Source: Flavobacteriales bacterium
GTDB lineage: Bacteria > Bacteroidota > Bacteroidia > Flavobacteriales_D > Sanyastnellaceae
Reading direction: 5' to 3'
Length of the DNA stretch: 64,000 bases
NCBI GenBank assembly: GCA_947448135.1
Contig: CANFLZ010000009.1
Coordinates: 1 to 64,000 of the forward strand
This document shows, one piece after another, positions 1-64,000 of the stretch. Below the pieces are notes generated by a model that was given only the letters and a program-made list of their open reading frames with translations, was not told the origin of the DNA and did no database searches. Within the stretch, counting starts at the first letter, position 1; each line of letters begins with the position of its first letter. The position numbers and the translations under genes were made by a program.

Positions 1-324
1 ACACAAGCCAAAGGGACAGAGACATCGCAATCATTGCGAGAACAAGTCATTCAAGCACGTTGCATTCAGATACAACGTGCCAATCAGCACAATGCCGCCC
101 TATCAACGGCACAACTCAAAAAATTTGCTCCTTTGAATCCTACCTGCTTGAGTTTACTCAAAACCGCCATGGAACGACTAAAGCTTTCCGCTCGCTCTTA
201 TGACCGCATCATCCGGGTCTCGCGCACAATCGCAGATCTGGAAGGATGTGAACACATCCAAACCCACCACCTCTCAGAGGCCATTCAATACCGGAGCCTA
301 GATCGAGAAAATTGGGCAGGATAG
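1..324 (+). CDS. YifB/ComM-like Mg-chelatase family ATPase, C-terminal fragment
   Basis: The frame is open from the first base, so the gene begins upstream and only about the last 107 residues are visible. The fragment matches the C-terminal Mg-chelatase-like domain of the ComM/YifB family: a segment with IQIQRAN and LNPTC, then a helical stretch containing LSARSYDRIIRVSRTIADL and ending HLSEAIQYRSLD. In this family that region follows the AAA+ core; ComM is a helicase-like protein that promotes branch migration during natural transformation. The catalytic Walker motifs lie outside the window, so activity cannot be judged. The TTG at 34 is internal to the frame and is not a start. A sensor kinase follows after 16 nt. 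Confidence 0.85.
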   Translation, partial: TQAKGTETSQSLREQVIQARCIQIQRANQHNAALSTAQLKKFAPLNPTCLSLLKTAMERLKLSARSYDRIIRVSRTIADLEGCEHIQTHHLSEAIQYRSLDRENWAG

Positions 325-328
325 TTGT

Positions 329-336
329 TATTTTAG
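329..336 (+). promoter_or_regulatory. -7 promoter box (TATTTTAG) abutting sensor kinase start
   Basis: The sequence resembles the Bacteroidota -7 element TAnnTTTG, with A in place of the third T. Only 4 nt separate it from the ATG at 341, so transcription would begin at or next to the start codon. No clear -33 TTG is seen. Confidence 0.4.
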
Positions 337-340
337 CAAC

Positions 341-1807
341 ATGTTCCATTTCAATCTGCGCACCCGAATCTACTTCTCCATGCTCGCCATTTTGGCGTTG
401 GCCTTTCTGGTAACCGGTGTTGTTGCATTGTACAACGATGTCGAACAAAACAAAGCCTTTAACCAAGAAGCGCTCGAGAAAAAAGAAAGATCCGTGCGTG
501 CGTCTCTGGATTACTTCCTCAGACACGAAGGGGGTCACATGTCGCCCGATAGCGTGGCCTATAAATTCGGTGATAAAATATGTGAGTTGGCTGATGTACA
601 CGACATGTTCATCGGGCTCTTTGATCTAAAGGGGGAGTACCTCATCTCCAACAACAGCGCGTATTTGGACTCGCTTCAAATTCCAGAACAAGTGCCCGTT
701 GATATTGTGGAAAGTATCAACAGTGGTTGGGATAAAAAGTTGGTCTACGACAATTACCAGCACAAAAACTATACCCTGGCCTATTGGCTCTTTACGGATA
801 TGGACCAGCATCCCATCGCGATCATCGCGATGGACTACTCCAATTTGGACGAAGAATCGAAGGATGTAAAAGACTTCTTGTTGGGCATCAGCGGAAGTTA
901 CATTTTGCTGTTTTTTGTTGCCGCCTTTTTGGCATTCTTCCTTTCTCGCTATATCACGCGCTCCCTGCGCGTCATTGCAGCCAAGATGAAATCCACCGAC
1001 CTTCAAAATAAATTCGAACCGCTGACTTGGGAATCGAATGACGAAATAGGAAATTTAGTATTAGAATACAACAAGATGTTGGCCGTATTGCAAAAGAGCG
1101 CCGATCAATTGGCAGAAAACGAACGAGAAGGAGCTTGGCGCGAAATGGCGCAACAAATTGCACACGACATCAAGAATCCATTAACCCCCATGCGCCTGCG
1201 TGTGCAACATCTGGCCAGACAATTCGACAACGGCAATAATCCACAATTTGCGGGGCAGTTGCAAACTTTTGTTCAAACCATGACCGAACAAATTGATATC
1301 CTGGCCAATATCGCCAATGCCTTTGCTCAATTGGCAAAATCAGAAAATTTGCAGTTAGAATCCATTCTCTTGGAGAATTTTATTCTCAATCAAGTGGCCT
1401 TATTCAAGGATGAAAACAGCTCGATTCAATTGTACAATTTGTATCCAAAAACAACCATTCAAACAGAAATCAATAGTCTTAACCGAATATTCTCCAACAT
1501 CATCACCAACGCTTTTCAAGCGAAAAAAGAAAATGTCCCCTTACAGTTGGATATCAATGTTTGGCGGAATCATCAAAATATATTTATCCGAATTCATGAC
1601 AACGGAGTTGGCGTTTCCAAAGACATTGTAGAGCGCCTGTTTCAACCGCGTTTTACCACCAAAACTACAGGTTCTGGAATTGGATTGGCCACGGTAAAAG
1701 CATTGATGGAAAAGATGAACGGTAAAGTAGTTTGCAAGAGTCAACCGGGAGTTGGCACTTCATTCTTTTTGATTTTCCCTATTTCAGAGGGCGCGTTGGA
1801 TAAATAA
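341..1807 (+). CDS. NtrY-like membrane sensor histidine kinase
   Basis: A 488-residue inner-membrane sensor kinase. It has a transmembrane helix at about 11-30, an extracytoplasmic sensor region at about 31-178, a second helix at about 180-201, a HAMP-like linker at about 202-255, a phosphoacceptor box with HDIKNP (His275) and a C-terminal ATPase domain with N box (Asn390), DNG (420-422) and GSGIGLA (444-450). The HDIKNPLTPM form of the H box is typical of the NtrY/NtrB subfamily. The signal sensed is not evident, and no response regulator is adjacent, so its partner must lie elsewhere. The end overlaps the convergent cyclase gene by 29 bp. Confidence 0.9.
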   Translation: MFHFNLRTRIYFSMLAILALAFLVTGVVALYNDVEQNKAFNQEALEKKERSVRASLDYFLRHEGGHMSPDSVAYKFGDKICELADVHDMFIGLFDLKGEYLISNNSAYLDSLQIPEQVPVDIVESINSGWDKKLVYDNYQHKNYTLAYWLFTDMDQHPIAIIAMDYSNLDEESKDVKDFLLGISGSYILLFFVAAFLAFFLSRYITRSLRVIAAKMKSTDLQNKFEPLTWESNDEIGNLVLEYNKMLAVLQKSADQLAENEREGAWREMAQQIAHDIKNPLTPMRLRVQHLARQFDNGNNPQFAGQLQTFVQTMTEQIDILANIANAFAQLAKSENLQLESILLENFILNQVALFKDENSSIQLYNLYPKTTIQTEINSLNRIFSNIITNAFQAKKENVPLQLDINVWRNHQNIFIRIHDNGVGVSKDIVERLFQPRFTTKTTGSGIGLATVKALMEKMNGKVVCKSQPGVGTSFFLIFPISEGALDK

Positions 1808-2531
1808 TGGGACGAGATGGAGCCGCGTCCATCTCGAAAGAAGGTGGTTGTAATGAAAGACAATACAAACCGTCACTGATTTTATCTTCAACAAATATCA
1901 TTTCACTGATTGTTGCTTCGTATCTGGGATTTTCTGGATATCCCCAAAATGCATGATGACATTGCAGTTTTCCCTCATCCGATTCCCGATCAACACTGGG
2001 TAAATCGACCAACAAATGCACTACGCCCAATCGATTCAAGTGACCGCCAATTTCACTTTCCAAATAAGGAAAATTGGTATCTGAATAATCATGATGCCGT
2101 TTGGACAAACCATTGGGCAAGGTGCGGATAATCAACGCCTGAGGTCGGTATTTTTCCACCAACGATGCAATGTCTTTCCAATAAATCACCGCGTCACCAT
2201 TGCTCTCCAACATAGGCGAAACCGTTACCAACAAGGCATGCGTAAAAAAGGGGCCCTGCCATTTGGAAATGGGAAACTGATCTTTATCGATATGGCCCAA
2301 GGTCTCAGTATGGGTTCCATGACCATGCGGATTCATATGCACTTCGAAGAAATTGACTTTTCCACCCAGTGCTATGCTTCCGACGAAACCATTTTCCATA
2401 ACGGGTTGAATCTTGGGCGGTGCAACATACCAAGCTCTCGGTCCTTGAGCAGACAAGGGCAATGACAATGAGATAGGCTTGGAGAAATCGGACTGCCACT
2501 CCTCACCTTGGTGGTGATAATTGAACAACAT
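1779..2531 (-). CDS. Cyclase-family (kynurenine formamidase-like) metal-dependent hydrolase
   Basis: A 250-residue cytoplasmic protein of the putative cyclase/kynurenine formamidase family. The metal-binding signature is present as HGHGTHTETLGH (in the family usually HxGTHxD), and a C-terminal region with HHAFWG and ending near APSRPII is as expected. Family members hydrolyse amide or ester bonds using bound metal; the substrate here is unknown. I chose the ATG at 2531 because it lies one base past the stop of the upstream M23 gene; ATG 2561 would overlap that gene and is possible. The two genes are likely cotranscribed. The 3' end overlaps the convergent kinase gene. Confidence 0.8.
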   Translation of the reverse strand: MLFNYHHQGEEWQSDFSKPISLSLPLSAQGPRAWYVAPPKIQPVMENGFVGSIALGGKVNFFEVHMNPHGHGTHTETLGHIDKDQFPISKWQGPFFTHALLVTVSPMLESNGDAVIYWKDIASLVEKYRPQALIIRTLPNGLSKRHHDYSDTNFPYLESEIGGHLNRLGVVHLLVDLPSVDRESDEGKLQCHHAFWGYPENPRYEATISEMIFVEDKISDGLYCLSLQPPSFEMDAAPSRPIIYPTRPLK

Positions 2532-2532
2532 A

Positions 2533-3363
2533 CTAAAAGTAGATTTTGGGATCAATGGCATTTCCCGATCGCCACATTTCAAAATGCAAGTGCGCTCCCT
2601 TTTCTTTCTCCCAAGCATTTCCCACCAATCCCAAAACGGATTGCCCTTGCACACTTTGGCCCACGTTCACCATGAGCCTTTGCAGATTAGAATAAACCGA
2701 AAGCCAACCATCCGCGTGTTGCACTGTCACTTGCCAAGCTCCTGATGCGACAGGAACAACACCAATCACCCTTCCTTCAGCAATCGCCATCACAGGAGTG
2801 GACAGTGCCGTCGCGTAATCCACGCCAAAATGCTTTTTTTCCAAAGAGAATTTCTGAATGGTATTGCCCACAACAGGTGCGGTAAAATCGGTAGCCGATA
2901 AACTAAAATTCTTCCGCATCTTCTTGGCCTTCATTTCCAAATCATACAAGCTATCTTCAGAAGTCCACTCCAATTTCTTGGTCTTCAATTTTGTGGTGTC
3001 CACTTTTTGCGTGACAACTCCTCCCGACAATATGGTTTTTACACTGCTCAAATAAGCTTGGTTTTGAACCAATACCCGATTCAAAGAATCTGCTGTGATC
3101 CTTGCCTCTCGAGCCTGCTCGCGATATTCAATATCGACATAGCCCGGAACCAAATACACCTTCAGTGGCGTGAAGGCAACCAACAGATAAATAATCAATC
3201 CAAAAACAAACAGCAATCCACCAAACATCACAATGACGTTCATGGGCGTAAGAGAATAACTAAAACGTTCCTCGAAGGTGCTTTCATTCAAAACAGTCAA
3301 TCGAAATTTCGATTTTAGTTTCTTCAGCAATTTTTTCCTTCTGGGACGTTTCTCTCTTTTCAT
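2533..3363 (-). CDS. M23 (LytM) family peptidase, membrane anchored
   Basis: A 276-residue protein with a basic cytoplasmic N-terminus, one transmembrane helix at about 43-63, a coiled-coil-like stretch at about 80-155 and a C-terminal M23 domain at about 165-276. The zinc ligands and catalytic residues are present: HFGVD (His178, Asp182), VQHAD (His216) and HLHFE (His258, His260). It should face the periplasm and act on peptidoglycan cross-bridges, or, as for many LytM proteins, help activate other hydrolases. It is divergent from sprE with a 78-nt shared control region, an arrangement that recurs in Bacteroidota as far as I know. The cyclase gene follows after one base. Confidence 0.9.
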   Translation of the reverse strand: MKREKRPRRKKLLKKLKSKFRLTVLNESTFEERFSYSLTPMNVIVMFGGLLFVFGLIIYLLVAFTPLKVYLVPGYVDIEYREQAREARITADSLNRVLVQNQAYLSSVKTILSGGVVTQKVDTTKLKTKKLEWTSEDSLYDLEMKAKKMRKNFSLSATDFTAPVVGNTIQKFSLEKKHFGVDYATALSTPVMAIAEGRVIGVVPVASGAWQVTVQHADGWLSVYSNLQRLMVNVGQSVQGQSVLGLVGNAWEKEKGAHLHFEMWRSGNAIDPKIYF

Positions 3364-3405
3364 GGAATATTTTCAATTCCTACAAATTAAAGAAGGAAAA
3401 TGAAA

Positions 3406-3413
3406 TAAATTTG
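3406..3413 (+). promoter_or_regulatory. -7 promoter box (TAAATTTG) for sprE
   Basis: An exact match to TAnnTTTG lies 28 nt upstream of the sprE ATG in the divergent region between the M23 gene and sprE. No well-spaced TTG -33 element is visible. Confidence 0.55.
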
Positions 3414-3441
3414 GACTTTTGCGGTTTATACCCAATTTAAA

Positions 3442-6096
3442 ATGATAAAGTCAACCCTATTACGCCCGATAGCATTGCTGTTTTTCCTGGCCATGCTGGT
3501 GGTAGCCTGCACAACCAAGCGGGATGGTGTGGCTTATCGCATTTATCACAATACCACAACGCACTACAACGGGCACTTCAATGCCGATCAAGCCATGATC
3601 AAAGCTGAAGGCAAAATTATTTCCAATACAACGGAGGATTATGATTCCATTCTTTCGGTCATCGCTTTGGGCAATGATGATGCGGCAAAGACGGCCTACG
3701 AAGATCTGGAGCGCGTTATTGAAAAAAGTGAAAAGGTCATCGCCAAGCACACCATTACAGGAGAAAAAAAGGGAAGCATCAAATGGCCTGAATACAACCG
3801 CTGGATTGATGAGAATTACGTTTTAATTGGCAAGGCGCATTACTACAAGAAGAATTACAATGAAGCAGAAAAGCTGTTCCAGTTTGTTTCCAGAAAATAC
3901 ACAGAACCCAATGCTATCGGCGTAAGTAGCTCTTGGTTAGCTTTGGATTTACTGGCACAAGACGAACCCGCAAAGGCCATTCAATTGATGACGCGAGAGG
4001 AGTTTAATCCTGCGCTCATGACGGCAAAAAATCAAGTTTTTTACCACAGCGTTTTGGCGCAATTGTACATCTACACGCAAAAATGGGAAAAAGCAAAAGT
4101 TGAACTTCAGCATGCTTTGGCTGCAACGAAAAAGAAAAAAGAGCGCGCTCGTTTGTATTTTATTCTGGGTCAGGTGCATGAGAGACTTGAGGAATTTAGC
4201 GCCGCGCAGACGCAATATGCCAATGCCCTCAACTCCAAACCCACTGTTGAATTAGGCTTCCAAGCACGCATGAAAAAAGCCCTGAATGCGCTGCGAAATG
4301 GTTCTAGTTCTTTGATCGCAAAGGCTGAATTGCTCAAAATGCTGGAGGATGTAAAATACTCTGATTACAAAGACCAAATCCTTTATACCCTAGCCATCAT
4401 GGCCGATGAGCAAGGCGAAACAACGGAAGCCAAACAACTCCTGTCCCGATCAATCAAAGAATCAAAAAAGAACAAAAAGCAAAAAGGAAAATCTTTTTTA
4501 AAGTTGGCCGATTTGCACTTCCTCGGAAAAGAATATGTCTCAGCGCAAGCGGCGTATGACAGTACCCAAAAGTATATCACCGACAAACATCCGAGATACG
4601 ATGAAGTGAGCGGTCGCGCCAAAAGCCTCACCGAGTTGGTTCAATATCTCAATAAAATTGAATCCGCCGATAGTCTCCATAAAATTTGCGGAATGTCCGC
4701 ACAAGAGCAGTTGATGGCCATCAAGGATATTCGTCAAAAATTAATTACCCAAGAAACAGCCAAAAGAGAAGAGGAGGCGCGATTGGCTGCTGAACGGCAA
4801 GCAGCAACATTGGCCAATTCGGGGACTGCGGGATTTTGGTGCTACAATAAATCCATGCGAGACAAGGGGTATGAAGAGTTCTTAAATTATTGGGAGGATC
4901 GCCCACTCAAGGACAACTGGCGTTTGCAGGCCAAGCTCACCACCATGAATGACATTCCAGATGAGCGACCCGGAACAGCCGAGTCTGCTGAAGATCCGGC
5001 CAACAGTGTAGAAAACGCTGTGGCCAGTGAAGAGGACCTGCTCAAAAGCTTGCCTTGTAAAGATCAAACCAAAATGCAAACCATGGCATCCGAGCGTTGC
5101 GAAGCCTACTACAAAGCTGGTTTGGTGTACAAAGAGGATTTGAATGATGAAAATGCAGCGCTACAAATCTGGGAAACGTCTTTGAAAAAAGTGGAAGAGA
5201 ATTTATATACGCCGCTGACTTATTACCAAATCTATCGCACTTGGAAAACCGTTGAAGAATGGGGCGCCCAATCAAAAAATTGCGCCACTTGTTCTTCCAA
5301 CTATTGGGGCAACGAAATCAAAAAGAAATATCCTGGCTCAGAATGGGCGCGCTTTGTAGACGATCCCAATGCCAAGGACGAAGAAGAAAAAAAGAAACAA
5401 GAGGAATTGGCTGGTTACGAAGAGGTGTATCAGATGTATGCCAAACGACATTACCCAGAGGCCATGACCGCCTGCAACCAAGTGCTCAGAGAAGATAGCG
5501 CCAATCACTTGTTGTGCAAATACAGAATCTTGAGAGCCGTTTGTGTCGGCTATGTCGACGCAATGGCTGGTTTGACTGACCAATATCAAGAAGCTCTTCA
5601 AGATGTGATCAATCAATGTCCCGGTTCTCCTGAAGCAGAAAAAGCAAAAGAACTATTGCTCCCTTTCAAACCGAAAACAGAGGTAAAACCAGAAGAAACC
5701 AAACCCGCACCACCCTTGACAACAGAGGCCAATTTCACATTTGACGAGAACACGGAACATTACTTCGCCATTGAAATTCCAGCCTCAACACCAGACATCA
5801 ACAGCTACAAAGCAACAGTAGCTGATTACCTCCAAAAGAATTACGCTTCCAATAAGCTTACAGTGACTGGCAATATGCTCAATACCGACACGCAGCTGCT
5901 CATGACGAAAAGTTTCAAAAAACTGGTTGATGCTCAAGATTTTATGAGTACTTTCGCAAAGAATAGTACTGATCTGAAGTCAATTAATGACAAGAACTTT
6001 AATTATTTCTTGATTTCAAAATCAAATTATATTCAGCTTTTTAAAGCAAGAAATTTAGACGCATACAAAACATTTTATAAACAAAACTATCCTTAA
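3442..6096 (+). CDS. sprE: SprE/PorW-like TPR lipoprotein of type IX secretion
   Basis: An 884-residue lipoprotein. The N-terminus carries a signal peptide with the lipobox VVAC followed by TTKRDG, and the early motif RIYHNTTTHYNGHFNA is characteristic of the SprE (Flavobacterium) / PorW (Porphyromonas) family. Tetratricopeptide-like helical repeats fill about 90-430. A charged linker with a Lys/Pro/Glu-rich stretch lies near 740-760, and a small C-terminal domain covers about 765-884. SprE/PorW is a periplasmic component required for the type IX secretion system and gliding; here it serves the two sorted cargo proteins in this window. The downstream bactofilin and AtpZ genes match the usual neighbourhood of this gene in Bacteroidota. 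Assignment rests on motif memory and synteny, not on alignment. Confidence 0.82.
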   Translation: MIKSTLLRPIALLFFLAMLVVACTTKRDGVAYRIYHNTTTHYNGHFNADQAMIKAEGKIISNTTEDYDSILSVIALGNDDAAKTAYEDLERVIEKSEKVIAKHTITGEKKGSIKWPEYNRWIDENYVLIGKAHYYKKNYNEAEKLFQFVSRKYTEPNAIGVSSSWLALDLLAQDEPAKAIQLMTREEFNPALMTAKNQVFYHSVLAQLYIYTQKWEKAKVELQHALAATKKKKERARLYFILGQVHERLEEFSAAQTQYANALNSKPTVELGFQARMKKALNALRNGSSSLIAKAELLKMLEDVKYSDYKDQILYTLAIMADEQGETTEAKQLLSRSIKESKKNKKQKGKSFLKLADLHFLGKEYVSAQAAYDSTQKYITDKHPRYDEVSGRAKSLTELVQYLNKIESADSLHKICGMSAQEQLMAIKDIRQKLITQETAKREEEARLAAERQAATLANSGTAGFWCYNKSMRDKGYEEFLNYWEDRPLKDNWRLQAKLTTMNDIPDERPGTAESAEDPANSVENAVASEEDLLKSLPCKDQTKMQTMASERCEAYYKAGLVYKEDLNDENAALQIWETSLKKVEENLYTPLTYYQIYRTWKTVEEWGAQSKNCATCSSNYWGNEIKKKYPGSEWARFVDDPNAKDEEEKKKQEELAGYEEVYQMYAKRHYPEAMTACNQVLREDSANHLLCKYRILRAVCVGYVDAMAGLTDQYQEALQDVINQCPGSPEAEKAKELLLPFKPKTEVKPEETKPAPPLTTEANFTFDENTEHYFAIEIPASTPDINSYKATVADYLQKNYASNKLTVTGNMLNTDTQLLMTKSFKKLVDAQDFMSTFAKNSTDLKSINDKNFNYFLISKSNYIQLFKARNLDAYKTFYKQNYP

Positions 6097-6107
6097 ACCA
6101 ACCGCTT

Positions 6108-6500
6108 ATGGCACGTTTACCAGAAAATCCTGTTGACACATCCATCAATCGTATTGTCGAAGGAACTTCCATTAAAGGAGACATCCGTTGCGAGAGCAAC
6201 ATTCGTATTGACGGAATTTTTGTTGGAGACTTGATTACCAAAGGTCGTTTGGTAGTAGGTCCTAACGGAAAAATCGAAGGCAACGTTACTTGTCAAAATG
6301 CAGAGTTGGAAGGTCAAATCAAAGGCAAGTTGCAAGTTCAACAATTGCTTACCTTGAAATCTACAGCAAAAGTAGAAGGTGATATGATTACTGATAAATT
6401 GGCCATTGAACCGGGTGCCAACTTCACAGGAAGTTGTAGCATGGGTACCAAAATCAAGGACATCAAAATAGATGCTCCAGTTGAAGCCAAAGCAGTCTAA
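6108..6500 (+). CDS. Bactofilin-family polymer-forming cytoskeletal protein
   Basis: A 130-residue protein consisting almost entirely of the bactofilin (DUF583) right-handed beta-helix: repeated short hydrophobic strands with Gly turns, such as GTSIKGDIRCESNIRIDGIF and GNVTCQNAELEGQIKG. Bactofilins polymerise without nucleotide into filaments on the cytoplasmic membrane face and position cell-wall or motility machinery. It starts 11 nt after sprE and overlaps atpZ by 29 nt, so it belongs to that operon. Length is normal for the family. Confidence 0.92.
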   Translation: MARLPENPVDTSINRIVEGTSIKGDIRCESNIRIDGIFVGDLITKGRLVVGPNGKIEGNVTCQNAELEGQIKGKLQVQQLLTLKSTAKVEGDMITDKLAIEPGANFTGSCSMGTKIKDIKIDAPVEAKAV

Positions 6501-6681
6501 TTCTCGTTCTTTTCTACAATACGCCGCAATGGCCAGTCAAATGACTGCCATCATGCTCGTATTTATTTTTCTGGGAAGATGGCTCGACCAACAACATGGT
6601 CACACCTATACCCTTCTTGGAGCCGTCCTTGGCGTTTCATTGGCCATGTACATCATGATCAAACAGTTTATCAAAAAATGA
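6472..6681 (+). CDS. atpZ: AtpZ/AtpI-like ATP synthase accessory membrane protein
   Basis: A 69-residue protein with two predicted transmembrane helices at about 20-38 and 46-64, the pattern of AtpZ/AtpI (F0F1-ATPase gene 1 family); FIFLGRWLDQQHG after the first helix fits the family. AtpZ/AtpI proteins help assemble the ATP synthase c-ring and import magnesium. The ATG at 6472 overlaps bactofilin by 29 nt but is the start that preserves the conserved YAAMASQM region before helix 1; ATG 6529 would truncate it. The stop overlaps the next ATG (ATGA). atpB does not follow here. Confidence 0.75.
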   Translation: MLQLKPKQSNSRSFLQYAAMASQMTAIMLVFIFLGRWLDQQHGHTYTLLGAVLGVSLAMYIMIKQFIKK

Positions 6682-7049
6682 AAAATTTTATCCCTCCATT
6701 TTTATTTGCATCGATTATCGCAGTAGGAATAGCCATGTCCAGCTATTTCCATCTGATTACTATTCCTGTGGCGAATTGGGCATTTGGATACGTTGGGGTA
6801 TTTACTTTACTCGTTGTGTTTTTTTACAATCAATTGAGTCAATCCAAAAACAGCAAAACATTTATCACTCAATTTCTGGGATCAGTTGCTGCAAAAATGT
6901 TTGTCACATTGATTTATCTCACCATTGCGTTTTATACCCAAAAAACCTGGAGTATGGGCGAGAAAACCCAATTGGCGATTACAGCATTTGTTGCTTACAT
7001 CGCTTTTACATTGTTATTGGCCAAGAGTAAGCCAACACAAGAATCCTAG
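6678..7049 (+). CDS. Small four-helix membrane protein downstream of atpZ
   Basis: A 123-residue protein with about four hydrophobic helices (about 4-22, 32-48, 62-82 and 94-112). I do not recognise a named domain; size, helix number and position after atpZ suggest an AtpI-like ATP synthase accessory protein, which is the usual occupant of this place before atpB in Bacteroidota. The ATG at 6678 overlaps the atpZ stop by 4 nt, indicating translational coupling. Its stop overlaps that of the convergent VanZ-like gene within CTAG. Confidence 0.7.
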   Translation: MKNFIPPFLFASIIAVGIAMSSYFHLITIPVANWAFGYVGVFTLLVVFFYNQLSQSKNSKTFITQFLGSVAAKMFVTLIYLTIAFYTQKTWSMGEKTQLAITAFVAYIAFTLLLAKSKPTQES

Positions 7050-7399
7050 TATCGCTTTTTTGAGAAGATAAGCGTCAACGTGATACCAATGGTATCCGCC
7101 AAAACATCCCACCATTCTCCTGAACGATAGGTGGTGAGCAATGCTTGGGCAGACTCTAAAATCAATCCCAATCCTATTCCTACAAAAGCCAATTGGCCCT
7201 TTGAAAATCGAACGGATACCGGAGATGACAGAATAATCATCATCCATCCTGAAAACAAAATCAAATGCACCAGCTTATCCCAAGAAAGCACCTCCAGCCA
7301 TGTCCATTCAGCAGGGGTTGAGATTTTGGAAAGATGCAGAATAAAAAGAAAAAGGGTTGCAACAACGGCAACCCTATTATTTCTGAAAATCAGTTTCAA
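7046..7399 (-). CDS. VanZ-like family membrane protein
   Basis: A 117-residue protein with four predicted transmembrane helices and the VanZ-like signature: WDKLVHLILFSGW in the centre, a glutamate-containing helix with GLILESAQALL, then WWDVLADTIG. The prototype VanZ gives low-level teicoplanin resistance; the role of small VanZ-like proteins in Bacteroidota is unknown. The start is TTG at 7399, immediately after the gcvH stop; no ATG lies early enough to keep the first helix. It is probably cotranscribed with gcvH. Confidence 0.82.
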   Translation of the reverse strand: MKLIFRNNRVAVVATLFLFILHLSKISTPAEWTWLEVLSWDKLVHLILFSGWMMIILSSPVSVRFSKGQLAFVGIGLGLILESAQALLTTYRSGEWWDVLADTIGITLTLIFSKKRY

Positions 7400-7774
7400 T
7401 TACAAAGAAGCTTCATAATCCGCAGCTGACATCAAACTATCTAGGTTAGCATCAGCAGCAATTTTTACTTTAATCATCCAACCCGCTCCATATGGATCTT
7501 CGTTGACCAAAGCTGGATTAGCATCCAATTCTGGATTTACCTCCATCACATTTCCTTTAACAGGCATGAACAAATCAGAAACGGTTTTCACAGCTTCAAC
7601 TGTTCCAAACACCGCATGCTCGTCCAAGTCTTCACCTGTTGTTTCTATTTCTACGAAAACAATATCGCCCAATTCGCCTTGTGCAAATGCTGTAATTCCG
7701 ATTGTCGCTACATCACCTTCTACACGAACCCACTCGTGATCTTTGGTGTACTTTAATTCTGCTGGATAGTTCAT
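7400..7774 (-). CDS. gcvH: Glycine cleavage system H protein
   Basis: A 124-residue lipoyl carrier protein. It opens with [11 protein letters not shown] and has the lipoylation site in [17 protein letters not shown], where the central Lys carries lipoate. It shuttles the aminomethyl group between the P, T and L proteins during glycine decarboxylation. Length is normal. gcvP and gcvT are not in the window, which is usual for this phylum. A divergent promoter region with overlapping -7 boxes lies upstream at 7806-7819. Confidence 0.97.
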
Positions 7775-7805
7775 AAGTAAATAATGTGATGTAAAAATAG
7801 AACAT

Positions 7806-7813
7806 TATCTTCG
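7806..7813 (+). promoter_or_regulatory. -7 box (TATCTTCG) for TauE/SafE gene
   Basis: A TAnnTTCG match on the plus strand, 39 nt before the ATG at 7853. It shares its last two bases with the minus-strand box for gcvH. Confidence 0.45.
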
Positions 7814-7819
7814 AAATTA
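7812..7819 (-). promoter_or_regulatory. -7 box (TAATTTCG) for gcvH
   Basis: A TAnnTTCG match on the minus strand, 37 nt before the gcvH ATG. It overlaps the divergent box, giving the near-palindrome TATCTTCGAAATTA. Confidence 0.45.
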
Positions 7820-7852
7820 AATGACATTCTAAACAAAAAGACGAATATCATA

Positions 7853-8287
7853 ATGCTTCGAAAAATGGAGGTTTCAACGATTATTATTTTGGCTATGATT
7901 GGTGTCATGGCCGGAATCGTCAGCGGGTTTGTTGGCGTTGGGGGAGGTGTAATTATTGTCCCAGCTCTGGTTTATTTTCTTGGCTTCAATCAATTGCAAG
8001 GTCAAGGTGTAAGCCTTATGGTGTTGGCAATGCCCGTAGGGATTTTTGCGGTCATCAATTACTATCGCGCTGGTAATATACAAATCGCACCAGCCTTGAT
8101 TATCGCTTTGGGTTTTGTTGTTGGGGCCTACTTTGGCAGCAAGTGGGCTTTGGGGGTTGACATGAAAAAAGTAAAAACCATTTTTGGAATCTTCATGTTG
8201 GTCATGTCGCTGAAAATGATTTGGGATGGCCAAAAGAAATCCTCTGATTCGAATAAAGTTGTTTTAAAAGAAAATAATAGACCATAA
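7853..8287 (+). CDS. TauE/SafE (TSUP) family membrane protein, half-length
   Basis: A 144-residue membrane protein with about four hydrophobic helices and the N-terminal TSUP signature GIVSGFVGVGGGVIIVPAL. Typical TauE/SafE sulfite or sulfoacetate exporters have about 250 residues with two copies of this unit; this is a single unit that would have to dimerise. The reading frame ends cleanly before a terminator, and no second half follows in another frame, so it looks like a real short form. ATG 7865 is an alternative start that removes four residues. Substrate unknown; organosulfur or sulfite export is the family role. Confidence 0.82.
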   Translation: MLRKMEVSTIIILAMIGVMAGIVSGFVGVGGGVIIVPALVYFLGFNQLQGQGVSLMVLAMPVGIFAVINYYRAGNIQIAPALIIALGFVVGAYFGSKWALGVDMKKVKTIFGIFMLVMSLKMIWDGQKKSSDSNKVVLKENNRP

Positions 8288-8310
8288 AAAAAGGGAGCTT
8301 TCGCTCCCTT
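8286..8310. terminator. Bidirectional intrinsic terminator
   Basis: An 8-bp perfect stem (AAGGGAGC/GCTCCCTT) with a TTTC loop follows the TauE stop. The A-run on its 5' side gives a strong U-tract for the minus strand, so it mainly ends the HTH gene at 8332. Confidence 0.85.
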
Positions 8311-8331
8311 AATGTTTGTATAGAAAGTCAA

Positions 8332-8700
8332 TTATTTCTTTCCTTTCTTGGCTACCTTTTTTGCAGCTGGTTTCGCGGCTTTCTTAGCAACAGGCTTTGC
8401 AGCCTTCTTTGCAACTGGTTTAACAGCTTTCTTCGCAGCTGGCTTTGCTTTCTTTGGCTCTTCTTTCACTTCAATTGCACTATCTAACAATTTAGATGAT
8501 GACATGTTGAATACACGAGCGATTTTTTCCAAAGTCAACAAAGTAATGTTACGTCCTTTTTCGATGCGGTAAGCGTTAGATTTATCCAATCCAACTACAT
8601 CGCCAAAAACCTCTAAGGTCATTTTTTTCTTCTTGCGAAGAGCACGGATACCTGCTCCAATTGAAGCCAAGTAAGCCTTTTCGTTAAATTTTTGCGCCAT
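8332..8700 (-). CDS. XRE-family HTH protein with histone H1-like Lys/Ala tail
   Basis: A 122-residue protein. Residues about 12-70 form an XRE-type helix-turn-helix domain (IRALRKKKKMTLEVFGDVVG, then NAYRIEKGRNITLLTLEKIA). Residues about 79-122 are a low-complexity tail of Lys, Ala, Pro and Val built from repeats of the KPVAKKAA type, like the tails of histone H1-like nucleoid proteins. The HTH would give sequence specificity and the tail general DNA affinity, so a nucleoid-associated regulator is the simplest inference. The protein should be very basic. The gene is monocistronic: it ends at the terminator at 8286-8310 and lies 62 nt downstream of the convergent-free symporter gene end. Confidence 0.85.
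   Translation of the reverse strand: MAQKFNEKAYLASIGAGIRALRKKKKMTLEVFGDVVGLDKSNAYRIEKGRNITLLTLEKIARVFNMSSSKLLDSAIEVKEEPKKAKPAAKKAVKPVAKKAAKPVAKKAAKPAAKKVAKKGKK
8347..8470. repeat. Short in-gene DNA repeats encoding the Lys/Ala tail
   Basis: Degenerate units related to TTCTTAGCAACAGGCTTTGC recur several times in tandem here and encode the tail of the HTH protein. Such repeats can expand or contract by slippage, so tail length may vary between strains. Confidence 0.7.
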
Positions 8701-8761
8701 TTTTATTTTTTTGTTTTCGGTTACAATCAGCTAATTTAAACAAAATTTCTATTCACCCAAA

Positions 8762-10198
8762 TTATCTCTCCCAACGATCGACGGCAACAGTGGCGACTGC
8801 ATTGCCTACAACATTGGTTGCAGACCTTCCCATATCCAAAAGATGGTCAACGCCTAGAAGCAAAACCAATCCGGCTTCTGGAATTCCAAAGGCTGAAATT
8901 GTGCCTGCAATAACCACCAATGATGCTCTGGGAACTCCTGCTATACCTTTACTCGTGATCATTAAAGTCAACAACATGGTCACCTGATCTCCCATACTCA
9001 AATCTACGCCATAGGCCTGAGCAATGAACAAACTAGCAAAGGTCATGTACATCATGCTACCGTCTAAATTAAAAGAATATCCCAACGGCAAAACAAAACT
9101 GACAATTCGATTTCTACAACCAAAACGCTCCAACTGCTCTAGCATTTTTGGATATGCCGATTCACTAGAAGCTGTGGAAAATGCCAATAAAAGAGGTTGT
9201 TTCAAATGACCAATAAAATTTCCTGTGCGATTTCTGAGCATAATCCATGCTACAAAAATGAGAATCGACCACAACAAAATTAATCCCAAATAAAACTCTC
9301 CAATAAAGGTGGCGTAAGTGGCCAAAACGCCCATTCCTTTTTTAGCAATGATGGTGGTGATTGCTGAAAAAACCGCAAATGGGGCGACATACATCACAAA
9401 AGTTGTAATCTTTAACATCACGTGGCCAATCGCGTCCATAGCCTTAATCAATCCCTCTGCTTTCTCCCCCATGGACGCAGCCCCAACTCCAAACAACAAT
9501 GCAAAAATGACAATTTGTAAAATCTCATTTTTGGCCATCGCATCCATTAAACTGGTGGGAAAAATGTGGGTGATAAATCCTTTTAATGTAATCGCTGCAT
9601 GCTCCAATCCTATTCCTGCTGCACTATCTGGCATCTCCAACTGTAACATCTTTCCTGGCTGAAAAAAATTGACCAACACCGCGCCCAATGCCAATGAAAT
9701 CAAAGATGCTGTCATAAACCACAACAATGTCTTTCCTCCAATTCTACCGACAGCTTTCAAATCTCCCAACTTTGCAACTCCTGCAACCAAAGTTGCAAAA
9801 ACCAAAGGCGCAATAATCATTTTAATCAATCGAAGAAAAACCTCTGTGAAGATGCTGAGCACTTCGAGTATCTTCTCCAATTTGCTGTCCATTTTGGATT
9901 CGCGATTGGAAGCTTTGATCAATTGCTCTTGAAGCGGGGCTTCTTTTCCAGATTGAACCTTCTTTAAAACAGCTGTGTACTTCTCTTGATTCGAAAGCAA
10001 CGTATCTTTTTGAATTTGCTGCAATTCTTGATTCAAATCCGATGGGTGTTCCTCTTGAATCAAAGCAGACATATTCTTCCAAGCCTCTTCTTTTGAAAGA
10101 CTTGGTGTTGCTGGAAATTGAATATTCAGCCATGCGCCGATTCCAATACCCAAAAGCAAAGCAATGAAAATCCATTGCGTTAAATTTAATCTCTTCAT
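8762..10198 (-). CDS. Dicarboxylate/amino acid:cation symporter (DAACS family)
   Basis: A 478-residue inner-membrane transporter of the GltP/DctA type. Late landmarks are visible: a re-entrant loop with STASSESAYPKM (the family's serine-rich hairpin 1), NLDGSMMYM (the NMDGT equivalent of helix 7), TSKGIAGVPRASL (hairpin 2) and DRSATN-like DMGRSATNVVGN in helix 8. It should couple uptake of glutamate, aspartate or a C4-dicarboxylate to Na+ or H+. Unusual is a hydrophilic, helix-rich insertion at about 28-95 between helices 1 and 2. NLDGS and SSESA differ from the commonest forms, so substrate choice is open. Confidence 0.9.
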   Translation of the reverse strand: MKRLNLTQWIFIALLLGIGIGAWLNIQFPATPSLSKEEAWKNMSALIQEEHPSDLNQELQQIQKDTLLSNQEKYTAVLKKVQSGKEAPLQEQLIKASNRESKMDSKLEKILEVLSIFTEVFLRLIKMIIAPLVFATLVAGVAKLGDLKAVGRIGGKTLLWFMTASLISLALGAVLVNFFQPGKMLQLEMPDSAAGIGLEHAAITLKGFITHIFPTSLMDAMAKNEILQIVIFALLFGVGAASMGEKAEGLIKAMDAIGHVMLKITTFVMYVAPFAVFSAITTIIAKKGMGVLATYATFIGEFYLGLILLWSILIFVAWIMLRNRTGNFIGHLKQPLLLAFSTASSESAYPKMLEQLERFGCRNRIVSFVLPLGYSFNLDGSMMYMTFASLFIAQAYGVDLSMGDQVTMLLTLMITSKGIAGVPRASLVVIAGTISAFGIPEAGLVLLLGVDHLLDMGRSATNVVGNAVATVAVDRWER

Positions 10199-10216
10199 TT
10201 TTGCGGTTTAGCCGCA

Positions 10217-10224
10217 CGAAGATA
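10217..10224 (-). promoter_or_regulatory. -7 box (TATCTTCG) for symporter
   Basis: A TAnnTTCG match on the minus strand, 18 nt upstream of the symporter ATG, in the gap after purF. Confidence 0.45.
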
Positions 10225-10226
10225 AA

Positions 10227-12128
10227 TCAATACGCGCGCTCATTTCGCCCTTCCATGTAATTGATAAAGGCTTGATTGACTACTTTGTTTCCTCCTGGGG
10301 TTGGATAATTGCCCGTAAAATACCAATCTCCGGTATGGTTGGGACATGCATGATGCAGCCCTTCGATGGTTTGGAAAATAATTTTTACTTTGGCTTTTAA
10401 ATCAACTGGCGTTAGCAATTGAGCAATTTTATCATTGATTTCCTCAATGGTAAATGCATCATACACTTCTTGAACATAATTCTTGACTTGCTCTTTGGGC
10501 AAGTTGATTTGCTCTTTGCATTTGCGATAAATCAAATCCAAGGTATCCCTTGATCCCCTTTCTTTGTGCAAGGCCACACATGCTTGAAATGCAATAAAAT
10601 CGCCCATTTTGGCCATGTCGATGCCGTAACAATCAGGGTAGCGAATTTGAGGGGCTGAGGAAACAATGATGATGGTCTTGGGATGCAGACGATCCAATAT
10701 TTTCAAGATGGATTTCTTCAAGGTTGTTCCTCTCACGATAGAGTCGTCTATCACGACCAAGTGGTCTTGATTCGGGATTACAGCCCCATGCGTTACATCA
10801 TAAACAGAGGAAACCATCTCGTCGCGTGCAGAATCTTGGGTGATAAACGTACGCAGTTTCACGTCTTTCAATGCGATTTTCTCAATTCGCGTGCGGGTCA
10901 AAATGATTTTCTCAATATCCTCTTTGGAAATGTTGTTTCCAAGTTGAGAAAGTGCATCAATTTTCTTGCGATTCGCCGCGTCTTCCAACTCTTTGATCAT
11001 TCCATAAAAGGCTGTCTCAGCAGTGTTGGGAATGAAAGAAAAAACAGTGTTGTCCAACTCGTGATTCACGGCCTCTAAAATGGCAGGAACTACATTGCGC
11101 CCTAACTGTTGGCGCTCAAAATAAATGTCCTTGTCGTTTCCTTTCGAAAAATAAATTCGCTCAAATGAGCACTGGGTTGTTTTCTCAGACTCACGAATTT
11201 CTTTCAAACTAACCTGACCATCTTTCTTAATAATCAACGCTTGTCCCGCAGGTATTTCTTGAATTTGCTCCGCTTGCACATAAAATGCACTTTGAATAGG
11301 CGTGCGCTCACTCGCCACAACCGCCACTTCATCATCCTCATAAAAAAATGCAGGGCGAATTCCATTGGGATCTCTCACCACAAAAGCATCCCCATGTCCA
11401 AACATTCCTGCCATGGCATAGCCTCCATCCCACTCTCTTGACGCTCTCGACAATACCCTTTGAACATCTAAATGCTTGGCGATTAAATCTGAAATCTGAA
11501 CATTGGAATATCCTTGGGCTTTGAAACGCTCAAACAAAATTTGATTCTCTTCATCTAAAAAGTGACCAATCTTTTCCATGGCGGTCACGGTGTCTGCCTT
11601 CTCTTTGGGGTGCTGTCCCAATTCGACCAACAATGAAAAAAGTTCATCAACATTGGTCAAATTGAAATTTCCTGCCAAAACAAGATTCCGCGTCATCCAG
11701 TTATTTTGACGCAAGAAAGGATGGCAATTTTCGATGCTATTTCCACCGAAAGTACCATAGCGCAAGTGCCCTAAAAACAACTCTCCGGTGAATGCAAAAT
11801 TTTCTTTTAAATAAGCTGCGTCCTTTAATTTCTCAGGCTCTGACTTTTCCAGACTAGCAAAGCGCGACATCACTTTTGCAAATACATCCCTTATCGGTTG
11901 TGAATCGTTGGAACGAATCCGACTGATGTATTTTTTTCCTGGCTCGACATCCAATTTGATGTTGGCCAATCCAGCGCCATCTTGCCCACGATGGTGTTGT
12001 TTCTGCATTAACAAATACATTTTGTTAAGGCCGTAAAAAGCGGTTCCGTATTTTTCGGTGTAAAACTGAAGTGGTTTCTTCAATCTCAGCAGGGCTATTC
12101 CGCACTCGTGCTTGATCGCGTCACTCAT
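10227..12128 (-). CDS. purF: Amidophosphoribosyltransferase, long Bacteroidota form
   Basis: A 633-residue protein that should catalyse the first committed step of purine synthesis, PRPP plus glutamine to phosphoribosylamine. The N-terminal class II glutaminase domain has CGIALL (Cys9), HRGQDGAG, GHLRYGT and GNFNLTN; a phosphoribosyltransferase domain carries the PRPP loop VVIDDSIVRGTTLKKS near 445-460. It is about 150 residues longer than E. coli PurF, as in other Bacteroidota. The nucleophile Cys lies at residue 9 behind MSDAIKHE, so removal of a short propeptide would be needed if the mechanism is standard. Monocistronic; a clear -7 box lies upstream. Confidence 0.88.
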   Translation of the reverse strand: MSDAIKHECGIALLRLKKPLQFYTEKYGTAFYGLNKMYLLMQKQHHRGQDGAGLANIKLDVEPGKKYISRIRSNDSQPIRDVFAKVMSRFASLEKSEPEKLKDAAYLKENFAFTGELFLGHLRYGTFGGNSIENCHPFLRQNNWMTRNLVLAGNFNLTNVDELFSLLVELGQHPKEKADTVTAMEKIGHFLDEENQILFERFKAQGYSNVQISDLIAKHLDVQRVLSRASREWDGGYAMAGMFGHGDAFVVRDPNGIRPAFFYEDDEVAVVASERTPIQSAFYVQAEQIQEIPAGQALIIKKDGQVSLKEIRESEKTTQCSFERIYFSKGNDKDIYFERQQLGRNVVPAILEAVNHELDNTVFSFIPNTAETAFYGMIKELEDAANRKKIDALSQLGNNISKEDIEKIILTRTRIEKIALKDVKLRTFITQDSARDEMVSSVYDVTHGAVIPNQDHLVVIDDSIVRGTTLKKSILKILDRLHPKTIIIVSSAPQIRYPDCYGIDMAKMGDFIAFQACVALHKERGSRDTLDLIYRKCKEQINLPKEQVKNYVQEVYDAFTIEEINDKIAQLLTPVDLKAKVKIIFQTIEGLHHACPNHTGDWYFTGNYPTPGGNKVVNQAFINYMEGRNERAY

Positions 12129-12155
12129 AGGGGAGTGTCTATTTTTTTAGTGAGG

Positions 12156-12163
12156 CAAAGATA
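12156..12163 (-). promoter_or_regulatory. -7 box (TATCTTTG) for purF
   Basis: An exact TAnnTTTG match on the minus strand, 27 nt before the purF ATG. Its TA overlaps the plus-strand box at 12162. Confidence 0.6.
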
Positions 12164-12169
12164 GGTTTG
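12162..12169 (+). promoter_or_regulatory. Candidate -7 box (TAGGTTTG) for plug/sigma unit
   Basis: An exact TAnnTTTG match on the plus strand, 75 nt before the ATG at 12245, sharing two bases with the purF box. It is the best promoter candidate for the plug/sigma/anti-sigma genes. Confidence 0.4.
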
Positions 12170-12244
12170 AGCCCTGCTCGAAAAAAAAATTAATTCAGAA
12201 TTGTGAAATGTTTGTTGCATCTGCATCAAAATAAAAAATACAAG

Positions 12245-12976
12245 ATGAAAACACTAATCACCCTTTTCCTTTGCTGCTCAGTAGGAGCGGCTTGGAGCCA
12301 AATTTCTGGAAGCATCATGGGAACAGTCAAGGAGACCAACCTCAACACCATTCCTGGGGCGATTGTTTCTGTTGAAAATAGCTTGGGTCAAATTCCCTAC
12401 GGCATTCAAACAGACATCGATGGGCGCTTTCGTATCAATGGCATTGAGCCAGGAACCTACAGTGTCCATTTTAAATTCACTGGAAAAAATGAATTGATCA
12501 AAACCAATGTACAAGTCACCCCTGATAAAATTACATTTGTTGATGCCGTACTTTCCGATGAAGATAAAATGGGAAAAGTATTGGTGATAGAAGAACAGAA
12601 GATTCCATTGATTGATAAAAATGGCGGAACTTTGATCACCATGACAGCCAAAGAAATGACCCATCTTCCCTCTGCACATGGCGGCAATATCAAAAATATT
12701 GTGGCAGGAATGATCTCTGATGTAAAAACCGGAAATCGCGGAGATGAATTGTATTTCAGAGGAAGCCGTGCAGGATCTGTAGTATATTACATCGATGGAG
12801 TGAAGGCTCGGGAAAGCGTTCCCAATGTTCCTTCTTCTGGTATCGCATCCATCTCTGTATACACGGGGGGAATGCCCGCTACATATGGAGATTGTACAGG
12901 AGGTGTTGTTGTTATTAATACCAAAAGCTATCTCCAAGAGTATTACAACAAGATCAACAATAAATTTGAAAAATAA
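12245..12976 (+). CDS. TonB-receptor plug domain protein without a barrel
   Basis: A 243-residue secreted protein. A signal peptide (cleavage near AAWSQ) is followed by a carboxypeptidase-regulatory-like beta-sandwich at about 20-110 (GSIMGTVKETN, DIDGRFRINGIEPGTYSV) and a TonB-receptor plug domain at about 125-230, with YFRGSRAGSVVYYIDGVKA and YGDCTGGVVVINTKSY. In full receptors this is where the 22-strand barrel starts, but the frame stops 17 residues later and the next gene begins immediately, so the protein is plug-only. I chose ATG 12245, which gives the signal peptide directly. Position before a sigma and an anti-sigma-like gene suggests an envelope signalling role; this is inference. 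Confidence 0.85.
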   Translation: MKTLITLFLCCSVGAAWSQISGSIMGTVKETNLNTIPGAIVSVENSLGQIPYGIQTDIDGRFRINGIEPGTYSVHFKFTGKNELIKTNVQVTPDKITFVDAVLSDEDKMGKVLVIEEQKIPLIDKNGGTLITMTAKEMTHLPSAHGGNIKNIVAGMISDVKTGNRGDELYFRGSRAGSVVYYIDGVKARESVPNVPSSGIASISVYTGGMPATYGDCTGGVVVINTKSYLQEYYNKINNKFEK

Positions 12977-13499
12977 AACAACATATGACACCATTTGGGA
13001 AGTGATTCAAAGAGATCCTTCTCTAGTAAACATGGGCCTTTTGTACCAACAATGGGCCCATATTGTCTATGCGGTAGCGTTGAAATACTTGAAAAATAGA
13101 GACGATGCGAATGATGTAGTTTCCGAGATTTTTGAAAAACTCATGCATCATTTTCCTGAGGAAAAAATCGACAATGGCCCCGCATGGTTACACAGTGTCA
13201 CCAAATTCCATTGCTTGATGAAATTGCGCAAGGAAAATGCACAATTCAGACAATTGCACCAAGATCCTTGGCGTGAAGAGGGTGTCAACCAACTTGAACC
13301 CCAGCTCGTGGCGATGGAAAGTGCGCTGTATCAAATTCCCGAAAAGCAACGCCTCTGTATCGAACAATTTTTTCTTTTGAAAAAAAGTTACCAAGCCATC
13401 GCAGATGATTTGGGATTGACGTTCAATGAAATCAAATCACACATCCAAAACGGAAAGAGAAATCTCCGCATTCAACTAGAAAAACAAAATGAACAATAA
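12966..13499 (+). CDS. ECF-type RNA polymerase sigma factor
   Basis: A 177-residue sigma-70 family protein. Region 2 is at about 18-70 (LYQQWAHIVYAVALKYLKN, then ANDVVSEIFEKLMHHF) and region 4 at about 115-172 (LYQIPEKQRLCIEQFFLLKK, then YQAIADDLGLTFNEIKSHI). It lacks regions 1 and 3, as expected for ECF factors. No ATG is placed correctly; TTG 12966, overlapping the plug gene stop by 11 nt, gives a normal N-terminus starting LKNKTTYDTIW. The following membrane protein starts inside its last codons, so the two are translationally coupled as sigma/anti-sigma pairs often are. Target promoters unknown. Confidence 0.83.
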   Translation: MKNKTTYDTIWEVIQRDPSLVNMGLLYQQWAHIVYAVALKYLKNRDDANDVVSEIFEKLMHHFPEEKIDNGPAWLHSVTKFHCLMKLRKENAQFRQLHQDPWREEGVNQLEPQLVAMESALYQIPEKQRLCIEQFFLLKKSYQAIADDLGLTFNEIKSHIQNGKRNLRIQLEKQNEQ

Positions 13500-14406
13500 T
13501 TTGCCCAACATACCGCCCAGCATTGAAGAAATGAAGCTTTGGCAGAAAGGTCAATTTCCCTTGGGCAAGCGTCACGATGAACTTCAGATTTGGTTTGATC
13601 AAGATCCCTTTTTGCAGGACGCTTTAGCGGGCCTGCAGTTGGATCCTGAATTCAGCGGATTTGGTCAGAAAACTCAAAAAACGCCGTCACACAAAAGTCA
13701 TTTCAAGGGTTGGATATTGGGATTGGTTATCGGTTTGGGATGTGCCGTATTAGCGGTGAGCATCTGGAATCCACTTGAAACATCTGTCGAGAAAGTAAGC
13801 TCTTTCAATTCCCCATTATCTCAGGTTGATGTCAATCAAACATCCGAATCAATTCCGACCCAAGAAGAAAAAAAGTCGGCTGTTCAAACCAACCCATCAT
13901 CCGTTCAAAAATTAAACGATGAGCATGTATCCAATTCAAATATTGCCAATGAAACTCCCTTGCGCTCAATGGACGCCCGGTCAGGTCAGCTGAGTTTATC
14001 CAGAACAAATGGCTATCCTTTGGCCAAAGTGAATGTTTGCATTGATGTTCATGGATACGAAGTGTATCCGTACAAAGAAAGGAGTGAAATAAAGACTTTT
14101 GAACTAACCGGAATGCCTGCTGACAATGGGCAAAGCCAAGAACCCAATAAACGCGTTTCCTATTTGACCTATTTAGAAGAAGCCATTGTCGCTTTTCAAG
14201 AGCAAGATTTGGAATTGGCGCAAGATCATTGCGAGAACATATTGCATCAATTCCCCAATGACATCAATGCTTTGTACTTAAAATCAAAATGTGTTTTTAA
14301 TAGCTCTCCTGCTCAATCCTTAAGAGGATTTGAAAAAACACTTTCGTTGAACAACGGTCGTTTAAACGAAAAGGAAATCAAGGAATTCATCCGATTGGCG
14401 CAATAA
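13489..14406 (+). CDS. Anti-sigma-like membrane protein with TPR-like C-terminus
   Basis: A 305-residue single-pass protein. The cytoplasmic N-terminus (1-70) contains DQDPFLQDALAGL at 37-49, a motif I know from Bacteroidota membrane proteins encoded beside ECF sigma factors; the transmembrane helix is at about 73-94. The periplasmic part has a Ser/Gln/Glu-rich linker, a small segment around ARSGQLSLSRTNGYPLAKVN and a C-terminal helical region at about 220-305 resembling TPRs. It overlaps the sigma gene by 11 nt. I infer that it tethers the sigma factor and releases it on a periplasmic cue. No classical zinc anti-sigma motif (HxxxCxxC) is seen, so the assignment is by context. Confidence 0.65.
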   Translation: MNNNLPNIPPSIEEMKLWQKGQFPLGKRHDELQIWFDQDPFLQDALAGLQLDPEFSGFGQKTQKTPSHKSHFKGWILGLVIGLGCAVLAVSIWNPLETSVEKVSSFNSPLSQVDVNQTSESIPTQEEKKSAVQTNPSSVQKLNDEHVSNSNIANETPLRSMDARSGQLSLSRTNGYPLAKVNVCIDVHGYEVYPYKERSEIKTFELTGMPADNGQSQEPNKRVSYLTYLEEAIVAFQEQDLELAQDHCENILHQFPNDINALYLKSKCVFNSSPAQSLRGFEKTLSLNNGRLNEKEIKEFIRLAQ

Positions 14407-14431
14407 AAAAGGCTGCAAATGCAGCCTTTTT
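14405..14431. terminator. Bidirectional intrinsic terminator
   Basis: A GGCTGC/GCAGCC stem with a short loop, flanked by A-runs and T-runs on both sides. It overlaps the stop codon of the anti-sigma-like gene and separates it from convergent glmS. Confidence 0.9.
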
Positions 14432-14449
14432 CAAACCTCGTATTTTCGA

Positions 14450-16294
14450 TTATTCAACAGTCACTGACTTTGCCAAATTCCTTGGCTGATCTACGTTGCA
14501 ACCTCTCATCACTGCAACGTGATAAGACAACAATTGCAACGGAATTACTGAAATCAATGGCACCAAACTGTCGTCTGATTTTGGAATCTCAATCACATGA
14601 TCCGCCAAATCTTTCACCACCTTGTCGCCTTCTGTTACAATTGCAATGATTTTTCCTTTTCTGGCTTTCACCTCTTGGATATTGCTCACCACTTTTTCAT
14701 AGCTTGATCCTTGGGTTGCAATGACAAACACAGGCATTTCTTCATCAATCAATGCAATCGGTCCGTGTTTCATCTCAGCCGCTGGATAACCTTCAGCATG
14801 GATGTATGAAATCTCTTTCAACTTCAGCGCTCCTTCCAAAGCGACTGGAAAAGAAAATCCTCTTCCCAAGTACAGTGCATTTCTCGAATCCTTGTAGATT
14901 TCTGCAATACGCTTTACTTCGTCGTTGGTTTTTAATACATGCGCAATTTTATCAGGCACCGAATTCAATTCTGCCATCAAGCGATTCAAGCGCTCTGGCT
15001 TGATCATTCCTCTGGATTGCGCAACAGAAAGTGCCAACAAATACAACACGGAAACTTGAGCTGTGAACGCCTTGGTAGAAGCCACACCAATCTCTGGACC
15101 GGCGTGGGTATAAGCGCCACTGTGGGTTGCGCGCGCAATGCTTGAACCGACTACATTACAAACCCCGAAGATGAAAGCTCCGGCCTCTTTCGCCAATTCG
15201 ATAGCGGCCAAAGTGTCCGCCGTTTCTCCACTTTGTGAAATCGCAATGACTACATCAGAAGGATAAATTACCGGATTGCGGTATCTGAACTCTGACGCGT
15301 ATTCTACTTCAACTGGAATGCGCGCAAATTCTTCAAAAAGATATTCCGCTACCAAACCGGCATGCCAACTGGTTCCACAAGCCACCACCAATATTCTCGT
15401 GGCTTTGCTCCAACGGTCCGCATGTTCGTCCACCCCACTCATTCTGACAGTGCCCAAACCAAGATTCATTCTACCACGAATGGAATCATTGATTGATCTC
15501 GGCTGCTCATGAATTTCCTTCAACATGAAAGAATCATAGCCACCTTTCTCAATCGCCTCTAATTTCATTTCCAACTCTTGCACATATGGATCTTTGTTTT
15601 GATTGGAAATCGTGACGATTTTCAATCCATCCGTTCTGTCCAAACGCGCAATTTCCTCATCCTCCAAGTAAACCACATTTCTGGTGTATTCAATAATGGG
15701 AGTGGCATCAGAAGCAATATAAAACTCATTGTCTTTACCAACTCCAATCACCAGTGGACTTGACTTTCTGGCCGCAATCATTTGATTGGGGTTGCTTTTG
15801 TCTAAAATAACAATGGCATATGCGCCAATTACTTCAGACAATGCAATTCGGACGGCATCAAATAAATTTGCTCCGGTTTTATCTCGAATGTCTTCAATAA
15901 AGTGCACCAACACTTCCGTATCCGTATCGCTTTGAAACACGTGACCTCTATTGATCAACTCCGATTTCAAAGATGCGTAATTCTCAATAATTCCATTGTG
16001 TATTAACACCAAGGAGCCATCATTGGAAGCGTGTGGATGTGCGTTGACATCGTTGGGTGGACCATGTGTAGCCCATCGGGTATGACCGATTCCCACATTT
16101 CCACTTTTATCCTGCATACCAACGGCTTCTTCCAAATCAGAAACTTTGCCTTTGCATTTGAAAAGGCTAAACTCTCCATTATGAATCATAGCCACTCCGG
16201 CGCTGTCGTATCCGCGATACTCCAAACGCTTAAGACCTTTGATCAAAATATCATACGCTGGGCGATCACCCAAATATCCTACTATTCCACACAT
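14450..16294 (-). CDS. glmS: Glutamine--fructose-6-phosphate aminotransferase (isomerizing)
   Basis: A 614-residue GlmS with normal length. MCGIVGYLG puts the nucleophile Cys2 right after the start; the class II glutaminase domain has GHTRWATHG and HNGIIENY, and two SIS domains follow (SQSGETADTLAAIE; CNVVGSSIARATHSG; EGYPAAEMKHGPIALID), ending LAKSVTVE. It makes glucosamine-6-phosphate for peptidoglycan and lipopolysaccharide. It lies 12 nt downstream of the DUF4270 gene and is the last gene of the glycogen synthase/DUF4270/glmS operon. No glmS ribozyme is expected in this phylum and there is no room for one. Confidence 0.97.
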   Translation of the reverse strand: MCGIVGYLGDRPAYDILIKGLKRLEYRGYDSAGVAMIHNGEFSLFKCKGKVSDLEEAVGMQDKSGNVGIGHTRWATHGPPNDVNAHPHASNDGSLVLIHNGIIENYASLKSELINRGHVFQSDTDTEVLVHFIEDIRDKTGANLFDAVRIALSEVIGAYAIVILDKSNPNQMIAARKSSPLVIGVGKDNEFYIASDATPIIEYTRNVVYLEDEEIARLDRTDGLKIVTISNQNKDPYVQELEMKLEAIEKGGYDSFMLKEIHEQPRSINDSIRGRMNLGLGTVRMSGVDEHADRWSKATRILVVACGTSWHAGLVAEYLFEEFARIPVEVEYASEFRYRNPVIYPSDVVIAISQSGETADTLAAIELAKEAGAFIFGVCNVVGSSIARATHSGAYTHAGPEIGVASTKAFTAQVSVLYLLALSVAQSRGMIKPERLNRLMAELNSVPDKIAHVLKTNDEVKRIAEIYKDSRNALYLGRGFSFPVALEGALKLKEISYIHAEGYPAAEMKHGPIALIDEEMPVFVIATQGSSYEKVVSNIQEVKARKGKIIAIVTEGDKVVKDLADHVIEIPKSDDSLVPLISVIPLQLLSYHVAVMRGCNVDQPRNLAKSVTVE

Positions 16295-16306
16295 AACTAT
16301 AATTCC

Positions 16307-17614
16307 TTATTCAGCGAAGGTAACTATTAGACGCATATTTTCCGATGGGTTGGCTGAATTGTATTCAGGGCCATGCGCTACGATGCGTTTAACACTCACT
16401 CCTGTTGTTCCTCCTATCAAATGCAAAGACGATGGAGCAATTTCGTCAGTCATCAAACTTTGCACGTAACGGGTAATATTAAATCGATATTTTTTGGTCG
16501 TTGAGTTGTACAATCCCCCAATAGTTTGCGCCGTTTCATCAGGAAGTACTTTCAAATCTCCATCCTCATTCTCATACCGCAAATACAAAACATCAAACTT
16601 TGTAAAAGATGGATCATCCTCAACGGGGATGATCAATTCAGCTCGATTGATGACACGATTTCCCTTTTTCAAATCCATAATGGTGGGTAACGAAATAATG
16701 GATTTTAATCCGCCTCCACTTTGCACATAGAATGCCTCTGATCCATCCACTGGTCCATTGACTACAGCTGACAATGGGGCTGTTGTGTAACGGTGTTTAA
16801 ATCCGTTGTATCGGGCGCAGTCTGTATTCACTACAAAGTCATACAACATTGTATCCGGTAGTGTTCCGGAAAGATCGCGATAATAAATAGTGATTTTTGT
16901 GGTGGGGTCAATTAAATCATAACGCATCACAGCATCATAACGACCTCTGGACTCAATAGACAAACCCTTGAAATACTCCAAAAAAGAATCTTGTGTATCC
17001 AAAACAGAAGCATCTGCAGGATGCGTCAACATTTCACCAAATGCGATATCCAATGGGATTCTTAATTGAGGAACCGTAGTATCACCTCCCACCACTGCTG
17101 GATTTTTGGTGTCAATTTTGATCAATTGATGACCATCCAAAACGATGTCATCCGAATTTACAGCAACTTCACGTGAAGCCAAATAAGTACTGTCTTTGAT
17201 AAGAGCCTCCGCCAAAGTGTGAATGGAAAAATACTGCTGGCCAGGAGTTCCATAATAGGCACTGTTATAGGCCAAAGCCAACACCACAGAATCAATTTCC
17301 ATATTGCTTGGAAATTCTGGAGTCAATGCACTCAATCGAAATTGTGTATACGCCTTGCAGAAGGTTTCGCCAAAAACGGGGTCGCTTTGATACCCAACCA
17401 ATGACAACGACAACTCATCCGTCGTAACATCCTCTTCAAATGTGGTTTTAACAGCCAATTGAAACGTGTCGGTTTGAAATGCATTCAGCATATCTTCATC
17501 GGGTAAAAACTCAGCTCCGTCAGTAGCCTCAGGCTTTTGACAAGCCTCCAAAAAGAATAGTCCGATCAAAGAAGTGATCAGGAGAATGAAAAATATGCCT
17601 TTTTTTATCTTCAA
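16307..17614 (-). CDS. DUF4270 lipoprotein
   Basis: A 435-residue lipoprotein with a lipobox ending LEAC after a hydrophobic signal. The body matches DUF4270: an early block with FLPDEDMLNAFQTDTF and SLVGYQSDPVFGETFCKAYT, then SNMEIDSVVLALAY, and a C-terminal beta-rich region ending MRLIVTF. DUF4270 proteins are common outer-membrane-linked proteins of Bacteroidota with no known function. The gene overlaps the glycogen synthase gene by 4 nt and precedes glmS by 12 nt. This conserved grouping links it loosely to sugar metabolism, which is inference only. Confidence 0.88.
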   Translation of the reverse strand: MKIKKGIFFILLITSLIGLFFLEACQKPEATDGAEFLPDEDMLNAFQTDTFQLAVKTTFEEDVTTDELSLSLVGYQSDPVFGETFCKAYTQFRLSALTPEFPSNMEIDSVVLALAYNSAYYGTPGQQYFSIHTLAEALIKDSTYLASREVAVNSDDIVLDGHQLIKIDTKNPAVVGGDTTVPQLRIPLDIAFGEMLTHPADASVLDTQDSFLEYFKGLSIESRGRYDAVMRYDLIDPTTKITIYYRDLSGTLPDTMLYDFVVNTDCARYNGFKHRYTTAPLSAVVNGPVDGSEAFYVQSGGGLKSIISLPTIMDLKKGNRVINRAELIIPVEDDPSFTKFDVLYLRYENEDGDLKVLPDETAQTIGGLYNSTTKKYRFNITRYVQSLMTDEIAPSSLHLIGGTTGVSVKRIVAHGPEYNSANPSENMRLIVTFAE

Positions 17615-18435
17615 GCTAAAACTGTTTTCACCGACAACACTTGGTCAAAAAACTCATCTGTCGCAGAGAGATAATCGGTTTCAGTAGCTTGAAATAAAAT
17701 GGGAACTTCCAAATCTTGCGCAAACTTCTTTACTTCCTCTGGCGATGTATCATCACCAAAAATCACTCCGTCTGCAAATTTCATTGCATTCTTCATTAAT
17801 TGAGAATGTGTTGCTTTTTTTAACATGTCAATATCGCCAGCATCAAAACCATCAAAAGCAACTTTCTTGTGAATGTCTTTGCTCAAAGCACCTTCGAAAT
17901 CCTTTTCATAGACAGAAACAACAATTTTACTGTCTGCAAAATGAGGGTCTTGGGCGTATAATTTTTTAACGTACAAAGGCATTAAGCTACTAAACCATCC
18001 ATGACAATGGATGATGTCTGGGGCCCATCCCAATTTCTTGACGGTTTCTAAAACACCTTTGGTAAAGAAGATCATGCGCATATCGTTGTCTTCAAACAAG
18101 ACATCATTATCGTCATGAACGAATGCCTTTCTGTGGAAATACTCTTCGTTATCGATGAAATAAACCTGCAAACGAATTTGAGGAATACTGGCCACCTTGA
18201 TAATCAAAGGGTGGTCGGAATCGTCGACAATCAAATTCATTCCCGACAATCGAATCACTTCATGCAATTGATGTCTTCGTTCATTGATTTTGCCAAAACG
18301 AGGCATAAAAATTCGAGTCTCCTTTCCTCGCTCATGCACGGCTTGCGGCATTTGACGGCAAGTTTGTGCAATGTGGCTTTCTGGCGAAAAGGGAAGAATT
18401 TCGTGACTAACGAATAGAATTTTGGGTTTGCTCAT
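17611..18435 (-). CDS. Glycogen/starch synthase N-terminal domain protein (half-length)
   Basis: A 274-residue protein matching the GT5 glycogen synthase catalytic N-terminal domain: KILFVSHEILPFSPES at the start, then AVHERGKETRIFMPRFGKIN, YFIDNEEYF and WAPDIIHCHGWFSSL. GlgA usually has about 480 residues with a second Rossmann domain that binds ADP-glucose; here the protein ends after the first domain and a short helical tail, and the downstream gene is unrelated. The GlgA KxGG motif near the N-terminus is not seen either. It is therefore doubtful that it elongates glycogen by itself. Divergent from panC with separate -7 boxes. Confidence 0.85.
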   Translation of the reverse strand: MSKPKILFVSHEILPFSPESHIAQTCRQMPQAVHERGKETRIFMPRFGKINERRHQLHEVIRLSGMNLIVDDSDHPLIIKVASIPQIRLQVYFIDNEEYFHRKAFVHDDNDVLFEDNDMRMIFFTKGVLETVKKLGWAPDIIHCHGWFSSLMPLYVKKLYAQDPHFADSKIVVSVYEKDFEGALSKDIHKKVAFDGFDAGDIDMLKKATHSQLMKNAMKFADGVIFGDDTSPEEVKKFAQDLEVPILFQATETDYLSATDEFFDQVLSVKTVLA

Positions 18436-18461
18436 GAAAGGGCTACAACTTAATAAGTATG

Positions 18462-18469
18462 CAAAGGTA
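18462..18469 (-). promoter_or_regulatory. -7 box (TACCTTTG) for glycogen synthase-like operon
   Basis: An exact TAnnTTTG match on the minus strand, 26 nt upstream of the ATG at 18435. Confidence 0.6.
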
Positions 18470-18501
18470 AATAAAAAACTTTTTTGAATTGCGCAAATAG
18501 G

Positions 18502-18509
18502 TAGTTTTG
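18502..18509 (+). promoter_or_regulatory. -7 box (TAGTTTTG) for panC
   Basis: An exact TAnnTTTG match 28 nt before the panC ATG, with a TTTG 15 nt further upstream (18483-18486) as a somewhat close -33 element. Confidence 0.6.
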
Positions 18510-18537
18510 GGGCGGAAATTCGAATAATTCAAAATTC

Positions 18538-19371
18538 ATGATAGTACTGCAGACGATTCAAGATATTTTAAACTGGCGAAACGAACAACACAAATCGTCA
18601 CTTGGTTTTGTGCCGACAATGGGGGCGCTTCACCAAGGACACTTGTCACTGGTGGATCAAAGCTTGGCTGAAAATGAAGCGACCATCGTCTCGATTTTTG
18701 TCAATCCCACGCAATTCAATGACGTTAATGATTTCAACAATTATCCCCATACCATTGAGAAAGATCTAGCATTGCTTGAAGAATTATCGATTTCAGCCGT
18801 CTTCATTCCATCGGTGAGTGAGATGTATCCTGAAATGGAAAAAGAGTCTTTTTATGCGTCCATTTTGACAGAAACACTCGAAGCCAAAATGAGGCCTGGC
18901 CACTTTGATGGTGTCATCACCATCATTCGAAAATTATTTGATTTGGTTCAGCCCACCAAGGTTTATTTGGGCGAAAAAGATTTTCAACAATTATCCATCA
19001 TTTCGGCTTGGGTAAAGAAAGAAAACCGTTCTGAGGTCATTGTTCCTTGTCCCACATTGCGAGAACCGCACGGTTTGGCCATGAGTTCGAGAAATGTCCG
19101 CCTATCTGAAACGGGAAGAAAAAAAGCGAGCTTGATTTATCAAATTTTGAAGGCGACTAAAGAGCAAAAACACCACAATTCACCAGCGGAATTGGAAGTT
19201 TGGGCGAGAAGTGAGTTTGCGCTGTATCCTGAATTTCAGCTCGAATATTTTGAGATTATCGACGCCCACTCCTTTGCTCCATTGGCAGATTGGGCGGACT
19301 CTGACCAAGCACTTGCTGTAACAGCTGTTTTTTTGGAAGGGGTGCGATTAATTGACAACCTGAGACTGTAA
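18538..19371 (+). CDS. panC: Pantoate--beta-alanine ligase
   Basis: A 277-residue PanC with the expected motifs: FVPTMGALHQGHLSLV (the HxGH nucleotide site), IFVNPTQFN, RPGHFDGV, GEKDFQQL and the KMSKS-like MSSRN. It condenses pantoate with beta-alanine in an ATP-dependent reaction of coenzyme A synthesis. In many Bacteroidota panD follows; here the gene instead meets the convergent response regulator after one base, so panD is elsewhere. Confidence 0.96.
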   Translation: MIVLQTIQDILNWRNEQHKSSLGFVPTMGALHQGHLSLVDQSLAENEATIVSIFVNPTQFNDVNDFNNYPHTIEKDLALLEELSISAVFIPSVSEMYPEMEKESFYASILTETLEAKMRPGHFDGVITIIRKLFDLVQPTKVYLGEKDFQQLSIISAWVKKENRSEVIVPCPTLREPHGLAMSSRNVRLSETGRKKASLIYQILKATKEQKHHNSPAELEVWARSEFALYPEFQLEYFEIIDAHSFAPLADWADSDQALAVTAVFLEGVRLIDNLRL

Positions 19372-19372
19372 C

Positions 19373-20068
19373 TCAGGGTGCAATCAACTTAAACCCCTTA
19401 CCATGAACGTTGATGATTTCCAATCGGTCGTCAGCTTTTAAATGCTTGCGCAATTTGGCAATGTACACATCCATGCTTCTACCATTGAAATAATTGTCAT
19501 CACCCCAAATCGTTTTCAAGGCAAAACTTCTTTCCAAGATACCATTGCGATGCTTGGAGAGTAAAAACAAGAGTTCGTTTTCTTTGGTAGTCAACTTGGT
19601 TTCTTGGTCTCCCAAAATCAATTTTTGCTTTTTGTACTGAAAAACAAAGTTTCCCAAACTATCATCCACTTCCTCTTCGTCCGCTAAAACAAATGGATTG
19701 GAACGTTTTAAAATTACATTGATTCTAGCCAGCAGCTCCTCCATAGAAAACGGCTTGGTCATATAATCATCCCCACCGGCTTCAAAGCCCTTCAGGGTAT
19801 CCTCCTTCAAGCTTTTGGCTGTTAAAAACAAGATAGGCGTATGCTTGTCCTCCGCTCTAATCTCTTGGGCTACCGTAAAACCATCTTTGATTGGCATCAT
19901 CACATCCAATATGATAAAATTGTAACTGCCGCGCTTGAATGCTTTGATTGCTTCCTGTCCATCCGTGGCCAAGTCGGTAGTATATCCTTTGGCATTCAAA
20001 TATTCCAATAGCAGTTGACCTAAATTAGGATCATCCTCGCAAAGCAAAATGTTAATTGACTTCTTCAT
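19373..20068 (-). CDS. OmpR-family response regulator (RprY-like)
   Basis: A 231-residue regulator with a receiver domain (acidic pocket EDD at 11-13, phosphoacceptor Asp55 in ILDVMMPIKDG, FLTAKSLKEDTLKGF near the conserved Thr/Lys) and a C-terminal winged helix (LTTKENELLFLLSKHRNG, SMDVYIAKLRKHLK). I chose ATG 20068, which starts MKKSINILLCEDD and overlaps the kinase gene by 17 nt; the upstream ATG at 20092 adds eight unlikely residues. It is the partner of the adjacent kinase. The pair resembles RprX/RprY of Bacteroides. Confidence 0.93.
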   Translation of the reverse strand: MKKSINILLCEDDPNLGQLLLEYLNAKGYTTDLATDGQEAIKAFKRGSYNFIILDVMMPIKDGFTVAQEIRAEDKHTPILFLTAKSLKEDTLKGFEAGGDDYMTKPFSMEELLARINVILKRSNPFVLADEEEVDDSLGNFVFQYKKQKLILGDQETKLTTKENELLFLLSKHRNGILERSFALKTIWGDDNYFNGRSMDVYIAKLRKHLKADDRLEIINVHGKGFKLIAP

Positions 20069-21398
20069 ATTTTCTTGGTAATTGAACCACAAACTGAGTT
20101 CCTTTTTTTAATTCACTATTGACCTGAATCATACCGCGGTGCTTGGAAACTACGCCCAATACGTAGCTTAATCCCAAACCATATCCCTTTACATTGTGAA
20201 TATTTCCTGTTGGCACGCGATACAATTTATCAAAAATTCTTTTTTGGTTTTCTTTGCTAATTCCGATTCCTTGATCGGTTACAGTCAAGACAAAATATCT
20301 ACCCTGATCGGTTGTCTTGACGTCTATAATTGGATTTTCAAGGGAATACTTCAGTGCGTTATCAATCAGGTTGTAGACCATATTGGTTATGTGCATTGGG
20401 TCTCCCTCAATAATAGGAGAAACACTTTGGTAATCCTCGGTAACCATCGCCCTTCTGTTTTTGAATTGTAAATCAAAACTCTTCAACACCGACTGAATCA
20501 CATCATGCACATTCACGTCTTGAACTTTCATACGCATTTGGCCCTGCTCAAAAAGAGAAGTGCGCAGAACATTTTCCACCAACATGCCCAACCTGATGTT
20601 TTCTTCTCTTATCATTTTTAAATACCGATCTCTACTCTGCTCAGACTTTTTGACATCTTCATCTCCCAAGACTTCACATGCCAGTGAAATGGTTGCAATG
20701 GGAGTCTTTAATTCATGGGTCATGTTATTGATAAAGTCACTCTTCATTTCACTCAGTTTGCGCTGTCGATGGATAGTGAGCGTCGAATAAACAAACAATA
20801 CAATTATGGAGAGTAGAAGGAGTGAGCTAAGAATCAACATACTTCCCATGGAACCCAACAAGTATTTTCTTGTGTTTTCAAATCGTACTTCTATCGAGTA
20901 TTCTTTACTCAATGGATCGTTGGGAAACAACAACACGGAATAGACATCTGATTCAGGATTGGTAAGGCCCAACATGGAATGTTTCCAAAAAACTTTTCCG
21001 AGATGATCCACCACCTGAACGGAGTAGGGAGCCTTGACTCCTTCTTTTTCCATGAATCCTTGAAGCAATTCTTTCACCATAGCAGTGTCCAATCGCTCTT
21101 CCAAAGTGGGTACAATTTGAACCTCTACCCATTCAGAGATGTCAGGAAAAAAATTGGAATCCAACAATACAGGTTCTTTACCTTCATTTGAAATATCGGG
21201 AGAGTGTATTTTCATCATAGGTTCATCAACGCGTTCCAACTCACCAGTTGTTTTATTCAAAGCACTGTATACGTGGTCAGCGAATGCCTGCTGTCTGAGC
21301 AAATATGTGTTGTGAACCCAATAAACCTGCAAAACCAAAAGACCCAAAAGGGAAAACGCCCCTACCCATACTAGAAATTTTACCAGCCCCTTTCGCAT
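20052..21398 (-). CDS. Sensor histidine kinase (RprX-like)
   Basis: A 448-residue membrane kinase with helix 1 at about 8-27, a periplasmic sensor domain at about 28-178, helix 2 at about 180-204, a short linker without a clear HAMP, the phosphoacceptor box NNMTHELKTPIATI (His228), and an ATPase domain with NLIDNALKYS, DQGIGIS and GYGLGLSYV. It is translated just ahead of its response regulator with an overlap. The signal is unknown; RprX homologues respond to envelope conditions. Confidence 0.94.
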   Translation of the reverse strand: MRKGLVKFLVWVGAFSLLGLLVLQVYWVHNTYLLRQQAFADHVYSALNKTTGELERVDEPMMKIHSPDISNEGKEPVLLDSNFFPDISEWVEVQIVPTLEERLDTAMVKELLQGFMEKEGVKAPYSVQVVDHLGKVFWKHSMLGLTNPESDVYSVLLFPNDPLSKEYSIEVRFENTRKYLLGSMGSMLILSSLLLLSIIVLFVYSTLTIHRQRKLSEMKSDFINNMTHELKTPIATISLACEVLGDEDVKKSEQSRDRYLKMIREENIRLGMLVENVLRTSLFEQGQMRMKVQDVNVHDVIQSVLKSFDLQFKNRRAMVTEDYQSVSPIIEGDPMHITNMVYNLIDNALKYSLENPIIDVKTTDQGRYFVLTVTDQGIGISKENQKRIFDKLYRVPTGNIHNVKGYGLGLSYVLGVVSKHRGMIQVNSELKKGTQFVVQLPRKYEEVN

Positions 21399-21458
21399 GT
21401 CGGAAAGTTACGGAATTCTAGCAGAGTGGGGCGTTTTACTTAACTTGATTTAACAGGG

Positions 21459-24400
21459 TTAATCTTTGATCCATTGGTAGGTTCCCGTGTCATCACCCCT
21501 TCGCCAAATCAAGTAGTAGATTCCATTGTTCCAATCAGAAACATCAATTTCGTGAATATTACCTGAAAACCCATTTTCAATATACAATTGCTGGCCTAAT
21601 GAATTAACGACCCTCAAGCTTGTGATTTCGTTATCAGATGGAAATTGCACATGAACTTTATTGTGTGCCGGATTCGGCCAAAAAGCAATTTCTAAAGCCT
21701 TCGATTTTATATCTCCAATCTGGGGTTTATCCGGATCATCGGAATTACAGTCGACATATTCCAATTGTTGTCCAACTGACCAGCTATTGGAATAACCGCT
21801 GGTATTGGTTTGAGCATCCGACCATTGTATCGAAATCAACTCTGAATCAGACGACCATTGATTTCCAGGCCATGTAGCTATAACATCATCTAAAACACAT
21901 CCGATTACACTTCCCATTATTTTGAAAGTACCAGAGATATCAAAATAATTTTGGCCCTTATACAATCTAGGTAGTCTCGCTCCATTGAATACCAAATGAA
22001 CGTTGTTATCTCTGAAGTGATTTTTTCCTGTCGTAGCATCAGCTATTAATTGCCCTCCTTGACTCATTTCAATTCCATCTTGACAATCAGATAGCTCAGA
22101 ACATGATAAAGCCAAGTCGCACCCTTTTAATCGAATACCGTAGTAATAATCAAAAATTTGACTTCCAGTTATGGTTAAAGTTGCATGATCAGAAGATATG
22201 CCGTCTATCCCCCAATCGCAGCCTTCACCACCCAAAATGCAGTCTTCAAACAACCACGTGTGGTGCATGTCCGAGAAATGAAATCCATGTCCGATGATTC
22301 CACCTTGAATCATCCACCAAGTTCCTTTAACGATATCCCACATCTCATCACCAATGGATTTTACTCCCATGAATCGCAATTGGGTATTTTCTCCTTGCAT
22401 CGAAACATGATCAAAAATAACATTGGTGAAACTTGCCTTATTGGCAATTTGACGAAGCTCGTAATGGCCATTGCCAATTTCATTTTCATATAAAAAATGA
22501 GCGTCTTTGACATCCATTTGTGCTCTATTCTCCATCTGTCCGTGATCGTCAAAAATGACTACTCCTTTAAAAATTTGAATGCTCGAAGTCGGATGAACGA
22601 CTTCATTCCACAAGGCACCTGACTCGATTTTGATGATTGTATCCATGTTCCCTGAACCTTGAATCAACAAGCGCGCATTCTTATCCAAATACCAATCTGC
22701 ATAATTTCCAGAGTCATAGGCCTTGCATACCACTTGTCCTCCCTGATCATTGTCTGGCATTAATGCCAATGTCGCGTTTTGCTTGATCATTACTGTGCCT
22801 CCTGCCATGATCAACTTGGACTGTTGGCCAATCAGCAAAAGTTTGCCAGAAGCATATCCAATACTCGAACCTGGAAGCAATTCGATTTCACCTTGAAAAC
22901 AATTCACTCTTCCCTCCTCTGATATAACCAATCTGGAGCCTTTCTCCATCACCAACTTACTTCCAGGATAAATATTCAACTCACCGTTTTGATAAACGGA
23001 AATAGTTGTCCCAAAAGATGCTCTCAATTCTGCAGTGCTTACACCGTTAGAATCACCAATAGAAAGTTGGCCATGATTGTGAATCCGTATTTCTGGGAGG
23101 TCACAAAACACTCTGGTTTCCATGACGCAATTGCTTCCTGTCATTGGAATTTGCTGGGTAACATGCATCGGAATTTGAGCGTTAATAAGAACGCTTTCAT
23201 TCTCCCCAATGTCTGTTGCTGGAAAATATTGATCATTGATTTCGCCAAAATTGAATTGATTCCATTCCGACTGAACCGACTGTGCGTGAAGCCATTCCAC
23301 GTAATCGATAATTTCCAAAATAAATTCCATGTGGCCATTTGTGATTTGAACATGGGCCTGATTCTCTGAAAAATTGCCATAAATTCTATCAAATGGACAA
23401 ATATTGGGTTCTGCGATGTAGGCAGAGAACACATCTGCATTCCAAGTGGTGTCAATCGCCAAGGCACTATAGGTTGGGACAAAACTGTGGTTTTGAGTAT
23501 ACTGATCACTCTCAATCTGTCCACAATTGTTGGTAAAAGAATTGTTGTTATTTAATACATCTACCAACTGCTGTACAGACTGTCGAACTCCTCCTGCGGC
23601 ATAATCAATGGGAATCATATTTGCAGGAACTTTGCTCACGATGTGATGTTGACTGAAAACGGGAGGCAAAGCCCATGCGGATTCAGTATAAATCGCATCG
23701 CAGATAACTGTTTCAGTTTCAGTGCTGCCTTCATGGGTAAGGTCTCCCGGCAAAGCGGACAGGCGCAACTGAAATTCATTGCCTGGTAAAAGTGAAAAGG
23801 CATCACAGTTTTTTTTCAATAACCAGGGCTGATCGTACCAATTGTATAAAGATTGACCTGCGATATTTCCGTTGGCAATGGCGACGTTGAAAGTAGAACT
23901 TGGAAAAGGCAATTGATTCAAGTAATTCATGTATTCCTCTCTTTTCCATGGATGGTCGACATTCCCTTCTGAATCCAGCCATTGATAAATCAACAACTGC
24001 TGTGCAGCCGGACGGTCCAAAGCGCTGGAAACAAATGACTCCGCATCTGCTGAGAATTCGGCTAAAAAATCGATTCCTGCTTGTAGGCCAATGGGAATGT
24101 TAGCGCCCAAATGGGGAGAGTCCATCGATATGTAGGCTCCCGCGCAAACCGTGTTTCCCGAGCTTTCCAATTCACTAATCGCAATTCGAGCAACTTGTCC
24201 GCCCATGCTAGCGCCGGCTATGACCAATTCTTCTGACCCTACCTTGTACAAATTGCAGAGGCTAATCAATCGCTTGAGTGCTTGTGCATTGCCGCGGATG
24301 TCTGCCGCGCCATCATCAAAATCAATCAATATCAAATCATATCCTCGCGAGCGCAAGGCTGTATACAATTGGCTTGAGTTGGCCAGCATGGGATAATTTT

Positions 24401-25265
24401 CGGCATCGAGTCCCATGAATTGACACCACCCAAAATCACCATTCGCATAAGTGCTGTGGGTCATCGAAAAATCGATGCCCTCAACAAAAATAAAAGGCTT
24501 GTCCAAAACACCATCATCACTCCAAAGCGTATAAGCGTTAGCATTGAACACTTGATTTTCAAATGTTCCGTGGACACGCCAAGGATGATTTTGATCTTCG
24601 ATTGGCCAACTTGGCAAATGGGGCAGCCACAGCGTATTCTGGCAGCTTGATGCATTCAGCTGAGTTGCCGTTGTTCGCCAATTATTGTTGACTTTGACTC
24701 TAATTTGAATGTTTCGATTGGTACTCACATCCCAATAAAAAACATCTACAAATTGATCAAGCGCAATGGTTCGCCAACCAGCGCCGTCATCAAAGTTGAA
24801 CTCGAAGACACCTTCTACATCATGCCAAAAAGTAGCCGCAGGTAAAAAAAATCGTACCTGACGATCCTGATAAGTTGACTGAGACATGGCCATGAATACC
24901 GTCATCGCGGTATCCAAACTGGCGGAATCTGACAAGGAAGGTTCCAAATAGTTTTTGATAACAGGATACAACACAATCGTTGCGTTTTCTTGCTCCAAGT
25001 GTTGATTTAATTTTCTAACCTCGGTAATACCTCTGTGCTCCAGAGGGTCACTTGCTCTTTGCAAATTTTTCCAAATCTGCCATGCATTTTCATTCGTGAT
25101 GACGTCGTCATTTCCCTTGGGAGGTCTCAATTCCTGTCGGGCCGATTGATACATAGAAACTCCTGAATATCGTTGTGAAATAATGGTTTGTGATTGCACT
25201 AAAATACAATTCAAACATAGGAAAATTAAGGCAAGGCTAAGCCTGCACGTGTAATAGTTGCACAT
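21459..25265 (-). CDS. Secreted lipase-like/beta-helix protein with T9SS type A sorting domain
   Basis: A 1268-residue secreted protein. Signal peptide at about 1-26 (ILVQSQ). An alpha/beta-hydrolase region at about 250-620 has the nucleophile elbow GASMGG (Ser353) and a likely catalytic His593 in QNHSFVPTYSAL; the acid residue is not certain. A long beta-helix region at about 740-1150 contains repeated short strands (GELNIYPGSKLVMEKGSRL, GSSIGYASGKLLL). The last 75 or so residues are a type A sorting domain with FWPNPAHNKVHVQF, VVNSLGQQLY and GIYYLIW. It should be exported by the type IX system and attached or released at the surface. ATG 25265 was chosen because it starts the signal peptide. 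Confidence 0.87.
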   Translation of the reverse strand: MCNYYTCRLSLALIFLCLNCILVQSQTIISQRYSGVSMYQSARQELRPPKGNDDVITNENAWQIWKNLQRASDPLEHRGITEVRKLNQHLEQENATIVLYPVIKNYLEPSLSDSASLDTAMTVFMAMSQSTYQDRQVRFFLPAATFWHDVEGVFEFNFDDGAGWRTIALDQFVDVFYWDVSTNRNIQIRVKVNNNWRTTATQLNASSCQNTLWLPHLPSWPIEDQNHPWRVHGTFENQVFNANAYTLWSDDGVLDKPFIFVEGIDFSMTHSTYANGDFGWCQFMGLDAENYPMLANSSQLYTALRSRGYDLILIDFDDGAADIRGNAQALKRLISLCNLYKVGSEELVIAGASMGGQVARIAISELESSGNTVCAGAYISMDSPHLGANIPIGLQAGIDFLAEFSADAESFVSSALDRPAAQQLLIYQWLDSEGNVDHPWKREEYMNYLNQLPFPSSTFNVAIANGNIAGQSLYNWYDQPWLLKKNCDAFSLLPGNEFQLRLSALPGDLTHEGSTETETVICDAIYTESAWALPPVFSQHHIVSKVPANMIPIDYAAGGVRQSVQQLVDVLNNNNSFTNNCGQIESDQYTQNHSFVPTYSALAIDTTWNADVFSAYIAEPNICPFDRIYGNFSENQAHVQITNGHMEFILEIIDYVEWLHAQSVQSEWNQFNFGEINDQYFPATDIGENESVLINAQIPMHVTQQIPMTGSNCVMETRVFCDLPEIRIHNHGQLSIGDSNGVSTAELRASFGTTISVYQNGELNIYPGSKLVMEKGSRLVISEEGRVNCFQGEIELLPGSSIGYASGKLLLIGQQSKLIMAGGTVMIKQNATLALMPDNDQGGQVVCKAYDSGNYADWYLDKNARLLIQGSGNMDTIIKIESGALWNEVVHPTSSIQIFKGVVIFDDHGQMENRAQMDVKDAHFLYENEIGNGHYELRQIANKASFTNVIFDHVSMQGENTQLRFMGVKSIGDEMWDIVKGTWWMIQGGIIGHGFHFSDMHHTWLFEDCILGGEGCDWGIDGISSDHATLTITGSQIFDYYYGIRLKGCDLALSCSELSDCQDGIEMSQGGQLIADATTGKNHFRDNNVHLVFNGARLPRLYKGQNYFDISGTFKIMGSVIGCVLDDVIATWPGNQWSSDSELISIQWSDAQTNTSGYSNSWSVGQQLEYVDCNSDDPDKPQIGDIKSKALEIAFWPNPAHNKVHVQFPSDNEITSLRVVNSLGQQLYIENGFSGNIHEIDVSDWNNGIYYLIWRRGDDTGTYQWIKD

Positions 25266-25294
25266 GTGATTGTTTTTAAAAATTATTGATTTAT

Positions 25295-25912
25295 TTATAG
25301 AAAAATGGGGACCGCTAACGTATCCTGCGGAGCGGCATTGGTAAAATTCAAATAAGTAATAGGGCCAGATGTTCCATTTGCATAATCTATCTGATAAGCA
25401 ATCCTGTTGGCGGCCAATCCCAGTGCTGGAATAGTCTGCCAAGGATGTTGATCATACAACACGTATAATTGATCCGACAAACTCGAAAAGGGATACAGTT
25501 GAACACCCGCAATTGGAGTTACTTGACCCGTATCTTGGATAGAAAAAGTTACCCAAGATTTTCCGTACAAATAGAAATTCTGCACCATCTCACTGGCCTG
25601 TATTGTATTGGAATTGGATACACCCAAATCGATGTAATGCGAATCGCCAACGGCATAAAACAAGGTAGCGTGATAAGTATCCGGAATTTCAAAATAGCCA
25701 TGCTCGTTGGTTTCAGCCTGAACAATAGCCTGGTAATTTGAAGTGGAAAAATTGTCGATCGGATGTAGCAAGAATATGTTGGCGTTGGCTACTGGATTGT
25801 TGGTTCCGTATTCTTTCAAATAGCCTTTAAGCCCCTGAGGAGTCATGGAATCCTCGGGTTGACAGGATTGCAGTATCGCAATTAAAAAAATGAATAGTGT
25901 TATTTGTTTCAT
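25295..25912 (-). CDS. Lipoprotein with carboxypeptidase-regulatory-like fold
   Basis: A 205-residue lipoprotein; signal and lipobox LQSC at the N-terminus. The first half resembles a CarboxypepD_reg/CNA-B beta-sandwich (GLKGYLKEYGTNNPVANANI, then TNEHGYFEIPDTY). The remainder is unassigned and ends with a beta strand. ATG 25912 was chosen so that the lipoprotein signal is at the start. It precedes the lipase/beta-helix gene by 29 nt on the same strand, so the two are likely cotranscribed; a surface partner for that protein is a reasonable guess. Confidence 0.72.
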   Translation of the reverse strand: MKQITLFIFLIAILQSCQPEDSMTPQGLKGYLKEYGTNNPVANANIFLLHPIDNFSTSNYQAIVQAETNEHGYFEIPDTYHATLFYAVGDSHYIDLGVSNSNTIQASEMVQNFYLYGKSWVTFSIQDTGQVTPIAGVQLYPFSSLSDQLYVLYDQHPWQTIPALGLAANRIAYQIDYANGTSGPITYLNFTNAAPQDTLAVPIFL

Positions 25913-25994
25913 GGTTTTATTTTTATTGATGATGCAAATTTTCGGCTTATCTACCATTTTCCTTATAGGAATTTCAACATATTTTATATGAGGA

Positions 25995-26492
25995 TTATGG
26001 TGTACTAAAAGTCAAATTATAATCCTCGGAAAAATCGACTTGATCTTCCTCCATCGCCTGATTTAATCTACTCTTTAGTGTCTCAATATTGCTGTTGATT
26101 TGCTTCATTTCTAAACGATCTTGCTGCTGCGTTCGAATAAACATAAGCTTGAACAGTTTGCTTTTGCTTTGGTATAACGGGAGCAGACTATCGTTCACCC
26201 CTCGCAACCACTGCTTCGTCTGGACAATGAAAGTAGAATCTCCATCAATGGGAGAAAGCGTATCCAAAACTTGGTAAAATCTTTTTGCCAGCAATTGAAC
26301 AGAATCTTCTTTCTCGGACAAAACACGAAAACTCGAGGTATCTGAAAATCCAATATCCCATCGATTGTAGACAGATACCAATTCATGTTGATGCACCATG
26401 ATTTGATTGCTCAGCCATTGTCCCTTCCGCGGGTCTCCAGAACAAGCTTGCAGCACAGCAAAGGTTATCCAACACCAAAATAATCTTTTCAT
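25995..26492 (-). CDS. Small lipoprotein of unknown function
   Basis: A 165-residue predicted lipoprotein: MKRLFWCWITFAVLQACSG gives a signal with the lipobox LQAC. The mature part is mainly helical and polar, with a coiled-coil-like C-terminal stretch (LEMKQINSNIETLKSRLNQ). I do not recognise the family. The frame stays open to 26714, but ATG 26492 supplies the signal and is preceded by a -7 box only 5 nt away. It is divergent from truB. Confidence 0.65.
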   Translation of the reverse strand: MKRLFWCWITFAVLQACSGDPRKGQWLSNQIMVHQHELVSVYNRWDIGFSDTSSFRVLSEKEDSVQLLAKRFYQVLDTLSPIDGDSTFIVQTKQWLRGVNDSLLPLYQSKSKLFKLMFIRTQQQDRLEMKQINSNIETLKSRLNQAMEEDQVDFSEDYNLTFSTP

Positions 26493-26497
26493 TGACA

Positions 26498-26505
26498 CGA
26501 AAATA
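26498..26505 (-). promoter_or_regulatory. -7 box (TATTTTCG) abutting lipoprotein start
   Basis: A TAnnTTCG match on the minus strand, 5 nt before the ATG at 26492. It implies a leaderless mRNA and supports that start. Confidence 0.5.
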
Positions 26506-26527
26506 ATCATGTTTGCTAGAGAATACG

Positions 26528-26535
26528 TAGCTTTG
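26528..26535 (+). promoter_or_regulatory. -7 box (TAGCTTTG) abutting truB start
   Basis: An exact TAnnTTTG match 8 nt before the TTG at 26544. It supports the TTG start and an mRNA with almost no leader. Confidence 0.55.
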
Positions 26536-26543
26536 AAACCGAT

Positions 26544-27284
26544 TTGAAAAAGCCTGAAACATATTTGGACCTCATCGAAGGATGGGTGCTTCTGGTGGAC
26601 AAGCCCATTACTTGGACCAGCTTTGATGTGGTGAATAAACTCAAGGGTCATCTCAAGGGTTTGAAAAAAGTTCAACCTGAGGAATGGCGTGATCGAAATG
26701 TAAAAATTGGCCATGCTGGCACATTGGATCCATTAGCCACAGGCCTTTTGGTGGTGTGCGTAGGGAAAAAAACCAAAGAGCTGGACCAACTCCAAACTGG
26801 TGTCAAAACGTACACAGGCACCATTCACATGGGACAAGTGACACCCAGCTATGATTTGGAAACAACACCTACTGGAAACTTTCGATTCGAGCAACTTGCT
26901 TTAGAAGACTACAAAAAAATAGCGGCTTCTTTTCTCGGAGAGCAATGGCAAACACCTCCCGTTTTCAGTGCCAAACAAATCAACGGAAAGCGCGCTTATG
27001 AGTTTGCTCGTGAGGGAATTGAAGTGGAGATGAAAAAATCGTTGATTGAGATTTTTGATTTTCAAATTACGCGTTGCCAACCGCCCGAAATTGATTTTGA
27101 CATTACGTGCAGCAAAGGCACCTATATCCGAACCATCGCTCATGAATTTGGACAACGACTCAACAGTGGTTCTTATCTCCAATCTTTGCGCAGAACCAAA
27201 AGCCTTCCTTTTGATGTAAAAGATGCCATTTCTGTAGAAGAATGGTGCGATTTTTTCTGGAAATGGAAGAATAATGAAAAATAA
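26544..27284 (+). CDS. truB: tRNA pseudouridine(55) synthase
   Basis: A 246-residue TruB with GWVLLVDKPITWTSFDVVNK at the N-terminus, the catalytic motif GHAGTLDPLATGLLVVCVG (Asp in LDPLA), FSAKQINGKRAYEFAR and CSKGTYIRTIAHE. It converts U55 of tRNAs to pseudouridine. There is no ATG near the start; TTG 26544 fits both the conserved N-terminus and the promoter position. It is followed by queA after 99 nt with its own -7 box. In many Bacteroidota it is preceded by uppP, which here sits at 46894. Confidence 0.95.
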   Translation: MKKPETYLDLIEGWVLLVDKPITWTSFDVVNKLKGHLKGLKKVQPEEWRDRNVKIGHAGTLDPLATGLLVVCVGKKTKELDQLQTGVKTYTGTIHMGQVTPSYDLETTPTGNFRFEQLALEDYKKIAASFLGEQWQTPPVFSAKQINGKRAYEFAREGIEVEMKKSLIEIFDFQITRCQPPEIDFDITCSKGTYIRTIAHEFGQRLNSGSYLQSLRRTKSLPFDVKDAISVEEWCDFFWKWKNNEK

Positions 27285-27341
27285 TTCGCTGTAATTCAGT
27301 TGGTTAACCCCAGCCCTCTTTACAACGGCTTCAGAAAGTTG

Positions 27342-27349
27342 TACATTCG
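27342..27349 (+). promoter_or_regulatory. -7 box (TACATTCG) for queA
   Basis: A TAnnTTCG match 34 nt upstream of the queA ATG in the truB-queA gap. Confidence 0.45.
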
Positions 27350-27383
27350 CGCTCCTTTTATAAATTAATTAATTGATTGTCAA

Positions 27384-28436
27384 ATGAAACTCGGCCAATT
27401 TCGCTATAAAGTACCAGAAGAATTAATCGCTCAATATCCTGCTCATCATCGTGATGAATCTAGATTGATGGTTGTTCACAAAAAATCTGGAAAGATTGAA
27501 CACAAGATGTTCAAAGACCTTTTGAATTACTTCGAAGAAGGTGATGTTTTGGTGAACAACAATACCCGTGTTTTCCCTGCTCGTATGTACGGCAACAAAG
27601 AGAAAACAGGTTCTATGATTGAGGTTTTCTTGTTGCGTGAATTAAATGCTCAAAATTTCCTTTGGGATACAGTGGTTGACCCTGCTCGTAAAATCAGAAT
27701 CGGAAACAAATTGTATTTTGGAGAAAATGATGAGTTGGTTGCCGAAGTAATTGACAATACCACATCTCGCGGAAGAACATTGCGTTTCTTGTTTGACGGA
27801 ACACATGAAGAGTTCAAAGCTTTGATTTATCGTTTGGGAGAGACACCGCTTCCACGTTACATCAATCGTCCAATTGAGCCCGATGACGAGTTTCATTATC
27901 AAACTATTTTTGCAAAACACGAAGGTGCTGTTGCCGCTCCAACGGCTGGATTGCACTTCTCTCGTGAATTGTGCAAGCGTTTAGAGATCAAAGGTATCAA
28001 CATGGCAGAACTGACGCTGCACATCGGTATCGGAACTTTCCGTACTGTTGAAGTGGAAGATTTGACCAAACACAAAACGGATAGTGAGCAGTTGATTATT
28101 CCTGAAGAAACCGCTCGATTGGTGAACGAAGCCAAAATCAAAGGAAACAGAATTTGTGCTGTTGGTTCTACTGTTGCGAGAGCATTTGAGTGCAGTTTAA
28201 GCACGGATCAATTATTGAAACCTTTCGATGGTTGGGCAAGTAAATTCATTTTTCCCCCTTATGATTTTGTCATTGCAGACAGCTTGATCACCAATTTTCA
28301 TGAGCCTGAAAGTGTTTTGTTGATGCAAACAACGGCTTTCGGAGGACATGATTTGATCATGCATGCATACAACGAAGCTGTGAAAGAAAAATACCGCTTC
28401 TTCTGCTATGGAGACGCGATGTTGATCTTAGGCTAA
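27384..28436 (+). CDS. queA: S-adenosylmethionine:tRNA ribosyltransferase-isomerase
   Basis: A 350-residue QueA of normal length. Motifs include [61 protein letters not shown] and [11 protein letters not shown]. It transfers and isomerises the ribosyl group of SAM onto 7-aminomethyl-7-deazaguanine in tRNA, giving epoxyqueuosine. The radical SAM gene starts 4 nt after its stop, which suggests cotranscription. Confidence 0.97.
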
Positions 28437-28440
28437 GGCT

Positions 28441-30621
28441 GTGACCAAGACTTTATTATTCATTCCACCATTAACCCAGCTGAATACGCCGTACCCCGCG
28501 ACGGCTTATTTAACTGGGTTTTTACGTCAACAAGGGCTTGTTTCCCGTCAGGCCGATTTGGGTTTAGACCTCGTTTTAAAGATGTTCAACCGGGCGGGTT
28601 TAACGCTCATTTTTGATGAAATTGAGACGGGTAATTTTGATTTAAACCCGTCACTTTTGAGTGTTTTTCAAAATCGACATTTGTACCAAAATACAATTGA
28701 ATCGGTTATTTCCTTTTTACAAAATAAAAACTACACCCTTGGCTACCGCATAGCCAAAGGACAATACTTGCCGCAAGGATCTCGCTTTGAACAAATCAAA
28801 GATTTGGAGTGGTTTTTCGGAAACATCGGCGTTCAGGATACCGCTCGATACAAGTGCACAATGTACTTGGAAGATCTTTCCGATTTGATTCAGGCTACCA
28901 TTGGACCTCAGTTTGGTTTTTCGAAATATGCTGAACGCATTTCAAGAACTGCTGTTTCTTTTGATCCGATCGAGGCTGAATTGAAAAAGGAAACTTGCTT
29001 TTTGGATCAATTGCTTCTCGATTGTGTTCAGCATTATTTTGATGAAGAGATCCCTGATTTCGTAGGATTTACAGTGCCTTTCGGGGGAAACCTCTATGGC
29101 GCATTGAAGGTGGGGCAATGGATTAAACAACATTATCCCCAAGTAAAAATCGCCATGGGCGGTGGCTATCCCAATACTGAGTTGCGGGAACTCTCAGATC
29201 CCAGAGTTTTTCAATACGTAGACTATATTACTCTTGATGACGGTGAGGGTCCCATTTTGAATTTGATTCAGAATATTGAGATTCCCGATGCTGAGAAAAA
29301 ATTCAAACGGACATTTCATCTTGTCGAAAATCAAGTTGTTTTTACAGACAACATCCTTGGCGGTGATTTTTCACACCAGCAAAAGCCTGCACCATCTTAC
29401 CAAGGGTTAAAATTAGATCAATATCTTTCTGTTATCGACATGCCCAATCCCATGCATCGCTTGTGGAATGACGGCCGGTGGAATAAGATGACAGTAGCCC
29501 ATGGCTGTTATTGGAAGAAATGCAGCTTCTGTGATATTCACTTGGACTATATTGGTCGATATGACAAAGCCACTGCAGAGCACTTGGTGAATCAAATGGA
29601 GGAGTTGATCGCAGAAACTGGAGAAACCGGTTTTCACTTTGTCGATGAGGCGGCGCCTCCAGCAGCCTTGAGAGACTTGGCCATTGAGATCATCAACAGA
29701 AAATTGCAAGTTTCTTGGTGGGCCAATATCCGTTTTGAAAAATCTTTTGATTCCGACCTCTGTCAACTTCTAGCAGCCTCCGGGTGTATCGCAGTAACCG
29801 GAGGTTTGGAGGTGGCCAGTCCGAGGATTCTTGCATTAATCGACAAAGGAATTACGGTTGATCAGGTAGCGCGGGTTGGCAAAGCATTTAGCGATGCGGG
29901 TATATTGGTGCATGCTTATTTGATGTACGGATTCCCCACACAAACCGCTCAAGAAACGATCGACTCTTTGGAGGTTGTTCGACAATTGTTCCAACACAAT
30001 CTATTGCATTCCGGTCACTGGCATCAGTTTGCGATGACCGTTCACAGCCCAGTGGGCAAGGATCCTGAAAAATATGGCGTCATCCGAACAGGTCCAGAAT
30101 TTAAAGGTTTTGCCAACAATGACTTATACCACGAGGATCCCAAAGGCGCACAGCACGAATTGTTCTCTGAAGGATTGAAGAAAGCATTATACAATTACAT
30201 GCATGGAATTGGCATCGACTTTCCATTGAAGAAGTTCTTTGGCTTCGCGATTCCCGAACCATTGGTGCCAAGGACCATGATTGAAAGAAGTCTAAAAGCC
30301 GCGCCCGTTGACGAAATGACAAAATTCGGTTATCGTTTTTGTCTTCTTGAGACACATTTGATTTTAAAAAAACAAAATGGCGGAAACAAAGAAGTGTATA
30401 TCAATGGTGCAAAGGGCAAAGAAATGATTGAAATTCCTATGCACGCAGCACAGTTCTTGGTGGATCATCAATCACAATTTCAATGGGATGCACAAAACGA
30501 TTGGAACTACAACACCACCATCGAGAAAATTGCCTCGTTGTGCAAAAAAACAACAGAAGAGTTGGTACAACAAAAATGGTGGAAGGCCTTTCGACGGTAT
30601 TTCATCGTCATCAAGGGTTAA
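28441..30621 (+). CDS. Cobalamin-binding-type radical SAM protein
   Basis: A 726-residue protein with a GTG start. The N-terminal part (about 1-290) is a B12-binding-like Rossmann region (LFIPPLTQLNTPYPATAYL, VGFTVPFGGNLYGALKVG, KIAMGGGYPNTELREL), but I do not see the DxHxxG cobalamin His motif clearly. The radical SAM core at about 340-570 has the cluster motif HGCYWKKCSFCD, spaced C-x4-C-x2-C rather than C-x3-C-x2-C. A C-terminal domain of about 130 residues follows. Reaction unknown. It lies 4 nt after queA, so a role near tRNA modification is possible but unproven. Confidence 0.82.
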   Translation: MTKTLLFIPPLTQLNTPYPATAYLTGFLRQQGLVSRQADLGLDLVLKMFNRAGLTLIFDEIETGNFDLNPSLLSVFQNRHLYQNTIESVISFLQNKNYTLGYRIAKGQYLPQGSRFEQIKDLEWFFGNIGVQDTARYKCTMYLEDLSDLIQATIGPQFGFSKYAERISRTAVSFDPIEAELKKETCFLDQLLLDCVQHYFDEEIPDFVGFTVPFGGNLYGALKVGQWIKQHYPQVKIAMGGGYPNTELRELSDPRVFQYVDYITLDDGEGPILNLIQNIEIPDAEKKFKRTFHLVENQVVFTDNILGGDFSHQQKPAPSYQGLKLDQYLSVIDMPNPMHRLWNDGRWNKMTVAHGCYWKKCSFCDIHLDYIGRYDKATAEHLVNQMEELIAETGETGFHFVDEAAPPAALRDLAIEIINRKLQVSWWANIRFEKSFDSDLCQLLAASGCIAVTGGLEVASPRILALIDKGITVDQVARVGKAFSDAGILVHAYLMYGFPTQTAQETIDSLEVVRQLFQHNLLHSGHWHQFAMTVHSPVGKDPEKYGVIRTGPEFKGFANNDLYHEDPKGAQHELFSEGLKKALYNYMHGIGIDFPLKKFFGFAIPEPLVPRTMIERSLKAAPVDEMTKFGYRFCLLETHLILKKQNGGNKEVYINGAKGKEMIEIPMHAAQFLVDHQSQFQWDAQNDWNYNTTIEKIASLCKKTTEELVQQKWWKAFRRYFIVIKG

Positions 30622-30632
30622 TTATTCTCACT

Positions 30633-32066
30633 TTACTTCGCTCTGAGTGCTGCGTATTTCAATCGGTATTCTTCTGATTTCTTGGGATTCAACCTTGGCG
30701 TACTTGCGCCGTAAAATCGGAAAAGCAGGTAATATCCACGAATGTCATCATGATCCATTTTGACCAATTTCTTACCCGCCATTTCTACCTTCTCCCAATC
30801 TTGCATTCGCTCATTGACCAATCCAAGTACCCACCAATAATCAGCGCACTTTAAAAAGGAATCTGGTATATTTTTCAAGATTTCATTTGCCCTCTCTAAA
30901 AATTCATTTCCTGAGTTGAAATTGGTTGCATGATGCAAGTAGAGTGCATAAGCCAAACTAAAATAGGGATATTGGACATACTTATCGCTCCACTCCTCAT
31001 ATTCAAGGATATCAAGCGAATTATACCCATATCCTCTATTGGCAGATTCAAAAGCAAATTGAGCAGCCTCTTCAATATGTCCGGTTAATTCTGCCAACCT
31101 CGCCATTTGAAACCACCCGCTACAATAGGAGGCCACTCCAATGGGCTCACCTTCCCAGGGCTCATTGCTTATCTCTTGCACGCGCTGCTTTCCGCTATAG
31201 AAAGCTTCTTCTCTTTTGTTGGTATACTGGGCTAAAAACATCCAATAATCCCATACATATTCCGGGGATTGCCTGATCAATACTTGGTAGCAGGAATCCG
31301 CTTTGTCGTAATCCTTAAATTGAATCGCTAAATCTTTGCCATGCATATTCAAGGAAAAATCCTTGGGATACTTTTTCAAGAGTTGGTAGCAATAGATGCG
31401 TGCAGCTTTCCACTCTTCCATTTCCTTGAGCAATATTAGACGCTCGGTAGAAAACATCATTCCCTCACTGTCGTTTCGAGCCATTCCAATCGCTTTGTCG
31501 ATATTGGCTTGGGCATTGTTCCATTCTTTTTTCCGACGCCACTTCATGGCTTCACCGAAATAATAAACAGGTGAATAATGCATTTGTCCAGAAATCGCCG
31601 AAGACCAAAAATTATTCTTCTCCCAAGTGGCTTTCGTATACCGTGTAATGCCGTACGATTTTGATGTCTCCTCCTGCAAAGGCCAATAGGGGTTGAGGTT
31701 CCAACTCCAATTGCCTTCAAAAAATTGAAGGCTATCAAATTGGGGAGTCCAACCCGCACCATTTTCAGGCGAGAGCTCTATTACATCCACCCGCATGGTT
31801 TTGTTGGATTGATAAAATTCCAGTCGAAAATGTTGCTCCCCTCGACTCAATTGCCAATATGCCGATGGGAAAAGAGAGAGTCCATTTTCTATTGAAATAA
31901 GATTAGAATAACTGACCCATGAAGGATTGCCGATATTTTCCAGTGAAAAAAACCGTGCAGAATCGGCTTGCATGCCCTTGAATTGAAGATGAGCCCCTCC
32001 GCCACCGCCGGGTTGACCCCGAGATTGAAAAGCCAATAAGATCAACCCAAAAATCAGCAACCTCAT
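30633..32066 (-). CDS. Secreted TPR-like protein of unknown function
   Basis: A 477-residue protein with a signal peptide (AFQSRGQ) followed by a glycine run. Residues about 30-180 are beta-rich without a recognised domain; about 175-470 consist of helical pairs typical of tetratricopeptide repeats (AMKWRRKKEWNNAQANIDKA, YDKADSCYQVLIRQSPEY, WWVLGLVNERMQDWEKVEMA). It is probably periplasmic. ATG 32066 was preferred to 32075. It follows the carboxylase gene by 12 nt and may be cotranscribed with it. Function cannot be inferred. Confidence 0.7.
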   Translation of the reverse strand: MRLLIFGLILLAFQSRGQPGGGGGAHLQFKGMQADSARFFSLENIGNPSWVSYSNLISIENGLSLFPSAYWQLSRGEQHFRLEFYQSNKTMRVDVIELSPENGAGWTPQFDSLQFFEGNWSWNLNPYWPLQEETSKSYGITRYTKATWEKNNFWSSAISGQMHYSPVYYFGEAMKWRRKKEWNNAQANIDKAIGMARNDSEGMMFSTERLILLKEMEEWKAARIYCYQLLKKYPKDFSLNMHGKDLAIQFKDYDKADSCYQVLIRQSPEYVWDYWMFLAQYTNKREEAFYSGKQRVQEISNEPWEGEPIGVASYCSGWFQMARLAELTGHIEEAAQFAFESANRGYGYNSLDILEYEEWSDKYVQYPYFSLAYALYLHHATNFNSGNEFLERANEILKNIPDSFLKCADYWWVLGLVNERMQDWEKVEMAGKKLVKMDHDDIRGYYLLFRFYGASTPRLNPKKSEEYRLKYAALRAK

Positions 32067-32078
32067 TGTAGTCAAAAA

Positions 32079-33620
32079 TTACAACGGAATATTGCCGTGT
32101 TTTTTCTTGATGGGCGCCTCTGCTTTGTTCTCCAACATCTCAAATGCACGAATCAACTTCTCACGAGTTTGCTCTGGAATAATCACTTCATCCACATAAC
32201 CGCGTTCAGCAGCACTATATGGATTGGCAAACAACTCGGCATATTCAGATTCCTTTTCTTTCCATTTTGCTTCGCGATCGGCCGCCTCAGAGATCTCCTT
32301 TTTGAAAATAATTTCAGCAGCTCCTTTGGCGCCCATCACCGCAATTTCTGCTGACGGCCAAGCAAAGTTCATGTCCGCGCCAATGTGCTTGGAGTTCATC
32401 ACATCATACGCGCCACCATAGGCTTTACGAGTAATCACCGTAACACGCGGCACCGTGGCCTCACTGAATGCGTACAACAACTTGGCTCCATTGGAAATAA
32501 TACCATTCCACTCTTGGTCGGTTCCGGGTAAAAATCCTGGAACATCCTCTAACACCAACAACGGAATATTGAATGCATCGCAAAAACGCACAAAACGCGC
32601 AGCCTTATTGCTGGATTTAATGTCCAATACGCCCGCCAAATAAGCAGGTTGATTGGCAACAACACCTATGCTTCTGCCCGCCAATCTTGCAAAACCCACA
32701 ATGATATTCTCTGCATAATCTTTATGAACCTCCATCCAAGATTCTGCATCGATAATTTCTTGAATTACCTCATGCATGTCATAAGGCTTCTGAGCGTTAT
32801 CAGGAACGATTTCGTTCAGCTTGGTGCGTTTTTCATTTCCCAATTGATATGGAATGCTGGGCGCATCCTCTTCACAATTGGAAGGCATATAAGACAACAA
32901 ATGTCTGATGTTTTGCAAACAAACCACATCGTTCTCTGCTGTGAAATGCGTCACCCCGCTTTTGGTGCTGTGTGTACTCGCGCCTCCCAAAGCTTCACTG
33001 CTCACTTCTTCATGGGTAACTGTTTTCACCACATTTGGACCCGTCACGAACATGTACGATGTGTTCTCGACCATCATAATAAAATCCGTCAATGCAGGGC
33101 TATAAACCGCACCACCAGCACAAGGACCCATGATCGCGCTGATCTGAGGTATGACGCCACTCGCTTGTACATTTTTATAGAAAATATCGGCATATCCGCC
33201 CAGAGAAACAACGCCCTCTTGAATTCGAGCCCCGCCACTGTCATTGATTCCAATCAAAGGAGCTCCGTTTTTCATAGCCAGATCCATCACTTTGCAAATC
33301 TTCTGCGCATGGGCTTCGGCCAATGATCCTCCCAAAACGGTAAAGTCTTGAGAAAAAACATACACCAAACGACCGTGTATTTTTCCATACCCTGTGATCA
33401 CTCCATCTCCCAGATATTTCTCTTGATCCAATCCAAAGTTGGTACTGCGGTGAGTAACCAACATACCAATCTCCTCAAAACTACCCTCGTCCAACAGTAC
33501 CGCTACGCGCTCTCTCGCTGTCAATTTTCCTTTTTGATGCTGTGACGCAATGCGTTTTTCTCCACCACCCAACAATGCTTGGGATTGAAGATTCTGAAGT
33601 CTATTTACCTTCTCGTTCAT
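32079..33620 (-). CDS. Acyl-CoA carboxylase carboxyltransferase (beta) subunit
   Basis: A 513-residue biotin-dependent carboxyltransferase of the propionyl-CoA carboxylase beta / methylmalonyl-CoA decarboxylase alpha type. Two crotonase-fold halves are evident: [19 protein letters not shown] and [14 protein letters not shown] in the first, [19 protein letters not shown] and [19 protein letters not shown] in the second. It transfers CO2 between carboxybiotin and an acyl-CoA. No biotin carboxylase or biotin carrier gene is adjacent, so the acyl-CoA and direction of the reaction are not fixed by context. A -7 box lies 4 nt upstream of the ATG. Confidence 0.92.
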
Positions 33621-33624
33621 ATGG

Positions 33625-33632
33625 CGAAGATA
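33625..33632 (-). promoter_or_regulatory. -7 box (TATCTTCG) abutting carboxyltransferase start
   Basis: A TAnnTTCG match on the minus strand, 4 nt before the ATG at 33620, predicting a leaderless mRNA. Confidence 0.5.
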
Positions 33633-33648
33633 AAAAACTCACGCCCTG

Positions 33649-35238
33649 TTATTTCGATAAAAGTGATTGAGAATAGGGGTGTTTTGGATCACTGAAAACT
33701 TCCTCCGTCTCACCAGACTCAACTATTTTTCCTTTTTGCATAATCATGACACGATCGCACATGTAGCGAACAACGTGCAGGTCGTGAGAAATAAACAAAA
33801 ATGTAAGTCCCAATTCGGCCTTTAGCTGATTCAATAAATTCAGCACTTGTGCTTGCACAGAGACATCCAAGGCCGCAACGCTTTCGTCGCAAATAATGTA
33901 CTGGGGCTCTGCCGCTAAGGCCCTTGCGATAACGATACGCTGCCTTTGTCCTCCGGAAAACGCGTGCGGGTATTTGTTCAGACTTTCTTCTGGATCAGGC
34001 ATTCCCACTTTTTCCATCCATTGCAGTGCCTTTTGAAAACGTTCCTTTTCTGAGCCTCCAATCCCATGCACCCGCATGGGCTCCATGATTTGTTCCCCCA
34101 CTTTGATCTTCGGATTTAATGATGAAAATGGATCTTGAAATACCATTTGAACCCTCCTTCGCTCTGACTTCTTCATGCCGCGATTACTCGACAACCATGG
34201 ATTTTGCTGCCAAAAAACCTCCCCGGAAGTAATCGGAATCAATCCCATTAACATTCTAGAAAGCGTAGATTTTCCACAACCACTTTCCCCTATCAATCCC
34301 AAAGTTTCTCCTTGAAATAGATCAAAACTAACCTCGGAAACAGCTACAAAATCACCGAATTTTTTGGTGATGGCCTTTACTTGAAGCAACGATTCTCCGA
34401 CAACTGTTTCAGGTCGTGCATCTTGACCAAACGGATTTTGCAATGTGGGTAAGTAATACAACTTCGATTTTCCGTGAGGACGGCAATTCAACAATCCCTT
34501 TGTGTAGTCTTGCTGGGGATTTTCTATGACGGATTGCGCATCGCCTTGCTCAATGACAAGACCCCGCTGCATCACGATAATGTCGTCCGCTACCGACTTA
34601 ACCACGGCCAAGTCATGAGAAACAAATATCATCGCCATTTGACGATCCAACTGAATTTTTCGAAGTAAATCCAACACCGCTTGCTGAACAGAAACATCCA
34701 ATGCTGTTGTTGGCTCATCCGCTAATAAAATCTCTGGTTCGCAACTGATAGCCATGGCTATCATGACGCGCTGCCTTTGTCCCCCAGACATTTCATGGGG
34801 ATACTTGTCGATGGCTGTTTCAGGTGATGGAATTTGTACTTCATTCAACAACGCGATTACCCGCTGCCGAGCTTCCGATTGGGATAAATGTAAATGGTAG
34901 ACCAAGGCCTCGGTGATTTGCTCTCCTACACGCATCGCGGGATTGAGCGCACTCATTGGTTCTTGAAAAATCATCCCAATTTTTTTTCCTCGCCATTCTC
35001 TGATAACACTACTATTGGGATTCCATTGGCCCTCCTTGATAATCACTCCTGAGGGGTACTGAAATGATAAAGGGTTCAATTGCAATAGCGTCAAACAAGA
35101 CAGTGTTTTGCCACTTCCCGACTCTCCAACAATGGCCAAACATTTTCCGGGAAATAAATCGAAAGAAATTTCTTCGACCAAAACTTTCTCGGCCACCTCA
35201 ATACGTAAATTTTTTAAAGACAATATGGGTAATTCCAT
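33649..35238 (-). CDS. Double ABC ATPase of the oligopeptide/dipeptide type (DppD-DppF fusion)
   Basis: A 529-residue cytoplasmic ATPase with two complete nucleotide-binding domains. Domain 1 has GESGSGKT, MSGGQRQRVMIA and LADEPTTALD; domain 2 has GESGCGKS, FSGGQRQRIVIARAL and CDESVAALD. Each is followed by the oligopeptide-transporter linker ending in a short tail (PHGKSKLYYLP; PYSQSLLSK). In E. coli YejF has this fused form and works with YejABE. No permease or binding protein is adjacent. In the second domain the Walker B context reads CDESVAALD instead of ADEPTSALD. ATG 35238 begins the conserved LSLKNLRIEV; ATG 35262 is an alternative. Confidence 0.92.
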   Translation of the reverse strand: MELPILSLKNLRIEVAEKVLVEEISFDLFPGKCLAIVGESGSGKTLSCLTLLQLNPLSFQYPSGVIIKEGQWNPNSSVIREWRGKKIGMIFQEPMSALNPAMRVGEQITEALVYHLHLSQSEARQRVIALLNEVQIPSPETAIDKYPHEMSGGQRQRVMIAMAISCEPEILLADEPTTALDVSVQQAVLDLLRKIQLDRQMAMIFVSHDLAVVKSVADDIIVMQRGLVIEQGDAQSVIENPQQDYTKGLLNCRPHGKSKLYYLPTLQNPFGQDARPETVVGESLLQVKAITKKFGDFVAVSEVSFDLFQGETLGLIGESGCGKSTLSRMLMGLIPITSGEVFWQQNPWLSSNRGMKKSERRRVQMVFQDPFSSLNPKIKVGEQIMEPMRVHGIGGSEKERFQKALQWMEKVGMPDPEESLNKYPHAFSGGQRQRIVIARALAAEPQYIICDESVAALDVSVQAQVLNLLNQLKAELGLTFLFISHDLHVVRYMCDRVMIMQKGKIVESGETEEVFSDPKHPYSQSLLSK

Positions 35239-35384
35239 GCGGGCTAATTTGGTCAATAACAATTGAAGAGAATTGAAAAAACCATTTTTTTTTCATTCCC
35301 CAACGTGTGAATAAAGCTAATCACGATTAAACACTCTCAATCCGCTACTCCAAAAGGAGTATTTATGGGTGTCCGTTGTCAAAA

Positions 35385-35906
35385 ATGGAAGAAATCAGAA
35401 AAAAAATAATTACGTTTAAAAAAAAAACTATGAAAACAAAACTTCCCGCTATTGCATTCTTACTGCTCGCCATTGGCGCAATTTTTAAATCGGAACATTG
35501 GCCAGGAGCTAATATGCTTCTCCTATTGAGCGCATTGTCCATTGTCATTTCAACAGTAATGGAATTCACCGAGCTTGACCAAGATTCAAAAAACAGAGGC
35601 CTGCAAATCATTACGTCTGTCATGATTGTTGCGTGCTCAATAGGTGCCGTATTCAAGATTTTCCATTGGCCCGGTGCTGATTTCATTGTGAGCATCGCTA
35701 TGAATGTAACGGCACCAGCGGCAATAGTTTTTTTTCTATTCAGCAAATCCAGTTACAATCTTTCTCGCAATTTGGTTTCTGGAATTTTTTATCTCATGCT
35801 TCTTCTCATGGTCTTTTTTCCTGGAAATCCCATCGGAGAAAAAGCAAATCTATCGCATCAAGAAAATATACAGCATCAAAACGAAACCGATCCAGCATCG
35901 AATTAA
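35385..35906 (+). CDS. Membrane protein with two GldL-like FKxxHWPGA motifs
   Basis: A protein of 173 residues from ATG 35385 (158 from ATG 35430, also plausible). It has four to five hydrophobic helices and two copies of the motif FKxxHWPGA: IFKSEHWPGANMLL and VFKIFHWPGADFIV, each between two helices. I know this motif from GldL, the proton-conducting motor subunit of type IX secretion, where it occurs once. The C-terminal 30 residues are polar. It lacks the long cytoplasmic GldL tail and is not GldL itself. A terminator follows directly. Function unknown; an ion-linked membrane role is speculative. Confidence 0.65.
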   Translation: MEEIRKKIITFKKKTMKTKLPAIAFLLLAIGAIFKSEHWPGANMLLLLSALSIVISTVMEFTELDQDSKNRGLQIITSVMIVACSIGAVFKIFHWPGADFIVSIAMNVTAPAAIVFFLFSKSSYNLSRNLVSGIFYLMLLLMVFFPGNPIGEKANLSHQENIQHQNETDPASN

Positions 35907-35924
35907 CGTAAGTGTTTCTCAAAT

Positions 35925-35951
35925 AAAAAGGGGCTTTAAAGCCCCTTTTTC
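35925..35951. terminator. Bidirectional intrinsic terminator
   Basis: A perfect palindrome (GGGGCTTT/AAAGCCCC) flanked by A-run and T-run lies between the convergent GldL-motif and carbonic anhydrase genes. Confidence 0.9.
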
Positions 35952-36463
35952 TATTTAAACCAACTCGCGTACTTGATGTAATTATTGGCAATCCGCTGAA
36001 CCTCTCCTTGAAAAAGTTCCGGTGTTAAGTCCTTTACCTTTTTGGCTGGAACACCTGCATATACACTTCCCGATTCGACCACCGTATTTTCCAAAACAAC
36101 AGACCCTGCGGCAATGATGCAATTTTCATGAATCACGCAATTGTCCATCACAATAGCACCCATTCCTATCAGCACATTATCATGTATGGTGCAACCATGA
36201 ACGATGGCGCGGTGTCCGATACTAACATTGTTGCCAATGGTTGTCGGTGCTTTTTGGTACGTACAATGGACAATTGCTCCATCCTGCACATTCACCTTGT
36301 TACCCATTCTGATTTGGTGAACATCTCCACGAACAACTGCTTGAAACCAAACGCTGCATTGATCGCCCATGACAACATCTCCAACAATGGTAGCGTTTTC
36401 AGCAATATAGCAATCCGCTCCCATTTGGGGTGATTTGCCTTCTACGGGTAAAATAAGTGGCAT
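35951..36463 (-). CDS. Gamma carbonic anhydrase-like left-handed beta-helix protein
   Basis: A 170-residue hexapeptide-repeat protein of the gamma carbonic anhydrase family (YrdA/PaaY type). Repeated isoleucine-led turns run through about 15-140, and the metal-ligand pattern is visible: VHCTYQ, then SIGHRAIVHGCTIHD with two further His residues. It binds zinc or iron as a trimer; activity as carbonic anhydrase or thioester hydrolase varies in the family. It follows the DoxX/MauE-thioredoxin gene by 5 nt in one operon. Confidence 0.9.
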   Translation of the reverse strand: MPLILPVEGKSPQMGADCYIAENATIVGDVVMGDQCSVWFQAVVRGDVHQIRMGNKVNVQDGAIVHCTYQKAPTTIGNNVSIGHRAIVHGCTIHDNVLIGMGAIVMDNCVIHENCIIAAGSVVLENTVVESGSVYAGVPAKKVKDLTPELFQGEVQRIANNYIKYASWFK

Positions 36464-36468
36464 TGGAT

Positions 36469-37512
36469 TTATTTTTTCTGTGCAATTGATTTCTTTAACT
36501 CCGCTCCATTAAAGGCGCGCTCGTTGATTCCCATGAACGTCTTGCGAATGTTTCCATTCCACAAGTAATGAACACCGGGAGTTTCTCCATCTTCACCGAT
36601 GATGGTCCAAAAGGTTGGAATATCCAAAACACGGTATGGGAATTTTTTTCCTGCAAATGCAAAGAACTCCGGAATGCGCTCTGCTTCTTCATCCATGAAG
36701 AAAATATAGACGGGAGGGAAGTCTTTTTGTTTTGACATTTGTGCCAACTCTTTGGCGGTCGCTTGGCAATGATCGCAGCCAGGAGCAAAGAAACAAACGA
36801 TGACCTTTCCTTGACTGAGATCGACATTTTTTCCATTGAAATTGGCATACTTGCTAAAGGGAGAAACAACCTTTGCGGGGCCTTCTTCAAGCGGTTTTGC
36901 TTGGGTAGTATCTTTTATTGAAGTTGAAGTGGTAATCGCCGTATTTGTCTCTGTTGGCTCAGTTGGCGTTTGCATTTCTTCCGTTGTTGGTTGTGCCTCT
37001 GTTTCAACTTTAGGAGCAAAGGGGAATCCGGCAAACACAACCAACGAACTCATCGACCAAATCAACAACAACAAGCTAAAGCGATGGGTCATTTCCTTCT
37101 CAGTAGTCATTTTATACAACCACACCAGCAAACCGATTGCTGCCACATTTTTAATAACCGCTTCTAGCGGTGTCATGGGAATTAATTGTCCAAAGCAGCC
37201 ACAGTTGCCATTCATGGCACCATGCTTAACCATTTCAATGGTAAGATGAATACAGAAAACTACCAGCAATCCAATGGTAGAAGGAATAACGATTCTTTTC
37301 AAATAATGTGGCTGCAAGACGGCCACTCCAATCGCCAATTCGACGCCCAAAAGAAGTCGGGCAAAATATGGAGCTGTTGTCCACGAGGCGATTCCCAAAT
37401 CAATCAATTGTTTTTCAAAGGCCCATATGGGAAACATTTTGGCCAAAGCAGAAACGATAAATAGCGCGAAGATGACGAAGCGCAAAATCCATGAAAGGGT
37501 ATTCTTATTCAT
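36469..37512 (-). CDS. MauE/DoxX-like membrane protein fused to a thioredoxin-fold domain (BT_3928-like)
   Basis: A 347-residue protein. The N-terminal half (about 1-160) has four hydrophobic helices of the MauE/DoxX type, including a conserved GNCGCFGQL segment with two Cys after helix 3. A Thr/Glu/Pro-rich linker covers about 175-220, and a thioredoxin-like domain about 220-347 with the active site FFAPGCDHCQA. The layout suggests electron transfer across the membrane to periplasmic disulfides, as MauE does for methylamine dehydrogenase maturation. Related fused proteins occur in Bacteroides (BT_3928). Start ATG 37512; -7 box 26 nt upstream. Confidence 0.84.
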   Translation of the reverse strand: MNKNTLSWILRFVIFALFIVSALAKMFPIWAFEKQLIDLGIASWTTAPYFARLLLGVELAIGVAVLQPHYLKRIVIPSTIGLLVVFCIHLTIEMVKHGAMNGNCGCFGQLIPMTPLEAVIKNVAAIGLLVWLYKMTTEKEMTHRFSLLLLIWSMSSLVVFAGFPFAPKVETEAQPTTEEMQTPTEPTETNTAITTSTSIKDTTQAKPLEEGPAKVVSPFSKYANFNGKNVDLSQGKVIVCFFAPGCDHCQATAKELAQMSKQKDFPPVYIFFMDEEAERIPEFFAFAGKKFPYRVLDIPTFWTIIGEDGETPGVHYLWNGNIRKTFMGINERAFNGAELKKSIAQKK

Positions 37513-37538
37513 TGTGGTAATTTTTTGACCGTGCTTTA

Positions 37539-37546
37539 CAAAACTA
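37539..37546 (-). promoter_or_regulatory. -7 box (TAGTTTTG) for MauE-thioredoxin operon
   Basis: An exact TAnnTTTG match on the minus strand, 26 nt before the ATG at 37512. Confidence 0.55.
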
Positions 37547-37578
37547 ATGCCGAATGGAATATTTGAAGCGGCTTGGAT

Positions 37579-37586
37579 TATTTTTG
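37579..37586 (+). promoter_or_regulatory. -7 box (TATTTTTG) abutting TM2 gene start
   Basis: An exact TAnnTTTG match 4 nt before the ATG at 37591, predicting a leaderless mRNA. It supports ATG 37591 over the in-frame TTG at 37573, which lies upstream of the box. Confidence 0.55.
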
Positions 37587-37590
37587 TTCC

Positions 37591-37980
37591 ATGCGTTCTT
37601 GTTGGAAACCCTTTTACAAAAAAACATTGCTCTTTCTAATTTTGATTTTTATAACAAAATTGGGGTTTTCATCAAGTCCTTACAAAGGGCTTGAACATTG
37701 GGCACATCGCCCTGATAATGCGAGGCGTGTGGCCATTGCTTTGGATTGTACATTGGGCTTTTTTGGGGTTCACAGAATGTATCTGGGCACAGATCCGAAA
37801 GTTCCCGTTTTTTACACGCTGTCGATGGGCGGAGGTGGTTTGTTGTGGTTGGTGGATTTGGGCATTTTGATTGCCCACAAGGATATCGAGCCTTATTTAA
37901 ACAATCCGCACATGTTCATGTGGGCTAAGAAAGATGATGTAACAACAGTACCAGAATCATTGCCTGCGGTTAGCGAGTAA
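37591..37980 (+). CDS. TM2 domain-containing membrane protein
   Basis: A 129-residue protein with a hydrophobic N-terminal segment (signal peptide or helix, about 11-27) and a TM2 domain at about 45-100: two helices separated by a short turn, with DCTLGFFGVHRMYLG and GGGGLLWLVDLGILI. TM2 proteins are widespread; in Bacteroidota many are secreted or inner-membrane proteins of unknown role. The last 24 nt overlap the convergent dinB gene. Confidence 0.85.
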   Translation: MRSCWKPFYKKTLLFLILIFITKLGFSSSPYKGLEHWAHRPDNARRVAIALDCTLGFFGVHRMYLGTDPKVPVFYTLSMGGGGLLWLVDLGILIAHKDIEPYLNNPHMFMWAKKDDVTTVPESLPAVSE

Positions 37981-39177
37981 GATGGGAGGCCCGCCCGCAA
38001 AGGGATTGCCGCTCCCGCCGATGCTTTTCACATTCAATCCAGCAGCACTCATGATGGCTCGGTCACCAAATTTGTTTCTTATCTCATCCAAAGCAGAATA
38101 CAAATCTTGACGTTCATCGGCCTCATCAAACAAATTAATTTGTTGTCCACCACTAACGAGATGGCTAAATTTTAAGCCAATCAAACGAACCAACATTCTT
38201 CGGTCAAATAGGCGATTGAACAAGTCATGCACCGCCGGCATAATCAAATGATCGGATGAAGAGTAAGGAATTCGGCATTGCATGGTGTGGGTCTGAAAAT
38301 CAGAATAGCGAATCTTGACCGTAATACAAGAAGTGAGCTTGTGTCCTTTCCGAAGTTGGTAAGCCAAATTCTCTGTCATCGCCACCAAAATACTTTTCAA
38401 TTTTGCAACATCAATGGTGTCTTTATCAAACGTGCGCTCTGCCGAAATGCTCTTTCTTTCTTGGTAAGCAACAACAGGGGAATTATCTTCTCCATTGGCC
38501 TTCTTCCAAATCATGAGTCCATTCTCGCCCAAAGCAGCGTGCAGTAAATCTGGTTTCATTTCCTGCACAGTACCTATTCGTTGAATCCCCATGTTGCGGA
38601 GAGTTTGATAGGTTTTATCGCCCACCATTGGAATTTTTCTGATGGATAATGGCGATAAAAAGGGACGCTCCGTTCCTTGTTCCACCCACATTTGATTGTT
38701 GGGTTTTGCTTCTCCGGTAGCGACCTTTGAGACTGTTTTGTTGATGGAAAGACCAAAAGAAATCGGGAGCCCTGTCTCCTGAATCACCCGCTGGCGTAGC
38801 TCTGCAGCAAATCGGTAACATCCAAAAAACTTATCCATCCCTGTCAAATCACAGTAAAACTCATCAATGGATGTTTTTTCAAAAACGGGAACGCTGCCTT
38901 GTACAATCTCACTCACCATATCGGAATACTTCATGTAATTGTGGGAGTTTCCGCGAATGATCACCGCCTCCGGACAAAGCTGCTTGGCCAATTTCATGGG
39001 CATCGCTGAATGCACACCAAATGCTCGTGCCTCATAACTGCATGCAGCAACAACACCTCGATCACTGGTACCTCCCACTAAAATGGGTCGCCCATTCAAC
39101 CGACTATCCATCAATCGCTCCACGGACACAAAAAAAGTGTCCATGTCCATGTGCATGATTGATCGATTCTTTTCCAT
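37957..39177 (-). CDS. dinB: DNA polymerase IV (Y family)
   Basis: A 406-residue translesion polymerase. Catalytic residues are in MHMDMDTFFVSVERL and SIDEFYCDLT; the palm is followed by helix-hairpin-helix IRKIPMVGDKTYQTLRNMGI and a little-finger domain. The C-terminus shows RLIGLKFSHL and, further on, INLFD, which resembles the clamp-binding QxxLF motif (QQINLFD). Residues beyond it form a tail of about 45. It bypasses damaged bases with low fidelity. The -7 box is 19 nt upstream; no LexA-type operator was recognised. Confidence 0.95.
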   Translation of the reverse strand: MEKNRSIMHMDMDTFFVSVERLMDSRLNGRPILVGGTSDRGVVAACSYEARAFGVHSAMPMKLAKQLCPEAVIIRGNSHNYMKYSDMVSEIVQGSVPVFEKTSIDEFYCDLTGMDKFFGCYRFAAELRQRVIQETGLPISFGLSINKTVSKVATGEAKPNNQMWVEQGTERPFLSPLSIRKIPMVGDKTYQTLRNMGIQRIGTVQEMKPDLLHAALGENGLMIWKKANGEDNSPVVAYQERKSISAERTFDKDTIDVAKLKSILVAMTENLAYQLRKGHKLTSCITVKIRYSDFQTHTMQCRIPYSSSDHLIMPAVHDLFNRLFDRRMLVRLIGLKFSHLVSGGQQINLFDEADERQDLYSALDEIRNKFGDRAIMSAAGLNVKSIGGSGNPFAGGPPILLANRRQ

Positions 39178-39196
39178 TACCGTTGGCGCTGAGAAA

Positions 39197-39204
39197 CGAA
39201 ATTA
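39197..39204 (-). promoter_or_regulatory. -7 box (TAATTTCG) for dinB
   Basis: A TAnnTTCG match on the minus strand, 19 nt upstream of the dinB ATG. Confidence 0.45.
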
Positions 39205-39352
39205 CAGGGTTTTCAGCGCTTGTATTCCATTGTGAAAAAATTTAAAGATTGTTCATCTCTTTTCACCTGCTTTTGAACTTGGAATAACTTGAAGTAAAAA
39301 TCTTGGCGATTTAAAATCATATTGCACTGTTTTCGGTCAATGATAAAACTTA

Positions 39353-39388
39353 GGGGGATGGATTCAACGGAAGACTCCCCCTTTTTTT
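39353..39388 (+). terminator. Hairpin plus T7 tract, orphan terminator candidate
   Basis: A 6-bp GGGGGA/TCCCCC stem (39353-39358 with 39376-39381), a 17-nt loop that may itself pair (TTC-AACG-GAA), and seven T. No plus-strand gene lies upstream within the 150 or so bases before it, since dinB diverges, so it would end an unseen transcript or attenuate gpsA. Confidence 0.5.
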
Positions 39389-39397
39389 ATTATTGCT

Positions 39398-39405
39398 TAT
39401 CTTCG
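39398..39405 (+). promoter_or_regulatory. -7 box (TATCTTCG) for gpsA
   Basis: A TAnnTTCG match between the orphan terminator and gpsA, 18 nt before its ATG. Confidence 0.45.
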
Positions 39406-39423
39406 CTCTTTAACATTCAAAGC

Positions 39424-40422
39424 ATGAGCGGAAGTTTGAAAATTGGAGTTCTAGGTGGTGGTAGCTGGGCTACAGCCTTGGTTAAATTACTCTGTGGACC
39501 AGAGAGCAAGGTACATTGGTGGATGCGCAATCAAGAGGCGATTGACCACATTCAGCAATTTGGACACAACCCCAACTACATCCAAAGCATTGAATTCAAT
39601 CTCGATCAGCTAGTAATTACTTCCGATCTTCAATCAGTTGTAGACTATTGTGACTACTTGGTAGTAGCCATTCCTTCTGCATTCTTGCACGAAACCATGA
39701 GCCATTACCAACCCAAAGGCCTCGAAAATAAAATCATCTTTTCTGCTGTAAAAGGAATTGTGAACGAGTTCGACGCTATTCCAGCTCGCTACTTCCACAA
39801 GCAATTCAACATTCCTTACGAAAATATTGGAATCATCTGCGGACCTTGTCACGCAGAAGAAGTGGCAATGGAAAAGCTATCTTACTTGACCATCGGCGCA
39901 ATCGACATCAACAAGGCCGAGGTGATGAGCAAAAGACTGGCTTGTCGTTTCATCAAAACAACAACAACCGAAGACGTGTTTGGTGCAGAACTCGCCGCGA
40001 TTCTGAAAAACGTTTATGCCGTTGCATCAGGTATCTGTCACGGTATTGGCTTTGGCGACAACTTTCAAGCAGTGTTGGTTTCCAATGCTATTCGTGAAAT
40101 TGAGCGATTCTTGGATGCCGTACATGAGGTACATCGTGATGTAAAATCTTCTGCCTACTTGGGCGACTTGATGGTTACAGCCTACTCTCCATATTCTCGC
40201 AACAGAACATTTGGAACCATGATTGGAAAAGGGTATAGCGTCAAATGGGCAACAATCGAAATGAATATGGTTGCTGAGGGTTACTACGCCACCAAAGGAA
40301 TTCATGCCATCAATCAAAAATTCAACGTGGACATGCCCATTGCTGATGCCGTTTATCGCATCTTATATGAAAAGGCTGCTCCCGCTATGGAGATGCGCAA
40401 ATTGACCGATTTGTTAAACTAA
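39424..40422 (+). CDS. gpsA: Glycerol-3-phosphate dehydrogenase [NAD(P)+]
   Basis: A 332-residue GpsA. The NAD-binding motif GVLGGGSWATALVKLL follows the start; further landmarks are PSAFLHE, SAVKGI, CGPCHAEEVA (the usual GPSxAxE), the catalytic Lys in AILKNVYAVASGICHG and GDLMVTAYSPYSRNRTFG. It reduces dihydroxyacetone phosphate to glycerol-3-phosphate for phospholipids. The frame is open further upstream, but ATG 39424 starts the conserved sequence and lies after the promoter box. The giant surface protein gene follows after 10 nt. Confidence 0.95.
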   Translation: MSGSLKIGVLGGGSWATALVKLLCGPESKVHWWMRNQEAIDHIQQFGHNPNYIQSIEFNLDQLVITSDLQSVVDYCDYLVVAIPSAFLHETMSHYQPKGLENKIIFSAVKGIVNEFDAIPARYFHKQFNIPYENIGIICGPCHAEEVAMEKLSYLTIGAIDINKAEVMSKRLACRFIKTTTTEDVFGAELAAILKNVYAVASGICHGIGFGDNFQAVLVSNAIREIERFLDAVHEVHRDVKSSAYLGDLMVTAYSPYSRNRTFGTMIGKGYSVKWATIEMNMVAEGYYATKGIHAINQKFNVDMPIADAVYRILYEKAAPAMEMRKLTDLLN

Positions 40423-40432
40423 TTCGATCATC

Positions 40433-43400
40433 ATGCAAAGGGCAACCTATTCCACTCTAAATGGTCTTGGAGTTGGGATGCGCTGGGCTATCTTAACCTT
40501 CTTCTATTTTTTGATTGCTCCACTGTGGAGTCAATTCAATATTGTACCCAACAATGGACAATGGCCCTCAGAGGTTCGGGTGATGACGGAAGTCCCTGGA
40601 GGACGTGTTTGGTGCAATAAGGACGGTTTGCGGTTTGAGCTTTACAATTCTGCGTTTTTCCAATCACTTCACCCCGGAAATGACGCTTCCAACGCCATGG
40701 GGCAGGTCTTTGATTGCAAATGGAAAAACACGTTGCCCGCTGCTCAATGGCGTGGTGAAAAACACAAGAATTTCTATCACCAATATTTTCTCGGATCACA
40801 AAAAGGAAAATCGCTGATCTACGAATCAGGAACCCTTCAAAATGTATATCCAGGAATCGATGTGCACTGGGGATCGACCAGCAACCACCTCAAATATGAT
40901 TGGATCATTCAACCCCATATCCAACCTGAAATCATTCTATCAGAATGGGAGAATAATGTGGAGATTCAATTGGTCGATGGTGACCTTATTATTCGATCTA
41001 AAACGGGCACCCTCATCGAAAAAAAACCCTATGCCTACCAATGGGTGAATGGAAAAATCAAAACCATTGAGTGTGCGTATCATTTGGTGGATCATACCGT
41101 TTCGTTTGAACTGGGGACTTATGATCACAATCTCGAACTGGTGATCGACCCTGAGATTATTTTCTCCACATACATCGGATCAACGTCTTCAACTTTTGGA
41201 TTCACTGCCACCAATGATAATGCGGGAAATTTGGTTAGTGGCGCCACTGTATTTGGTCAAAACTACCCCCTTACAGCCAATGCATTTTCAGCCAACTTCA
41301 ATACCACCGCTGGCAATCTTTATGACATTGCTATTTCCAAATTTAGCGCTGATGGTACCTCGCTTCTTTATTCCACTTTTATTGGTGGTGAAGCACAAGA
41401 AACGCCACACAGTATTGTTGTAGACAACAATGACAACATATACATCATGGGAGTAACCGGTAGTGCTAATTTTCCCGTACAGACCGGTGGATACGACCTT
41501 TCATTTAGCTCAGGAACTTCCCTGAACATGAATACTTTCTTCTATGGCACACACCCCCATGGCGCTGATATTTTCGTAGCCAAATTGGACAATGCAGGAG
41601 GGCTTTCCAGTTGTACTTATTTCGGAAATGATGAACAAGACGGGCTCAATTACGCCACCGGATTATTTTACAATTATGGCGACGCTTTTCGTGGTGAAAT
41701 CAACATTCATCCCAACGGAAATATTTTTATTGCCACCACTACCCGAGGCAATTTTCCGACGACTCCCAATGCGGTTCAGGGAACATTTGGCGGAGGATCT
41801 TCTGACGGGGCATTGTTTGTTCTTTCTCCCAACCTCAACAATCTCATTTACTCCACCTATGTAGGCGGTGCGGGTGATGACGCTTGCTATGCGGTTCAAT
41901 TCGACAATGCGGGACAGTTGCTGATTTGTGGCGGTACCAAAAGCACCAACTTCCCCATCCCAAGCAATGGATTTGACAACAATTTCAACGGAACATTGGA
42001 TGGATTCGTGCTTAAACTCAATCCCACTAATTTCAATATCATAGGGGGGACCTACATTGGAACCGCTGATTTTGATCAAGCTTTTTTTGTTCAATGTGAC
42101 AACAGCAACAATGTCTTTGTGATGGGTCAAACCAACGGTAGTATGCCGATCACAGCGGGATGTTACGGCCAGAATAACAGTGGATTATTCGTTCAGAAAT
42201 ACAACCCCGCACTTACCAACCAAATCTGGAATACCACCATCGGAACAGGAAGCGGCGAGGTAGATGTTTCTCCTACGGCCTTTCTGGTGAGCGATTGCGA
42301 ACAAATATATTTGAGTGGTTGGGGAGGTGGAGTGAACCACTATTGTGGGGGCGCTCCTTACGGTTGTTTGGCTACCGCCAGCACGACCAATGGACTTCCC
42401 ATCACTGCTGATGCCAGTCAATCAACTACGGATGGTAGTGATTTCTATTTGTGTGTTTTGTCTCCTAATGCAACGAGCTTGGTTTATGGATCATACTACG
42501 GAGGCAATGTTTCTTCAGAACACGTAGATGGTGGAACTTCTCGATTCAGTAAAAATGGTTTTGTCTACCAAGCTGTTTGCGCCGGATGCCAAGCCAATGA
42601 CGACTTTCCCACTTCTCCCAGTGCTTACAGCACCATCAATCCTAGCAACGGCTGCAACATCGCGGTTTTTAAATTATCCTTGAGCCCCATCTATGCTGAT
42701 GCTTTGGTGGATGCGCCAGGTGCAATTTGTCCCAACCAAAATATTGGACTTCAAAACCTATCAACTGGCGCTACCATTTTTGAATGGAACTTTGGTGATG
42801 GTCAAACATCCACTGATTTCGAGCCGCAGCACGCCTATGACAATCCTGGAAATTATACAATTCAATTGATTGCGTCGGATGCTGTTCTTTGCTTGTTGGG
42901 TGACACGATTTCTATTCCGATCACCGTTTCTCCCAATCCCGAGATAAACATCGATCCCATCAATCCTTATTGCGAAGGAGACTCTACCATTGTCACTGCC
43001 ACTACCAATGGGTCCATTCTTTGGTCGCCTACTTCCATTATTCAAAACTCCACTTCCCTCAACGCCTGGGCTATTCATGACACCAGTACTTGGGTATATG
43101 CCGCCAATACCAATACTTGCGGAACAGCCATCGATAGTGCGTGGATGGAAGTATGGCCCATCAATATTCAAATGATGGATGATGCCAGCATTTGTTTGGG
43201 CGAATCCATCGTGCTCAATGTCAGTGGTGGAGATCAATACACATGGAACAATGATCCAACTTTGAGCGATATCCATATCGGTCAGCCAACCGCAACGCCC
43301 ATCACCACCACTACATACAGCGTAGATGTGATAACGATGGATGGATGCCCTTATCTGGATTCTGTTGTTATTTCAGTTTTTGATGAATTGCCTGGGCTTA

Positions 43401-44338
43401 CTCCTCATCCTGATATCCATGTCTGTTGGGGAATTCCAACTTCTGTATCTGCAGAAATAGCCAACACCTATCAATGGCAACCCGTTGCTTTTTTTGACAA
43501 CGCCAATGCAGCAACGCCATTTGTCACATTACAAAACGACACCTACATTTCCGTTCAGATGACCAACGGTTGTGGCACTGGAAACAGCAGTTTCTGGGCC
43601 TTTGTCGAACAACCCAACGTTGCGCTGATTTGTCCCGATCAAGTCTGTACCCTGGATTCTATTCTCGTCAGCGCCTCTGGAGCACTATCCTATCAATGGT
43701 TTCCAGACAATTGGTTGGTAGACACCATTTCCAATACCGCCATCATTGCCCCACTTTCTTCTGACACTGTGGTGGTAATCGGAACAGATGCATTTGGTTG
43801 CCGTGATAGCGCCAATCATGCCATTACTTTACTGCCTCTTCCTTTCATCAATCTTCCCGACTCTGTTTATTTCGAATACCCTGAAGCCGCTGAAATCAAA
43901 CCAGAAACCAATATTCTGGAAGGTCAATGGTGGCCAACCGATTTTGTACTTTGTGACACTTGTGCTTTCACGCTTATTGCTCCAACTTATCCAACCGAAT
44001 ACCATTTTACCATTGCAGACAATGCTGGATGCGGAGCATCAGATAGCATCAAAGTAATCCCAATTTATCCATTTTGGGTCCCCAATACTTTTACTGCCAA
44101 CCAAGACGGTACGAACGATGGTTTCAAGGTCGTCAGCTTTTTCCTACTTCCTTTCTTTCACCTTCAAATCTTTGATCGCTGGGGGGCGCTGGTCTTCGAA
44201 ACCACGGACCCCAATCGTGGATGGGACGGGAGCTTCAATGGGTATTACGTTCCGCAGGATATCTACACTTGGCAATTGAAATTTGTTCTCCCTTCAGGAG
44301 AACAGAAGCATCGAGGACACGTTACAATTCTTCGTTGA
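40433..44338 (+). CDS. Giant surface protein: SBBP repeats, PKD domain, gliding-type (type B) C-terminal domain
   Basis: A 1301-residue secreted protein. The signal peptide precedes SQFNIVPNNGQWP, which opens an N-terminal beta domain (about 30-240) common in SBBP-repeat proteins. SBBP/beta-propeller-like repeats at about 245-750 recur as YSTFIGG, CTYFGNDEQDG and STYVGGAGDDACYAV. A PKD domain at about 774-830 has FEWNFGDGQTSTDFEPQHAY, followed by Ig-like repeats with paired Cys. The last 85 residues form the gliding motility-associated C-terminal domain (VPNTFTANQDGTNDGFKVVS, IFDRWGALVFET, WDGSFNGYYVPQDIYTW), a type B signal for the type IX system. Likely a surface adhesin or motility-associated protein. 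ATG 40478 is an alternative start. Confidence 0.87.
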   Translation: MQRATYSTLNGLGVGMRWAILTFFYFLIAPLWSQFNIVPNNGQWPSEVRVMTEVPGGRVWCNKDGLRFELYNSAFFQSLHPGNDASNAMGQVFDCKWKNTLPAAQWRGEKHKNFYHQYFLGSQKGKSLIYESGTLQNVYPGIDVHWGSTSNHLKYDWIIQPHIQPEIILSEWENNVEIQLVDGDLIIRSKTGTLIEKKPYAYQWVNGKIKTIECAYHLVDHTVSFELGTYDHNLELVIDPEIIFSTYIGSTSSTFGFTATNDNAGNLVSGATVFGQNYPLTANAFSANFNTTAGNLYDIAISKFSADGTSLLYSTFIGGEAQETPHSIVVDNNDNIYIMGVTGSANFPVQTGGYDLSFSSGTSLNMNTFFYGTHPHGADIFVAKLDNAGGLSSCTYFGNDEQDGLNYATGLFYNYGDAFRGEINIHPNGNIFIATTTRGNFPTTPNAVQGTFGGGSSDGALFVLSPNLNNLIYSTYVGGAGDDACYAVQFDNAGQLLICGGTKSTNFPIPSNGFDNNFNGTLDGFVLKLNPTNFNIIGGTYIGTADFDQAFFVQCDNSNNVFVMGQTNGSMPITAGCYGQNNSGLFVQKYNPALTNQIWNTTIGTGSGEVDVSPTAFLVSDCEQIYLSGWGGGVNHYCGGAPYGCLATASTTNGLPITADASQSTTDGSDFYLCVLSPNATSLVYGSYYGGNVSSEHVDGGTSRFSKNGFVYQAVCAGCQANDDFPTSPSAYSTINPSNGCNIAVFKLSLSPIYADALVDAPGAICPNQNIGLQNLSTGATIFEWNFGDGQTSTDFEPQHAYDNPGNYTIQLIASDAVLCLLGDTISIPITVSPNPEINIDPINPYCEGDSTIVTATTNGSILWSPTSIIQNSTSLNAWAIHDTSTWVYAANTNTCGTAIDSAWMEVWPINIQMMDDASICLGESIVLNVSGGDQYTWNNDPTLSDIHIGQPTATPITTTTYSVDVITMDGCPYLDSVVISVFDELPGLTPHPDIHVCWGIPTSVSAEIANTYQWQPVAFFDNANAATPFVTLQNDTYISVQMTNGCGTGNSSFWAFVEQPNVALICPDQVCTLDSILVSASGALSYQWFPDNWLVDTISNTAIIAPLSSDTVVVIGTDAFGCRDSANHAITLLPLPFINLPDSVYFEYPEAAEIKPETNILEGQWWPTDFVLCDTCAFTLIAPTYPTEYHFTIADNAGCGASDSIKVIPIYPFWVPNTFTANQDGTNDGFKVVSFFLLPFFHLQIFDRWGALVFETTDPNRGWDGSFNGYYVPQDIYTWQLKFVLPSGEQKHRGHVTILR

Positions 44339-44344
44339 TTGTTT

Positions 44345-44352
44345 TACATTTG
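44345..44352 (+). promoter_or_regulatory. -7 box (TACATTTG) for enoyl-CoA hydratase
   Basis: An exact TAnnTTTG match 18 nt before the ATG at 44371, just after the stop of the surface protein gene. Confidence 0.55.
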
Positions 44353-44370
44353 CCGTCATAAATTAAAACC

Positions 44371-45153
44371 ATGGCCTACTCTTTTATTTCACTCGACCAA
44401 CAAGATGCAGTTCTTGTTTTGACCATCCAACGTCCTGATCAATTGAATGCTTTGAACAAAGCCACCATCGAAGAATTGAATCACGCTTTGAACGAAGCGG
44501 ATAACAACTCTTCCGTGCGCTGTGTCATCATCACGGGTTCAGGAACCAAGGCTTTTGTTGCAGGTGCAGATATCAAAGAGTTTGCAGGTTTTTCTGTAGA
44601 ACAAGGCGAAGCCTTAAGTCGTGATGGACACAATTTGTTGTTCAACCGCGTAGAGAACATGAGCAAGCCTGTCATCGCTGCGGTAAACGGATTTGCATTA
44701 GGAGGAGGATTGGAGTTGGCCATGAGCTGCCATTTCCGCTATGCTTCTGAAAATGCCAAATTGGGATTGCCTGAAGTTACTTTGGGTGTCATTCCTGGAT
44801 ATGGTGGAACGCAACGCTTGGCGCAATTGGTGGGCAAAGGAAAAGCAATGGAGATGATCACGTCCGCGCAAATGATTGGCGCTACAGAAGCCAAAGAATG
44901 GGGATTGGTGAATCAAGTGGTTCCTCAAGAGGAGTTGTTGAATGCTTGCATGACCATCGCGCAAAAAATCGCTAGCAATTCTCCTAGAGCGATTTCCGCT
45001 GCATTGCGGTCTGTATTGTCCGGCTATGCTTATGCTGAAACCGGATTGAATACTGAAATCAAAGAATTTGGTGAGTGCTTTGGTACTGCAGATTTCAAAG
45101 AAGGAACAACAGCCTTCATGGAAAAAAGAAAACCTACTTTCGAAGGAAAATGA
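44371..45153 (+). CDS. Enoyl-CoA hydratase/isomerase family protein
   Basis: A 260-residue crotonase. The oxyanion-hole segments [13 protein letters not shown] and [15 protein letters not shown] are intact, and both hydratase glutamates are in place ([10 protein letters not shown] and [20 protein letters not shown]). It matches the short-chain enoyl-CoA hydratase (crotonase/PaaF/Crt) type, acting in fatty acid or amino acid breakdown. It overlaps dut by 4 nt (ATGA), an unusual functional pairing. Confidence 0.93.
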
Positions 45154-45587
45154 TTGAGGTAGCCATCGTCAATCAATCGGCATTTGATCTTCCTGCTTAT
45201 GCCACAGAAGGCGCTGCCGGATTGGATATTCGCGCCAATATCACAGAACCGATTGTACTTGCTCCATTGGAAAGACAGTTGATTCCAACTGGACTTTTTG
45301 TCGCTATTCCAATGGGATATGAAATTCAGATTCGTCCCAGAAGCGGATTGGCTTTCAAGCACGGCATCACGGTGCTCAACACCCCTGGTACCATTGACGC
45401 GGATTATCGCGGCGAGATTAAAGTTTTGTTGGTCAATATCAGCAACTCCTCATTCACCATAGAGCCAGGAGAACGCGTGGCGCAAATGGTTTTGGCCAAG
45501 CATGAAGTATTGTCTTGGAAAACAACACAAGAACTTCCTTCCACCGAACGTGGTGCTGGCGGTTTTGGAAGTACCGGTGTAAAATAA
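45150..45587 (+). CDS. dut: dUTP diphosphatase
   Basis: A 145-residue trimeric dUTPase with all five motifs: GAAGLDIRA (motif 1), [12 protein letters not shown] (2), [16 protein letters not shown] (3), [12 protein letters not shown] (4) and [11 protein letters not shown] (5, the P-loop-like tail that closes the active site). It hydrolyses dUTP to dUMP, protecting DNA and feeding thymidylate synthesis. The ATG at 45150 overlaps the stop of the crotonase gene, implying coupled translation. The stop is one base from the convergent trpS stop. Confidence 0.97.
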
Positions 45588-45588
45588 A

Positions 45589-46560
45589 TTAATATCCTGC
45601 CTTTTCTCGAACACGCTGTAGCGTAGCGCTAGCAACGGTTCTCGCCTTGTCTGCACCTTGCTTGAGTACATTGTTCAACTCCGCTGGATTAGACATCCAT
45701 TGGTTGAATTGCTCGCGCTCATTTTTGAATCGATCCAATATCGCACCCAACAAATCCTTCTTGGCATGTCCCCATCCGTATCCGCCTGCGGTCAACTTGT
45801 CACGCAATTCTTGAGTGGGTTGATCACCCGCAATCAATTGCATCAATGCACAAATGGCATTGGCGTTAGGATCCTTGGGGTCTTCCAAAGCGGTGCTGTC
45901 TGTGGCTATTTTCTTGTTGATGACATCTTTCAATTCCTTTTCAGGAAGAAAAATATTGATGAAGTTGTCATAGCTCTTGCTCATCTTCTGTCCGTCAGTG
46001 CCCGGAACGTACATCGTGTCCTTGTTCAACTTCACCTCAGGTACCACCAAAGTTTCACCGTAAATGCGATTGAAGGTACTGGCGATGTCGCGCGTAATTT
46101 CTAAGTGCTGCACTTGGTCCTTTCCTACTGGTACCCAATTCGCATCGTACAATAAAATATCCGCAGCCATAAGGACAGGGTAAGTAAACAAACCCGCATT
46201 CACATCGGCCAAGCGATCACTTTTGTCTTTAAAACTATGGGCATTGGCCAACATAGGGAAAGGCGTCAAGCAAGACAAATACCAGCAAAGCTCTGTCACT
46301 TCAGGAACATCGCTCTGTCTATAGAAAACAGATTTATTCGTATCTAACCCCATCGCCAACCAAGTAGCAGCAACGGCCAAGGTATTTTCTCTCATCTTAG
46401 CCCCATCTTTGATTTGGGTCATCGAGTGAAAATCTGCGATAAATAAAAACGACTCATTGCCTGGCGTTCTACTCATTTCGATCGCAGGTAAAATAGCACC
46501 CAAGATGTTCCCCAAGTGCGGGACATTGGTGCTCTGAATTCCAGTTAAAACACGTGACAT
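45589..46560 (-). CDS. trpS: Tryptophan--tRNA ligase
   Basis: A 323-residue class I synthetase. The HIGH equivalent is PHLGN in TNVPHLGNILGAI, and the KMSKS loop appears in DGQKMSKSYDNFI. The dimer and tryptophan-binding core (YPVLMAADILLYDANWVPVG, DQVQHLEITRDIA) is intact. ATG 46560 was chosen because it gives MSRVLTGIQ and sits 4 nt after a perfect -7 box; the upstream ATG at 46590 lies beyond that box. Divergent from DUF3098. Confidence 0.97.
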   Translation of the reverse strand: MSRVLTGIQSTNVPHLGNILGAILPAIEMSRTPGNESFLFIADFHSMTQIKDGAKMRENTLAVAATWLAMGLDTNKSVFYRQSDVPEVTELCWYLSCLTPFPMLANAHSFKDKSDRLADVNAGLFTYPVLMAADILLYDANWVPVGKDQVQHLEITRDIASTFNRIYGETLVVPEVKLNKDTMYVPGTDGQKMSKSYDNFINIFLPEKELKDVINKKIATDSTALEDPKDPNANAICALMQLIAGDQPTQELRDKLTAGGYGWGHAKKDLLGAILDRFKNEREQFNQWMSNPAELNNVLKQGADKARTVASATLQRVREKAGY

Positions 46561-46564
46561 GTTG

Positions 46565-46572
46565 CAAAGATA
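46565..46572 (-). promoter_or_regulatory. -7 box (TATCTTTG) abutting trpS start
   Basis: An exact TAnnTTTG match on the minus strand, 4 nt before the trpS ATG, predicting a leaderless mRNA. Confidence 0.6.
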
Positions 46573-46601
46573 GGAACTGTCGGAATCCAATGAAGTCTTA
46601 T

Positions 46602-46609
46602 TATCTTAG
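46602..46609 (+). promoter_or_regulatory. -7-like box (TATCTTAG) abutting DUF3098 start
   Basis: A TAnnTTAG variant 4 nt before the ATG at 46614. It is mirrored by the trpS box on the other strand. Confidence 0.4.
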
Positions 46610-46613
46610 CGCC

Positions 46614-46883
46614 ATGGGATTTGTATTTGGAAAAAAGAATTATATCCTCTTGGGAATTGGCTTGGCCATTCTCTTTGTAGGTTACATGTTAATGAGTGGC
46701 GGAGCGGCTACCAGTGCGGAAGAGTTTAATGCAGAGGAACTTTTTAGTGCTCGACGCATCACCCTAGCGCCCATTGTCGTTCTATCGGGTTACCTGGTTG
46801 TTGGCATTGCCATCATGTACCGCGATAAAAAATCCAATGACTTAGCGAAGTCGGAGGAAAGTAATATTTCGAAGAAACGCTAA
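46614..46883 (+). CDS. DUF3098 small membrane protein
   Basis: An 89-residue protein with two transmembrane helices and the DUF3098 pattern: FGKKNYILLGIGLAILFVGY, LMSGG, then FSARRITLAPIVVLSGYL. Found throughout Bacteroidota directly before uppP; function unknown, but the constant pairing suggests a link with undecaprenyl phosphate recycling or cell envelope assembly. ATG 46614 begins the conserved block and follows a -7 box; ATG 46590 is possible. uppP starts 10 nt downstream. Confidence 0.9.
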   Translation: MGFVFGKKNYILLGIGLAILFVGYMLMSGGAATSAEEFNAEELFSARRITLAPIVVLSGYLVVGIAIMYRDKKSNDLAKSEESNISKKR

Positions 46884-46893
46884 CCATACTCCG

Positions 46894-47691
46894 GTGACCA
46901 TTTTAGAAGCGATAATCATCGCCATCGTGGAGGGCATCACAGAGTTCCTTCCAATATCCAGTACCGGTCACATGATCATTGCCCAAGCCATATTGGGCGT
47001 GGAATCCGATCAGTTTACCAAAGCCTTTACCGTTATCATTCAGTTCGGCGCCATCACCAGTGTTTTGGCCTTGTACTGGAATCGTTTTTTTCAGTCCATT
47101 GATTTTTATTACAAACTTTTGGTGGCCTTTATTCCCGCTGCTATATTTGGATTGCTGCTGGGAGATTACATCGACGACATGTTGGAACAGGTAGATGTAG
47201 TGGCCATTTCATTGATGTTGGGCGGTTGGATTTTGATCTATTCCGATAAGTGGTTTGCCAAAAATTTTGATTCTGCCGAAGCACCCGTTACATCCAAAAA
47301 CGCATTGGTGGTTGGATTGTTTCAATGTATCGCTTTGATACCCGGCGTTTCTCGTTCAGCCGCTACCATCCTTGGTGGAATGACCATGGGTTGGAACCGC
47401 AAGCAAGCTGCGGAGTTCAGTTTTTTCTTGGCTGTTCCCACCATGTTTGCTGCATCGCTAAAGAAAACCTACGATGTTGTAAAAATCGACTACCACATCA
47501 TCACCGACCATTGGGGCATTATGCTTTTGGGATGTGTGGTTGCGGCAATTGTTGCCTTCTTGTCCATCAAAACATTGATGGTCATGCTGCAGAACAAAGG
47601 CTTTGCTGCTTTTGGCTGGTACCGTGTAATTCTTGGCGGCACCATCCTCGCGCTGTTGATGGCCCGTGTGCCATTGGAGATTATGGATTGA
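46894..47691 (+). CDS. uppP: Undecaprenyl-diphosphate phosphatase
   Basis: A 265-residue polytopic membrane protein (BacA/UppP). The two active-site loops are present: VEGITEFLPISSTGHMI near the N-terminus and GVSRSAATILGGMTMG in the middle. It dephosphorylates undecaprenyl diphosphate after each round of peptidoglycan or glycan polymer synthesis, renewing the lipid carrier also needed by the polysaccharide genes at 51794-60344. The start is GTG at 46894. In related genomes truB and queA usually follow; here a NlpC/P60-like gene does. Confidence 0.95.
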   Translation: MTILEAIIIAIVEGITEFLPISSTGHMIIAQAILGVESDQFTKAFTVIIQFGAITSVLALYWNRFFQSIDFYYKLLVAFIPAAIFGLLLGDYIDDMLEQVDVVAISLMLGGWILIYSDKWFAKNFDSAEAPVTSKNALVVGLFQCIALIPGVSRSAATILGGMTMGWNRKQAAEFSFFLAVPTMFAASLKKTYDVVKIDYHIITDHWGIMLLGCVVAAIVAFLSIKTLMVMLQNKGFAAFGWYRVILGGTILALLMARVPLEIMD

Positions 47692-47709
47692 TCAAGCCCT
47701 TTATAAATC

Positions 47710-48408
47710 ATGTGTAACATGACCAAACAATTGTCTTTTTTCTCTCTGAATGTAGCGCTTCTCCTTTTTGGGGGTTGTGCAACTGCACCGAGTAACAATC
47801 AACTCACAAACAAACCTCTTGCAACTTTACAAGAAGGAGATTTGCTCTTTCAAGATTTGAATTGCGGCGAATTGTGCGATGCGATAGAGGCCGTTACACA
47901 GGGTGTTGATGGCAGAGATTTCTCACACTGCGCGTTGGTCGTGAAAATCAACGATACCTTAAAAGCGGTGGAGGCTATTGGAGACAAGGTTCAAGTAAAT
48001 TCAATCAAGAACTTCTTCGCAAGAAGCGGGGATACCGCATCGATTCAAAACATCACAGTGGGTAGAGTTTTAGAAAAATACCAACCTATCGTTGCAAAAG
48101 CTGCATTGAAAGCCAAAGCGCATATTGGTGAACCTTATGACGATGTTTTCTTAATGAACAACAACAGCTGGTATTGCAGTGAATTGCTGTTTGACGCATT
48201 CAAAGAGGCCAATGACACCAAAGATTTTTTTGAGCTAAATCCCATGACCTTCAAGGATCCCAAAACAAAAACCTTTTTTCCTGCTTGGGTTGACTATTAC
48301 AAACAACTGAATCAAGACATTCCAGAAGGAAAACCCGGAATCAATCCGGGACTTATTTCGAGATCGGACAAGATTCAAATCATCCCCATTCAGACATTTA
48401 ATCCCTAA
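47710..48408 (+). CDS. YiiX/YebB-like NlpC/P60 cysteine hydrolase, lipoprotein
   Basis: A 232-residue predicted lipoprotein (lipobox LFGGC). The YiiX-like permuted papain fold is marked by EEGDLLFQD-like LQEGDLLFQDLNC, the His motif RDFSHCALVV and the Cys motif SWYCSELLFDAF; the order His before Cys is the circular permutation typical of this group. Members cleave peptide or amide bonds, possibly in cell-wall peptides or lipids. ATG 47710 or 47719 both give the signal. The gene starts 18 nt after uppP, and its end overlaps the convergent proline dehydrogenase by 11 nt. Confidence 0.86.
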   Translation: MCNMTKQLSFFSLNVALLLFGGCATAPSNNQLTNKPLATLQEGDLLFQDLNCGELCDAIEAVTQGVDGRDFSHCALVVKINDTLKAVEAIGDKVQVNSIKNFFARSGDTASIQNITVGRVLEKYQPIVAKAALKAKAHIGEPYDDVFLMNNNSWYCSELLFDAFKEANDTKDFFELNPMTFKDPKTKTFFPAWVDYYKQLNQDIPEGKPGINPGLISRSDKIQIIPIQTFNP

Positions 48409-49591
48409 TCTCTTTTCTTCTCCTCCTCTCCTTCAAAATCAAAGACAACTCCCTGCTCGTTTGCCCTTTCACTGAAGTATTCTCCTGCGCGCGACGCAAC
48501 AAATAGGGCATCACTTCTTTGATGGGACCATAAGGCAAGTATTTCACCACTTGATATCCCGCATCCGCAAGATTGTAACTAATGTGATCACTCATCCCAA
48601 ACAATTGAGCAAACGCTACACGGGGGTCGTTCTTGGCAATACCACGCTCTTCCATCCATTGCGCCAAAAGCATAGACGACTCCTCATTGTGCGAACCGCA
48701 ACACAAGGCCATATCCTGTATATTGTCTAAACAATACAATACGCCCGAATTAAAATCACGATCAGTCGCTTCTTTGGAGGGTTGGATGGGATTGACATAG
48801 CCCATCTGTAATGCGCGTGCAGCTTCCTTTTCCATATAGGCGCCACGAACCAACTTCACCGCATAATGCAATCCCTTGGCTCGTGACCATTCATGGGCAT
48901 TCTTCAAAAATTCTAACCGATCATGTCGATACAATTGTACGGTATTGTAAACAATAGGAGCCTGGTGATTGAACTTCTCCATCATGTCGTGACACAACGC
49001 ATCAATCGCATCTTGAATCCATGAATCCTCTGCATCAATAAAAATTCTCTGCTGGGCATCATAGGCGGCTTGGCAGATGCGCAACACGCGATCCTGCACT
49101 CTTTCCCATTCTCCTAAATCAGCTCCTGTCAAGGCTTGCACGTGTCCTCGAATCACCTCATTCTGTTTTTCCAACAACTCAAAACGAGCTACTCCTGTAA
49201 CTTTAAAAACACAAAATGGAATCGTTTGATTGCCTTCGGCCGCGGCAATCGTGCGAATTATCTCGTCCGCTGTGGCATCAAAGTCTGACTCTTTCTCCTT
49301 TCCCTCTACTGAATAATCCAAGATGGTTCCGATACCATATTGCGCCAATCGATCAGCGGATTGCTTGCACTCTTCGATGGTCTCTCCGCCGCAAAACTGC
49401 GCGAAGATGTTATTCTTAATCGCCCAACCCAATGGAAAGTTGATTTTTAATGCAAAATTAGTCATCTTACCTCCCAACTTCACCAGTGTGGGGTTGCCTA
49501 TCAATCGGAACAACCAATAGGAATTCAGCAAGGCAGCATTGTCTTTACCCTTAAAGGCAATCGCGGTATTTTCAAAAGAAACTTGTGACAT
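48398..49591 (-). CDS. Proline dehydrogenase
   Basis: A 397-residue FAD enzyme of the proline oxidase barrel family. Landmarks are GTILDYSVEGKE, FCVFKVTGVARFELLE, IDAEDSWIQDAIDALC, VKLVRGAYMEKEAARA and, near the end, YLPYGPIKEVMPYLLRRAQEN. It oxidises proline to pyrroline-5-carboxylate and passes electrons to quinones. It is a single-function enzyme; the P5C dehydrogenase domain is absent and not adjacent. The promoter box lies 7 nt upstream of the ATG. Confidence 0.95.
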   Translation of the reverse strand: MSQVSFENTAIAFKGKDNAALLNSYWLFRLIGNPTLVKLGGKMTNFALKINFPLGWAIKNNIFAQFCGGETIEECKQSADRLAQYGIGTILDYSVEGKEKESDFDATADEIIRTIAAAEGNQTIPFCVFKVTGVARFELLEKQNEVIRGHVQALTGADLGEWERVQDRVLRICQAAYDAQQRIFIDAEDSWIQDAIDALCHDMMEKFNHQAPIVYNTVQLYRHDRLEFLKNAHEWSRAKGLHYAVKLVRGAYMEKEAARALQMGYVNPIQPSKEATDRDFNSGVLYCLDNIQDMALCCGSHNEESSMLLAQWMEERGIAKNDPRVAFAQLFGMSDHISYNLADAGYQVVKYLPYGPIKEVMPYLLRRAQENTSVKGQTSRELSLILKERRRRKEIRD

Positions 49592-49598
49592 ACATTGG

Positions 49599-49606
49599 CA
49601 AATATA
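49599..49606 (-). promoter_or_regulatory. -7 box (TATATTTG) abutting proline dehydrogenase start
   Basis: An exact TAnnTTTG match on the minus strand, 7 nt before the ATG at 49591. Confidence 0.58.
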
Positions 49607-49658
49607 ACGTGGTGATGTGCGAACTAAGCTTTATCTTGCACCCATAAATTTTAACCCC

Positions 49659-51038
49659 ATGGAAGCAGCTCAAAAATACATTCTCGAAAACAAAGAACGT
49701 TTCTTACAAGAATTGTTTGAATTGATTAGAATTCCCAGCGTTAGCGCGGATTCCGCATACAATGCAGATGTCGCTAAATGCGCAGAATTGGTCGCTAAAA
49801 ATTTACGTGAGGCTGGTGCAGATAATGTAGAAGTTTGCGCTACCGAAGGTCATCCGATTGTCTATGGCGAAAAAATGATCAACCCTGCTCTTCCTACGGT
49901 TTTGGTTTATGGACATTATGATGTTCAGCCTGCAGATCCCATCGAATTATGGGACACTCCTCCTTTTGAGCCAACCATTAAAGTAACAGAAATTCATCCC
50001 GACGGGGCGATTTTTGCTCGTGGTTCTTGCGATGATAAAGGACAAATGTTCATGCATGTCAAAGCTTTTGAAGCGATGAACAAAACCAACTCTTTGCCTT
50101 GCAACGTAAAGTTTATGATTGAAGGTGAAGAAGAGTGCGGAAGTTCCAACTTGGGTCCATTCTGCCGCGCCAACAAAGAGAGATTACAAGCCGATATCGT
50201 TTTGATTTCCGATACCAGTGTCATTGCCAACGATTGTCCAAGCATCGACTGTGGATTGCGTGGATTGAGTTATTTGGAAGTAGAAGTAACAGGACCCAAC
50301 CGCGACTTGCACAGTGGTGTGTACGGCGGCGCTGTAGCCAACCCCATCAACGTGTTGGCCAAGATGATTGCTTCATTGCATGACGAAAACAATCACATTA
50401 CTGTTGGTGGTTTTTATGACAACGTTTTGGAATTGACCGCAGAAGAAAGAACTGCATTAAACCTAGCACCATTTAGCGAAAGTGATTATTGCAAAGATTT
50501 GAATATTGAATCAGTATACGGTGAAGCCGGTTATACCACTATCGAAAGAACAGGAGTGCGTCCAACCTTGGATTGCAACGGTATCTGGGGAGGTTATATC
50601 GGAGAAGGCTCCAAAACCGTATTACCTTCTAAAGCATCTGCTAAAATCTCCATGCGTTTGGTTCCACATCAAACCCAAGAAGAGATTACCGAAAAGTTCA
50701 CCAATCACTTCATGAAAATTGCGCCCAAAGGAGTTCGTGTTGAGGTGCGTCCTCACCACGGTGGAAATCCGGTCGTTACACCAACGGATAGCAAAGCCTA
50801 CAAGGCTGCCAGCGATGCAATGGAAAAAACATACGGCAAAAAGCCTATTCCAACACGCGGTGGTGGATCTATTCCAATCGTGGCGATGTTTGAATCTGAC
50901 TTGGGGTTGAAGAGCGTATTGATGGGATTTGGTTTGGATAGCGACGCGTTGCACTCTCCCAATGAACATTATGGATTGTTCAATTATTACAAAGGAATTG
51001 AAACCATCCCTTACTTCTTCGACAACTTCGCTAAGTAA
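49659..51038 (+). CDS. M20 family dipeptidase
   Basis: A 459-residue metallopeptidase of the M20 (CNDP/DapE/PepV-like) family. Metal ligands and catalytic residues are in VYGHYDVQPADP, RGSCDDKGQMF, IEGEEECGSSN and, in the C-terminal part, DALHSPNEHYGLFNYYKG; the dimerisation domain contains HSGVYGG. It should cleave dipeptides in the cytoplasm. ATG 49659 was chosen since it gives MEAAQKYILENKERF, as in homologues. A small lipoprotein gene follows after 4 nt. Confidence 0.93.
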   Translation: MEAAQKYILENKERFLQELFELIRIPSVSADSAYNADVAKCAELVAKNLREAGADNVEVCATEGHPIVYGEKMINPALPTVLVYGHYDVQPADPIELWDTPPFEPTIKVTEIHPDGAIFARGSCDDKGQMFMHVKAFEAMNKTNSLPCNVKFMIEGEEECGSSNLGPFCRANKERLQADIVLISDTSVIANDCPSIDCGLRGLSYLEVEVTGPNRDLHSGVYGGAVANPINVLAKMIASLHDENNHITVGGFYDNVLELTAEERTALNLAPFSESDYCKDLNIESVYGEAGYTTIERTGVRPTLDCNGIWGGYIGEGSKTVLPSKASAKISMRLVPHQTQEEITEKFTNHFMKIAPKGVRVEVRPHHGGNPVVTPTDSKAYKAASDAMEKTYGKKPIPTRGGGSIPIVAMFESDLGLKSVLMGFGLDSDALHSPNEHYGLFNYYKGIETIPYFFDNFAK

Positions 51039-51042
51039 TTTC

Positions 51043-51516
51043 ATGCGTCGATTCCTTTACCTCCTGCTCATTGTGGGGTTAACTTCTTGTGGCATTTACA
51101 AAGATGTCCAGGTGGAGAATGTCCGCCAATTGGAGTTTGAGGAATTGGCAGAAACAGGAGTCAAAGGAAGCATCAAAGTCACCATCGACAACCCCAATTG
51201 GTTTTCCGTGGACATCATTGATGCAGATATCGACCTCAACTTACAAGGTCGAAAAATCACCCGTGTACGTTTGGCTGAACCCGTTCACGTCCCCAAACAC
51301 TCCAAAAATGAATACTTATTAAAAATTCAAGGAACGGAAGCCAACCTCAATGCAGTACTTTCTAGTGCCTTTTCTATCCTTTTTTCAGATGAAATACTAA
51401 TTGGTGGGGAAGGTTATGTGGAAGGTAAGGCGTTGAAAATCAGTAAAAAGCTTCCTATAAAATTTGAAAAGCCCATAAAAAAATCAGATTTGAAAAAAAA
51501 GAAATCAAATCCATAG
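51043..51516 (+). CDS. LEA-type-2-like small lipoprotein
   Basis: A 157-residue lipoprotein (lipobox LTSCG). The single beta-sandwich domain looks like the LEA type 2/WHy family: VKGSIKVTIDNPNWFSVDII, then DLNLQGRKITRVRLAEPVHV and ENEYLLKIQGT-like strands. The C-terminal 30 residues are Lys-rich. Such proteins are usually anchored in the envelope and have no known enzymatic role. It lies 4 nt after the dipeptidase and is probably cotranscribed. Family assignment is moderate. Confidence 0.68.
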   Translation: MRRFLYLLLIVGLTSCGIYKDVQVENVRQLEFEELAETGVKGSIKVTIDNPNWFSVDIIDADIDLNLQGRKITRVRLAEPVHVPKHSKNEYLLKIQGTEANLNAVLSSAFSILFSDEILIGGEGYVEGKALKISKKLPIKFEKPIKKSDLKKKKSNP

Positions 51517-51537
51517 TGTAAATTGTTGAAAACATTG

Positions 51538-51545
51538 TATATTTG
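51538..51545 (+). promoter_or_regulatory. -7 box (TATATTTG) for rpmH
   Basis: An exact TAnnTTTG match 26 nt before the rpmH ATG. Confidence 0.6.
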
Positions 51546-51571
51546 CCACCCGTTTAAAAACTTTGACGATT

Positions 51572-51742
51572 ATGAAACGTACTTACCAACCCTCGAATAC
51601 AAAGCGCCGTAACAAACACGGATTCCGCAAAAGAATGGCTGATGCTGCAGGTCGCGGCGTATTGAACGCGCGTCGCCGCAAGGGACGTAAGAAATTAACC
51701 GTTTCTGACGAGCGTCGTCACAAAGGTGTAGAGCGTCTGTAA
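51572..51742 (+). CDS. rpmH: 50S ribosomal protein L34
   Basis: A 56-residue, very basic protein starting [20 protein letters not shown] and containing [20 protein letters not shown], the full L34 signature. The C-terminal extension [17 protein letters not shown] makes it slightly longer than the 46-residue E. coli protein. It is part of the large ribosomal subunit. It has its own promoter box and terminator; dnaA and rnpA, neighbours in many bacteria, are not here. Confidence 0.97.
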
Positions 51743-51765
51743 TCTTATTAAAAATAGAGTAAATT

Positions 51766-51788
51766 GCCACGCAAAAGCGTGGCTTTTT
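51766..51788 (+). terminator. Intrinsic terminator of rpmH
   Basis: A 7-bp GCCACGC/GCGTGGC stem with an AAAA loop followed by five T, just upstream of the glycosyltransferase ATG at 51794. Confidence 0.88.
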
Positions 51789-51793
51789 CATTT

Positions 51794-52876
51794 ATGCGTA
51801 TAGCAATCAATACCCGACTTTTAAAACCTCAGCAATTAGAGGGTATTGGCCATTTTACTTTAGAAACACTTACCCGAGTAATTGAGCAGCACCCTGAACA
51901 TGAATTTCACTTGCTCTTTGATCACTACCAACGAGAATTGATTCCAGAAGGAAAAAATGTTTTTCACCATACATTATTTCCGCCTGCAAGACGACCTTTT
52001 TTATTTGATTGGTGGTTCAATTTTTCTGTTCCTTTTGTGCTCAAAAGGATCAAAGCCGATGTCTTTGTTTCGCCCGATGGACATGGGTCAATCCACTGTC
52101 CCTGTCCTCAATTGACCGTGATACATGACCTGAACTTTGTTCATCATCCTGAATTTCTTCCTAAGAAATATGCGGATTATTGGAATAAAACCACCCCACA
52201 AGTGATAGAGGCTTCGCAACGCATTGCAACCGTTAGCGAATTTTCAAAATTGGACATTGCCGCTACTTACAACATTTCTCCAAACAAGATTGATGTTCTG
52301 TGCAACGGGGTCAATCCGATTCATTTAAACAATGATCTTAAAAGACAACCTTATTTTGTTTTTATTGGTGCGTTGCACCAACGAAAAAATTTGCACAATA
52401 CTTTAAAAGCATTTGAACTTTTCCACGCGCAGCATCCGCAATTTGAATTAAAAATCGTAGGACAATCCCTTTTTCATGATCATCACATGGGAGAAAAACA
52501 AGCCGGCGTGCAGTGGATGGGCAGGGTTGATCACCTGAGTTTATTTCCATTGCTTCAACAATCCTCGGGATTGATCATGGTTAGTCACTTCGAAGGCTTT
52601 GGGATTCCCATTTTAGAGGCCTTGCAATGCAACGTTCCCGTATTGGCAGGCAACAACACCAGTATGCCAGAAATCGGTGGTTCCTGCTGCCTGTATGCGG
52701 ATTCTAGCAATGTGAAGGAGATAGTAGACAAAATGAAAGACTTGTCAACTGTTGATACACAAGAAAACGCTTGGCAAGCTGAAAGAAAATCCATCTTGGA
52801 AAAATATACCTGGGAAAAGGCCGCCAATCTTTTGTGGGGGAGTATTTTAAAAACTGTCGCCGATGCTACAAAATAG
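51794..52876 (+). CDS. Glycosyltransferase family 4 (GT-B) protein
   Basis: A 360-residue GT-B glycosyltransferase. The N-terminus [20 protein letters not shown] carries the acceptor-site glycine motif; the C-terminal donor domain has [20 protein letters not shown] and the EX7E region [22 protein letters not shown]. It probably adds a hexose to a surface glycan from a nucleotide sugar. The TTG frame extension runs through the rpmH terminator, so ATG 51794 is used. The end overlaps rnhB by 14 nt. Confidence 0.9.
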
Positions 52877-53438
52877 GTTTTCCGAAAACTATATCGAAGT
52901 AGGCTGTGATGAGGCGGGTCGCGGATGCCTTGCCGGACCTGTGTTTGCGGGTGCTGTGATTTTACCAGACGACTTTTTCCATCCGCTGCTCAATGATTCC
53001 AAGCAACTCACCGAAAAGCAACGAGATATTCTTCGTCCTATCATTGAAAAAGAAGCCGTTGAATGGGCCGTTGTGGCGGTTTCAGCAGAGGAGATTGATC
53101 AAATCAATATTCTCAATTCTTCCATCATCGGGATGCATCGATGCGTGGACCAATTGGTGACCCGCCCCGAATTGATCTTAGTGGATGGAAATCGTTTTAA
53201 ACCCTATGTTGGAATTGTGCACCAGTGCATTGTAAAAGGAGATAGCAAATTCACCTCCATTGCTGCGGCGTCAATTCTTGCTAAAACACATCGAGACGAA
53301 TACATGGAAAAAATCGATCGCGAATTTCCCATGTACAAGTGGTCCGTCAACAAAGGCTACCCCACCAAAGATCATCGCGCAGCAATTGCAGAACATGGCT
53401 CTACTCCGCACCACCGCATGACATTCAAGTTGCTTTAA
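52863..53438 (+). CDS. rnhB: Ribonuclease HII
   Basis: A 191-residue RNase HII. The active-site cluster begins [15 protein letters not shown] (Asp, Glu), continues with [12 protein letters not shown] and VDGN, and ends in [22 protein letters not shown]. It nicks DNA at single ribonucleotides and at RNA primers. Its stop shares TTAA with the convergent acyltransferase stop. Confidence 0.97.
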
Positions 53439-54433
53439 GAACGATACTTGACTTTCTTGGTCCATCGCAAAGATGGCTTTTCTACGACCCGATAAAACAA
53501 GCCTGCTAAAGCTATGGCGCCTATCTGAATCATCACAAAAACGACCAAAGATCCTACAGGTGTTTTTTCATATTGATAAAACCAATAGTTGGCCATTGAG
53601 ATCACAAACCAATGGGTCAAATAAAATGAATAAGACACCTCTCCCAAAGCATCCAAATAAGGGATTTTTTTACGCACAGCGTAAATCAACAAAGCAGTAA
53701 CGATGGCCACTGTGGCCAAACGGTATGACAATCCGTGCAAATGTCCTGTTATATAAAGCGCTGTAGCAGAAGTCATCACCATTCCCACCCAAAACTCTTG
53801 TTCGTCGATTCTGTCTTTCAATCGCAAATAGAGATAATAGCCCAACGTAAAAACAGGAAGGTGAAAGAACAATTCTAACTTGACATATCGCCCTGTAAAA
53901 AACTGCGATAACAACGCCAATGCCAATCCACCAAATAACGCAAGAGTGCGAATGGTGCGGTCTTTATGTGCAATCAATGGGAAGAACAATGCCAGGTAAA
54001 TGTAGAATTGAAATTCAACAAAGAGAGTCCAGTACACGTCATTGATCCACTTCTCACCAAAAAAAGGAGCGGTAAACAATACACTATGCATCATCTTATG
54101 CAAGATGATAGGATTGGAAAAACCTTGCAGCCCCACAAATCCAAAAGTGCAGATAATCACAGAGACCAAAAAAGGAGGATACAATCGAATCCATCTTTTG
54201 AATATAAATCGATCGGCATTTTTCCATTGGTATTTCCCAGCATCCATAGACCACGGCAACACAACTCCACTGATTACAAAAAAAACATATACCCCTTCTT
54301 GACCGATGTCAAAAAAATGATACAGTCCTGGATAAAATTCTTTGAGTAAAAACGAAGCATGAAATAAACACACCATCCATGCGGCAATACCACGCAAGGC
54401 ATTCAACAAGTCCAATTGATTCTTCTGCTCCAT
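53435..54433 (-). CDS. Acyltransferase family 3 membrane protein
   Basis: A 332-residue polytopic membrane protein of the AT3 family (NodX/OafA type) with about ten helices. It opens [20 protein letters not shown], which contains the catalytic His and the Arg of the RGIAA motif; further along [20 protein letters not shown] and PFGG-less [12 protein letters not shown] are typical. It likely acetylates or acylates a glycan across the membrane. ATG 54433 follows a -7 box at 6 nt; the upstream TTG is inside the promoter. It is divergent from the GT-B-like gene and belongs to the surface-polysaccharide island. Confidence 0.9.
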
Positions 54434-54439
54434 TAGCGC

Positions 54440-54447
54440 CAAAGATA
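54440..54447 (-). promoter_or_regulatory. -7 box (TATCTTTG) abutting acyltransferase start
   Basis: An exact TAnnTTTG match on the minus strand, 6 nt before the ATG at 54433. Confidence 0.58.
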
Positions 54448-54457
54448 CGGGTTAACT

Positions 54458-54465
54458 TATCTTCG
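54458..54465 (+). promoter_or_regulatory. -7 box (TATCTTCG) for GT-B-like gene
   Basis: A TAnnTTCG match on the plus strand. Its last G is the first base of the GTG at 54465, so translation probably starts downstream, for example at GTG 54483. Confidence 0.45.
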
Positions 54466-55793
54466 TGGAAAATCCGATTGCTGTGTTGCTTAAATCCATT
54501 GTCTATCTGCTTCGATATGCTTTAAACATAGGCGTAGAGAATCCTTTGCAACAATGTGCGCGCCATAACTTGTTGTACAATATGTCCTATCGATTGGATG
54601 CGACTGCAAACAATGATCGATGGATTGGTTTTCGTGAATGGTACCGTCATGGATGGAAAAAAAGCAAGTTGAAATCTCCTCTCTCCATCGAATCAAATCT
54701 TGGAGAGGGTCATCTGTTGATGACTTGGAATCACCTAAAAGACAGAGCCGCTCTGACTTATGTGCAAGACCACTCCTCGCAAAATGTATCTCACTTTTTA
54801 GGCAAAGACTGCATCGAAATTCAACATTCACAGACTTCATTCTTCAATCGCCTCCTTTGGCATGTTGGCGCTTTGTTGATTTCCTTGCGTTGTTTTTGTA
54901 TAAAAAGTCAACGCCCAAATTGGTCGTTAATCATCAGAGAGTCGATTGAATTGGCTTTTATTGCTGAGTATTGCCAAGAAGAAAATATCCGATTGATTTC
55001 TTTTTTCCATCCTTATGAAATTGACAGCAATGTGATTGCTCACTTCTTGATGAGTAAAGGAGTTGTTGTTCAATTTATCCCTTCAATCATTCCGCTGTAC
55101 GTGCACAATCATCATTTGATTTGCGATCAACTCGTCATTACGACACCCTATCAATTGGATGAAATCAAGCATCAATTTTCCAGTAGTATTTTCTACAAAC
55201 ACTTGGTCTATTGGTCTGCGGAATCAATCGGGCGCAACATTCAAAAAAACAAAAATTGGTCCTCGCAGTGTCACAATCCCAAAACAATCGCGTTTTATTC
55301 CCATGGTCAGTGGTTGCGAAATGAGTTACAACGGGCGGACAATGGCTTAAATCTCGAACAAACGGAAAATGAATTGTTGCTCGTCTTGAATCTGGTTGTT
55401 CAAAAATTCGACCTGGCACTAACCATATTCCTTCATCCATTAGAAAAGAAAAATCTGGCCCGTGCAGAACAACACTACCATGAACGATTAAATATACCCT
55501 TCCAGTGGGCAAATATCGAAGAGCGCTCTGCGCAATCATTTCATGCGTTTCATTGGGGAATAGGCGCCATGTCTTCCGTTGTATTTGAGCGCCTACTGAT
55601 GGGGCACAAAACGATTTTATTTCAACATCCTGGGTTTATATTTCCCATCAAAAATTCAGGAATTCAAAATATCTGTTTGTTCCAAGAAGCGGATATATCC
55701 GCCTGTCTAGAAGCGTATGAAAAAACCACCGCTGAACAATTTTTTAAAGAAAAAAATATTGCCTCTTATTACCACTTTCCTGATTTCAGGTAA
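54465..55793 (+). CDS. Putative GT-B-fold glycan transferase A
   Basis: A 442-residue protein (436 if GTG 54483 is used). I recognise no named family. The second half looks like the nucleotide-sugar half of GT-B polysaccharide transferases of the capsule/polysialyl type: AFYSHGQWLRNELQ, IFLHPLEKKNLARAE, then GAMSSVVFERLLMGHKTILF and HPGFIFP. The HP and SSxxFExxxxG motifs recur in the convergent protein encoded at 55769-57190, so the two may belong to one superfamily. The N-terminal half is less defined. It probably acts at the cytoplasmic membrane face on a surface glycan. The 3' end overlaps the convergent gene by 25 bp. Confidence 0.62.
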   Translation: MENPIAVLLKSIVYLLRYALNIGVENPLQQCARHNLLYNMSYRLDATANNDRWIGFREWYRHGWKKSKLKSPLSIESNLGEGHLLMTWNHLKDRAALTYVQDHSSQNVSHFLGKDCIEIQHSQTSFFNRLLWHVGALLISLRCFCIKSQRPNWSLIIRESIELAFIAEYCQEENIRLISFFHPYEIDSNVIAHFLMSKGVVVQFIPSIIPLYVHNHHLICDQLVITTPYQLDEIKHQFSSSIFYKHLVYWSAESIGRNIQKNKNWSSQCHNPKTIAFYSHGQWLRNELQRADNGLNLEQTENELLLVLNLVVQKFDLALTIFLHPLEKKNLARAEQHYHERLNIPFQWANIEERSAQSFHAFHWGIGAMSSVVFERLLMGHKTILFQHPGFIFPIKNSGIQNICLFQEADISACLEAYEKTTAEQFFKEKNIASYYHFPDFR

Positions 55794-57190
55794 TCATTAA
55801 ATTTTTCTGCATCCCAATTTCCGTAGACTTCTTCACGGTTTTGAATCAGTTTTCCTAATGATCGTTTGCTGAGAAATACTGCAATTGGATCTTCCGTTTC
55901 CTCAATCCCAACTGCGACTTTAGCATCCAGCATTTCTTGAACATAGGCATCATAAATACCGGTATTTTGCAAAGCAAAATTTTCGACGCCATAACCAATG
56001 CTGTCATAGAAAGTCGTGCTATAAATACTCAATTGAATCTGTGCATGCGAAAACCAATCATGCAATGAACCGGTCTGTACAATTTCGGTCTGATCATTGG
56101 CCAAAGCTTTGTATTTAGGAACATCAGCTGCTGGTTCGTACGGATGTAGCTTGACCACCATTTTCCAATCAGGATGATTTTTCAATTGCGCTTGAATCTT
56201 GGGGATCCATGCCAAGTATTGATCCGACAAGAACTTTTGTGCGCACATCAAAATCAAGTTGTCTTTCTGCTCTGATTTTTGTGCCGATTGGAACAAATAT
56301 GTGTAATCTCCCATTACAACCAATTGTCCATCTTTCCATTCAATTCCCTTTTTCAATCGCTCGTACCAAAGGTTTCCATACATTAAAAGATAATTCGGAA
56401 AAAAAGCATTTTCAATCCAAGGACGATAAGCCTCGGAATAGGTGTAATACAAATCCGCTTCGCTGATCAATCCATGCTGCACCTCGATGGTCTTAATTCC
56501 CATATCGCGCATAGCGGCGATAAAACCTTCGTTGATGTAATGCACCGTAAAAAATACACGCCTCACTTTTTTAGTGGTGTAAGAGCCCATGCAAGACATG
56601 TAACGCAGCAAATAAGAATGCAAGGACGAATCCAAATAATGCAATTCCTCATCGTTCCATCTTCCTGATTTTCTAGCGTTTTGATACACCTTACGCAAGT
56701 CTCTCCATTGTTTAAATACCTTTCCAAATGGCAATGCCTTGCGCTCCTCTCCTTGCGCTAAAGGAGCAAAGTAAAGATCGGGGTTCGACGGCCGACGCAC
56801 CAACAACTGTACTTTATCTTTTCCCAACTGCTTGATAATCTTAGAAAAAAAGATGGACTCCCCATTTTCCAAAAATCTTCCTGGATCAATAATCACATTC
56901 TCTTGAACCAATTGTCGATTTTTAAAAATTGTCTTGCAGGACAAAAGAAAAATATATACCCAATGAAAAATGGCTGATTGCTCAAATAACCGTTTCTTTT
57001 GTTTGGCTTTAATCCGACGATTTAAATAATAGTGCAATGCCGACTGGAAAACCTTTAAATACGATCCGCACTCTCCTATACAATCCCTTCTTCCCTCCAG
57101 TTTCTGCAATACATAGGCGTGCACCTCTGGAAAAGGAGTTGCAATAGGTTCTACAGGTGTTTTCTTTTTTTGCACGTGACCAAGATACAT
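55769..57190 (-). CDS. Putative GT-B-fold glycan transferase B
   Basis: A 473-residue protein of no named family. The first 130 residues are basic and lack clear domains. From about 220 on it shows KTIEVQHGLISEADLYYTYS (an HG motif as in capsule and CDP-glycerol transferases), NYLLMYGNLWYERL, LVVMGDYTYLF, MVVKLHPYEPAADV, and IYSTTFYDSIGYGVENFAL. These match the HP and S-T-x-F-D/E-x4-G pattern of the neighbouring protein A. I infer a sugar or sugar-phosphate transferase for surface polysaccharide. ATG 57190; divergent from the GT-C gene at 57225. Confidence 0.62.
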   Translation of the reverse strand: MYLGHVQKKKTPVEPIATPFPEVHAYVLQKLEGRRDCIGECGSYLKVFQSALHYYLNRRIKAKQKKRLFEQSAIFHWVYIFLLSCKTIFKNRQLVQENVIIDPGRFLENGESIFFSKIIKQLGKDKVQLLVRRPSNPDLYFAPLAQGEERKALPFGKVFKQWRDLRKVYQNARKSGRWNDEELHYLDSSLHSYLLRYMSCMGSYTTKKVRRVFFTVHYINEGFIAAMRDMGIKTIEVQHGLISEADLYYTYSEAYRPWIENAFFPNYLLMYGNLWYERLKKGIEWKDGQLVVMGDYTYLFQSAQKSEQKDNLILMCAQKFLSDQYLAWIPKIQAQLKNHPDWKMVVKLHPYEPAADVPKYKALANDQTEIVQTGSLHDWFSHAQIQLSIYSTTFYDSIGYGVENFALQNTGIYDAYVQEMLDAKVAVGIEETEDPIAVFLSKRSLGKLIQNREEVYGNWDAEKFNDYLKSGKW

Positions 57191-57224
57191 TCGGCTTGAA
57201 GGCTTTCATAATTTTTCTTACATT

Positions 57225-58874
57225 GTGGTGATTTTGAAAACCAAGATTTACCATATACTTCAAAGTGCTGGACAATGGATATTTATCTTTTTGTCATTGA
57301 CCTTCGTTTTGCAGTGCTTTCGTTTGATGCTAGGCTTGCCTGGTGCGGCTTATACGCCCATCATCGCGGCGCTGATCACCGTTGCTTGGACGCATGCTCA
57401 ACTAAAATTTTCTTGGTTGAGTGACGCATTAGCCATGGGGCTCATCGTTACTGCAGCGTTAACTTGTGACTATTATTACGACCTTTCTTTTGACGGACAA
57501 TGGTATCACCAAGATGCCATCATACTATTGCAGGAAGGCTGGAATCCTTTCTGGGATGCGCCAATCGCAAACAATATCGCTTCAGGATTGAATGCAGATT
57601 ACGTGAACCACTACGCCAAGGCATCGTGGTTTACTGCACAAGCTTTTTATGATCTGCTTCCATGGATTCAAATGAGTAAAATAGCCAATTTACTTTGGAT
57701 ATTCGCCTCTTTTCTCATCACCATGGGCGGCCTATTTCGATGGACACAACGCCCTTTCGTTGCTGGGATTATCGCTCTTCTTTTAGCCGCTTCACCCGCA
57801 GCCGTTGGCCAATCGCTCAGTTTTTATGTAGATGGGCAATTGTATTCTCTTTTGCTCATCCTGGCAGTATTACTAGCAGATGTATTCATTGATGGATATT
57901 CCGCCATCCGTTGGACGGGGATTGTTTTGGCTTTTATCTATCTCAGCAATATCAAGTTTACCGGATTGATTTATGGGTCGCTGATGATCGGCATCCTGAT
58001 CATTGCTGTTGCTATTAAAAACAAACCCGCGCTTTACAAAACCATTCTCTTTTCTGGACTGACTTTCGTTTTAGGTTTTGGAATATTTGGGGCGTGTACC
58101 TATGTCCGAAATATCCAAGAAAAAGGTCATCCTTTCTATCCTTTGATGGGCGAAAACAATGAAGGGAAGCACATTGCTGAGGTTCAGTATCCAAAGAATT
58201 TCTTTGGGGAAAATCGCTTCGAACAATGGAATCTCGCCACTTTCAGCTACCCCACTTACACCTCTCCCGATACGCATCCTTCTCGCCCCAAGACTTTGTT
58301 CCGATGGAAAAATATTCGTGAATCGTTCACCTATTATCAGCTCCATCAGCCCATGGTGATTGGGGCATTAGGGCCGTTTTCGGCTGAGCTTATTTTACTC
58401 CTGATTCCGTTGTTGGCGATTTTGTTATACCGTCACTTCAAAGGTGTTTTTCCTTGGATATTATTGGGATTGGCGGCCATTGTCGTGATACAGCCTGAAT
58501 TTTGGAACTACCGGTACGCGCCTCATTCACTTTTCGTTTTGGGTTGGATTATCTTATTTGGTCTTTTGGATACCAGCCGTTGGATACAACGTTACTCTTT
58601 AATCATAGCTGTTGGCTTTATTGCTAATTTTTCCATTTGTGGGTATGAATATGCCAAATGGAATCAAGCCGGCTCTCATGCTATCCATTCAGAAAAAAGA
58701 CATCTGCAAAATCAACCCTTGTACATCAAAAAAGGATGGGTTCGCTCAATGGATGTGCGATTGAAAGAATGGGGCGTACAAGAAATCCCAGCGCCGCAAG
58801 AAAGTAAAAATAGCCTTTGGAAATCATTCGCTGCAGACGGAATGAGTGGATGGCAATATACCTTTGTGCCATGA
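57225..58874 (+). CDS. GT-C-like membrane glycosyltransferase
   Basis: A 549-residue integral membrane protein with about eleven to twelve hydrophobic helices. The first large loop carries DYYYDLSFDGQWYHQDAIIL, with an acidic/aromatic pattern (DG-x-WYHQD) as in the catalytic loop of GT-C enzymes (the EmbC/ArnT/PMT type), and a short periplasmic C-terminal domain follows. GT-C enzymes use polyprenyl-phosphate sugars on the outer membrane face. No ATG is available; GTG 57225 or TTG 57234. It overlaps the UbiA gene by 4 nt, and with that lipid-sugar synthase forms an obvious donor-transferase pair. Confidence 0.74.
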   Translation: MVILKTKIYHILQSAGQWIFIFLSLTFVLQCFRLMLGLPGAAYTPIIAALITVAWTHAQLKFSWLSDALAMGLIVTAALTCDYYYDLSFDGQWYHQDAIILLQEGWNPFWDAPIANNIASGLNADYVNHYAKASWFTAQAFYDLLPWIQMSKIANLLWIFASFLITMGGLFRWTQRPFVAGIIALLLAASPAAVGQSLSFYVDGQLYSLLLILAVLLADVFIDGYSAIRWTGIVLAFIYLSNIKFTGLIYGSLMIGILIIAVAIKNKPALYKTILFSGLTFVLGFGIFGACTYVRNIQEKGHPFYPLMGENNEGKHIAEVQYPKNFFGENRFEQWNLATFSYPTYTSPDTHPSRPKTLFRWKNIRESFTYYQLHQPMVIGALGPFSAELILLLIPLLAILLYRHFKGVFPWILLGLAAIVVIQPEFWNYRYAPHSLFVLGWIILFGLLDTSRWIQRYSLIIAVGFIANFSICGYEYAKWNQAGSHAIHSEKRHLQNQPLYIKKGWVRSMDVRLKEWGVQEIPAPQESKNSLWKSFAADGMSGWQYTFVP

Positions 58875-59749
58875 AAGCCTTGTTGGAATTGATTCGCGTA
58901 AAAAGTTGGGTAAAAAATGGCTTCATTTTTCTGCCATTAATATTCTCTCTCAACTTACTTCATGCTGTGCTTGTTCAGCAAGCCGCTTTTGCTTTCTTAT
59001 CCTTTTCTTTGGCTTGCTCATTTATTTACGTCATCAATGATTGGGTAGATGCCGATAAAGATGCCCTCCATCCCAGAAAAAAATTACGCCCGCTACCTGC
59101 TGGATCCATTTCCAAAAACACAGCGTTACTCATTGCCGTGCTTTGCTTGACGGGCTCTATTTCAATTGCCTTTATCGCTCAATTGCCCGCTGCCTTTGGG
59201 GGTATTCTACTGGTTTACATCGTTTTGAATTTGGCGTACTCGTTTGTCTTAAAGCAAATCAACATCATCGAGTTCTTCATCGTTGCGGTGAATTTTGTTT
59301 TTCGTGTTTTAGCGGGTTGTTATGTCATCGCTGTCAATCCCACTTCGTGGATTTTAGTGGTGAGCTTTTTCCTTGCTCTTTTCCTCATTCTGATCAAAAG
59401 AAAATCGGAATTGGTTATGCTCGATAATGGAGCCAAAAATCATCGCGCTGTACTTGCTCATTATAGCCAAGAGCTCTTGGATAAATTCCTCTTTATCGTT
59501 GCTACCATTACCATTACAGCTTATTTGCTCTACACAATGGACGCTAAGGTGCAAACGGCATTGCACACCGATAAAATTCTATACACCTCGATATTTGTGG
59601 TATTGGGAATTTTTCGATTTATTCAATTGAGTCACTTCAAAGCGTTTGATGGCGAAGGAGATCCTACCACCTTGCTGTTCAAAGATCGTTTTACGCAAGT
59701 CAACCTTTTGCTCTGGATTGTCTCTTTGATTGTTATCCTCTATGTCTAA
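58871..59749 (+). CDS. UbiA-family decaprenyl-phosphate phosphoribosyltransferase-like protein
   Basis: A 292-residue polytopic membrane protein of the UbiA superfamily. The first Asp-rich site is NDWVDADKD (56-64), followed by HPRKKLRPLPAG (67-78), the pattern I know from 5-phosphoribosyl-1-PRPP:decaprenyl-phosphate phosphoribosyltransferases (mycobacterial Rv3806c). A second acidic cluster, RKSELVML with nearby NHR, lies in the later loop, and the C-terminus has FDGEGDPTTLLFKD. It should move phosphoribose from PRPP to a polyprenyl phosphate. ATG 58871 overlaps the GT-C stop (ATGA), and the HAD gene overlaps its end by 8 nt. Confidence 0.85.
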   Translation: MKALLELIRVKSWVKNGFIFLPLIFSLNLLHAVLVQQAAFAFLSFSLACSFIYVINDWVDADKDALHPRKKLRPLPAGSISKNTALLIAVLCLTGSISIAFIAQLPAAFGGILLVYIVLNLAYSFVLKQINIIEFFIVAVNFVFRVLAGCYVIAVNPTSWILVVSFFLALFLILIKRKSELVMLDNGAKNHRAVLAHYSQELLDKFLFIVATITITAYLLYTMDAKVQTALHTDKILYTSIFVVLGIFRFIQLSHFKAFDGEGDPTTLLFKDRFTQVNLLLWIVSLIVILYV

Positions 59750-60344
59750 TACCAATCGCGTTGCTGTTTTCGACTTCGATGGTACTTTGTATCAAAAGGA
59801 TACAATGATTCAATTCTGTCTTTTCATCTACCAAAAACATCCGTTACGATTGCGGTTTGCCATTTTGCAAGTAATCGCGGCGTTGCTCTATGCGTTTAGA
59901 ATAATCTCTATAGAAAAATTCAAAACCATTTTTCTTTCCTATTTGAATGGGTTGGATGAAAACAAGGTAAATCAAGCCTTACAATTGTTTTGGGCAGAAC
60001 GATTTCCGAACCAATTCCATGAAAACGTCTATCAAAAATTAAAAGATATTCAGTCCCAAAATATTTCCTGTCTATGTATTTCCGCTTCTCCCGATTGGAT
60101 GATTGAAGAAGCTTGCAATCAACTTGGAATTACCCATGTCATGGGTTCTACTGTCGTTTACGAAAACAAGAAATGGGCCTGGAAATTCAATTGCAGAGGG
60201 AAGAAAAAAATTCATTTTCTTGAAAATGCATATCCCAACGCAATTGTAATAGAGGCCTACAGTGATAATATCGATGATCACTACTTACTCAAAAAAGCCG
60301 AAAAGGGTTTTCGCATTCACAAAGGCAACATCATAGCCTATTAA
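59742..60344 (+). CDS. HAD-IB family phosphatase
   Basis: A 200-residue haloacid dehalogenase-like hydrolase, subclass IB (SerB/PSP-like). Motif I is VFDFDGTLYQKDT (Asp11, Asp13), motif II the Ser in CLCISASPDWM, and motif IV lies near YSDNIDDHYLL. Given its overlap with the phosphoribosyltransferase, the likely substrate is polyprenyl-phosphoryl-phosphoribose, which must lose its 5-phosphate to become a donor; this is inference. In many bacteria an HAD domain is fused to such UbiA proteins, to my knowledge. Its stop overlaps selD within TTAA. Confidence 0.84.
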   Translation: MSNTNRVAVFDFDGTLYQKDTMIQFCLFIYQKHPLRLRFAILQVIAALLYAFRIISIEKFKTIFLSYLNGLDENKVNQALQLFWAERFPNQFHENVYQKLKDIQSQNISCLCISASPDWMIEEACNQLGITHVMGSTVVYENKKWAWKFNCRGKKKIHFLENAYPNAIVIEAYSDNIDDHYLLKKAEKGFRIHKGNIIAY

Positions 60345-61372
60345 GAATTGACGTAAATCGCCTTCTCTTCTTTATTCGTGCACATTCCAATGCGATACAC
60401 GTTTTGATTGGATTGACGCGCTTGTTCTATAAATTGATTTTCAAACCCTGGATTGACTGCAATCAACAACCCTCCAGAAGTTTGTGGATCAAACAAGGGA
60501 ATCAACTGTGCCATAGCGGAAATGTCGGTCTCAGCGGCAAATCGGGAATAGGTTTTCATCGCCATATCGGCATAGATACTTTGTTGGATAAACGGCTGCG
60601 CGGCCTCTAAAATCGGTACGGCTGCAAAATTCAAATGGGCACTTAAACCCTTTGGCTGCAACATTTCCATCAAGTGTCCCACCAATCCAAAGCCGGTTAC
60701 ATCAGTCATTGCCGTTACATAAGACAATTTTCCCGCAACTGCTCCAAAAGAATTCAATTGCGTCATGCTTTCCAAAGCTGGTAAAAATTGCTCTTCAGAA
60801 ATAAGGCCTCTTTTCAAGGCTGTGGACATTACGCCAACGCCTAAAGATTTGGTGATGTACAAAATATCCCCTGATTGAATCGTGTGGTTTTGCTTGATCT
60901 CCGATCTACTCACCCTTCCCGTCACCGAAAGCCCAAACAAAGGTTCTTGTGTCTCTATCGAATGTCCTCCGGCTAAAACAACTCCAGCTTGGTCACAAAT
61001 TTCCCGAGCTCCTTGCATGGCTTGTGAAGCGCTTTCAGTACCCAACTTTCCTACAGGCCATCCCAAAATAGCCAATGCCATTTGTGGGGTTCCTCCCATG
61101 GCCCAAACGTCACTCAACGCATTGGCCGCAGCAATGCGCCCAAAATCAAAAGGATTGTCTACGACTGGTAAAAAAAAGTCGGTCGTGTGCACCAAACAAC
61201 TATCTCCTTCCCATACCATAACTGCCGCGTCATCATTGCCAGAATTGCCAACCAAAAGACGGGGATCATTCTCCTCATTTCGATGCCCTTTTAAAATCTC
61301 ATGTAGGTGTTGTGGTGATATTTTACAACCACAGCCTCCAGCGGTAGTTGTTTGCGTCAGTTTCAATTCCAT
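60341..61372 (-). CDS. selD: Selenide, water dikinase
   Basis: A 343-residue SelD. The N-terminal GGCGCKIS has the catalytic Cys (Cys14) and Lys17; it uses Cys, not selenocysteine (no in-frame UGA is needed). Further landmarks are GNSGNDDAAVMVWEGDS, TTDFFLPVVDNPFDFGRIAA, GGHSIETQEPLFGLSVTG and DVTGFGLVGHLMEML. It makes selenophosphate from selenide and ATP. The gene overlaps mnmH by 10 nt; with no selA or selB seen, tRNA selenouridine is the evident use. Confidence 0.96.
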   Translation of the reverse strand: MELKLTQTTTAGGCGCKISPQHLHEILKGHRNEENDPRLLVGNSGNDDAAVMVWEGDSCLVHTTDFFLPVVDNPFDFGRIAAANALSDVWAMGGTPQMALAILGWPVGKLGTESASQAMQGAREICDQAGVVLAGGHSIETQEPLFGLSVTGRVSRSEIKQNHTIQSGDILYITKSLGVGVMSTALKRGLISEEQFLPALESMTQLNSFGAVAGKLSYVTAMTDVTGFGLVGHLMEMLQPKGLSAHLNFAAVPILEAAQPFIQQSIYADMAMKTYSRFAAETDISAMAQLIPLFDPQTSGGLLIAVNPGFENQFIEQARQSNQNVYRIGMCTNKEEKAIYVNS

Positions 61373-62394
61373 TTCAATTCCAATATTTGTTGAATCACTT
61401 CCTCATTCGAATCGCTTGGGCGCAAAGCGATGTTTACTTTTTGCTGCGCGATTTTTTCGTGGTGATGCTGGTAATTTTTATCATAATAATGCAACAATAT
61501 ATCCAGCCAACCATTTCTATCATCCGCTCGCAATTTCTCAATAGCATCACGGGTTTGCTCTCTTCCCATTCTTTTATTGAGCTGCTCCGTTTTCTCCTCT
61601 AAATCCTCCACTGAAAAGACGCCGTAGATTCTCAAAATTTCCGCCTTTCGAAATGCTGCACTGCGCTGCACTTCTATCCTTGGGGCCATTAATATTTTTT
61701 GAAAAAAGGGATCTGGAATTCTAACACGCCCGATCATCCTGCTTTCACTCTCTACATACAATGGACCTTCCTGCAATTGCCACAAGGCCTTGCACAATAC
61801 ATTTTCAAACTGCTCTTGAGTGGGCTGTTCTGGCAATCCAAGCCCGCCAAAAGCGGAACCTCTGTGATGGGCCAATCCCTCTAAATCTATCACTTGTTGT
61901 CCCACGTGCTGCAGATCGTGAAGTAGTCCTGTTTTTCCAGCTCCTGTCAATCCGGAAACGACGCGCATCTCTCGATCCTTCTCCAATTGAGTCAACCAGG
62001 TATTGCGCCACTTCTTGTATCCTCCATTCACCATCAGTACTTCAAATCCGACTTCTGCCAATAACCCTGCGGTAATTTTACTGCGCAGCCCACCGCGCCA
62101 ACAATGTAAAATGATGGTTCTTTTTGCTGTTGATGACAATGCCTTTTGCTGAATCTCGGGAAACAAAGGACTTACCAATGCATAACCGAGTTCAACGGCT
62201 TTTGACTGTCCTTGCTCTTTGTAACAACAACCTACCAAATGACGGTGTTCGTTGTTCAATAATGGAATATTAATGGCTCCTGGGATATGGCCCTTTTCAA
62301 ACTCTTTTTCAGAGCGAACATCTACAACAGGAATATCACCTTGCGCATAAAGCGTTAGTGCCTCTTCTATCTCAATAAATTTCGGTTCATGCAT
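61363..62394 (-). CDS. mnmH: tRNA 2-selenouridine synthase
   Basis: A 343-residue MnmH/SelU with an N-terminal rhodanese domain (about 1-130; the active Cys98 in IILHCWRGGLRSK) and a C-terminal P-loop domain with Walker A SGLTGAGKTGL (147-157). It replaces sulfur by selenium at the wobble uridine of tRNAs for Lys, Glu and Gln, using selenophosphate. It is cotranscribed with selD (10-nt overlap) and shares one base with the AIM24-like gene upstream (its ATG at 62394 is in that gene's stop region). Confidence 0.95.
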   Translation of the reverse strand: MHEPKFIEIEEALTLYAQGDIPVVDVRSEKEFEKGHIPGAINIPLLNNEHRHLVGCCYKEQGQSKAVELGYALVSPLFPEIQQKALSSTAKRTIILHCWRGGLRSKITAGLLAEVGFEVLMVNGGYKKWRNTWLTQLEKDREMRVVSGLTGAGKTGLLHDLQHVGQQVIDLEGLAHHRGSAFGGLGLPEQPTQEQFENVLCKALWQLQEGPLYVESESRMIGRVRIPDPFFQKILMAPRIEVQRSAAFRKAEILRIYGVFSVEDLEEKTEQLNKRMGREQTRDAIEKLRADDRNGWLDILLHYYDKNYQHHHEKIAQQKVNIALRPSDSNEEVIQQILELKWN

Positions 62395-63188
62395 CAGATG
62401 CCGTCTCCGTCCAATAGATTGCCCAATCCTCCTAATATGCTTCCTTCTTCTTTTCTTCCTCCCACCGATCCGTAGGATAAAATTCTACTCGCCAATCGTG
62501 AAATCGGTAAGGTCTGCAACCAAACCTTTCCAGGACCCTTCAGAGTGGCATAAAACAACCCTTCGCCACCAAACAGAGAGTTTTTAATTCCTCCAATAAA
62601 TTGAATGTCAAAATCTACCTCTTGCGTGTAAGCCACGACACATCCGGTATCCACACGGAGCATCTCACCTGGCGCTAAAACACGCTCGATGATGTGTCCT
62701 CCCGCATGACAAAATGCAAATCCATCACCTTCCAATTTTTGCATGATAAATCCCTCGCCACCAAACAACCCTGTTCCCAATTTCTTCTGCAATTCAATAC
62801 CCACACTCACTCCCTTGGCCGCACACAAAAAAGAGTCTTTTTGACAAATCAATTTTCCTCCCATCTGCTGCAAGTCCATTGGTATAATCCGACCTGGATA
62901 AGGCGAAGCAAAAGCAACGCGAGCCTTATTGTATCCCATGTGTGTAAAGGCTGTCATGAAAAGACTTTCACCAGTCAACATACGTTTTCCGGCACTCATC
63001 AACTTTCCAAAAAACCCATTGTTCTGAGCAGAACCATCACCAAATATGGTTTCCATCTGAATGCCTTCGTCCATATACATGAACGCTCCGGCTTCTGCTA
63101 CGACGGTTTCTTGGGGATCTAACTCGATCTCCACACATTGCATTTCTTCTCCAAAAATGCGGTAGTCGATTTCGTGATTTCTTCTCAT
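62394..63188 (-). CDS. TIGR00266/AIM24-family protein
   Basis: A 264-residue beta-rich protein of the AIM24/TIGR00266 family: [20 protein letters not shown] near the start, then [36 protein letters not shown] and [20 protein letters not shown]. The fold is related to TRAP-like beta-helices; bacterial functions are unknown. It lies 8 nt after the kinase gene and adjoins mnmH, so the PfkB-AIM24-mnmH-selD group could be one transcript. Confidence 0.9.
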
Positions 63189-63196
63189 GTTGCTCT

Positions 63197-64000
63197 TTAT
63201 ACCAATTCAATATCAAAGTTTACCAACGATACAAATTCTGCTACACGCTTATTGATATCGTCTTGATTGATTTCTAATAATCGCTCCGGACCAAATTTCT
63301 CACAAGTATAAGAGGCCATCGCTGAACCCACGATAATCGCGCGTTTCATGTTTTCAAAAGAGAAATTTTGTGTCTTGGCCAAGTAACCAGCAAATCCACC
63401 AGCAAACGTGTCACCAGCTCCTGTTGGATCAACCACTTCTTCCAATGGCAATGCGGGTGCAAAGAAGACTTGATTTTCATGGAACAACAAAGCGCCATGC
63501 TCACCCTTTTTGATGATCAAATACTTGGGGCCCATTTTCAAGATTTTTTGCGCCGCTTTCACCAAGCTGTGCTCCTTGCTCATTTGACGCGCTTCTTCAT
63601 CGTTAATAGTCAAAACATCGACACGCTTGATTACCGCCATCAAATCGTCCCACGCCACGTCCATCCAGAAGTTCATGGTATCCATAATCACCAAAGCTGG
63701 TCGCGTTGGAAATTGATCCAAAACTGAAGATTGAACCGCAGGAACCAAGTTGCCCAAAAGCAATACTGGTGCGTCTGTGTAAGAAGCTGGCACTTTAGGG
63801 TCAAAAGTTGCCAAGACGTTTAAGTCGGTCACCAATGTATCGCGCGAGTTCATGTCTAAATGATATTTACCCGACCAAAAGAAGGATTTTTCACCTTTCT
63901 TAATTTCCAAACCCTCTTGATCAATACCTCTGCTCTTCATCTCCGCCAAGAAATCCGTAGGAAAATCTTCACCCACAACAGACACCAAACCTGATGAATC
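63197..64000 (-). CDS. PfkB-family sugar kinase, partial
   Basis: The C-terminal 267 residues of a ribokinase/PfkB-type kinase; the start lies beyond the window, since the frame is open to the last base. It has the second PfkB signature [18 protein letters not shown] with the catalytic Asp in GAGD, and an NDEEARQMS segment. In Bacteroidota such genes often encode adenosine or sugar kinases, but the substrate cannot be fixed without the N-terminus. It precedes the AIM24-like gene by 8 nt. Confidence 0.9.

Follow-up and report, generated by a model that had tools for sequence, protein, structure and literature searches.

The window, a stretch of 64,000 nucleotides from a Flavobacteriales genome, contains an operon of three forward-strand genes, which encode a TonB plug protein without a barrel, an ECF sigma factor and an anti-sigma-like TPR protein. 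The plug-only gene (12245-12976) specifies 243 residues, comprising a CarboxypepD_reg domain and a plug. It is followed by the sigma gene (12966-13499), whose frame is open from 12825 and whose putative TTG start at 12966 gives an overlap of 11 nt with the plug-only gene. The sigma factor matches region 2 (PF04542, 1.5e-10) and region 4 (PF08281, 1.6e-6), and TIGR02937 over the cut-off. The third gene (13489-14406) begins within the sigma gene, with another overlap of 11 nt, and encodes a single-pass membrane protein of 305 residues. A likely intrinsic terminator, GGCTGCA-AA-TGCAGCC-TTTTT (14411-14431, read from the sequence), lies at the operon end, facing glmS. The domain matches confirm the three genes at the positions and with the identities given in the original prediction, and the coupling by overlaps that it described is found at the sigma/anti-sigma junction and, with the putative TTG start, at the plug/sigma junction.

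The plug-only protein begins with a predicted signal peptide at about residues 1-18, followed by the CarboxypepD_reg domain (12311-12553, residues 23-103; PF13620, 2e-14). In the structure model this domain has a transthyretin-like fold, and a fold search gave 5aq0 as its best match (Z 14.5) and the SusC N-terminal extension 9hfj as a further one (Z 12.6). The search with the whole model was dominated by this domain, and families missing from that search carry no weight. The TonB plug domain (12635-12907, residues 131-221; PF07715, 5.8e-9) scores 36.8 bits against a cut-off of 23.9, which places it in the family, and its modelled fold matches the FyuA plug 4epa over residues 120-229 (Z 11.2, rmsd 3.7, 104 aligned). 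The receptor-plug residues R175, D184, G185, P211, A212, G215, D216 and G220 are invariant; G173, P196 and G219 complete the set common to plug-only and full-length plugs. The PF07715 profile is matched to its last position, after which only 22 residues precede the stop. This conserved tail (12908-12973), with the consensus ETKSYFDLYxxW and a predicted helix, replaces the first barrel strands.

The lack of a barrel, as originally predicted, is genuine. A survey of 60 related genomes revealed homologues whose open frames span about 235-300 residues, and these are spread over many genera and several families of the order. A barrel in the same frame was sought in 47 plug-only homologues and was absent from 47/47, all of which end 0-24 residues past the plug. 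The plug-only gene is under purifying selection, with a dN/dS of about 0.07-0.16 for the two pairs that allowed an estimate. An assembly error or a decaying receptor was therefore rejected, on the grounds of the uniformly early stops and the purifying selection. In a maximum-likelihood tree, the plug-only proteins form one group (support 95/46, present in 91% of bootstrap trees), whose sister is a well-supported (98/99) family of full-length receptors of ~1250 residues. All 33 plug-only members scanned carry CarboxypepD_reg. The full-length ~1250-residue paralogue of the window genome (C7:48883) is about 39% identical to the plug-only protein over the N-terminal extension and plug and has the same invariant residues, but it possesses a barrel and lacks the ECF promoter of the plug-only gene. 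This paralogue, of ~1254 residues (L177:4869-13914, contig C7), precedes a 1401-residue FlgD-Ig protein and a PorV-like gene, a T9SS-flavoured set; at other loci, a gene of ~900-1000 residues comes after the full-length paralogue.

Between the two domains of the plug-only protein lies a flexible linker (12569-12616, residues 109-124), modelled with low confidence (pLDDT < 50), which is TonB-box-like, occupies the TonB-box place and may act as a TonB box. Such a linker could allow a free plug to compete for TonB, damping all TonB-dependent uptake while the sigma factor is on. The flexibility of the linker at this position, a VVITA-like sequence in Flavobacterium members and the sharing of the linker region between the plug-only protein and the full-length paralogue all agree with such competition. 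However, the plug-only linker is poorly conserved, P121 being found at 38% against 100% in full-length members, and the TonB-box match in the window is weak, so that competition for TonB is considered very unlikely.

The anti-sigma-like protein has a predicted cytoplasmic domain of three helices (residues 12-19, 27-38 and 40-51; pLDDT about 90 in the structure model). This domain includes the DPFLQDALAGL motif (13603-13635, residues 39-49), in the region of which A45 and G48 are at least 90% conserved among 26 relatives. A transmembrane helix (13705-13764, residues 73-92) is indicated by both the model and the hydrophobic sequence, and a stretch predicted to be disordered connects it to a C-terminal, putatively periplasmic TPR domain (14161-14400, residues 225-304) whose helices have a pLDDT of 94-98. 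TPR families match 21/26 relatives. With sigma regions 2 and 4, a co-encoded single-pass partner and a common promoter, the locus appears from its sequence to encode an ECF sigma factor with its membrane anti-sigma factor.

The three genes were predicted to belong together, and they are indeed co-conserved over Flavobacteriales and in some Bacteroidales. The order plug, sigma, anti-sigma on one strand recurs on most sufficiently long contigs, in many unrelated neighbourhoods, and Bacteroidales MAGs add a fourth gene of ~410 residues to this order. In three groups, Flavobacteriaceae, Crocinitomicaceae and Fluviicola, the plug gene lies by itself. None of the Flavobacteriaceae examined has it next to the pair, and one sigma/TPR-anti-sigma pair was found elsewhere in 11/11 Flavobacteriaceae genomes tested. 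The plug gene is also multiplied, with up to three copies beside a single pair. Among 245 genomes of the order with completeness of at least 90%, 24 unclear genomes were left out; 124 had both plug and anti-sigma, 70 had neither, 21 had the plug alone and 6 the anti-sigma alone, with an approximate E-value cut between plug-only and full-length matches. The corresponding Fisher p of 4e-31 ignores the shared ancestry of the genomes. Across the class, the anti-sigma gene was detected in 83/396 genomes, nearly always as a single copy. At six loci, two or three plug-only genes are clustered, mostly each with its own promoter.

From the regions upstream of relatives' plug genes, a promoter consensus was derived, TTRTGGAAT-N13-GCATC[CT], whose spacer is almost fixed and which precedes 28/30 plug-only loci of the first set. 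In the window, the promoter (12201-12227, forward strand) reads TTGTGAAATGTTTGTTGCATCTGCATC, that is, TTGTGAAAT-N13-GCATC, a variant of TTRTGGAAT-N13-GCATC with a -35-like box TATGGAAT and a -10-like box GCATC, 17 nt before the plug start codon. At most plug genes, the distance between promoter and start codon is 15-70 nt. The promoter scores at stand-alone plug genes in Flavobacteriaceae, Crocinitomicaceae and Fluviicola are mostly 14 to 17.5, to be compared with a shuffled 95% level of 13.0 and a shuffled maximum of 15.5, and the full-length paralogues have no such promoter upstream (scores 10.5-12.5). The same promoter lies upstream of the unlinked sigma/anti-sigma pair in 11/11 Flavobacteriaceae genomes. 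Because this two-part consensus of fixed spacing stands upstream of the operon as well as its unlinked parts, it looks like an ECF promoter. It is new here, and its sequence and placement suggest that the operon's own sigma factor reads it. The ECF motif SM6 of F. psychrophilum (PMC9723704) was rejected as this promoter, since SM6 has a CGT -10 box and does not match; given this mismatch, the start-site map of that species (PMC9723704) leaves the sigma of the present promoter undecided.

A genome-wide scan of 60 genomes gave 66 sites for the pattern and about 5 for a reversed control, and complete genomes have just two to six sites each. One group of targets picked out by the pattern consists of secreted CarboxypepD_reg proteins of ~440 residues, which are relatives of the product of the fourth gene in the Bacteroidales operons. 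The profile of this family has matches in 170 of 245 genomes, and the promoter was found at 30/30 top-ranked ~440-residue loci from the protein profile search, some of which are profile seeds. In the window genome, whose regulon was searched by pattern only, one ~440-residue CarboxypepD_reg gene with the promoter lies on contig C11. Three exact TTRTGRAAT-N13-KCATC matches were obtained in this genome, each upstream of a secreted-protein gene and the window site among them; 18 one-mismatch matches gave no convincing extra target, most of them lying inside other genes. The third exact match belongs to a secreted TPR protein of 371 residues (C55:10002). Among the Flavobacterium targets are miniature plug fragments (101 and 146 residues) and a CarboxypepD_reg/plug-fragment protein of at least 488 residues, VWA-like by eye (L289, L302, L287 set). 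Five promoter targets carry an N-terminal CxxC..CxxC-like sequence of zinc-ribbon type, mostly followed by a CarboxypepD_reg domain. In several members of the window's genus, the -35-like box has TGAAAT in place of TGGAAT, as at 12201-12227 of the window and at four further loci; this variant is found at both the plug operon and the ~440-residue gene, as though the sigma factor and its promoters had changed in step.

Plug genes without a sigma/anti-sigma pair are found in two separate lineages, namely a genus of the window's family (four genomes) and a subgroup of one Flavobacteriaceae genus (eight genomes). In both, the plug-gene promoter is gone (scores 10-12) and the plug frame is intact. 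In the Flavobacteriaceae lineage, the promoter has also disappeared from the ~440-residue gene in 7/7 genomes, whereas 9/10 pair-bearing relatives keep it there and the tenth scores 13.5, just below the cut. From the sequences, these joint losses appear to tie promoter to sigma factor more strongly than the counts do. Eight genomes retain the promoter and have no detected anti-sigma gene, which probably reflects assembly gaps. Three genomes (G191, G001, G004) with a recognisable promoter and no detected pair fit assembly gaps.

These arrangements bear on the original proposal of a role for the plug, in which it would either carry a signal in the periplasm or insert into the barrel of another receptor. 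The tie to an ECF sigma/anti-sigma pair proved real, and the signal-carrier part was weakened by plug genes that are unlinked, multiplied or pair-less. As a sensor, the plug-only protein would be a FecA reduced to N-terminal extension and plug, or would resemble RseB; it would bind the anti-sigma TPR domain and swap partner upon free barrels or ligand. The sensor-like position of the plug as first gene of the sigma operon in Cryomorphaceae-like families and Bacteroidales argues for this role, as does its co-occurrence with the anti-sigma gene. In classical systems, moreover, the receptor N-terminal extension touches the anti-sigma factor, and a signalling domain on its own has an effect on the pathway (PMC9249621). 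Nevertheless, the plug is found unlinked, multiplied or retained without sigma and anti-sigma, the STN and FecR domains are absent, and six genomes have an anti-sigma gene and no detected plug, so that a sensor is rather unlikely. An effector role is more likely, because the plug gene can lie apart from the pair, can number up to three copies per pair, most of them with the promoter, and is kept after loss of the pair. The operon position and the six genomes without a detected plug count against the effector reading.

The comparison with FecI-FecR-FecA signalling shows both likeness and difference. Common to the two are the ECF sigma factor, a plug protein with an N-terminal domain, and an anti-sigma-like partner that crosses the membrane once and has three helices in its cytoplasmic domain. 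In FecA-type signalling, however, the receptor has a barrel, which every plug-only frame examined lacks. The STN domain of FecA-type receptors had no match in the 33 plug-only members scanned, and FecR was not among the matches listed at E up to 0.05 for 26 anti-sigma-like members, which were almost only to TPR families. Without STN, FecR or barrel, the locus is not FecA-type signalling, in agreement with the expected departure from classical TonB-receptor systems. The regulon is also very small in contrast to that signalling, and consists of secreted proteins. Iron-uptake sigmas have no activating effect on the genes that encode them (PMC9249621), whereas the sigma operon here carries its own promoter. 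RpoE-RseA-RseB is an autoregulated sigma operon with a membrane anti-sigma factor and a secreted third protein, and the present locus has the same general plan; RseB, unlike the plug, is a sensor of another fold, and the third protein here looks more like an output.

In two other systems a small protein works in an outer-membrane barrel. T9SS Plug (PF17116, Fjoh_1759) plugs a large outer-membrane barrel, a likeness in working only, the family being unrelated. Identity with it was rejected, as the plug-only protein has no PF17116 match, and T9SS Plug was absent from the matches of a PDB sequence search with that protein; the window genome has a separate PF17116 gene of 457 residues. BamP of Flavobacterium johnsoniae, a CarboxypepD_reg protein of the periplasm, is threaded into the barrel of BamA (PMC12611786). 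Like the plug-only protein it has about 250 residues and an N-terminal CarboxypepD_reg domain, and a part of it enters BamA; unlike the plug-only protein, it has a three-helix C-terminal domain and no plug. The plug-only profile did not match the BamP sequence (PDB 9n2d) at E up to 10, and the ~440-residue family profile touches it at E 0.008. With BamP, Bacteroidota provide an example of a small protein of this general type at work within a barrel.

The second part of the original proposal, insertion into another receptor's barrel, is plausible by this analogy, and docking in a barrel is the leading reading at below even odds. It is favoured by the plug core residues common to full-length receptors together with the BamP precedent. 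A plug fold that now served in the periplasm as a free protein, binding or adapting to a glycan, a peptide or the ~440-residue partner and never seated in a barrel, would account for the predicted helical tail, unlike a barrel start, and for the CarboxypepD_reg domains in partner proteins of the regulon. Yet the residues kept are those in common with barrel-seated plugs, and an adaptor of this kind seems unlikely.

Taken together, the locus is best explained as an ECF operon that regulates itself and serves an envelope response, with the barrel-less plug, most likely a barrel-docking effector, as its main conserved output; to this explanation we assign a probability of about 45%. The sigma factor would be held by the TPR membrane protein and freed by some periplasmic or outer-membrane cue. 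Once free, it would read the TTRTGGAAT-N13-GCATC promoters and raise the output of its own operon, of the ~440-residue CarboxypepD_reg protein and of a small number of further secreted proteins. The plug would be sent to the periplasm, most likely as an effector, and may dock by its receptor-plug surfaces in an outer-membrane barrel or barrel complex, gating or protecting the barrel. That this is a Bacteroidota envelope response under one dedicated ECF sigma, with a diffusible cork closing or retuning vacant or damaged barrels as its product, is a tentative and somewhat doubtful proposal.

The textbook view of a plug domain is that of a fixed part of a TonB receptor. In the present case, a barrel-less plug has persisted across an order and further afield, and forms the principal output of one small regulon. 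Nothing relevant on barrel-less plugs or on such an ECF group was found in the literature searched, whose coverage leaves out most subscription papers, and the data suggest an envelope response, undescribed so far, with a loose plug as its main product. The defined promoter and the short target list make its function directly testable, and the Flavobacteriaceae, in which the regulon occurs, include laboratory models. Such tests would show whether bacteria gate outer-membrane barrels with separately made plugs.
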